A stretch of 32,808 nucleotides of DNA, taken from an uncultured Bacteroidales bacterium. GTDB taxonomy: Bacteria; Bacteroidota; Bacteroidia; Bacteroidales; UBA3824. Below the pieces are notes generated by a model. It was not told where the DNA came from. It did no database searches and saw nothing but the letters and a program-made list of their open reading frames with translations. The stretch is taken from NCBI GenBank assembly GCA_905233995.1, contig CAJOGF010000011.1:1-32808 (forward strand). The letters are read 5' to 3'. Shown piece by piece: positions 1 through 32,808 of this stretch (position 1 is the first letter of the stretch; each line of letters opens with the position of its first letter). A program made the translations under genes and the position numbers.

Positions 1-211
1 AGACTATATCACAACTCTTTCCCGTGCCGCCACCCGCCTGACGAAATGACAATTCCCTTAACCGTCCGACTTCTTGCATTAGCATAGGCGAGGTTTGTGC
101 CTGAAAAACGTATATCTTGCTGCCTCCATAATTGGCAAGCCTTAAGAATTTGTCATCGGAGAGTTCCTCCAATAATTTTTTTCTGTCTACCGGGGCGATT
201 ATATTTTCCAT
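1..211 (-). CDS. glsB: GNAT-type N-acyltransferase, glsB-like (N-terminal part, cut by the window edge)
   Basis: Reading the minus strand from an ATG at 211 gives 70 codons with no stop up to the window edge, so only the N-terminus is present. It begins MENIIAPVDRKKLLEELSDD and later shows VGRLRELSFRQAGGGTGK, which I recognise from the hemolysin-like GNAT acyltransferases of Bacteroidota (OlsB/GlsB group). In Bacteroides, GlsB puts a 3-hydroxy fatty acid on the amino group of glycine, and GlsA adds the second acyl chain. The start codon lies 9 bases after the stop of the upstream acyltransferase gene, so the two are very probably one operon. The amino acid acylated (glycine, ornithine, other) cannot be told from this fragment. 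The gene symbol is by family resemblance. Confidence 0.75.
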   Translation of the reverse strand, partial: MENIIAPVDRKKLLEELSDDKFLRLANYGGSKIYVFQAQTSPMLMQEVGRLRELSFRQAGGGTGKSCDIV

Positions 212-220
212 GTTTAATAT

Positions 221-1117
221 TTATTCCTGTTGTTTTGCACTATAGGTTTTCTTTCTTACAAACTCTGCCCGTGCTTGTTTGTTTTTTATTTGTCTTAATG
301 TTTCAGGCAGAATTGGCTCCAAGAAGTATAAATTTATTTCTTTGTTTTTGAATTTAAAAACTTCTGAAGGCAGCAAAATGAGTTCGTAATTGAATTTTAT
401 ACCTATTTTTTTTCTTATTGCAGCGGTATTGTAGAAAAAATTGCTGTTATAGGCTTCTACAAAAATTGGAACAATGGCTAAATTGTTCTCAACTGCTTTG
501 TCAATAAAATTTTTTTTCCAAGGTAAATCTTGAATTTTGCCGTTAATTTTTCTTGAACACAATCCCGCAGGAAAAACACATATATCATCTTGTGATTGAA
601 AAAGTTGCTGTATATCGTTAGCATTTTTCTCTGAGGCGTGTCCGTAGACATTAATACCGCAAAAAACTGGTTTTAGATTATCTATATTCAAAAGCAATTC
701 GTTGACAACGGCTGTTGCTTTTTTGAAATTTTTGTTTACCGACTTAATCACGGCAAGTCCGTCAATTCCGCCCAAAGGGTGATTCGCGGTAAAAACGTAA
801 CGGGTCTGTTTATCAAGTTTTTCCAAACCGTAACAATTGATTTTAATATTTAAGTCTTTGAAAACTGCGTCTATGAAATCAATGCCGTACAAATCTCCGT
901 ATAAAGTAAGTAGCCGGTTGATTTGGTCTTGACAAATGATTTTTTTCAAAAGTCCTAAGACAAATCTCGGCAATTTATTATAAAGCGATGGATTTTTTGT
1001 CTTTATAATATTTTCAATATCAATAAGTTTAGAGTTGTTTTCCAAAACTTGAAAATTGCTAAAAATTGTTTCAAGTCGCAAAGGTAGGAAATATTTTTTT
1101 GTTAAAAAAAAAATCAC
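221..1117 (-). CDS. glsA: Lysophospholipid-type O-acyltransferase, glsA-like
   Basis: The product is 298 aa with PlsC-type acyltransferase landmarks: NHPLGGID at about residues 112-119 (catalytic His113) and FPAG at 182-185, followed by Arg/Lys-rich sequence. By family knowledge it would add the second, ester-linked fatty acid to an N-acyl amino acid at the inner membrane. By my count His113 and the Asp are separated by five residues rather than the four of the classical HX4D motif. The ATG at 1117 is the only ATG near the N-terminus; the conserved part seems to begin near IDIENIIKTKNP (about residue 32), so a TTG start at 1045 is possible. It sits upstream of the glsB-like gene and diverges from mraZ. 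Confidence 0.72.
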   Translation of the reverse strand: MIFFLTKKYFLPLRLETIFSNFQVLENNSKLIDIENIIKTKNPSLYNKLPRFVLGLLKKIICQDQINRLLTLYGDLYGIDFIDAVFKDLNIKINCYGLEKLDKQTRYVFTANHPLGGIDGLAVIKSVNKNFKKATAVVNELLLNIDNLKPVFCGINVYGHASEKNANDIQQLFQSQDDICVFPAGLCSRKINGKIQDLPWKKNFIDKAVENNLAIVPIFVEAYNSNFFYNTAAIRKKIGIKFNYELILLPSEVFKFKNKEINLYFLEPILPETLRQIKNKQARAEFVRKKTYSAKQQE

Positions 1118-1360
1118 TGAAGTTTATTACAAAAGGTTTTGCTATTTTATAAGGAAAATCTTGTTTTTTTTACTCCTTAACTATTTTCAATTTTTTTATT
1201 TCTGGTTGACATTAAAAAAATGTAATTAACACTTGTATTTTGTTGAAGTATGCTCAATAAAATGTATAATATTCGCTAAAAAAGTCTTTTTTATTAAAAA
1301 GATAAAAAAAATATTTTTTTTATCGTCTTAATAATTAAAACGTTAAATTTTATTTCGTAA
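1118..1360. other. AT-rich divergent spacer between the acyltransferase operon and the dcw cluster
   Basis: This stretch is dominated by A and T runs and holds no ORF I would call a gene. I did not find a convincing TAnnTTTG box on the minus strand for the acyltransferase genes, so their promoter is unplaced. The regulatory sites for mraZ lie just downstream. Confidence 0.6.
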
Positions 1361-1361
1361 A

Positions 1362-1388
1362 AAAGTGGTAAAAAGTGGCGGAAAGTGG
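1362..1388 (+). promoter_or_regulatory. Probable MraZ operator: three AAAGTGG boxes at 10-bp spacing
   Basis: AAAGTGG occurs at 1362-1368, 1372-1378 and 1382-1388, exactly one helical turn apart; a degenerate fourth copy (AAATGTC) sits at 1392-1398. MraZ proteins are known to bind short direct repeats with a GTG or TGG core upstream of their own operon, and AAAGTG is the core described in Mollicutes. The last box touches the -33 element of the putative mraZ promoter, so binding would compete with RNA polymerase. The boxes are seen directly; the function is inferred. Confidence 0.75.
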
Positions 1389-1418
1389 TTGAAATGTCAA
1401 AAAAAAACTCTAATTTTG
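1388..1418 (+). promoter_or_regulatory. Putative promoter of the dcw cluster (Bacteroidota type)
   Basis: GTTG at 1388-1391 is followed after 19 bases by TAATTTTG at 1411-1418, matching the -33 TTTG / -7 TAnnTTTG pattern of the Bacteroidota primary sigma factor with one mismatch in the -33 box. The start of transcription would fall near 1425, about 17 bases before the mraZ ATG. Confidence 0.6.
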
Positions 1419-1441
1419 AGTGCTTTTTTAAATGAACTATC

Positions 1442-1888
1442 ATGTGCATTTTTACAGGAGATTTTCAAATAAAAATAGACCCGAAAGGTCGTTTTGTTTT
1501 CCCTTCTGCGTTTTTGGGGCAGTTGTCGGAAGACGATTCTAAGACTTTTGTGGTAAAAAAAGATCTCTATGAAAAATGCTTAACCGTTTACACTCAAAGC
1601 AGTTGGCGGGAGAGAGTTGAGACTATAAAGTCGCGTCTTAATCCTTTCAACAAGGTGCATAATAGTTTTTTGAGGGAATTTTTCAAGGATACGGCAGAGG
1701 TAGAACTTGATTCAAGCAACCGGCTTTTAGTTCCGAAAAGGCTGGCTGAAGATGTTGGACTTGAAAAAGATATTTGCGTTATCGGTTTGGGCGACAAAAT
1801 CGAAGTTTGGAGTACTCAGGCTTTTGAAGATAGTCGTCCCTCTAAAGAGGATTTTGCAAATTTGGCTCAAGAATTATTATGTAATTAA
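1442..1888 (+). CDS. mraZ: Transcriptional regulator MraZ
   Basis: The product is 148 aa, a normal length for MraZ. It carries the two SpoVT-AbrB half-domains of the family, each with its DxxxR signature: DPKGR at about 13-17 and DSSNR at about 90-94. MraZ forms ring-shaped oligomers that bind repeated boxes in front of the division/cell-wall cluster and control it, including mraZ itself. Three such boxes lie 54 to 80 bases upstream. It is the first gene of the cluster; rsmH starts 29 bases after its stop. Confidence 0.95.
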   Translation: MCIFTGDFQIKIDPKGRFVFPSAFLGQLSEDDSKTFVVKKDLYEKCLTVYTQSSWRERVETIKSRLNPFNKVHNSFLREFFKDTAEVELDSSNRLLVPKRLAEDVGLEKDICVIGLGDKIEVWSTQAFEDSRPSKEDFANLAQELLCN

Positions 1889-1917
1889 TTTTTTTAAACA
1901 TTTAAGACACAAGAAAA

Positions 1918-2835
1918 ATGGCTGAAAAAAATTTTTATCACAATCCTGTATTATTGCAAGAGTGTATCGAAGGCTTGAATATCATCCCCTCCGGAGTGTA
2001 TGCTGATGTTACTTTCGGTGGGGGAGGACATTCGAGAGAAATTCTAAAGCATTTGGGTTCAAAGGGAAAACTTTTTGTGTTTGACCAAGATTTAGATGCA
2101 ATGGAAAATGTGCCGAAAGACAATCGTGTTTTTTTTTTCAGAACCAATTTTAAATATTATGCGCAGTTTTTAAGACTTGCGGGTTACGAAAAAATTGACG
2201 GTGTGATTGCTGACCTTGGAGTGTCGAGTCATCATTTTGACGATGCTCGCCGAGGTTTTTCTTTTCGTTATGATGTGCCGTTGGATATGAGAATGAATCT
2301 TGATTCGGATTTTTCTGCTGTTGATTTGATAAATGGTTATGATACTTTCCGGTTAACAAAAATATTCTCAGAATATGGCGAAATAAAAAATGCGTCAAGA
2401 CTTGCCTTAGCAATCGAAAATTATAGAAAAAACAAAAAAATAATCTCTGTAGGCGACTTTATGGAGGCAATAAAGGCGTATATCCCAAAATTCGGAGAAA
2501 ACAAATTTTTGGCAACCGTATTTCAGGCTATAAGAATAGAGGTTAACGATGAAATTGAGGTTTTGAAAAGTTTTTTAACAGCCTCTAAATCGGTCTTGAA
2601 AAAAAACGGAAGGTTGGTTGTAATTTCTTATCATTCGCTTGAAGATAGACCGGTTAAAAATTTTTTAAAGTCAGGAAATTTTGAGGGCAAACAAGAAAAA
2701 GATGTTTATGGAAACATAATAGCACCTTTTTCGTTGGTTAATCGTAAGGTTATAACCCCTGATGACAAGGAAATGGAAAATAATTCGCGCTCAAGAAGCG
2801 CAAAACTCAGAATAGCGGAACGTACTGTATATTAA
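1918..2835 (+). CDS. rsmH: 16S rRNA (cytosine(1402)-N4)-methyltransferase RsmH
   Basis: The product is 305 aa, full length for RsmH (MraW). It methylates N4 of C1402 in 16S rRNA, in the decoding centre of the small subunit, using S-adenosylmethionine. The SAM-binding motif ADVTFGGGGHS is at about 29-39, and the family signature VIADLGVSSHHFDDARRGFS is around residue 100. SYHSLEDR near the C-terminus is also typical. It occupies its usual place between mraZ and ftsL, and the reading frame is intact. Its conserved presence in division clusters is well known, although its chemistry is in translation. Confidence 0.96.
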   Translation: MAEKNFYHNPVLLQECIEGLNIIPSGVYADVTFGGGGHSREILKHLGSKGKLFVFDQDLDAMENVPKDNRVFFFRTNFKYYAQFLRLAGYEKIDGVIADLGVSSHHFDDARRGFSFRYDVPLDMRMNLDSDFSAVDLINGYDTFRLTKIFSEYGEIKNASRLALAIENYRKNKKIISVGDFMEAIKAYIPKFGENKFLATVFQAIRIEVNDEIEVLKSFLTASKSVLKKNGRLVVISYHSLEDRPVKNFLKSGNFEGKQEKDVYGNIIAPFSLVNRKVITPDDKEMENNSRSRSAKLRIAERTVY

Positions 2836-2854
2836 AAGTCAAAGAATTACGTTG

Positions 2855-3520
2855 ATGGAAGATATTGTAGATAGGGAAAACAAGGAAAATGAAAATGAAG
2901 AATCTCAAACCTTAAACGATGCATACGACAAGGTTTCCTCTTTAGGTCCTCCGAATGTGCTTGACGGTTATTTTTCGTCTATGACAAACGAAAATAATTC
3001 CGAATTAGGTGAAGAATTAGGCGATATTAAGGTGTCGGATACCGTTATGGACTCTGAAGATTTTTCTTCTAATTCTTTTGAAGAAGACAATCAACAAGAG
3101 TTGAATACGGGACAAAAAGAAGTAAAATTTTCTGTAAAAAACGTTTTGGACGGAAGTATTTTTACTAAGGAATTTGTCGCTATTGTTTTTCCGTATATCT
3201 TTTTTATAGGTTTATTGTTTGTGCTGTATATTTTCAATAGAAATGTAGCAGAGTCTTTGATTAGAGAAAATATGGTTTTAAGGTCTCAAGTAAGAGATTT
3301 AAGAGCAGAGTCGATAATCATTGCGTCAGAACTTATGAGTATAAGTAAGGAAACGGAGATTGCAACAAAGATTTCCAAAAAAAATCTTGGAATATATTCG
3401 CAAAGTTCACCTCCGCTAATTTTTTATATTGACAAGTTTGAAAGGGTTGATTCGTTGAAACAAGACATCTTTGAGCCTTCAGAAGACGAAGACGATTTTG
3501 AATATCCGGGTGGCTATTAA
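2855..3520 (+). CDS. ftsL: FtsL-like cell division protein with long acidic N-terminal tail
   Basis: I place the start at the ATG at 2855, giving 221 aa; a TTG directly before it is in frame but not needed. Residues 1-95 are acidic and probably unstructured. One membrane segment follows at about 106-127, then a short coiled-coil-like stretch at about 130-165 (RENMVLRSQVRDLRAES, SELMSIS) that matches the Bacteroidota FtsL family. FtsL forms a bitopic complex with FtsB and FtsQ that activates FtsW-FtsI septal synthesis. The gene position between rsmH and ftsI supports the call. The protein is roughly twice the length I expect for FtsL, because of the N-terminal tail and an acidic C-terminal tail. 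Confidence 0.85.
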   Translation: MEDIVDRENKENENEESQTLNDAYDKVSSLGPPNVLDGYFSSMTNENNSELGEELGDIKVSDTVMDSEDFSSNSFEEDNQQELNTGQKEVKFSVKNVLDGSIFTKEFVAIVFPYIFFIGLLFVLYIFNRNVAESLIRENMVLRSQVRDLRAESIIIASELMSISKETEIATKISKKNLGIYSQSSPPLIFYIDKFERVDSLKQDIFEPSEDEDDFEYPGGY

Positions 3521-3572
3521 CAAAAAATGATTTTGAAAACCAAATCAAAACATTAAAAAAAGAGAAAAAGAA

Positions 3573-5714
3573 GTGAAAGATATTAAGCGAAATATTACTA
3601 TAAAATTGTTTTCTATCTACGGTTTTATCGTCTTGGCTTTGCTATCGGTAATAATTAAGATTATGGTGATTCAGACGCAAGACCCCGATACATGGAAAGG
3701 CGATATGATGTCATCTAAGGTAGATACGATAAGGGCTTTTAGAGGCGATATTTACGATTGTGAAGGTAGGCTTCTTGCTACTTCAATTCCGTCATATACA
3801 GTTCATTGGGATATGACTGTAAAAAATCTTTATTCAGGTAGAGAACTTTATGCCAAATATATTGACTCTTTGTCGATATGTATGAGCGATTTTTTTAAGG
3901 ACAAAACGCCTCAAGAATATAGAAAATTTTTTGATTCAGCCCGACAAAACGAAAGATTAAAACGATATTATCCGATTAAGAATAATCTTACTTTTTCTCA
4001 AAAGGTTACATTGAAGACTTTTCCTATTATGAGAGAGGCAAGAAATACGAGTGGTGTGATTTTTCAGGCTCAATACCGAAGACATTTGCCGCATAAATCT
4101 TTGGCTCGTAGAACGATAGGTTTTGTGGGAAGTTCGCGCGTTGGTCTTGAAGGCGCATACGATGCTCAACTTCATGGCAGAAACGGAAAAAAACTTATGA
4201 TAAAACTGCCTTCAAGCGAATATTATCCTATTAGTTATGACGATGAAATAGAACCTGTTGATGGAAGCGATGTGATTTCAACGCTTGATGTTAATATTCA
4301 GGATATTGCCGAGCAAAGCCTTTTGAAACAACTTCAGAGGTGTGATGCAAAATACGGTTGTGCTGTTGTTATGGAGGTAAAAACAGGTAAAATTCGCGCA
4401 ATGGCAAATTTAAATGCAAAAATCGACACTGCAACAGGAAAAATTTTGGGATATGTTGAAGGTGAAAATCATGCCGTTGGAACGTTGATGGAGCCGGGTT
4501 CTACTTTCAAATTACCGTCGCTTATTGCTGTTCTTGAAAAAACAAATGGTGAGATAACCGATTCTATTAACCTCGGAGATGGAGAATTGATAATCAACGA
4601 TCATATAATTAGGGACGACCATCCTTTGCAAGGTTATCGTTCGATAAGAGAAATTTTTGAAAAATCTTCAAATGTTGGTATGGCAAAGTTGGTTTTTGAA
4701 ACTTTCAAAAGCGATAGCCGTGATTTTATTAATAGGTTGTATTATATGCACCTGAAAGAAAAAACTGGAATTGATATTCACGGTGAAGGTGAGCCTCAAA
4801 TCAGACATCCAAAAGACAAATTATGGTGGGTTGGTTCTCTTGCTGCTATTGCATACGGTTATGAAGTAAGGCTGACACCGCTTCAGATTCTGACTTTTTA
4901 TAATGCCATTGCCAATAATGGTGTAATGTTGAAACCTCATTTAATGGAGGCTATTCGTACTCGTAACGGCAAAAAAACAATTTCAAGTCCTGAAATTTTA
5001 CATTCGTCAATTTGTGGAAAAGGTACTTTACAAAAAGTTCAGCAATTGTTGATTGGTGTTGTTGAAAGTGGAACTGCAGTTAATCTCAAAACTCCAAATT
5101 ATACTATTGCAGGCAAAACTGGTACGGCTCAGATTGCTCAAGGAAAAACTGGTTACAAAACAGAATCTGGTTATGCAAGACATTCTGCCTCGTTTGTTGG
5201 TTATTTCCCTGCTGAAAAACCAAAGTATTCTTGTATTGTTGTTATTAATTCGCCGTCAAAATATTCGTATTACGGAGGAGTTGTTGCCGGACCTGTGTTC
5301 AGGGAAATTGCTGACAAATTGTACTCAAAAGATTATGAATTGACAATTGGAAAAGAGTTCAACCTCTTGAATTATGAAAATAAAACACAAATACCACACT
5401 CCAAAAGTGGAAGAAAAGAGGTTTTGGATAGACTTTTCAGCGCATTTAATATTCAGGCAGAAAACGTTAAAGATTCACAAACACCTTTTGTATATACTTC
5501 AAAGGGAAATAATGGAATAAGACTTGACGCTTTTTCGATGCGCAAAGGCGTAATGCCTGATGTAAAAGGTATGGGCTTAAGAGATGCTCTGTATATTTTA
5601 AGAAACAAAAAACTTAAAGTTACTGTTGTTGGAAGAGGCGAGGTGAAAAAACAGTCCATTGCGCCCGGCACAACAGTCAGCGAAGGAACAAAAGTAACTA
5701 TTGAACTCGGCTAA
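3573..5714 (+). CDS. ftsI: Septal peptidoglycan transpeptidase FtsI (PBP3) with a C-terminal PASTA domain
   Basis: The product is 713 aa and starts at GTG. It has one N-terminal membrane helix (about 11-33), a dimerisation/pedestal domain, and a penicillin-binding transpeptidase domain with all three active-site motifs: STFK at 310-313 (acylated Ser310), SSN at 365-367 and KTG at 515-517. The last ~54 residues, starting MPDVKGMGLRDALYIL, form a single PASTA domain, as in many Bacteroidota division PBPs. It cross-links septal peptidoglycan in the periplasm as partner of FtsW. ftsL lies 52 bases upstream and murE 22 bases downstream. Elongation PBP2 is an unlikely alternative given the PASTA domain and the context. 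Confidence 0.95.
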   Translation: MKDIKRNITIKLFSIYGFIVLALLSVIIKIMVIQTQDPDTWKGDMMSSKVDTIRAFRGDIYDCEGRLLATSIPSYTVHWDMTVKNLYSGRELYAKYIDSLSICMSDFFKDKTPQEYRKFFDSARQNERLKRYYPIKNNLTFSQKVTLKTFPIMREARNTSGVIFQAQYRRHLPHKSLARRTIGFVGSSRVGLEGAYDAQLHGRNGKKLMIKLPSSEYYPISYDDEIEPVDGSDVISTLDVNIQDIAEQSLLKQLQRCDAKYGCAVVMEVKTGKIRAMANLNAKIDTATGKILGYVEGENHAVGTLMEPGSTFKLPSLIAVLEKTNGEITDSINLGDGELIINDHIIRDDHPLQGYRSIREIFEKSSNVGMAKLVFETFKSDSRDFINRLYYMHLKEKTGIDIHGEGEPQIRHPKDKLWWVGSLAAIAYGYEVRLTPLQILTFYNAIANNGVMLKPHLMEAIRTRNGKKTISSPEILHSSICGKGTLQKVQQLLIGVVESGTAVNLKTPNYTIAGKTGTAQIAQGKTGYKTESGYARHSASFVGYFPAEKPKYSCIVVINSPSKYSYYGGVVAGPVFREIADKLYSKDYELTIGKEFNLLNYENKTQIPHSKSGRKEVLDRLFSAFNIQAENVKDSQTPFVYTSKGNNGIRLDAFSMRKGVMPDVKGMGLRDALYILRNKKLKVTVVGRGEVKKQSIAPGTTVSEGTKVTIELG

Positions 5715-5736
5715 AAATTATTAATCTTAGAAAAAA

Positions 5737-7209
5737 ATGGAACTTCAGAAAATATTAAAGCGTACAAAAATTCTTGAAAGCAATTTTAAGAATTTTGATA
5801 TTGACATTTCAAATATAACTTGTGATTCTCGTCAAGTTGAAAAGGGTAGTTTGTTTGTTGCTGTTAAAGGCGAAAAAATAGACGGACATTCTTTTGTTGG
5901 TCAGGTTTCGGAAAAAGGCGTTTCGGCGGTGCTTTGCGAAGTTTTGCCTCAAAACCTGAAAGAAAATGTTTGTTATATAAAAGTTGAAGACACTCGACAA
6001 GAATTGTCAAATGTCTCTTGCGAATTTTATGACAATCCGTCAGAAAAGTTAATTTTGACAGGTGTTACAGGTACAAACGGCAAAACAACAACTGCAACAT
6101 TATTGTACAAATTGTTTAGTGCCTTGGGTTTTAAGTCAGGATTGATTTCTACTGTTGAAAACTACGTTGATACTGATGTTTATCCTACTGCTAATACAAC
6201 ACCGGGACCTTTGGTTATCAACTCTCTTTTGGCAAAAATGGTTGAAAAAGGGTGTCAATATTGTTTTATGGAGGTGAGTTCTCATTCGGTGGTTCAAAAA
6301 AGGATTCACGGATTAAAGTTTTCTCTTGGTATTTTTTCTAATATTACTCTTGACCATTTGGACTATCACAAAACATTTCAAGAGTATATCAAAGCGAAGA
6401 AAGGCTTTTTTGATTCGTTAGACCAAGATGCGTTTGCTCTTGTAAATGGCGATGACAAAAATGGAATGGTAATGGTTCAAAATTCAAAAGCGAAAGTAAA
6501 AACTTATGGGTTGAAAGGCTTTTATGATTTCAATGCTTCGATTTTGGAATGTGGTTTTGAAGGAATGTTGCTTAATATCTGTGGAAAAGAAATGTGGTCT
6601 TTCTTGCCCGGAGAGTTCAATGCTTATAATATTTTGGCAGTATATTCGGCTGCGGTTTTGTTAGGACAGTCGGTAGATGAGGTACTTCAGACTTTAAGTG
6701 CGTTACATTCGGTAAGAGGGCGTTTTGATATTGTTAATATTTCAAAAATTACTGCAATTGTAGACTATGCTCACACTCCTGACGCTTTGGAAAATGTCTT
6801 GAATACAATTGGTGAAATAAGGCGTGAGAGTGGAAAAGATAATGTCTTAATAACAGTTTGCGGTTGTGGTGGCGACCGTGATAAGTCAAAACGTCCACTA
6901 ATGGCAAAAATTGCTTGTAGACTTTCAGATAAAGTTGTCCTTACATCCGATAATCCGAGAACTGAAAATCCTGAAAGTATTTTGGACGATATGTATGCTG
7001 GTCTTGAGAATAAGGATTTAGCGAAAGCAGTAAGAATTTCTGACAGAAAGTCTGCTATACTTTCCGCTTGTATGATGGCTCGTGAAGGCGATATTATTTT
7101 GATAGCCGGCAAGGGACATGAAACATATCAAGAAATTAATGGAGTAAAACATCATTTCGACGACAAAGAAACGGTCAGCGAAATACTAAAAGGAATTTCT
7201 AAAAATTAG
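5737..7209 (+). CDS. murE: UDP-MurNAc-L-Ala-D-Glu:meso-diaminopimelate ligase MurE
   Basis: The product is 490 aa, normal for MurE. This cytoplasmic ligase adds the third residue of the peptidoglycan stem peptide using ATP. The ATP loop GVTGTNGKTT is at about 109-118, the lysine expected to be carbamylated lies in YIKAKKGFF (near 221), and DNPR at 405-408 is the motif linked with meso-diaminopimelate rather than lysine. The cell wall is therefore predicted to be of the mDAP type. murF is not adjacent and must be elsewhere in the genome. Confidence 0.96.
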   Translation: MELQKILKRTKILESNFKNFDIDISNITCDSRQVEKGSLFVAVKGEKIDGHSFVGQVSEKGVSAVLCEVLPQNLKENVCYIKVEDTRQELSNVSCEFYDNPSEKLILTGVTGTNGKTTTATLLYKLFSALGFKSGLISTVENYVDTDVYPTANTTPGPLVINSLLAKMVEKGCQYCFMEVSSHSVVQKRIHGLKFSLGIFSNITLDHLDYHKTFQEYIKAKKGFFDSLDQDAFALVNGDDKNGMVMVQNSKAKVKTYGLKGFYDFNASILECGFEGMLLNICGKEMWSFLPGEFNAYNILAVYSAAVLLGQSVDEVLQTLSALHSVRGRFDIVNISKITAIVDYAHTPDALENVLNTIGEIRRESGKDNVLITVCGCGGDRDKSKRPLMAKIACRLSDKVVLTSDNPRTENPESILDDMYAGLENKDLAKAVRISDRKSAILSACMMAREGDIILIAGKGHETYQEINGVKHHFDDKETVSEILKGISKN

Positions 7210-7221
7210 ACGTAAAGAAAA

Positions 7222-8469
7222 ATGTTGTATTATTTGTTTGATTGGTTGCAACAATATAATTTTCCGGGTGCGAGATTATTTTCTTATATATCTTTCCGCT
7301 CGGCAATGGCAGTTATTTTCTCTCTTGTTTTTACAATGTCAATTGGCAGACATCTGATTGATTATTTGAGAAAAAAACAAGTAGGGGAGAGTGTCAGGAG
7401 TTTGTATCTTGAAGGTCAGCAACAAAAAGAGGGAACTCCTACTATGGGTGGTATTATAATTATTGGTGCTATCTTAATTCCTGTTTTTTTGTTGTGTAAA
7501 TTGTCGAATATTTACGTTATACTTTTGATTTTTACCACTTTATGGCTTGGTGCAATTGGATTTTTAGACGATTACATCAAGATTTTTAAGAAAAATAAGG
7601 ACGGTTTAAGCGGCAAATACAAACTTATAGGGCAAATTTCGTTGGGAATTGTGATTGGCACTACAATTTATTTAAGTCCTGATATTGTTATAAGGGAAAA
7701 CATAAAACTCGAACCTGCTACAGTGTCGTCTTTATTGCAAGATGAAACTGATGATAGTCAGGTTGTTAGTAGTGTAACTGATGTTAAATCGCTAAAAACT
7801 ACAGTTCCTTTTTTGAAAAACAACGAGTTTGATTATTCAAAAATTCTGTTTTTTTTGGATTCTGAAAAATACGGTTGGCTATCGGGCATTATTTTTATTC
7901 TTGTTGTTACTTTTATCATTACCGCCGTCTCTAACGGTGCAAACATAACTGACGGTATTGATGGTTTGGCTTCAAGCACTTCGGCAGTATCGGCGGCAAC
8001 GCTTTTGGTGTTTGCATACGTATCGGGAAACGTGATTTTTTCGCAATACCTTAATATAATGTATATTCCGGGTATTGGCGAATTGGTGGTTTTTACCTCT
8101 GCTTTTATTGGTGCAACAGTTGGCTTTTTGTGGTTTAATGCTTATCCTGCACAAATTTTTATGGGAGATACTGGAAGTTTGACAATAGGCGGTATAATTG
8201 CAGTTTTGGCAATTTTGGTTAGGAAAGAACTCTTGATTCCTATTTTCTGCGGTATTTTCTTGATTGAAAATTTGAGCGTTATGTTGCAGGTGTGGTATTT
8301 CAAGAAGACAATAAAAAAATACGGACAAGGTTTGCATTTATTTTTGATGGCTCCTTTGCATCATCATTTTCAGAAAAAAGGAATGCATGAATCAAAAATT
8401 GTTGCGAGATTCTTGATTATTACGATTGTTTTGGCAGTGGTCTCGGTGTTAACTTTAAAAATAAGATAA
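7222..8469 (+). CDS. mraY: Phospho-N-acetylmuramoyl-pentapeptide-transferase MraY
   Basis: The product is 415 aa with about ten membrane segments. MraY transfers phospho-MurNAc-pentapeptide from UDP to undecaprenyl phosphate to make lipid I at the inner face of the membrane. Family motifs are intact: FLDDYIK (Asp116-Asp117), [10 protein letters not shown] (about 241-250) and [10 protein letters not shown] near the C-terminus. Between two membrane segments there is an extra polar loop at about 153-210, which other Bacteroidota MraY proteins also have and which explains the length above the ~360 aa usual in Proteobacteria. murE ends 12 bases before it and murD starts 4 bases after. Confidence 0.97.
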
Positions 8470-8473
8470 CAAA

Positions 8474-9760
8474 ATGGAAAAAATTGTGGTTTTGGGAGCC
8501 GGCGAAAGCGGTGTCGGTGCAGCGGTTTTAGCAAAGAAAAATGGTTTTGAAGTGTTTGTTTCTGATTTTTCTGCTATAAAAGATAATTATAAACAGATTC
8601 TTAAAGAAAACTCTATTCCGTTTGAAGAAGGTGGTCATACCGCAGAAAAAATTCTTCAAGCCAAAGAAATCATAAAATCACCGGGGATAAAAGAAAATGC
8701 CCCTATTGTTGAAAAAGCAAGAGAAAAAAATATTCCAATTATTTCGGAAATCGAATTTGCTTTTAAGTTTTTACCCAAAAATGCAAAAACAATTTGTGTA
8801 ACTGGTAGTAATGGTAAAACTACTACTACTGAATTGATTTATAGTATGTTGAAGAAAATGGGTAAACCTTCAGAAATGTGTGGCAATATTGGAAAAAGTT
8901 TTGCGATGACATTATCAGAAAGTAGCAAGGCAGAATATTATGTTTTGGAACTTTCAAGTTTTCAGTTGGACGGAATGTATGATTTTAGGGCTGATGTTGC
9001 TATTTTGTTGAACATAACTCCCGATCATCTCGACCGTTATGATTGGAAATTGGAGAATTATGCCGCTTCAAAATTCAGAATAACTCAAAATCAGAATATT
9101 TCGGATGCTTTCATTTATTTTTCTGATGACAAAAATATCGAAAAAGAAATGAAAAAGCATACTTTAAAACAAAAACTTTATCCTTTTAATTTGTCAAGTG
9201 ATATTTTAAAGAATTTTGCTGACTGTAAACTCAAAGGTATTCATAACTTTTTGAATATTACTGCTGCGCTTTTGGCTATCAAGCATTTAGGTCTTGATTT
9301 AAATTTGGCAACAAAAGCCGCTGAAGAGTTTTCGCCGGTTGAACATCGTATAGAGCCTTCTGGAATGATTAACGGAGTTGAATATATTAATGATTCAAAG
9401 GCAACTAATGTTGACGCTGTTTGGTATGCGTTGGAGGCAATTAAAACAAAAGTTGTTTTGATTTTGGGCGGTGTTGATAAAGGAAACGATTATAGTCAAC
9501 TTTATCCTTTCTTAAAGGAAAAAGTTACGGCAATTGTCGCGATGGGAAAAGATAATTCACTAATTCATAAAGCATTTGATAATCGTATTGAAGTTTTTGA
9601 CACTTCAAGCATGGATTCATGTTTAGAAATGTGTATTAAAATTGCAAAACCCGGAGAAACGGTTTTGTTGTCGCCGGCTTGTGCAAGTTTCGATCTTTTT
9701 ACGTGTTATGAAGATAGAGGCGAGCAATTCAAGGCTGGAGTCAGCAAAAGAATGAAATAG
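8474..9760 (+). CDS. murD: UDP-MurNAc-L-alanine:D-glutamate ligase MurD
   Basis: The product is 428 aa. It adds D-glutamate to UDP-MurNAc-L-Ala in the cytoplasm using ATP. The N-terminal Rossmann-like segment reads VVLGAGESGVGAAVLAKK, the ATP loop is CVTGSNGKTTTTE, and NITPDHLDRY and the C-terminal LSPACASFDLF are typical of MurD. It is slightly shorter than many homologues but has no missing motif. It sits 4 bases after mraY and 10 bases before ftsW, consistent with tight co-transcription. Confidence 0.96.
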   Translation: MEKIVVLGAGESGVGAAVLAKKNGFEVFVSDFSAIKDNYKQILKENSIPFEEGGHTAEKILQAKEIIKSPGIKENAPIVEKAREKNIPIISEIEFAFKFLPKNAKTICVTGSNGKTTTTELIYSMLKKMGKPSEMCGNIGKSFAMTLSESSKAEYYVLELSSFQLDGMYDFRADVAILLNITPDHLDRYDWKLENYAASKFRITQNQNISDAFIYFSDDKNIEKEMKKHTLKQKLYPFNLSSDILKNFADCKLKGIHNFLNITAALLAIKHLGLDLNLATKAAEEFSPVEHRIEPSGMINGVEYINDSKATNVDAVWYALEAIKTKVVLILGGVDKGNDYSQLYPFLKEKVTAIVAMGKDNSLIHKAFDNRIEVFDTSSMDSCLEMCIKIAKPGETVLLSPACASFDLFTCYEDRGEQFKAGVSKRMK

Positions 9761-9770
9761 TACAAGAAAA

Positions 9771-10967
9771 ATGGAAAAATTTTTTGATCTTCTAAAAGGC
9801 GACCGTGTTATTTGGTTTATAGTGGCTTTGCTTTCTGGCATAGGGCTGATTGAAGTTTTTAGTTCAACTTCAATGCTTGCTTATAGGTATCAGGATGGTC
9901 AAACCTCGCATTATTTTATTAGACATTTGTTTTTTATTTTGCTTGGTTTTGCTGTGATGTTTACCTTGTGTCGTGTTTCATACAAACATTTGTACAAGTT
10001 GGCAGGCGTTTTTTTGGTGTTTTGTGTCTTTTTATTGGTTTTGACGTATATAAAAGGTGTCGCAACAAATAGTGCAAAACGTTGGTTGGATATAGGAGGA
10101 TTAAGTTTTCAGACTTCTGACGTTGCAAAATTATCTTTGATGATTTATTTGGCAAAGGTGTTGTCGCAGGCTCGACAAGAAGGCGTGAAGATGTGGGACG
10201 TTTACAAAAAATGCTTGTTAGCAGTTGGAGTGGTTTGTGGTTTGATTTTGCCTTCCAATTTTTCAACGGCTTTTCTTGTTGGATTGGCTTCGCTTTTTGT
10301 GATGTTTGTGGGTAATATTCGTCCAAAGTGGCTTTTGGCGACGGTTGGAGTTGCTGTGGTTTGTTTTGGATTGTTTGTTGCTTTTGTGGAACTTACTGGT
10401 GCTGAGGGAACAAGAGTTGGAACTTGGTCAAAAAGAATTGAAACTTTTTTCGGTTCTGAAACAAGCAAAGATGCCCAGTTTCAGTCGCAACAAGCAAAAA
10501 TTGCAATTGCGTTAGGAGATATTATAGGCAAAGGTCCCGGAAATTCAAATCAAAGAAATATTCTTCCTCACCCATATTCAGATTTTATTTTTGCAATAAT
10601 AGTTGAAGAGGGTGGTTTAATTGTTGGATTGTTTGTTGTGGTTTTGTATTCGGTGTTTTTTGCCCGATGTATAAAAATTACAAGAAATAGTGAAAAGGCT
10701 TTCCCCGCATTTATGGTTTTAGGTTTGTCGTTAAATATTATGTTTCAGGCGGTTGTGAATATGCTTGTGGCTGTCAGCATAATTCCCGTAACGGGTCAGA
10801 CATTACCTTTTGTAAGTATGGGAGGTACATCTATACTTTTTAATTCGGTAGCAGTTGGCATTATTCTTAATGTATCGCGTTATACGGCTAAAAAAGAAAC
10901 TGTAGAAGATATTGAAGAAAATCAAGAAGTTGAAGAAGTGGTTGATTATCCGTTTATTGCCGGATAA
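9771..10967 (+). CDS. ftsW: Septal peptidoglycan glycosyltransferase FtsW (SEDS family)
   Basis: The product is 398 aa with about ten hydrophobic segments and belongs to the SEDS family. FtsW polymerises lipid II into glycan strands at the septum together with FtsI. The region KRWLDIGGLSFQTSDVAKL and the later GKGPGNSNQRNILPHPYSDF followed by IVEEGG are the SEDS signature regions. The C-terminal tail after the last helix is acidic (VEDIEENQEVEEVV). The alternative, the elongation SEDS protein RodA, is disfavoured by its place between murD and murG. Confidence 0.94.
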   Translation: MEKFFDLLKGDRVIWFIVALLSGIGLIEVFSSTSMLAYRYQDGQTSHYFIRHLFFILLGFAVMFTLCRVSYKHLYKLAGVFLVFCVFLLVLTYIKGVATNSAKRWLDIGGLSFQTSDVAKLSLMIYLAKVLSQARQEGVKMWDVYKKCLLAVGVVCGLILPSNFSTAFLVGLASLFVMFVGNIRPKWLLATVGVAVVCFGLFVAFVELTGAEGTRVGTWSKRIETFFGSETSKDAQFQSQQAKIAIALGDIIGKGPGNSNQRNILPHPYSDFIFAIIVEEGGLIVGLFVVVLYSVFFARCIKITRNSEKAFPAFMVLGLSLNIMFQAVVNMLVAVSIIPVTGQTLPFVSMGGTSILFNSVAVGIILNVSRYTAKKETVEDIEENQEVEEVVDYPFIAG

Positions 10968-10975
10968 TATAAAAT

Positions 10976-10982
10976 AAGGAGG
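10976..10982 (+). promoter_or_regulatory. Strong Shine-Dalgarno sequence before murG
   Basis: AAGGAGG lies 11 bases before the murG ATG. Most genes in this window show no purine-rich ribosome site, as is usual in Bacteroidota, so this one stands out, although the spacing is on the long side. Confidence 0.5.
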
Positions 10983-10993
10983 TTTTAACAAAA

Positions 10994-12088
10994 ATGAAAG
11001 TTCTTATAGGCGGAGGAGGCACCGGCGGACATGTTTTTCCGGCAATTGCAATTGCAAAGGCTTTGAAAAAAGAGGATAATAATATCGAACTCCTTTTTGT
11101 TGGTGCGTTAGGCAAAATCGAAATGGAGAAAGTCCCTGCGGAAGGTTTCAAAATAATTGGACTTCCTTCTGCTGGTTTTCAAAGAAAACAGATTTTCAAA
11201 AACATAACTTTGCCTTTCAAACTTGCAAAGTGTATGTTGATGTCAAAAAAAATTATAAAAGATTTTTCTCCAGACATTGCCGTTGGCGTAGGCGGATATG
11301 CAAGTGGTCCTATTTTGAAAGCGGCTGCAAATGCTGGTATTCCTATTGTGATTCAGGAGCAAAATTCTCATGCGGGACTCACAAATCGTCTTTTAGCGGA
11401 AAAAGCCGTAAAAGTTTTTACCGCATACGAAGGCATGGAAAAATATTTTGACAAAAGTAAAATTGTCTTGACAGGTAATCCTGTTAGACCAGATATTGTT
11501 GAAAATAATGCTTCAAGAGAAGAGGCATTGAAATATTTTGGACTTGTGCCTAATAAAAAAACTTTGCTTTCGTTGGGTGGAAGTCTTGGTGCAGGAACGA
11601 TTAATAAAAGTATTCTCTCTAAAGTAGAACAACTTCAAGAGTCTGGGATTCAGGTAATTTGGCAGACAGGAAAATACTATTTTGATTCTATTGAAAAAGA
11701 ATTGAAGCAAAAAAATTGTCCAGATATTCATGCAATGCCTTTTATAAGTCGTATGGATTTGGCTTACAAAATCTCTGACGTTGTGATTTCAAGGTCGGGT
11801 GCGTTGTCGGTTTCAGAATTGTGCATTGCAGGTAAGCCGGTTGTGTTTGTACCCTCACCGAATGTTGCAGAAGACCATCAAACAAAAAATGCTGAAGCAT
11901 TAGTTTCAAAATCCGCCGCTATGATGGTTAGTGATATTCAAGCCCAAGAAAAGTTGGTTGAACTTGTCTTAGAGTTATGTAAAGACGAAAAAAAGCAAAC
12001 TTTACTAAAAAATAATATTGAAAAATTGGCAATTTCAAACTCTTCTTGTATTATTGCAAGGGAAATTATAAATTTAGCAAAAAAATAA
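10994..12088 (+). CDS. murG: UDP-GlcNAc:lipid I N-acetylglucosaminyltransferase MurG
   Basis: The product is 364 aa, full length. MurG adds GlcNAc to lipid I to make lipid II on the cytoplasmic side of the membrane. It begins with the glycine-rich loop GGGGTGGHVFPAIAIAKAL that binds lipid I diphosphate, and has the second-domain motifs SLGGSLGAGTIN and SRSGALSVSELCIAGKP with VAEDHQTKNA, which bind UDP-GlcNAc. It is the last cell-wall gene before the unknown lipoprotein gene; murC follows that. Confidence 0.96.
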   Translation: MKVLIGGGGTGGHVFPAIAIAKALKKEDNNIELLFVGALGKIEMEKVPAEGFKIIGLPSAGFQRKQIFKNITLPFKLAKCMLMSKKIIKDFSPDIAVGVGGYASGPILKAAANAGIPIVIQEQNSHAGLTNRLLAEKAVKVFTAYEGMEKYFDKSKIVLTGNPVRPDIVENNASREEALKYFGLVPNKKTLLSLGGSLGAGTINKSILSKVEQLQESGIQVIWQTGKYYFDSIEKELKQKNCPDIHAMPFISRMDLAYKISDVVISRSGALSVSELCIAGKPVVFVPSPNVAEDHQTKNAEALVSKSAAMMVSDIQAQEKLVELVLELCKDEKKQTLLKNNIEKLAISNSSCIIAREIINLAKK

Positions 12089-12151
12089 ATATGTATTTTT
12101 TTGTAGAAAAAAAAAAAGTATATATTTTTACGCTGTGAAAATTGTAAGAAT

Positions 12152-13045
12152 ATGAAACGTACAAGTGTTATTATATATGTGCTTGCTGTTGTTGTTGCAG
12201 CGTTTGCCTTTCAAGGTTGTGGCACATCTATTGGCGAAAATATCTCTCTGACTAAGACAAAGTTAGAGACTTCGTTAGCAAACAAAACCGAACTCGTGGT
12301 TGACAACATGATTGAGGTTTATAGTAATTGGGACGATTTAAGTTTTCAAAACGAATTTGACGATGCTATGATGGGTGCATTGTCGAATAATCATATTAGT
12401 TTGTCGTCTGATTTAAACGGAGTTGATGTAAGAAAAAAAATTGCTTTGTTAAATCTTTATAAACAAGCGATTCAGGAATATGCTTCTTTGGCAGATGAGG
12501 GTTTGACAGGAAAGCAAGCCTCTTTTTCAAAATGTTGCAGTGCAATTCAGAAGGAATATGAAAATTTAGGCGATTCAGCGGCTTTAGCGTATGCTAAAAG
12601 AATTAATTCTTATTTAAAATCTACAAGATACGATCAAAACGAGGTTGTTAGGATTCTTCTTGTTGACCTTGAAATGATTTGGAAAGGCGATGCAGAAAGT
12701 CTAAATGAAAAACTTTCAGATAGTTTCCAAAAATTTCAGACATCGCTTGCAAATATTCCTGATGATAGTTTTTCGGCTGAAAAACTATCAAAATATGTGT
12801 ATCAGCCGTATGAAGGCAAACGCAATCTTGTTCAGGCTTATAAACTAAACCTTATTAAAGCAAGGCGTCAAGAATTGAAAAAAGTTGTTCAGAAACAAGA
12901 TAATATTTCGTCAGCAATTTATTGTGTAAATTGTGCTTTGACGGAATTTTTGAAACGCGATACCGACAAAACGGCAATCGTAAATTATCTCAGTAGAGTT
13001 GATATTCTGCTTGGCGATAATGCTAAAACAGAATCAGAAGATTAA
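12152..13045 (+). CDS. Unrecognised lipoprotein inside the dcw cluster
   Basis: I do not recognise this 297-aa protein. It begins MKRTSVIIYVLAVVVAAFAF followed by QGC, a basic start, hydrophobic core and a lipobox-like end with Cys23 as the likely lipidation site; Phe at -3 makes the lipobox imperfect. The rest is soluble, rich in Lys, Asp, Ser and Leu, and looks mostly helical, with no catalytic motif I can name. It lies between murG (63 bases upstream) and murC (27 bases downstream), in the same direction and in codon usage like its neighbours. An envelope role tied to division or cell-wall growth is a guess from context only. Confidence 0.8.
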   Translation: MKRTSVIIYVLAVVVAAFAFQGCGTSIGENISLTKTKLETSLANKTELVVDNMIEVYSNWDDLSFQNEFDDAMMGALSNNHISLSSDLNGVDVRKKIALLNLYKQAIQEYASLADEGLTGKQASFSKCCSAIQKEYENLGDSAALAYAKRINSYLKSTRYDQNEVVRILLVDLEMIWKGDAESLNEKLSDSFQKFQTSLANIPDDSFSAEKLSKYVYQPYEGKRNLVQAYKLNLIKARRQELKKVVQKQDNISSAIYCVNCALTEFLKRDTDKTAIVNYLSRVDILLGDNAKTESED

Positions 13046-13072
13046 TTAACAATTTGATATTTCTTTTTGGAA

Positions 13073-14485
13073 ATGAATCATTTTGACAAAATTAATTACG
13101 TATATTTTTTAGGCGTAGGTGGAATTGGAATGAGTGCTTTGGCTCGTTATTTCAATTTTTGCGGTAAAAAGGTTTTTGGTTATGACCTTACTGCTTCGCC
13201 TCTTACTTTAAAACTTGAACAAGAGGGAATAAGTGTTGTTTATAGTGATGATGTATCGCTTATTCCTAAAGAATGTTTGACCTATAAAGACCAAACTATG
13301 GTTATATTTACCCCTGCCGTTCCGCAAGATAACAAGATTTTTGGTTATTTTGCTGTCAATCGTTATTTTATGCTGAAGCGAGCAAGGGTTTTAGGTATGA
13401 TTTCTGACAATTATAGCCTTATCGCCGTTGCCGGAACTCATGGCAAAACTACAACTTCAAGTGTGATTGCAAATATATTAAGGTGTAATAGCAGAAATAG
13501 TTTTGCTTTTTTGGGTGGCATTTCAAAAAATCTTGATAGTAATTTGATGTTGCCAGAAAACAAAGAGGCTTTTGACGATAAAAAATCATTGCTTGTTGCG
13601 GAGGCTGACGAATTTGACCGTTCTTTCCTTTGGCTTACTCCGCAAATTTCGGTAATCACATACGTTGATGCGGATCATCTTGATATTTACAAAGATAGAG
13701 ATGATATTATTGAAACATTCAACCGTTTTGCACAAAAAACAAATCCTTCAGGAGCGGTAGTTGTTAACAAAAAAATTTCGGATTTGATTTCACTAACAAA
13801 TATCAAAAAAATTATCTATTCCGAAAGCGATTCGGAGACGGATTATTATGCGGAAAACATAAGACTCGAAAACGGAAGTTTTATTGTTGACGCTTGTACT
13901 CCTTTTGGTGTAATCAAAGATATTAAAATCGGTGCAAAAGGTAGAGTGAACATCGAAAATACTATGGCGTGTATTGCCGCTTGCAAGTTAGCGGGTATTG
14001 ACGATAAGATTATAAAAGAAGGTATTGAAGGTTTTTGCGGCGTAAAACGTCGTATGGATTTTCAGTTTCAGAACTCCTCTACCGTTTATATTGACGATTA
14101 TGCTCATCATCCGAGAGAATTATCGTCTACGATTTCATCGGTTAGGGAATTGTTTGCGGATAGACGTTTGATTGGAATTTTTCAACCTCATTTGTATTCG
14201 AGAACAAGAGATTTCGCAACTGATTTTGCTAAAAGTCTTGACTTGTTGGACTCGGTTATTCTTATGGATATTTATCCAGCAAGAGAAAAACCGATTCCCG
14301 GAGTGGATTCGAGATTGATTGCTGGTCAGATGAAAAATAAAAATACTTGTCTTATCAACGACAAGGACAAAATAATAGAAAAGGTTTTGGAGCAAAAAGA
14401 CGGTAGCGTTATTTTGACTCTTGGTGCTGGAAATATTGATAGGTTGGTTCAACCGTTAAAACAAGCGTTAGAAAATAAAAATTAA
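13073..14485 (+). CDS. murC: UDP-N-acetylmuramate:L-alanine ligase MurC
   Basis: I use the ATG at 13073 (470 aa); a TTG two codons earlier is possible but less likely. MurC adds L-alanine to UDP-MurNAc, the first step of stem-peptide synthesis. It shows FLGVGGIGMSALARYF at the N-terminus, the ATP loop AGTHGKTTTSS, and the MurC signature IDDYAHHPRELSSTI. Length and motifs are normal. Its stop codon shares one base with the start codon of ftsQ (TAATG), which suggests translational coupling. Confidence 0.96.
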   Translation: MNHFDKINYVYFLGVGGIGMSALARYFNFCGKKVFGYDLTASPLTLKLEQEGISVVYSDDVSLIPKECLTYKDQTMVIFTPAVPQDNKIFGYFAVNRYFMLKRARVLGMISDNYSLIAVAGTHGKTTTSSVIANILRCNSRNSFAFLGGISKNLDSNLMLPENKEAFDDKKSLLVAEADEFDRSFLWLTPQISVITYVDADHLDIYKDRDDIIETFNRFAQKTNPSGAVVVNKKISDLISLTNIKKIIYSESDSETDYYAENIRLENGSFIVDACTPFGVIKDIKIGAKGRVNIENTMACIAACKLAGIDDKIIKEGIEGFCGVKRRMDFQFQNSSTVYIDDYAHHPRELSSTISSVRELFADRRLIGIFQPHLYSRTRDFATDFAKSLDLLDSVILMDIYPAREKPIPGVDSRLIAGQMKNKNTCLINDKDKIIEKVLEQKDGSVILTLGAGNIDRLVQPLKQALENKN

Positions 14486-15291
14486 TGAAAGTCTCAAAAC
14501 GTAAAATATTTAAATTGTCGTTGGCTTTAACACTTCTTTTGATGATGTGTTGGGCTTCGAGCCGATTTCATAATACTCGGTGCGATGAGATTGTAATTAA
14601 TGTTGACACAACACCTGAAGTTCATTTTGTGGAGCCTAATGATGTTTTGCAATTGATTTATTCTGTTGACAAAAATATTCAAGGGTATAAAATGGATAGT
14701 ATTAATATTTATAGAATTGACAGTGTTCTTAAAAGTCATCCTTTTATCCAAAGTGCGTCAATCTATAAGACTATATCAGGCAAACTTAAAATTGATATTA
14801 CTCAAAGAAAACCTTTGCTAATGGTGATTTGTAGCAACGGCAAATCGTATTATATTGACAATAATGGGGTTGTATTTGAAACATTTGATAAATCTTCTCC
14901 TTCGGTTGTGGTTGCTAATGGATTCATAAAAGATAATTTTGATTTTTCAGGCGGTAAGGTTTATAAAATTGATTACAAAAATACTCAAGGAAAAGATGTT
15001 AACGCTGATCTTTTTAGGTTAATAAAACTGATTGACAGTGATGACTTTTGGAGAGATCAAATAGAACAAATTTATGTAAATGAACTTTCGGAATACGACC
15101 TTGTGCCTATGCTTGGAAATCAAATCTTGTCCATAGGTTCGATTGAGGATTATGACAGAAAAATGCACATTCTCAAAGAGTTCTATTTCAAAGGTTTAAA
15201 AAAAACAGGTTGGAATGCTTACAAGCAGATTTCTGTTAAATACAAAAATCAAATTGTTTGTAAACGTGTTAAAAAAACAGAAAATATTTAA
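14485..15291 (+). CDS. ftsQ: Cell division protein FtsQ
   Basis: The product is 268 aa with a basic N-terminus and one membrane segment at about 10-27, followed by a POTRA-like periplasmic region (about 35-105, ending near the typical ITQRKPLLMV) and a C-terminal beta-rich domain. FtsQ links FtsL/FtsB with later divisome proteins in the periplasm. Sequence conservation in this family is low, so the call rests on topology, the QRKP motif and the position between murC and ftsA. The start overlaps the murC stop by one base. Confidence 0.9.
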   Translation: MKVSKRKIFKLSLALTLLLMMCWASSRFHNTRCDEIVINVDTTPEVHFVEPNDVLQLIYSVDKNIQGYKMDSINIYRIDSVLKSHPFIQSASIYKTISGKLKIDITQRKPLLMVICSNGKSYYIDNNGVVFETFDKSSPSVVVANGFIKDNFDFSGGKVYKIDYKNTQGKDVNADLFRLIKLIDSDDFWRDQIEQIYVNELSEYDLVPMLGNQILSIGSIEDYDRKMHILKEFYFKGLKKTGWNAYKQISVKYKNQIVCKRVKKTENI

Positions 15292-15322
15292 TATTGACAT
15301 TCGGACAAAACTAATATAGTGT

Positions 15323-16654
15323 ATGACTACTAAAAATCAGATTGTTGCCGCAGTTGATATAGGAACAACTAAAGTTGTTGCTGTTGCGGGCATAAGAGAC
15401 GAATTCGGGAAAATCAATATTTTAGGGTACGGGATATCCGAGTCGAAGGGTGTTGTCAGAGGCTCGGTTCAGAACGTAAGTGAAGTTTCAGCCGCTATCA
15501 ACAATGCGGTTGCAAAATGCAAGTCAACCTCAGGGTGTGATTTCAAAAATATTTTTGTCGGTATAGCGGGGCAAAATGTGCGAGTTGAGGTAAATACTCA
15601 TTCCAAATTTATTGACTCTGGTATTATTCGACAAGCAGATATTGAGCAACTTACCAAAGAGGTTTATACTATTAGTAAAGATGCCGGAGAGGAAATTATT
15701 CATGTGATTCCTCAAGGTTACACTGTTGATGGTGGTAAAGTTTTTGGTAATGTAGCAGGTTGTACCGGCAGAAAACTCGAAGGAAAGTTTTTTGTCGCAG
15801 TTGGTAGGGCAAATTGTGTTTCTGCAATTCGTCAAGCCGTTACTTTGAGCGGACTGAATATTGTTAAAATTATTCTTGAACCTATCGCTTCTGGAGAGGC
15901 AGTTTTGACTGAAGACGAAAAAGAGGCTGGTGTTCTTGTTGCTGATTTTGGCGGTGGAAAAACTGATATTGCCGTTTATCAGCAAAAAGTGCTCAAAACA
16001 ACTTCTTACGTTCCATTTGGCGGAAATGCAATAACGGCAGATATTCAAAAGGCATGTCAATTGTTAGAGCGTCAAGCCGAAAAACTTAAAATTGAATACG
16101 GTTCAGCCCTTAATTTGTCCGAATACAGCAAAAAAATGGCCGTTGTACCCGGATTCGGTTCTACAAAAGAGGTGTTATTTTCAGACCTTGCTAATATTAT
16201 AAATGCAAGACTTGATGAAATTCTTGGTGGAATTTCCTCTGTGCTTGATAAGGAAGATATTAAAGACTCTTTGGCGGCAGGAGTTGTTATAACAGGTGGT
16301 GGTTCTAAAATGACTAATATTCTAAAATTGATAAAATTTAGACTTCCTGTAGAGGTTCGTGTTGGTCAAATCAGAAACGTTCTTCTTCCTTCTGAAAATA
16401 TTAACGATCCTGCTTTTTCTTCAGCAGTAGGATTGGTGATAAAGGGTTTTGAATATTTGGATTCTTATCGTTTGCAGCAGCAAATGCTAAGTAGTCAGGA
16501 GCAGAAATCTCAAAGTCAATCGCAAGAGAAAGAAAAAAAATCTGAAGAGAAAGAAAAGTCGTCAGCCCCTGAAAAAAAGAAAGGCGGTTTTTTTCAAAGA
16601 TTGAAACGCTTAGCAAGCGATTTTCTTGAAGATCCTGATGACCAATTGAAATAA
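15323..16654 (+). CDS. ftsA: Cell division protein FtsA
   Basis: The product is 443 aa, an actin-like ATPase that tethers FtsZ to the membrane. The phosphate-1 motif AAVDIGTTKVVAVAG is at the N-terminus, ADFGGGKTDIAVY is phosphate-2, and GVVITGGGSKMTN is the adenosine motif. The C-terminus has a Gln/Ser/Glu/Lys-rich linker followed by GFFQRLKRLASDFLEDPD, a good amphipathic membrane-binding helix. ftsZ follows after 32 bases. Confidence 0.96.
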   Translation: MTTKNQIVAAVDIGTTKVVAVAGIRDEFGKINILGYGISESKGVVRGSVQNVSEVSAAINNAVAKCKSTSGCDFKNIFVGIAGQNVRVEVNTHSKFIDSGIIRQADIEQLTKEVYTISKDAGEEIIHVIPQGYTVDGGKVFGNVAGCTGRKLEGKFFVAVGRANCVSAIRQAVTLSGLNIVKIILEPIASGEAVLTEDEKEAGVLVADFGGGKTDIAVYQQKVLKTTSYVPFGGNAITADIQKACQLLERQAEKLKIEYGSALNLSEYSKKMAVVPGFGSTKEVLFSDLANIINARLDEILGGISSVLDKEDIKDSLAAGVVITGGGSKMTNILKLIKFRLPVEVRVGQIRNVLLPSENINDPAFSSAVGLVIKGFEYLDSYRLQQQMLSSQEQKSQSQSQEKEKKSEEKEKSSAPEKKKGGFFQRLKRLASDFLEDPDDQLK

Positions 16655-16686
16655 ACATAAATAAACAAACTCTAAAATTTTTACTT

Positions 16687-18081
16687 ATGGCGGAATTAGA
16701 TAATGGTTCAAACGATACAATGGGTTTCGTTTTTGAAACCAAAAGAAATATAATAAAAGTACTTGGCGTTGGTGGTGGCGGCGGAAATGCTGTCGGACAC
16801 ATGTTTGAGTATGGTATTAAAGACGTTGATTTTATTGTCGCAAATACTGATAATCAGGTTTTGGCAGTTAGTAAAATTCCTACCAAAATTCAACTTGGTG
16901 AGACAGTAACTCAAGGTCTTGGTGCAGGTAATAATCCTGAAAACGGAAAAGAGGCTGCAACAGAAAGTATTGAGTCGATTCGTAACGTTCTTGTGGATTC
17001 AAAAACCACAAAAATGATTTTTATTACAGCCGGAATGGGTGGAGGAACTGGAACGGGTGCGGCTCCTGTTATCGCAAGACTCGCAAAAGAGGATATGGGT
17101 ATTTTGACAGTTGCTATTGTTACAATACCTTTTAGATTTGAAGGTCCTAAACGTGTTCGTCAGGCGTTGGTTGGTCTTGAAGAATTGGCAACTTGTGTTG
17201 ATTCGATGCTTGTGATTGACAACGAAAAAATCAACGAGATTTATGGCGATTTGCCGCTTGATGAGGCTTTCCTTAAAGCCGATGATATTTTGACAATGGC
17301 TGCAAAAGGTATTGCTGAAATTATCACTGTTACAGGTAGTGTTAACGTCGACTTTGCTGATGTTAATACTGTTATGAAAGATTCTGGTATTGCTCTTATG
17401 GGTACTGGTAGGGCAGAAGGTCCTGAACGCGCCCTTTTAGCGGTTAAGCAGGCTCTGGATTCTCCCCTTCTTAACAATAATGATATTAAAGGTGCAAAAA
17501 AACTGCTTCTGAATATATCTTCAAGTAGCAAGGCAAGGTCAACAATGAAGGAGGTAACTTCTATCAATAATTATGTTCAAAAAGAAGCCGGTAATAATGC
17601 TGATGTTATTTGGGGAAGTTCAAATGATGAAACACTTGAAGATAAAATTTGTGTTACTGTTATCGCAACAGGATTCAACCCTTCTCAAATTTTAAATCCT
17701 TACGAATCGGAAGGGGGCTATAAGCCGCCGCAAGATTTTTCGGATTTTGAAAATAAATCAGTGGAGACTCAAACTAAAACTTCTAAGCAACCTCAAGTTG
17801 AAGAGGAGCAAGGATTTAAAGTTGGCGAAGAGGTAGATTTAAGTGGTGATGACATCAATGACGAGAGCGAGGATAATTCTGACACTGAGATAGAAAATGT
17901 TGAAGAAGAACCTGTTGAAGTACCTATTCCGAATAGTGGTTTCAAAAGTATAGATTTCACTCTTTTTAGAGACGAGCAGATTAATGACTACGAAAACACT
18001 CCCGCATACGAGCGCAAAAATTTGAAAATCAATATCGGTAATTATAAGGACGATAAATATCAAAAATTTGCCTTGTCATAG
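16687..18081 (+). CDS. ftsZ: Cell division GTPase FtsZ
   Basis: The product is 464 aa. The tubulin-like core has the first nucleotide loop VLGVGGGGGNAVGHM (about 25-39) and the signature GGGTGTG at 118-124, and ends near residue 330. A long acidic linker follows, then a segment with TPAYERKNLKIN close to the C-terminus, the likely binding peptide for FtsA and other partners; it is followed by about 15 further residues. FtsZ polymerises into the Z ring at midcell. It is the last gene of the dcw cluster; a kinase gene of the SiaB type starts 64 bases downstream. Confidence 0.97.
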   Translation: MAELDNGSNDTMGFVFETKRNIIKVLGVGGGGGNAVGHMFEYGIKDVDFIVANTDNQVLAVSKIPTKIQLGETVTQGLGAGNNPENGKEAATESIESIRNVLVDSKTTKMIFITAGMGGGTGTGAAPVIARLAKEDMGILTVAIVTIPFRFEGPKRVRQALVGLEELATCVDSMLVIDNEKINEIYGDLPLDEAFLKADDILTMAAKGIAEIITVTGSVNVDFADVNTVMKDSGIALMGTGRAEGPERALLAVKQALDSPLLNNNDIKGAKKLLLNISSSSKARSTMKEVTSINNYVQKEAGNNADVIWGSSNDETLEDKICVTVIATGFNPSQILNPYESEGGYKPPQDFSDFENKSVETQTKTSKQPQVEEEQGFKVGEEVDLSGDDINDESEDNSDTEIENVEEEPVEVPIPNSGFKSIDFTLFRDEQINDYENTPAYERKNLKINIGNYKDDKYQKFALS

Positions 18082-18145
18082 GTTCTTGTTGGCACTTTTA
18101 TTGCAGTGAATTTATTTAATAAAAACAATAATTCATCAAAAGAAA

Positions 18146-19291
18146 ATGGCGGCAGAGACTGGACAAAATCTTTTTGAAATCGCATATCCTTTGTTTCAAA
18201 GGGTAAATGATAATGATTTTGAATATGTTTACAGAGGGTATTTTGATCACAGCATAACAAAGAAAATTCTTTTTTTGGCTGATACTAATATTGCGAAAGT
18301 AACACATCAAAGTCAAGCAACCTTGCAAAAGCGTATTTATTACATTATGGTTGAAGGGTTGCAAAATATAACTCATCATCAGGAGGAAATCGCAAATGAT
18401 AGAGAGTTTGATAAATATCCTGGAATTTTCGCTATTCAAAAAAATGGTGAAAAATATTTTATTTCAACTGGTAATATTGTCGCTAACGACAAAATTGAAA
18501 ATCTGAAGTCAAAACTTGATATTATAAATTCGCTTTCGCCAGAGGAGTTGAAAAAAATTCATAGAGAAATTCTATCAAACGGTAATATCTCTGATAAAGG
18601 AGGGGCAGGTTTGGGCTTGATTGAGATGTCAAGAAAATCGGGAAACAAACTTCTTTATAGTTTTGAAAAACTTGATGAAGAGTTTACGTATTTTTATCTT
18701 CAGACTTTGATTCCTACAGATGCTTCATACGGAAGTCGTGAGCATGGCTCTCATTCTTCGTTGGAGAGTGTCAAGCAGTTGCATAAGCAGATGAATGCCG
18801 ACAATATTTTGTTGTATTTTAACGGATTTTTCAATCAAGAGAACCTTTTGAGTCTTTTGTCGATTATAAAGTCAAGAATGAATATGCCGCTTACCACTAT
18901 TAAAATTTCAAATGTAATGGTGGAAATGCTTCAGAATATTATAAAGCATGGTTGTAAAAGTTCGCCAGAAACGGCTGGAGTATCGGGAATGTTTTTCTTA
19001 GGTCAGAGTGGAAACGAAACAATTTTGACCTCTGGTAATATTATTCCGAATGAGTCAGTTAAGATGATAACCGAAAGATTGAATTTTGTAAATGGAATGT
19101 CAAAAGAGGAACTTTCGGATTATTATGATGATATATTGTTGGATTTTGATACGGCTGATGCTAAAAAAACGGGACTTGGTTTTTCGGATTTGAGAATAAA
19201 AAGCGATAGGCCTTTGAAGTTTAAATTTCTGCCGGTAAGCGAAAATGAACAATTTTATTTGTTGCAAACAAGTGTTAAAACCAAAAAATAA
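18146..19291 (+). CDS. SiaB-like protein kinase with two tandem kinase-like domains
   Basis: The product is 381 aa and I read it as two copies of the ~190-aa SiaB (DUF6272) domain, about 24-190 and 215-376. Each has an N-box-like EGLQN (70-74) or EMLQN (260-264) and a glycine loop, GAGLGL (153-158) or TGLGF (342-346). Each also shares a motif of the form SGN-I-N...LNxxNxxSxEEL...IL (110-143 and 297-331). SiaB proteins are histidine-kinase-fold serine/threonine kinases that phosphorylate SiaC; in Pseudomonas this switch controls a diguanylate cyclase. The SiaC-like gene is 18 bases downstream. I expect single-domain SiaB to be about half this size. Both domains keep the key motifs, so I cannot say which is active. 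Confidence 0.8.
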   Translation: MAAETGQNLFEIAYPLFQRVNDNDFEYVYRGYFDHSITKKILFLADTNIAKVTHQSQATLQKRIYYIMVEGLQNITHHQEEIANDREFDKYPGIFAIQKNGEKYFISTGNIVANDKIENLKSKLDIINSLSPEELKKIHREILSNGNISDKGGAGLGLIEMSRKSGNKLLYSFEKLDEEFTYFYLQTLIPTDASYGSREHGSHSSLESVKQLHKQMNADNILLYFNGFFNQENLLSLLSIIKSRMNMPLTTIKISNVMVEMLQNIIKHGCKSSPETAGVSGMFFLGQSGNETILTSGNIIPNESVKMITERLNFVNGMSKEELSDYYDDILLDFDTADAKKTGLGFSDLRIKSDRPLKFKFLPVSENEQFYLLQTSVKTKK

Positions 19292-19309
19292 GAAAACTTT
19301 TTTTACGAT

Positions 19310-19687
19310 ATGGAAAAATTTGTTAGAGAAGAAACAGAAGATACACCAGAAATAGTTTTTGATCCTGAAAGTGGAGTTTTTAAAATCTCAAAAATTTCAG
19401 TGCCCGAAAACGCGCTTGAATTTTATGCTCCTGTACTTGAATGGATAAAACAATATGCTGAAGAACCCAATATTCAAACAAAGTTTGATTTTGATTTGGA
19501 ATATGTTAACACTGCTTCAAGCAAACAGGTGATACAAATAATACTTTTGCTTCAGAAAGTTGCTGAAAAAGGTGATGTGCGAGTTCGTTGGTTTTATGAA
19601 TCAATCGACGAGGACATGAAAGCACTCGGAGCAAGGTACAAAAAACTTGTTAACGTACCTTTTGAACTCGTAGAAATTGACGAATAA
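19310..19687 (+). CDS. SiaC-like regulatory phosphoprotein (DUF1987)
   Basis: The product is 125 aa, the usual length of SiaC. It shows the family pattern TPEIVFDPESGVFKISKISVP near the N-terminus and YVNTASSKQVIQII in the middle. By my count the Thr in that motif is residue 68, the same number as the phosphorylated threonine of Pseudomonas aeruginosa SiaC, so it is the likely target of the neighbouring kinase. SiaC alternates between phosphorylated and free forms and in the free form binds a partner enzyme. The phosphatase SiaA and cyclase SiaD are not in this window. A terminator follows 27 bases after the stop. Confidence 0.85.
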   Translation: MEKFVREETEDTPEIVFDPESGVFKISKISVPENALEFYAPVLEWIKQYAEEPNIQTKFDFDLEYVNTASSKQVIQIILLLQKVAEKGDVRVRWFYESIDEDMKALGARYKKLVNVPFELVEIDE

Positions 19688-19713
19688 AATTTTCGTGAAA
19701 AGATTTTGTAAAA

Positions 19714-19748
19714 ACGGTTGTCTGAGTTTTTCAGCAGCCGTTTTTTTT
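19714..19748 (+). terminator. Rho-independent terminator after the siaB-siaC pair
   Basis: ACGGTTGTCTGA at 19714-19725 pairs with TCAGCAGCCGT at 19731-19741 (one G-U pair and one bulged T, five-base loop), followed by a run of eight T. It would end the transcript coming from siaC and perhaps from the dcw cluster. Confidence 0.85.
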
Positions 19749-19776
19749 GTGTATTGATAAAAAAACGTTACCTTTG
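19746..19776 (+). promoter_or_regulatory. Putative promoter of the first Rpn nuclease gene
   Basis: TTTG at 19746-19749 and TACCTTTG at 19769-19776, 19 bases apart, match the Bacteroidota -33/-7 consensus. Transcription would begin near 19783, giving a very short 5' leader before the ATG at 19799. The -33 box overlaps the T tract of the upstream terminator. Confidence 0.7.
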
Positions 19777-19793
19777 CCGTCATAAAAACGTTA
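19761..19793 (+). repeat. Pair of direct repeats AAAAACGTTA around the Rpn promoter
   Basis: The ten-base word AAAAACGTTA occurs at 19761-19770 and again at 19784-19793, 23 bases apart. One copy overlaps the -7 box, the other the expected start of transcription. It contains the palindrome AACGTT, so a repressor site is possible. Confidence 0.5.
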
Positions 19794-19798
19794 TCATT

Positions 19799-20698
19799 AT
19801 GAAATATTACGACCCTCGTGCAGATGTATTGTTTAAAAAGATTTTCGGGCGCAACGAAGACCTTACGATTAGTTTTTTGAACGCAATGTTACCGTTAGAA
19901 GGTGATGGAAGAGTTCAAACGATAAAGTATTTGCAACCCGAAGAGTTGCCGATAATTCCCGAACTTAAAAACAGCATAGTTGATGTTTTGTGCGTTGATA
20001 TAAATGGTCGGACATTTGTAGTTGAAATGCAGATGTATTGGACATCGTATTTTAAGCGACGTATACTTTTCAACGCAGCGAAAATGTATGTTACTCAAAT
20101 TGAAAAAGGAGAAAACTACGACGCTTTAATGCCTGTTTACGGTTTGAATATTGTGAACGATATTTTTGATTCGACGAGTGAGGATTATTATCATCGTTAT
20201 AAAATGTGCGAGCAGTCAAATCCCGAAAAAACAATTGACGGAATCGAATTATTTTTCTTTGAACTGCCGAAATTTAAGCCGAAAAATTTTTCGGAAAAGA
20301 AAATGCAGTTTTTATGGTTGAAATTTTTGACGGAAATCAACGAAAAAACTGTAAACGTAGACCCCGCGCTTTTTGAAAGTCCTGAAATTACCAAAGCGTT
20401 GGATATTTGTACCTACTTAACGCAAGAAGAGATTTTGGGTTATGATATGTATTGGGATGCTGTCAGTACAGCCAAAACTCTTGCATCGGGAAAATTTAAG
20501 GACGGAATGGACATCGGTCTCGAAAAAGGAGAGAAAATCGGTCTTGTAAAAGGTCGTGCGGAAGGTCGCACCGAACAACTCGTTGAAAGCATTAAAAACC
20601 TCATATCTGCCGGTTTTGATTTTGATAAAGCAGTTGAAATGTTAAAAGTTCCTTCCGACCAAATCCCCGAACTCAAACGTTTGGTTTTTAACTCTTAA
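19799..20698 (+). CDS. Rpn family recombination-promoting nuclease / putative transposase (PDDEXK_2)
   Basis: I choose the ATG at 19799 (299 aa, MKYYDPRADVLFKKIFGRNE); the frame is open further upstream, but that part overlaps the terminator and promoter. The Rpn (PD-(D/E)XK) catalytic residues are visible as Asp62 in SIVDVLCVD and EMQ at 76-78. The C-terminal tail has the G-rich repeats common in this family (GLEKGEKIGLVKGRAEGR) followed by a small helical domain. Rpn proteins are DNA endonucleases that can promote RecA-independent recombination, and some have been linked to phage defence. In-frame Met237 is preceded by AAGGA, so a short C-terminal product is possible. It is a stand-alone gene with its own promoter. 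Confidence 0.88.
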   Translation: MKYYDPRADVLFKKIFGRNEDLTISFLNAMLPLEGDGRVQTIKYLQPEELPIIPELKNSIVDVLCVDINGRTFVVEMQMYWTSYFKRRILFNAAKMYVTQIEKGENYDALMPVYGLNIVNDIFDSTSEDYYHRYKMCEQSNPEKTIDGIELFFFELPKFKPKNFSEKKMQFLWLKFLTEINEKTVNVDPALFESPEITKALDICTYLTQEEILGYDMYWDAVSTAKTLASGKFKDGMDIGLEKGEKIGLVKGRAEGRTEQLVESIKNLISAGFDFDKAVEMLKVPSDQIPELKRLVFNS

Positions 20699-20718
20699 CC
20701 TTAATTTAATCTAAAACC

Positions 20719-20750
20719 TTTGCCATAACTGTTAATTTTTGTTACTTTTG
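20719..20750 (+). promoter_or_regulatory. Putative promoter of the leader / peptide / lipoprotein operon
   Basis: TTTG at 20719-20722 and TACTTTTG at 20743-20750, separated by 20 bases, are a full match to the Bacteroidota consensus. Transcription would begin near 20757, giving a leader of about 247 bases before the first gene at 21004. That leader holds a small ORF, a pentamer repeat and a hairpin. Confidence 0.75.
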
Positions 20751-20802
20751 CACATTACAAACCCTATTAAACAATAAAATTTAACTAAAACTTAAAATAA
20801 AA

Positions 20803-20886
20803 ATGTTGCAAAATTCAATAGAAATATTACAACGCAACGCAACGCAACGCAACGCAACGCAACGCAACGGTATCTTTATACCTTGA
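20803..20886 (+). CDS. Possible 27-aa leader peptide spanning the CAACG repeat
   Basis: ATG at 20803 opens a 27-codon frame ending TGA at 20884-20886: MLQNSIEILQ, then QRNAT-type repeats encoded by the pentamers, then NGIFIP. Because the repeat unit is 5 bases, gain or loss of a unit changes the frame. Loss of one unit gives a stop at 20889-20891. Gain of one, or loss of two, gives a longer frame ending TAA at 20939-20941, inside the loop of the downstream hairpin. No ribosome site is visible, as is common here. It may be a regulatory leader or a chance ORF. Confidence 0.45.
   Translation: MLQNSIEILQRNATQRNATQRNGIFIP
20830..20869 (+). repeat. Eight perfect tandem copies of CAACG
   Basis: The pentamer CAACG is repeated eight times without error over 40 bases, in the transcribed leader between a promoter and a hairpin. 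Perfect short repeats of this kind change length by polymerase slippage and are a classic base of phase variation. Confidence 0.95.
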
Positions 20887-20918
20887 TTTAGACACTTTAT
20901 ATATAGTTGATAATATAG

Positions 20919-20970
20919 AAATCCCTTGCGGACGGAAATAAAAATTCTGTCCGCAAGGGATTTTTGTTTT
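20919..20970 (+). terminator. Strong leader hairpin with T-rich tail (terminator or attenuator)
   Basis: The arm 20919-20937 pairs over 19 positions with 20945-20963 (all Watson-Crick except one G-T), leaving a 7-base loop ATAAAAA. TTTTTG and TTTT follow. It sits about 160 bases into the transcript and 33 bases before the first operon gene, so it would stop or limit expression unless opened. Confidence 0.75.
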
Positions 20971-21003
20971 TGTAAGTTTTATATTTTAAAAATTTTAAAA
21001 GAT

Positions 21004-21168
21004 ATGACAGAAAAATTAGAAAAAGTCGTAAAGGACGTAACGACAAAAAAGAAATACGTTAAACCCGATTTTGAGGTTTATGAGTTGAATTGGGAAGCAC
21101 CGCTTTTGAGTGCAAGCGGTCCTAACTCAGATGCGACATTAGGTGCTTCAAGTTATTCAAAGTGGTAA
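21004..21168 (+). CDS. 54-aa peptide of unknown function (YVKPDFEVYEL type)
   Basis: The ATG at 21004 is the natural start, just after the leader hairpin. The product is Lys-rich at the start (MTEKLEKVVKDVTTKKK), then YVKPDFEVYELNWEAPLLSA, then a Ser/Gly/Asn-rich end. Short ORFs with a K-Y-x-K-P-x-(F/M)-E-V-Y-E core and a following Leu-Leu-Ser/Thr segment are, as far as I recall, common in Bacteroidales and unassigned. It has no signal peptide or membrane segment. The lipoprotein gene starts 15 bases after its stop with a strong ribosome site between them, so they form an operon. A precursor-peptide or small-regulator role is possible but unsupported. Confidence 0.65.
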   Translation: MTEKLEKVVKDVTTKKKYVKPDFEVYELNWEAPLLSASGPNSDATLGASSYSKW

Positions 21169-21170
21169 AA

Positions 21171-21177
21171 AAGGAGG
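21171..21177 (+). promoter_or_regulatory. Strong Shine-Dalgarno sequence before the lipoprotein gene
   Basis: AAGGAGG ends six bases before the ATG at 21184, near-ideal spacing. Such a site is unusual among the genes of this window. Confidence 0.6.
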
Positions 21178-21183
21178 AAAAAA

Positions 21184-22374
21184 ATGGAAAAAACTTTTTT
21201 AAGAATTCTGCCCTTGGCAGCGGCAGTTTTGCTTGCAACCTCTTGCAGCAAAGACGAGAACAATGACAATGCAGTTGTAAACAACGGACAGGAAACCGTT
21301 CAGACTAAAACCTTGCCGATTTCAATTACGGTAAATCAAAAAGGTCTTTCAAAACTCAGTTGTACCGGCGATATGGAAGAGGATCTTCAACCGATTTTTG
21401 AGCCCGGTGATGAACTCGAAATTTATTATAAGGACGGCGGTTTTTTGAAGACGTTAGAAGTTACTGAGGGTAATATCAGCAACGACGGTAAAACCGCAAC
21501 CTTTGAAGGCGAAATCGTTGGTGGCGGACTTGTAGACGATGTGACAAAGTTAACCGCAAAAATAGGTACTCCGATTACAGCGGCAGTAACCGCAACTTCC
21601 CGTGAAGATGCTGTAAAAAAAGGCTGTTATCAGACAGCGGATTTTATATATTCTGCTGAGGGAAACCATATTTCTTTGGAAGAACAAAACGCTTATATTG
21701 AAGTTGTTTGGAAAAACCAAGGCGGAGAAACTGTTAATTTTTCGATAGACGGCAACCCTGTTACTTTGAATTTGAACGGCAGCGGACAAGGTTGGATAGT
21801 TGTTCCCGACGGAGTATCGCTTACATGTGAAGCCCTTGGCATTACGGAGGCAAAAAAGGCAGAAAAGGCTAATATTTACGGAATAATCCGTAAGTTTGTT
21901 CCCGGCGGTTACGTTGACCTCGGCGTTGTATTGGACGATGGAACAGAAGTTTATTTTTCGAGCACTGTTACTTCTACGGGTGTTGCTTGGAGTGCCAAAA
22001 CTGATGAAGAACGAGCAGATTGGCCTACTGTAAACGAATTTGAAAACCTTGTATCTGATTGTTATTGGCAGTGGGGCAATGACGGTACTAAGAATGGTTA
22101 TTATGTTTTCAAAATTCATGCCGATGCGGATAAAGGTAAGATTACTAATTCGAGCAGCAATTATTCACCAATTACTCCATATAGTATAGAGGACGACTCG
22201 TACATTTTTCTTCCGGTTTCAGATGGCGCCATCGGCTATTACTGGTCGAGAGAGTCCACCGGTGACTATGCGTTTTGTTTGCGCTCCGACGAGGCCGGCG
22301 TGTACCCGAAGAACCGCGTTATCCAAAAGACCAAGGGTACGCCGGGGGTTGTTACGGTTCGGCGCAGCAATTAA
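21184..22374 (+). CDS. Surface lipoprotein with fimbrillin-like N-terminal part and FISUMP-like C-terminal domain
   Basis: The product is 396 aa. It starts with a lipoprotein signal, MEKTFLRILPLAAAVLLATS followed by Cys21, and a Lys/Asp/Asn-rich stretch. Residues ~40-230 resemble the beta-rich N-terminal part of fimbrillin-like lipoproteins (FEPGDELEIYY, GKTATFEGEI). From ~237 on it looks like a FISUMP-type domain: GGYVDLGV, then DWPTVNEFENLVSDCYWQW, NGYYVFKI, YIFLPVSDG, GYYWSRESTGDYAFCLRSD and a final VVTVRRSN. Such domains adopt C-type-lectin-like folds and are found in variable surface proteins. The last ~50 codons are far richer in GC than the rest of the gene. It is probably exported to the cell surface as a binding protein; its ligand is unknown. 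A terminator follows. Confidence 0.75.
   Translation: MEKTFLRILPLAAAVLLATSCSKDENNDNAVVNNGQETVQTKTLPISITVNQKGLSKLSCTGDMEEDLQPIFEPGDELEIYYKDGGFLKTLEVTEGNISNDGKTATFEGEIVGGGLVDDVTKLTAKIGTPITAAVTATSREDAVKKGCYQTADFIYSAEGNHISLEEQNAYIEVVWKNQGGETVNFSIDGNPVTLNLNGSGQGWIVVPDGVSLTCEALGITEAKKAEKANIYGIIRKFVPGGYVDLGVVLDDGTEVYFSSTVTSTGVAWSAKTDEERADWPTVNEFENLVSDCYWQWGNDGTKNGYYVFKIHADADKGKITNSSSNYSPITPYSIEDDSYIFLPVSDGAIGYYWSRESTGDYAFCLRSDEAGVYPKNRVIQKTKGTPGVVTVRRSN
22222..22374 (+). other. GC-rich 3' end of the lipoprotein gene, candidate variable region
   Basis: By hand count about 57% of these 153 bases are G or C, in a window that is otherwise clearly AT-rich. The change begins at the codons for DGAIGYYWS and ends at the stop codon. 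Position (last 150 bp of the gene), fold (FISUMP/C-type-lectin-like) and composition fit the variable region of a diversity-generating retroelement target. No template repeat or reverse transcriptase is in the window. Confidence 0.4.
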
Positions 22375-22406
22375 CCATGTTTAACGAATGGATTTTATTA
22401 ATAAAA

Positions 22407-22442
22407 ACGGCTATCGAAAAATCGGTAGCCGTTTTTTTTTTT
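22407..22442 (+). terminator. Rho-independent terminator after the lipoprotein gene
   Basis: ACGGCTATCGA at 22407-22417 pairs with TCGGTAGCCGT at 22422-22432 across a 4-base loop (one G-T pair), followed by eleven T. It lies 33 bases after the lipoprotein stop. Confidence 0.92.
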
Positions 22443-22473
22443 GCGACGAACAATTTTTAAAAACCTAAACATC

Positions 22474-23313
22474 ATGGGAAATTATATTCGTTTTGATTGG
22501 ATGATAAAACGTCTCTTGCGCAACAAAAGTAGTTATGTTGTGTTAGAGGGCTTTTTGAGTGTGCTTTTGAACCGTCAGATAAAGATAAATCAAGTTCTTG
22601 AAAGTGAAAGCAATCAAGAAGAAAAAGAACAAAAATTCAACCGTGTTGACCTTCTGGTCGAGGACGAAAACAAGGAGAAAATTTTGATAGAAGTTCAGAA
22701 CGACCACGAATTGGATTTTTTTCAACGCATGGCTTTCGGCGCATCAAAAATTATCACCGATTATATGAAACTTGGTGAGGCATACAAAACTATACCGAAA
22801 GTTTTTTCAATTAATATTGTTTATTTCAGTTTAGGTCAGGGCAAGGGCTATGCTTATCACGGCACGACGGTTTTCAGAAATATGTTCAATGCTGATGATG
22901 AACTGAAACTTTCCCCTGCTCAGAAAACTAAATTCGGTGTAGACGAAGTTGCAGGCATTTTCCCTGAATATTATATTTTGCGTGTTAATAAGTTTGACGA
23001 TGAAGTTACGACACCTTTGAAACAGTGGATTTCATTTTTGAAAACGGGTGAAATACCTGATGCTTTTAACGCTCAGGGCTTGGAAGAGGCTCGTAATATT
23101 CTCCGTGTAGATTCCCTCAGTAAAGAGGATCGTCAAGTTTATAAGCGTTATTTGGAAGGTCTCAGTTTGGCTGACGGATTTGGCGCAGGTCGTGCGGAAG
23201 GCGAAAGGCAACAAGCCATTGCCATTGCCCGTAATCTAAAAGCCGCAGGGCTTGATATTGACTTTATCGCTCAAAACACAGGTTTAACAAAAGACGAGAT
23301 TTTAAAACTTTAA
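22474..23313 (+). CDS. Second Rpn family nuclease / putative transposase (PDDEXK_2)
   Basis: The ATG at 22474 gives 279 aa starting MGNYIRFDWMIKRLLRNKSS, a well-known beginning for Bacteroidota Rpn proteins; earlier in-frame codons overlap the terminator T tract. VLESESNQEE is followed by the catalytic motifs: Asp59 in FNRVDLLVE and EVQ at 73-75. The C-terminus has GAGRAEGERQQAIAIARNLK and a short helical tail ending in LTKDEILKL. Its tail shares the 14-base word ggtcgtgcggaagg with the first Rpn gene, but the N-terminal halves differ, so they are two subfamilies rather than a recent duplication. No separate promoter is obvious; it may rely on read-through. Confidence 0.88.
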   Translation: MGNYIRFDWMIKRLLRNKSSYVVLEGFLSVLLNRQIKINQVLESESNQEEKEQKFNRVDLLVEDENKEKILIEVQNDHELDFFQRMAFGASKIITDYMKLGEAYKTIPKVFSINIVYFSLGQGKGYAYHGTTVFRNMFNADDELKLSPAQKTKFGVDEVAGIFPEYYILRVNKFDDEVTTPLKQWISFLKTGEIPDAFNAQGLEEARNILRVDSLSKEDRQVYKRYLEGLSLADGFGAGRAEGERQQAIAIARNLKAAGLDIDFIAQNTGLTKDEILKL

Positions 23314-23378
23314 AATCCCACAAAAAATTGTCTGTTTGTCGTATGTTAATCTAATGTTAATAAAAAGGCAAAATGAAA

Positions 23379-23636
23379 ATTGCAAGGTGCAAAATGATTT
23401 TTCCATAGTGGAGAAGTCAACATTGCAAGGTGCAAAATGATTTTTCCATAGTGGAGAAGTCAACATTGCAAGGTGTAAAATGATTTTTCCATAGTGGAGA
23501 AGTCAACATTGCAAGGTGCAAAATGATTTTTCCATAGTGGAGAAGTTAACATTGCAAGGTGCAAAATGATTTTTCCATAGCGGAGAAGTCATCATTGCAA
23601 GGTGCAAAAAAGTTTTTCCATAATGGGGAAGAAAAA
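23379..23636 (+). repeat. Six tandem copies of a 43-bp unit
   Basis: Units start at 23379, 23422, 23465, 23508, 23551 and 23594, always 43 bases apart. Each begins ATTGCAAGGTGCAAAATGAT and continues TTTTCCATAGTGGAGAAGTC. Units 1 and 2 are identical, units 3 and 4 each carry one change, unit 5 a few, and unit 6 is degraded. TTTTCCA-TAG-TGGAGAA in each unit could form a small stem. 43 is not a multiple of three and stops abound, so the array is not coding. It has no spacers, so it is not CRISPR. It fills most of the gap before rpsL. Confidence 0.97.
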
Positions 23637-23741
23637 AATTACAGAAATTTAACAATACCCTTTAACTCTTTTATAATCAGTAACTTACCCTTGAAAAATC
23701 GCTTAAAATAAAAAAAGTTGAAAAAAAGTCGGAGAAAAATG

Positions 23742-23771
23742 TTTGTAATTAACTAAAAATTACTATTTTTG
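23742..23771 (+). promoter_or_regulatory. Putative promoter of the str-S10 ribosomal operon
   Basis: TTTG at 23742-23745 and TATTTTTG at 23764-23771, 18 bases apart, match the Bacteroidota consensus. Transcription would begin near 23778, about 30 bases before the rpsL ATG. Confidence 0.75.
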
Positions 23772-23806
23772 CAGTCCAAAATGTATAAATTTCAAAGATA
23801 AGAGAA

Positions 23807-24187
23807 ATGCCTACAATTCAACAATTAGTAAGAAAAGGTAGAAAGACCATTACTGTAAAAAGTAAGTCTCCGGCATTGGATTCTTGTCCTCAGAAACGCG
23901 GCGTTTGTATGCGTGTTTATACGACAACCCCTAAGAAACCGAACTCTGCAATGCGCAAAGTTGCCAGAGTAAGGCTTTCTAACAAGAAGGAAGTCAATGC
24001 ATACATTCCGGGCGAAGGACACAATCTTCAGGAGCACTCTATCGTAATGGTAAGAGGTGGTCGTGTAAAAGATCTCCCTGGTGTACGTTATCACATTATC
24101 CGCGGTACTCTTGATACTGCCGGCGTGGCTAACAGAGGTCAACAGAGATCTAAATACGGCGCAAAGAAACCTAAGCAGAAAAAGTAA
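23807..24187 (+). CDS. rpsL: 30S ribosomal protein S12 (uS12)
   Basis: The product is 126 aa, full length. S12 sits at the decoding centre of the small subunit. [12 protein letters not shown] and [13 protein letters not shown] are intact and carry the lysines whose mutation gives streptomycin resistance, so the allele looks wild type. It is the first gene of the str-S10 operon, 36 bases after the predicted -7 box, and rpsG follows after 15 bases. Confidence 0.98.
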
Positions 24188-24202
24188 AATTTTAGTAAAA
24201 AA

Positions 24203-24679
24203 ATGAGAAAAGCAAAACCGAAGAAAAGAGTAATTCTTCCCGATCCCGTTTACGGCGATTCACTTGTTACCCGCTTTGTAAACGACATGATGATCGACGG
24301 AAAGAAAAGTGTGGCTTTTAAAATTTTCTACAAGGCTTTGGAAATTGTCGGTGAAAAAACAAAAGAAACCGGCAAAACTCCTACCGAAGTGTGGAAAAAG
24401 GCTATGGAAAACATTACTCCGGACGTTGAGGTTAAATCTCGCAGAATCGGCGGTGCTACTTTCCAAGTTCCTATGGAAATCCGTCCTGATAGAAAAGAAT
24501 CTATCGGCGTAAAGCACTTAATCCGTTATGCAAGATTGCGTTCGGGTCATTCTATGGCTGAAAAGTTGGCTGCTGAGATAGTGGCTGCTTACAACGAAGA
24601 AGGTGCGGCTTTCAAGAAAAAAGAAGATACTCACCGCATGGCAGAGGCTAACAAGGCTTTTGCATTCTTTAGATTCTAA
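24203..24679 (+). CDS. rpsG: 30S ribosomal protein S7 (uS7)
   Basis: The product is 158 aa, normal for Bacteroidota. S7 organises the head of the small subunit by binding the 3' major domain of 16S rRNA. It shows [21 protein letters not shown] and the [17 protein letters not shown] region typical of the family. It lies between rpsL and fusA in the standard str order. Confidence 0.97.
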
Positions 24680-24709
24680 GACAAAAAAGACATTGAGGGC
24701 TTAAAAAAA

Positions 24710-26830
24710 ATGGACAATTTACTTTCATACGTTAGAAATATCGGGATTATGGCTCATATAGACGCTGGCAAAACAACGACTACTGAGCGTATTCTGTATT
24801 ATACAGGTGTAACCCATCGTATGGGTGAGGTTCATGATGGAGCCGCTACAATGGATTGGATGTCTCAAGAAAAAGAAAGAGGCATCACGATAACTTCCGC
24901 TGCTATAACTGCTTATTGGACTTATAACAGTCAAAAACACACTATCAATATTATTGATACTCCCGGACACGTTGATTTCACTGTTGAAGTGGAGAGGTCG
25001 TTGAGAGTTTTGGATGGTGCTGTGGCAGTTTTTTGTGGTGTCGGTGGTGTTGAGCCTCAGTCGGAAACTGTTTGGAAACAAGCCGATAGGTATAATGTGC
25101 CGAGAATTGCGTTCGTTAATAAAATGGACAGAATTGGTGCAGATTTTTTCTCTGTTGTTCAAGAAATTGAAGAAAAATTGGGTGCTAACCCGATTGCTAT
25201 TCAAATTCCGATTGGCAGCGAAGATAAATTTGCTGGTATCATTGACCTTATTGAAATGCAAGCGTATATTTGGGATGCTGCTGACGATGGTATGACTTTT
25301 AAAACGGTGGAAATTCCTACCGAATTAAAAGAGCAGGCTAAAGAATGGCACGACAAAATGCTTGAGAAATGTGCCGACTTAGGTGATGATAGTTTTCTTG
25401 AAAAGTACTTGGAGGACAGTTCTTTAATATCTGCAGAAGATATAAGAAAAGTCCTTAGGAACTCTACGGTTTCCTTAAAAGCGGTTCCTGTTTTGTGCGG
25501 TTCGTCGCTCAAAAATAAGGGAGTTCAGAAACTTTTGGATGCCGTTGTGGCTTATTTGCCGAGTCCGCTTGATTTAGGTGCGGTAAAAGGCGTTGACCCT
25601 GTAAACACTGACAAAGTAATTTTAAGAAAACCTGACAGCAAAGAGCCTTTTGCTGCTTTGGCTTTTAAGATTGCCGTAGACCCGTTTGTGGGACGGTTGG
25701 TTTATATCAGAGTATATTCAGGTCGTTTGAATGCTGGAGAAACCGTATTTAATGTCAGGACGGGAAAAAGAGAACGAATTACAAACCTTTATCGTATGCA
25801 CGCAAACAAACAGCAGGCTTTGGATTTTGTAGAAGCCGGTGATATTTGTGGTGCGGCTGGTTTTAAGGATATTCGTACAGGAGATTCGTTAACAGATCAA
25901 AAACATCCTGTTATTTTTGAATCTATTAAATTTCCTGATCCCGTTATTGGTGTGGCTATTGAGCCTAAAACTCAGGCAGATCTTGATAAAATGGATGTTG
26001 CCCTTTCTAAACTTTCTGAAGAAGACCCAACTTTCAAAGTTGAGACCGATAATGAAACGGGTCAGACGATTATCAGAGGAATGGGCGAGTTGCATTTGGA
26101 TATTCTTATCGACCGTTTAAAACGCGAATATAATATCGAAATCACTCAAGGCAAGCCTCAGGTTACATATAAAGAAAGGATTACTAAGGTTGTGGAGCAT
26201 AGAGAAGTGTTCAAAAAACAATCTGGAGGTAAAGGCAAATTTGCTGATATTGCAGTAAGACTTTCTCCTTCTGAGGAAGGTGCAACCGGTCTGACATTCA
26301 TCAACTCAATAAAAGGCGGTGTTATACCAAAAGAATTTATTCCTTCGATTGAAAAGGGATTTCTTGAGGCAATGAACAATGGACCTTTGGGTGGTTTCAA
26401 GATGGAAAGCCTAACTGTCGAACTCTTAGATGGCAGTTTTCATAGTGTCGATTCAGACGCTTTGTCTTTTGAAATTGCTGCAAAACAGGCTTTTAGAGCA
26501 GCAAGCGAAAAAGCAAAAGCAATATTACTTGAACCCGTTATGGAACTTACAGTTGATACTCCTGAGGAATATATGGGAGAGGTAATTTCCGATGTTAACA
26601 AACGTAGAGGTCAAGTAATAAGCACTGATTCAAAAGCAAAAGTAAGGATTATCAAGTCATTGTTGCCACTTGCAGAAACTTTCGGGTATGTTACTGTTTT
26701 GCGCACTTTAACATCAGGAAGGGCAATTTCCTCAATGCAATTTAAGGATTATGAGCCTGTTCCACCGCAAATTTCGCAATCAATAATTGATGCGGTAAAA
26801 GGAAAAATTACATTTATTGACCAGTTATAA
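24710..26830 (+). CDS. fusA: Elongation factor G
   Basis: The product is 706 aa, a canonical EF-G. This GTPase drives translocation of tRNA and mRNA on the ribosome. The G motifs are intact: [21 protein letters not shown] and FVNKMD, followed by domains II to V with the usual [10 protein letters not shown] switch region. The G1 motif and full domain set mark it as the housekeeping copy rather than a divergent paralogue. The usual tuf gene is not next to it; rpsJ follows after 14 bases, joining str and S10 operons. Confidence 0.97.
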
Positions 26831-26844
26831 TTAATTAAAGTATT

Positions 26845-27150
26845 ATGAGTCAAAAGATTCGTATCAAATTAAAATCTTACGATCACAACTTGGTGGACAA
26901 TTCTGCTGAAAAGATTGTTAAGACGGTAAAAAGTACTGGTGCTGCTGTTAGCGGTCCTGTGCCTCTTCCTACACATAAGAGAGTTTTTACCATTAACAGA
27001 TCAACTTTCGTTAATAAAAAGTCGAGAGAGCAGTTTCAATTGTCTTCTTTCAAGAGATTAATTGACATTTATAGTTCTACTCAGAAGACTATTGATGCCT
27101 TAATGAAACTTGAACTTCCAAGTGGAGTATCAGTTAAAATTGAGGTTTAA
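26845..27150 (+). CDS. rpsJ: 30S ribosomal protein S10 (uS10)
   Basis: The product is 101 aa, full length. It has the S10 signature [18 protein letters not shown]10 is part of the head of the small subunit and also binds NusB during antitermination. It directly follows fusA; a 91-base gap with a structured segment separates it from rplC. Confidence 0.98.
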
Positions 27151-27188
27151 TAATTTGATAAACATTAGATTGTAAGTAAAAATTAACA

Positions 27189-27223
27189 GTTTACCGCTGT
27201 CGGCAGAGCCCGTTCAAGTAAAC
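27189..27223 (+). promoter_or_regulatory. Small structured segment upstream of rplC
   Basis: GTTTAC at 27189-27194 is complementary to GTAAAC at 27218-27223, enclosing a GC-rich part with a possible CTG-TCGG-CAG mini-hairpin at 27197-27206. It ends 18 bases before the rplC start. The pairing is short; a ribosomal-protein leader is only a possibility. Confidence 0.35.
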
Positions 27224-27241
27224 AAAAAGCATTTTAAAGAA

Positions 27242-27859
27242 ATGTCAGGATTAATAGGAAAAAAAGTAGGCATGACCTCAGTTTTCAATGAAGACGGTGT
27301 TAACGTACCCGTTACCGTGATTCAAGCAGGTCCTTGTGTTGTTACACAAGTAAAAACCGTTGAAAAAGATGGTTATTTTGCTGTTCAACTTTCTTTTGAC
27401 GAGAAAAAAGTTAAAAGTACTTCAAAACCAGATTTGAAGCATTTTGAAAAAGCCGGTACAACTCCTAAAGTTAAAATGGTTGAATTCAAAAACTTAAGTG
27501 AGGATATTAAATTAGGCGATACCGTTACAGTTGATAGTTTAAGCAACGTAAAATTTGTAGATGTAAGTGGTATTTCTAAAGGTAAAGGTTATCAAGGACC
27601 GGTTAAACGTCATCATTTCAATGGTGTTGGTGGTACAACTCACGGACAACACAACCGTTTGAGAGCACCCGGAGGATTAGGCGCATCTTCATATCCGTCA
27701 AAAGTGTTCAAAGGTATGAGAATGGCAGGTCGTACTGGTGGTGATAAAATCAAAGTACGTAACCTTCAGGTGGTTAAAATCATCAGCGAACACAATTTAT
27801 TGTTAGTAAAGGGTGCCGTTCCGGGACCTAAAGGTTCATATTTAATCATTGAAGACTAA
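27242..27859 (+). CDS. rplC: 50S ribosomal protein L3 (uL3)
   Basis: The product is 205 aa, full length. It starts [19 protein letters not shown] and has the family motif [12 protein letters not shown] with [13 protein letters not shown] in the loop that reaches the peptidyl transferase centre. Its stop codon shares a base with the rplD start (TAATG), implying coupled translation. Confidence 0.98.
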
Positions 27860-28491
27860 TGGAAATAGCAGTTTTAAACATTCAAGGTCAAGACACTGGA
27901 AAAAAAGTTGTTCTTAGTGATAGTATCTTCGGTGTCCAAACAAACGACCATGCAATGTACCTCGATGTTAAGCGTTATTTAGCTGATCAACGTCAGGGTA
28001 CTGCAAAAGCGAAAGAAAGAAGTGAAATGAGCGGTTCTACCCGTAAACTTCACAAACAAAAAGGTACCGGCGGCGCACGTGTTGGCGATATCAATTCTCC
28101 CGTTATGGTGGGCGGTGCAAGATGTTTCGGTCCTAAACCGAGAGACTATAGTTTCAAACTTAACAAAAAAGTTAAAGTACTTGCAAGAAAATCCGCTTTG
28201 ACTTATAAGGCGAAAGATGGACAAATTATTGTTGTCGAAGATTTCGATTTTGATGCTCCCAAAACTAAAAAAATGGTTGATTTGAAAAATAATTTAAAAA
28301 TTAACGATAAAAAATCACTTTTAGTTTTGCAGAAAGAAAATAAAAACGTATATTTGTCGTCAAGAAATTTGGATAAATCAAATATTACAACTGCTTGTCA
28401 ATTAACGACTTACGATGTACTCAATGCTCAGGCTTTGGTGTTTACAGAGAGTGCAGTTGAGGCTTTGAATAAGGTTTTCGAAAATAAATAA
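27859..28491 (+). CDS. rplD: 50S ribosomal protein L4 (uL4)
   Basis: The product is 210 aa. The extended loop [18 protein letters not shown] that lines the exit tunnel is intact, and [17 protein letters not shown] is a typical Bacteroidota beginning. In other bacteria L4 autoregulates the S10 operon; I do not see the enterobacterial-type leader here. Start overlaps the rplC stop by one base. Confidence 0.97.
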
Positions 28492-28505
28492 TTGTAATTT
28501 AAGAG

Positions 28506-28859
28506 ATGGAAATCATTGAAAGACCGATAGTTACAGAAAAATTTTCCGCTTTGTCGTCAAGGACTATCCATACCGGCAAAAAGGGTAACAAAAAAGGCAG
28601 ACCTGATACAAGAGGTACAAAAACTCTTGCTCAGTTTGCATTTATTGTTAACCCTAATGCTAATAAGTATCAGATAAAAGAAGCAGTTGAGAGTTTGTAT
28701 AATGTAACTGTTGTAGCAGTTAATACTATGAAATATGCCGGAAAAGTAAAATCTCGTATGACAAAAGCGGGTGTTATTGCCGGCAGGACAAAAACTTACA
28801 AAAAGGCTGTTGTCACCCTCAAAGACGGCGACAATATAGATTTTTATAGCAATATCTAA
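28506..28859 (+). CDS. rplW: 50S ribosomal protein L23 (uL23) with a basic insertion
   Basis: The product is 117 aa, about 20 longer than the ~97 aa I expect in Bacteroidota. The start [16 protein letters not shown] and the end [17 protein letters not shown] are normal. The extra residues fall near 19-40, [20 protein letters not shown], rich in Lys, Arg and Gly, before the conserved [20 protein letters not shown]23 sits at the tunnel exit and is the docking site for trigger factor and SRP. The frame is intact, so the insertion is real in this sequence. Confidence 0.95.
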
Positions 28860-28861
28860 AA

Positions 28862-29686
28862 ATGGCAGTAAGACAATTTAAACCGACAACTCCGGGACAA
28901 AGAGGAAAAGTATTGAGTACTTTTGAAGAGATTACGGCATCAAAGCCTGAAAAGTCGCTTACTTTCGGCCGCAAAAAAACTGGCGGTAGAAACAATACCG
29001 GAAAAATGACAGTTCGCTATATTGGTGGCGGACACAAGCAGAAATACAGATATGTAGATTTTTGGCGCGATAAGGACGGTATACCTGGTACTGTTAAAAC
29101 TGTTGAATATGACCCGAATAGAACGGCTCGTATTGCGCTTGTTTTCTATGCTGATGGTGAAAAAAGTTATATCATCGCTCCTAATGGAATTCAAGTAGGT
29201 CAGCAGATTTTGTCAGGTAAAGGTGCTGCTCCTGAAATCGGCAATACATTGTTTTTGTCGGATATTCCTTTGGGAACTATTATCCACAATATTGAACTTA
29301 GACCCGGCGAGGGTGCTAAACTCGCAAGAAGTGCAGGTTCTTATGCTCAACTTACTGCAAGGGACGGCAAATATGCAGTTATTAAACTTCCTTCAGGTGA
29401 AACGAGAATGATTCTCGTAACATGTAGGGCTACAGTAGGTAGTGTTTCTAATGGTGATCACGAACTTGAAAAATCTGGAAAGGCTGGTCGTTCAAGATGG
29501 CTCGGTCGCAGACCGCACAACAGAGGTGTTGTTATGAACCCTGTTGATCACCCGATGGGTGGTGGTGAAGGTCGTGCTTCAGGAGGTCATCCTCGTTCAA
29601 GAAAAGGTCTTTTGGCTAAAGGTTATAAGACTCGCAGTCCTAAGAAACTTTCCAACAAGTTTATTATAGAAAGAAGAAGTAAATAA
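28862..29686 (+). CDS. rplB: 50S ribosomal protein L2 (uL2)
   Basis: The product is 274 aa, full length. It includes [20 protein letters not shown] and the highly conserved [20 protein letters not shown] near the peptidyl transferase centre, with the essential histidine of that motif. It starts two bases after the rplW stop. Confidence 0.98.
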
Positions 29687-29705
29687 TTTAATTGCGTAAA
29701 TAATT

Positions 29706-29975
29706 ATGAGTCGTTCAATAAAAAAAGGCCCGTTCATCGATTATAATCTCGAGAGGAAAGTTCTTGCTATGAATGCTTCAGGCAAGAAATCTGCAATTAA
29801 ATCGTGGGCAAGAGCCTCTGTTATTTCTCCTGATTTTGTAGGTCACACTATTGCACTTCACAATGGTACAAAATTTATTCCAGTGTATGTGACTGAAAAT
29901 ATGGTGGGACACAAATTAGGCGAATTTGCACCGACACGTACTTTCAGAGGACACGGCGGTAACAAGAAGAAATAA
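29706..29975 (+). CDS. rpsS: 30S ribosomal protein S19 (uS19)
   Basis: The product is 89 aa, full length. It begins [19 protein letters not shown] and ends with [18 protein letters not shown], both typical. S19 binds the head of the small subunit with S13. It lies between rplB and rplV, each within 20 bases. Confidence 0.98.
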
Positions 29976-29993
29976 TTTTAAAAGTTAAAGGAA

Positions 29994-30425
29994 ATGTCAG
30001 AAGAAATAAAAAAGCATAGAACCAAGAAAAAAGAAAGGGCTGAGAAACTTAAAGCTCAGAAAAAGGATTTGGCTTTTGCTGTTTTGAGAAACAATCCCAC
30101 TTCTCCGAGAAAAATGCGTCTTGTGGCAGGTTTGATTAGAAATCAGGATGTCAACAAGGCTTTGGATATTTTGCAATATTCTCCTCAAGAGGCAGCGATA
30201 AAGTTGAGAAAACTTCTTCAGTCTGCTATTGCAAATTGGACAAAGAAAAACGAGGGTGTCCATATTGAAGATGCCAATCTTATTGTTAAAGAAGTTAAAG
30301 TAGACGGCGCAAGAATGTTGAAAAGACTTCGTCCCGCTCCCCAAGGAAGGGCTTACAGGATAAGAAAAAGGTCAAACCATGTTACTATAATTTTAGGTAA
30401 TTCAGACGTTAATTTAGAAAAATAA
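29994..30425 (+). CDS. rplV: 50S ribosomal protein L22 (uL22)
   Basis: The product is 143 aa. The conserved part starts at [17 protein letters not shown], and the end has [17 protein letters not shown], whose hairpin lines the exit tunnel. Before it is a Lys/Glu-rich tail of about 35 residues, somewhat longer than in relatives I recall. The stop overlaps the rpsC start by one base. Confidence 0.96.
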
Positions 30426-31126
30426 TGGGACAAAAGACTAATCCGATCAGTAACAGATTGGGAATCATTAAAGGTTGGGATTCAGAATGGTTTGACCCAA
30501 AAAACTATTCTGACAAAATAGTTGAAGACGATAAAATTAGGAAATATCTTAATGTTCGTCTTGCCAAAGCCAGTATCTCTAAGATAATTATTCAGAGAAC
30601 ACTGAAATTAATTACCGTTACTGTCAACACCGCTCGTCCGGGTATTATTATTGGAAAGGGTGGACAAGAAGTTGATAAGATTAAGGAAGAGTTAAAGAAA
30701 ATTACGAATAAGGACGTACAGATTAATATCCTCGAAATCAAACGTCCCGAACTTGATGCCGTAATTGTTGCTAATAATGTTGCCCGTCAGATTGAAGGTC
30801 GTATTGCATACCGTAGAGCCATCAAAATGGCTGTCGCTTCAACAATGAGAATGGGTGCTGAAGGTATTAAATTTGTTATTTCTGGTCGTTTGAACGGTGC
30901 TGAAATGGCAAGAACTGAGGCATACAAAGAGGGCAGAATTCCTTTGCATACTTTAAGAGCCGACATCGATTATGCTTTGGCTGTTGCTAATACCAAAGTA
31001 GGTTGCGTAGGTATCAAAGTATGGATTTGCAAGGGTGAAGTTTACGGAAAAAAAGACCTCTCTAATAACGTAAACGTTAAACCCCAAAAGAAAGGTAATT
31101 TTAACAATCAAAAAAGACAGAAGTAG
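30425..31126 (+). CDS. rpsC: 30S ribosomal protein S3 (uS3)
   Basis: The product is 233 aa. It begins [20 protein letters not shown], has the KH domain with [20 protein letters not shown], and the C-terminal GVKVWI-type segment ([16 protein letters not shown]) followed by a short basic Asn-rich tail. S3 lies at the mRNA entry site and helps unwind mRNA. Start overlaps the rplV stop. Confidence 0.97.
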
Positions 31127-31154
31127 TTCTATTTATTTAAATTTGTAAAAAAAA

Positions 31155-31592
31155 ATGTTACAGCCAAAGAGAACGAAATTCAGGAAAATGCAGAAAGGCC
31201 GTATGAGAGGTCTTGCCCAAAGAGGACATGAAGTCGCATTCGGTAGTTTTGCACTCAAAGCATTGGAGAATTTCTGGATTACAGGTCGACAGATAGAAGC
31301 GGCTCGTCAGGCAATTTCCCGTTATATGCAGCGTGAGGGTCAAATTTGGATTAGAATTTTCCCTGACAAACCCGTAACAAAGAAACCTGCCGAGGTACGT
31401 ATGGGTAAAGGTAAAGGTCAGCCTGAGTACTTTGTTGCTCCCGTTACTCCGGGTAGAATTATGTTTGAAGCCGATGGCGTTCCGTTTGAAATCGCTAAAG
31501 AGGCTTTCAGATTGGCAGCACAGAAACTTCCGATCAAAACTAAGTTTGTCGTAAGACGCGATTATGTCAACCCTGCAACAAATATTGAATAA
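31155..31592 (+). CDS. rplP: 50S ribosomal protein L16 (uL16)
   Basis: The product is 145 aa. It begins [20 protein letters not shown] and contains [20 protein letters not shown] with the conserved loop reaching the A site. Its stop codon shares one base with the rpmC start. Confidence 0.97.
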
Positions 31593-31807
31593 TGAAAAAG
31601 TCAGTACAACAGAAGGAAATTAAAGATTTGACTACCGCTGAATTGGAAGAAAAACTCAGTGCCGCAGTTTTAGACTTTACTAAAATGAAACTTAATCACG
31701 CTATCACTCCACTTGAGTCTCCTATTCAGATACGTGACAAGAGAAAATATATTGCGCGCCTTAAAACTGAATTGCGTGCAAGAGAAATAAGTAACGCTAA
31801 AAAATAA
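31592..31807 (+). CDS. rpmC: 50S ribosomal protein L29 (uL29)
   Basis: The product is 71 aa. The pattern KEIKDLTTAELEEKLSAAVL followed by the LESPIQIRDKRKYIARLKTEL segment is typical of L29, a small helical protein at the tunnel exit next to L23. Position between rplP and rpsQ is standard. Confidence 0.95.
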   Translation: MKKSVQQKEIKDLTTAELEEKLSAAVLDFTKMKLNHAITPLESPIQIRDKRKYIARLKTELRAREISNAKK

Positions 31808-31813
31808 TTCAAA

Positions 31814-32101
31814 ATGGCAGAAGAAGTTAATCAGCAAGAGGTAAAACTGGAAAGAAACTTCAGAAAGGTGCGTATCGGAGTTGTTGTGAGCAACAAAATG
31901 GAAAAATCCATCGTTGTTGAAGTAAGACGCAAGATGAGGCATCCTAAGTACGGAAAATTTATTCTCCGTACAAAGAAGTTTGTGGCTCATGACGAGAAGA
32001 ACGAATGTAATATCGGTGATACCGTCAAAATTATGGAGACACGTCCTTTGAGTAAACGTAAAAACTGGAGATTAGTTCAAATCGTAGAAAAAGCAAAATA
32101 A
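31814..32101 (+). CDS. rpsQ: 30S ribosomal protein S17 (uS17)
   Basis: The product is 95 aa. It shows [20 protein letters not shown] and the OB-fold end [20 protein letters not shown]. The first ~13 residues are a polar extension ([12 protein letters not shown]). S17 binds 16S rRNA early in assembly of the small subunit. Confidence 0.97.
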
Positions 32102-32109
32102 TTTTTATT

Positions 32110-32475
32110 ATGATACAGCAAGAATCAAGAATGACTGTAGCTGACAACAGTGGCGCAAAAGAAGTACTCTGTATCCGTGTCCTCGGCGGAACAGGTCGTA
32201 GATATGCCTCTGTTGGCGACAAGGTGGTTGTAACCGTTAAGAGCGCAATCCCTTCTGGTGATATAAAGAAGGGTACAGTATCAAAGGCGGTTGTAGTACG
32301 CACCAATAAGGAAATCCGCAGACAGGACGGCTCATATATCAGATTTGACGATAACGCCGTTGTTCTGTTAAACAATCAGGGTGAATTAAGGGGTACTCGT
32401 ATTTTCGGACCGGTTGCAAGAGAATTGCGTGCCGGTTATATGAAAATCGTTTCCTTGGCTCCTGAAGTTTTGTAA
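32110..32475 (+). CDS. rplN: 50S ribosomal protein L14 (uL14)
   Basis: The product is 121 aa, full length. It begins [20 protein letters not shown] and ends [13 protein letters not shown], as expected. L14 forms part of the bridge between subunits. It is followed after 28 bases by rplX. Confidence 0.98.
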
Positions 32476-32503
32476 TTAACAAAAAACAAAATTTTCCATT
32501 AAA

Positions 32504-32808
32504 ATGAAATTGCACATTAAAAAAGGAGACACGGTAATTGTCAATTCCGGTGAACACAGAGGTAAGAAAGGGACAGTGCTGAAAGTTCTCGTTAAGAAAA
32601 ACCGTGCTATTGTCGAGGGTGTCAATATGGTTAAAAAGGCTACAAAACCTACTGCTGAAAAAAATGAAGGTGGTTTTGTAGAAACGGAGGCTTCAATCCA
32701 TCTTTCAAATCTTATGTTGATTTGTCCTGAGACCGGCAAACCTACTCGTATCGGCAGAAAAATTGTTGAGACCGATGGAGTTGCAAGATTAGTACGTTAT
32801 TCAAAGAA
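32504..32808 (+). CDS. rplX: 50S ribosomal protein L24 (uL24), cut by the window end
   Basis: An ATG at 32504 opens a frame of 101 codons to the window edge with no stop. It begins [20 protein letters not shown], the KOW motif of L24, and continues with [19 protein letters not shown] and [15 protein letters not shown]24 starts folding of 23S rRNA. Only the last few residues are expected to be missing. Its place after rplN is the standard S10/spc order. Confidence 0.95.

What the first reader, a model, noticed from the sequence alone, without database searches (positions are those of the whole stretch)
20719..21003. Candidate phase-variable attenuator: a CAACG repeat sets whether a leader ORF stops before or inside a strong hairpin
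Seen in the sequence: promoter, then a 27-codon ORF through eight perfect CAACG units, then a 19-bp hairpin with a T-rich tail, then the operon genes. With eight units the ORF stops at 20884-20886, 32 bases before the hairpin. With seven it would stop at 20889-20891. With nine or six units the frame stays open through the whole 5' arm and stops at 20939-20941, inside the loop. Inference: translating ribosomes would keep the hairpin open in only one of three frames, giving ON/OFF switching of the peptide and lipoprotein by slippage. Classical attenuation and repeat-based phase variation are both known; I do not know of a system joining them this way in Bacteroidota. An open frame of this length could be chance.
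Basis: partly seen in the sequence, partly recalled or inferred. Interest (0 to 1): 0.78.

Follow-up and report, generated by a model that had tools for sequence, protein, structure and literature searches.

The report
Repeat-gated terminator before adhesin gene
In an uncultured rumen bacterium, the number of copies of a five-letter DNA repeat decides whether ribosomes reach a transcription-stop hairpin in front of a surface adhesin gene, and dozens of similar repeat-plus-hairpin switches exist across its genus, which suggests that these bacteria flip surface proteins on and off at random this way.

Summary
The locus is not a one-off. In 18 genomes of an uncultured rumen Bacteroidales genus I catalogued 65 leaders with the same layout: promoter, short ORF running through a simple repeat, long GC-rich hairpin with a T tail, then a small peptide and/or a lipoprotein or secreted-protein gene. 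The repeat differs between copies (poly-G, CA, CAACG, CGCAT), but no unit is a multiple of three bases. In all 63 leaders with a clear start codon, at least one frame stops 28 nt or more before the hairpin, and at least one other stops closer or runs into it. Close copies differ in tract length and frame. The syntenic orthologue in another species has 5 units instead of 8. The hairpin shows strong compensatory base changes. The lipoprotein has a fimbrillin-like fold. Mechanism and stop-distance rule match the experimentally shown Streptococcus gallolyticus pil1 switch (Danne et al. 2014), so the principle is known. What appears new is its independent, many-locus use with several repeat types in Bacteroidota. 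No expression or within-strain data were available, and the leader peptide itself shows no amino-acid conservation. Best reading: phase-variable attenuator, currently OFF here.

The parts
20719..20750 (+). Bacteroidota-type promoter-like site, TTTG then TACTTTTG (TAnnTTTG)
   Evidence: sequence; this stretch is identical in the G008 orthologue; exact TAnnTTTG upstream in 19 of 64 leaders, random 10%
20803..20886 (+). leader ORF, 27 codons, running through the repeat
   Evidence: sequence; 42 of 45 poly-G leaders have an open ATG 37-50 nt before the tract, random 14%
20830..20869 (+). (CAACG)x8 repeat, the proposed slippage tract
   Evidence: orthologue has 5 units; other copies 5, 8, 9, 12, 13
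20870..20917 (+). spacer with frame-dependent stops: 20884 (current frame), 20889 (second frame); third frame open
20918..20964 (+). terminator-like hairpin
   Evidence: conserved with compensatory changes at 12 of 17 pairs in 28 leaders
20961..20972 (+). T-rich tail of the hairpin
21004..21168 (+). 54-aa peptide gene of the KKKYVKPDFEV family, first gene of the operon
   Evidence: 84 listed copies in 15 of 18 genomes of the genus; no Pfam or NCBIfam family
21184..22374 (+). lipoprotein (396 aa) with a fimbrillin-like beta-sandwich at residues 40-243
   Evidence: lipobox LLATSC; AlphaFold model with that domain at high confidence; best structural matches are Bacteroidales fimbrial/adhesion proteins, Z 8-10
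22403..22436 (+). terminator-like hairpin after the lipoprotein gene

Best explanation
A phase-variable transcription attenuator. RNA polymerase starts at 20719-20750 and a ribosome follows on the leader ORF. Slippage in the CAACG tract sets which frame the ribosome is in when it leaves the repeat. With 8 units (and with 7) it stops 34-39 nt before the hairpin, the hairpin forms and transcription of the peptide and lipoprotein ends (OFF). With 6 or 9 units it runs into the 5' arm, keeps the hairpin open and the operon is read (ON). The window's copy is assembled in an OFF frame. The same switch, built on different repeats, sits before many lipoprotein and secreted-protein genes of the genus. 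Shown: the layout, its recurrence, frame geometry, covariation of the hairpin, differing tract lengths between close copies and between orthologues. Inferred: promoter use, translation of the leader, termination, slippage within a strain, ON/OFF expression.
For: 65 leaders with the same layout. GGGGGGGTAAAA occurs 60 times in the 18 genus genomes against 2 for the reversed control. 45 of 61 poly-G tracts have a terminator-like hairpin within 120 nt (random 48 of 1500), 41 of 45 with the 5' arm 34-49 nt after the tract; 42 of 45 have an open ATG 37-50 nt before it (random 14%). All 63 leaders with a clear ATG have one or two frames stopping within 28 nt of, or past, the hairpin start and at least one stopping earlier; against shuffled spacers 30/30 clusters versus 22.2 +/- 2.4 (0 of 1000 shuffles) and 17/17 versus 12.5 +/- 1.8 (p 0.004). 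Units are 1, 2 or 5 nt, never 3 or 6. Close copies differ in tract length and predicted state, e.g. L191 G7 OFF versus L195 G8 ON at 97% flank identity. Syntenic orthologue has 5 units. Hairpin covariation score 0.475 versus 0.183 shuffled. Stop-distance rule equals that shown in S. gallolyticus (>=28 nt low; 4 nt or inside high) (PMC3894217).
Against: No codon-position bias in leader ORFs (289/234/276 differences at positions 3/2/1), so no independent sign of translation. With very coarse clustering (7 clusters) the frame layout is not significant (p 0.13). The ON/OFF thresholds came from the pil1 paper and the observed range, so the test is partly post hoc. The CGCAT class hardly varies: 9 of 10 perfect tracts have 5 units. 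Within-strain repeat variation is untested. Transcription-translation coupling in this genus is unknown.
Confidence: 0.74

Rival explanations
1. The repeat slips and matters, but not through a ribosome-blocked terminator: leader length or frame changes RNA folding, mRNA stability or translation of the first gene, and the hairpin is a processing or stability element.
For: The hairpin stem sequence itself (CCCTTGCGG/CCGCAAGGG) is more conserved than termination would need; several leaders hold a second inverted repeat between tract and hairpin; leader peptide not conserved.
Against: T tail right after the stem; tight 34-49 nt spacing to the poly-G tract; presence of both OFF and ON frames in all 63 leaders; unlike repeat types share no RNA motif but share non-triplet unit length.
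Confidence: 0.14
2. Ordinary parts side by side: the hairpin is the terminator of the upstream Rpn-family gene, the open frame is chance in AT-rich DNA, and the repeat is neutral.
For: A PDDEXK_2 (Rpn) gene ends just upstream; for a single locus an open frame into the hairpin is common by chance.
Against: A promoter-like site lies between that gene and the repeat; many other leaders are not behind an Rpn gene; repeat and hairpin co-occur at fixed distance across the genus; clustered shuffles reject chance at 70-80% clustering; hairpin covaries.
Confidence: 0.07
3. A regulated trp-like attenuator that senses translation speed or an amino acid, the repeat being only a structural device.
For: Leader ORF plus terminator is the classical layout.
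Against: No common run of regulatory codons; leader peptides unlike between classes and without amino-acid selection; repeat types and lengths vary.
Confidence: 0.05

Closest known systems
Streptococcus gallolyticus pil1 (and pil3) phase-variable leader-peptide attenuator, Danne et al. 2014, PMC3894217
   Same: Pentanucleotide repeat inside a short leader ORF, stem-loop terminator downstream, then genes of a surface fibre; OFF frame stops 28-49 nt before the hairpin, ON frames stop 4 nt before it or inside it; here -39/-34/+16 in the window and the same ranges in 63 leaders.
   Different: Other phylum, unrelated repeat (CAACG not GCAGA) and genes; several repeat types (poly-G, CA, two pentamer families); many loci per genus instead of two; not tested by experiment.
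Poly-G contingency loci inside coding sequences (Neisseria, Campylobacter, Helicobacter)
   Same: Homopolymer slippage sets the frame; the same genus also holds this classical form inside signal peptides (L295, L298, L307, L312).
   Different: In the attenuator form the tract is in a separate leader ORF before a terminator, not in the structural gene.
Invertible promoters and genes of Bacteroides
   Same: Random ON/OFF switching of surface structures in Bacteroidota (review PMC11868660).
   Different: DNA inversion by recombinases; no inversion needed or seen here.
trp-type ribosome-mediated attenuation
   Same: Ribosome position on a leader ORF decides whether a terminator forms.
   Different: The input is DNA repeat number, not amino-acid supply.

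Membership tests
pil1-type phase-variable attenuator (Danne 2014) | short leader ORF that contains a tandem repeat of non-triplet unit | tested here: met
   20803-20886 with (CAACG)x8; 63 leaders with ATG
pil1-type phase-variable attenuator (Danne 2014) | intrinsic-terminator hairpin between leader ORF and first structural gene | tested here: met
   20918-20964 plus T tail; median -30.2 kcal/mol in 65 leaders; covariation; by sequence only
pil1-type phase-variable attenuator (Danne 2014) | frame-dependent stop: at least one frame stops >=28 nt before the hairpin, at least one closer or inside | tested here: met
   -39, -34, +16 here; all 63 leaders
pil1-type phase-variable attenuator (Danne 2014) | repeat number differs between isolates | tested here: inconclusive
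   5 versus 8 units in orthologues of two species and between close copies; no strain set available
pil1-type phase-variable attenuator (Danne 2014) | downstream expression depends on leader translation (chloramphenicol, start-codon and terminator mutants) | not testable with these tools
   needs experiments
pil1-type phase-variable attenuator (Danne 2014) | controls a surface fibre or adhesin | tested here: met
   lipobox and fimbrillin-like domain, best matches Bacteroidales fimbrial/adhesion proteins Z 8-10 over 173-189 residues; fold only
trp-type attenuator | run of codons for the sensed amino acid in a conserved leader peptide | tested here: not met
   leader peptides differ between classes and show no codon-position bias
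coding-sequence SSR phase variation | repeat lies inside the reading frame of the switched protein | tested here: not met
   leader ORF ends at 20886; in every frame it ends by 20941, before the gene at 21004
Bacteroidales FimA/Mfa-type fimbrillins (the switched lipoprotein) | sequence-family membership | tested here: inconclusive
   no Pfam or NCBIfam hit; fold similarity only

The most novel reading that the evidence does not exclude
A whole genus of rumen Bacteroidales runs a large set of independent, repeat-gated attenuators, built from at least four unlike repeat types, that randomly switch a mosaic repertoire of fimbrillin-like lipoproteins; the first such switch in Bacteroidota, convergent with the streptococcal pil1 switch, and the most extensive use of this mechanism known.
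Probability: 0.6. Interest if true: 0.84.

Novelty: new variant of a known kind. Interest (0 to 1): 0.74.

Why it matters
Phase variation in Bacteroidota is known mainly through DNA inversion. Here random switching would be set at the level of a transcription terminator by DNA slippage in a leader ORF, in many loci at once and with different repeats chosen independently. That would mean that an apparently exotic streptococcal mechanism is a general solution. ON/OFF states could then be read directly from metagenomic reads, locus by locus, for surface proteins of uncultured rumen bacteria. If leader translation really controls termination, it would also be evidence for ribosome-polymerase coupling in Bacteroidota.

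Tried and rejected
Rfam: no hit in the window. Diverse peptide alignment A2 was too variable for a contig scan; A1 used. Strain-level variants were sought in viral contigs with three leader patterns: none. Codon-position test for leader translation: negative. Frame layout on coarse clusters: not significant (at 60%). Poly-G+TAAAA outside the genus: weak excess (about 105 versus 71 controls, counted by hand from the table) and only 3 of 30 tracts with a hairpin, so the layout is a trait of this genus within what was sampled. Idea that repeats are a protein- or RNA-binding motif: rejected because poly-G, CA, CAACG and CGCAT share no motif. Idea that the hairpin only ends the Rpn gene: rejected (see rivals). 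No PDB sequence relative of the lipoprotein.

Full report
Observation. The ORF 20803-20886 runs through (CAACG)x8. From the first C of the stem (20923), the three frames stop at -39, -34 and +16. So one of three frames enters the 5' arm and ends in the loop; the assembled frame is one of the two that stop early.

It is a module, not a single case. In the own genome the same leader-hairpin arrangement lies at C150, C27 and C168 with CGCAT/CATCG repeats; C84 ends inside an AACGC tract right after an ATG. In the genus, CAACG or CGCAT tracts precede the same hairpin and peptide-lipoprotein genes. Searching with the peptide lists 84 copies in 15 of 18 genomes. Reading their upstream DNA showed that many copies carry a different repeat at the same place: poly-G followed by TAAAA, or (CA)12, besides the pentamers. 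The matching record names (contig lengths agree) are goat, sheep, yak and other rumen or abomasum metagenome assemblies labelled Bacteroidales; the genus is uncultured.

Poly-G leaders. GGGGGGGTAAAA is found in 18 of 18 genus genomes, 60 places against 2 for the reversed control. Of 61 such tracts, 45 have a terminator-like hairpin within 120 nt, against 48 of 1500 random positions; 41 of the 45 hairpins begin 34-49 nt after the tract. An open ATG lies 37-50 nt before the tract in 42 of 45, against 14% at random positions. Because the tract is followed by TAA, one frame always stops at once. A second kind of poly-G tract in the same genomes lies inside the signal-peptide region of secreted proteins, where one frame continues for hundreds of bases: classical coding phase variation.

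Frames. Combining all repeat types gives 65 leaders, 63 with a clear ATG. Using the stop-distance limit from the S. gallolyticus work (28 nt), every one of the 63 has at least one OFF frame and at least one ON frame (39 have two ON frames, 24 have one); assembled states are 47 OFF and 16 ON. Against dinucleotide-shuffled spacers this layout is significant at 80% clustering (30/30 versus 22.2 +/- 2.4, 0 of 1000) and 70% (17/17 versus 12.5, p 0.004), not at 60% (7/7, p 0.13). The thresholds were chosen with the data in view, so I treat this as support, not proof.

Variation. Copies with 85-99% identical flanks differ in tract length, often across states: L191 (G7, OFF) and L195 (G8, ON), 97%; L227 (ON) and L229 (OFF), 95%; L259 (G8, OFF) and L299 (G7, ON), 88%. 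The window's own locus has a syntenic orthologue in G008: the flanks align at 74-87% over about 19 kb. There the tract has 5 units, the promoter and ORF start are almost identical, and the body of the lipoprotein gene does not align. Against lively slippage: 9 of 10 perfect CGCAT-class tracts have 5 units and the tenth has 8, in the same frame.

Hairpin. In 28 unlike leaders 12 of 17 stem pairs show changes on both sides, 94% of cells are paired, and the covariation score is 0.475 against 0.183 shuffled and at most 0.13 in slid registers. Median stem energy is -30 kcal/mol.

What is switched. The first gene is usually a small peptide with a conserved core and a very variable tail, with no known family. 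The next is a lipoprotein, nearly always with a TSCSKD-type lipobox; other loci have secreted proteins directly. The AlphaFold model of the window's lipoprotein is confident only for residues of about 40-240 (mean pLDDT 61 overall). That part matches Bacteroidales fimbrial and adhesion proteins at Z 8-10 over 173-189 residues, with Mfa3, Mfa4 and FimA further down the list. Some relatives match FISUMP or Lcl_C at the C terminus below curated cut-offs. So the switched product is probably a fimbrillin-like surface adhesin; this is a fold resemblance only.

Mechanism. The best explanation is a phase-variable attenuator as set out above. The same principle was shown by experiment for S. gallolyticus pil1 and pil3: GCAGA repeats in a leader ORF, stop at 39-49 nt (low), or 4 nt before or within the hairpin (high), with chloramphenicol, start-codon and terminator controls (PMC3894217). 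The systems are unrelated in sequence, so this is likeness of working, probably convergence. A 2025 review of phase variation does not contain the words attenuation, terminator or leader peptide and lists inversion for Bacteroides (PMC11868660). My literature searches found no Bacteroidota case, within a library that lacks most subscription journals.

Limits. No RNA, protein or within-strain data. Leader ORFs show no codon-position bias, which fits a leader whose peptide does not matter but gives no proof of translation. Coupling of ribosome and polymerase in this genus is assumed. Outside the genus the layout was hardly seen.

Noticed in passing
L295, L297, L298, L307, L312 (poly-G at about 400), L252: Poly-G followed by TAAAA inside the N-terminal, signal-peptide region of secreted proteins: classical coding phase variation using the same tract and stop as the leaders.
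   Followed up: partly
window 21004-21168 and copies in 15 of 18 genus genomes: Small peptide family with conserved core KKKYVKPDFEVxEL..PLLxxSG and hypervariable tails that recur on different N-terminal halves, as if shuffled by recombination; function unknown.
   Followed up: partly
window 21291-23632 versus L343: Between orthologous loci only the leader, peptide start and signal peptide align; the lipoprotein body and what follows are replaced, while flanks align: cassette exchange behind a conserved switch.
   Followed up: partly
window 23379-23631: 43-bp unit repeated about six times between an Rpn-family gene and rpsL; this stretch does not align in the G008 orthologue.
   Followed up: no
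L051, L152, L155, L158, L161: Repeat-rich insert (GTGATGTATTACCGGGGGTTCACACCCCCGTCTATTATGTATCACCCC...) between hairpin and peptide gene, MITE-like.
   Followed up: no
window 19718-20698 and upstream of many pentamer leaders: A PDDEXK_2 (Rpn-family) gene commonly lies directly upstream of the switch.
   Followed up: no
L309: One poly-G leader with hairpin precedes a gene whose start reads like a UvrD/Rep-type helicase (GPGSGKT motif), not a surface protein.
   Followed up: no
G000:C84, G004:C51/C59, G008:C47/C66, G014:C264/C314/C337: Contigs end inside or next to the repeat, so counts of such loci in draft assemblies are too low.
   Followed up: no
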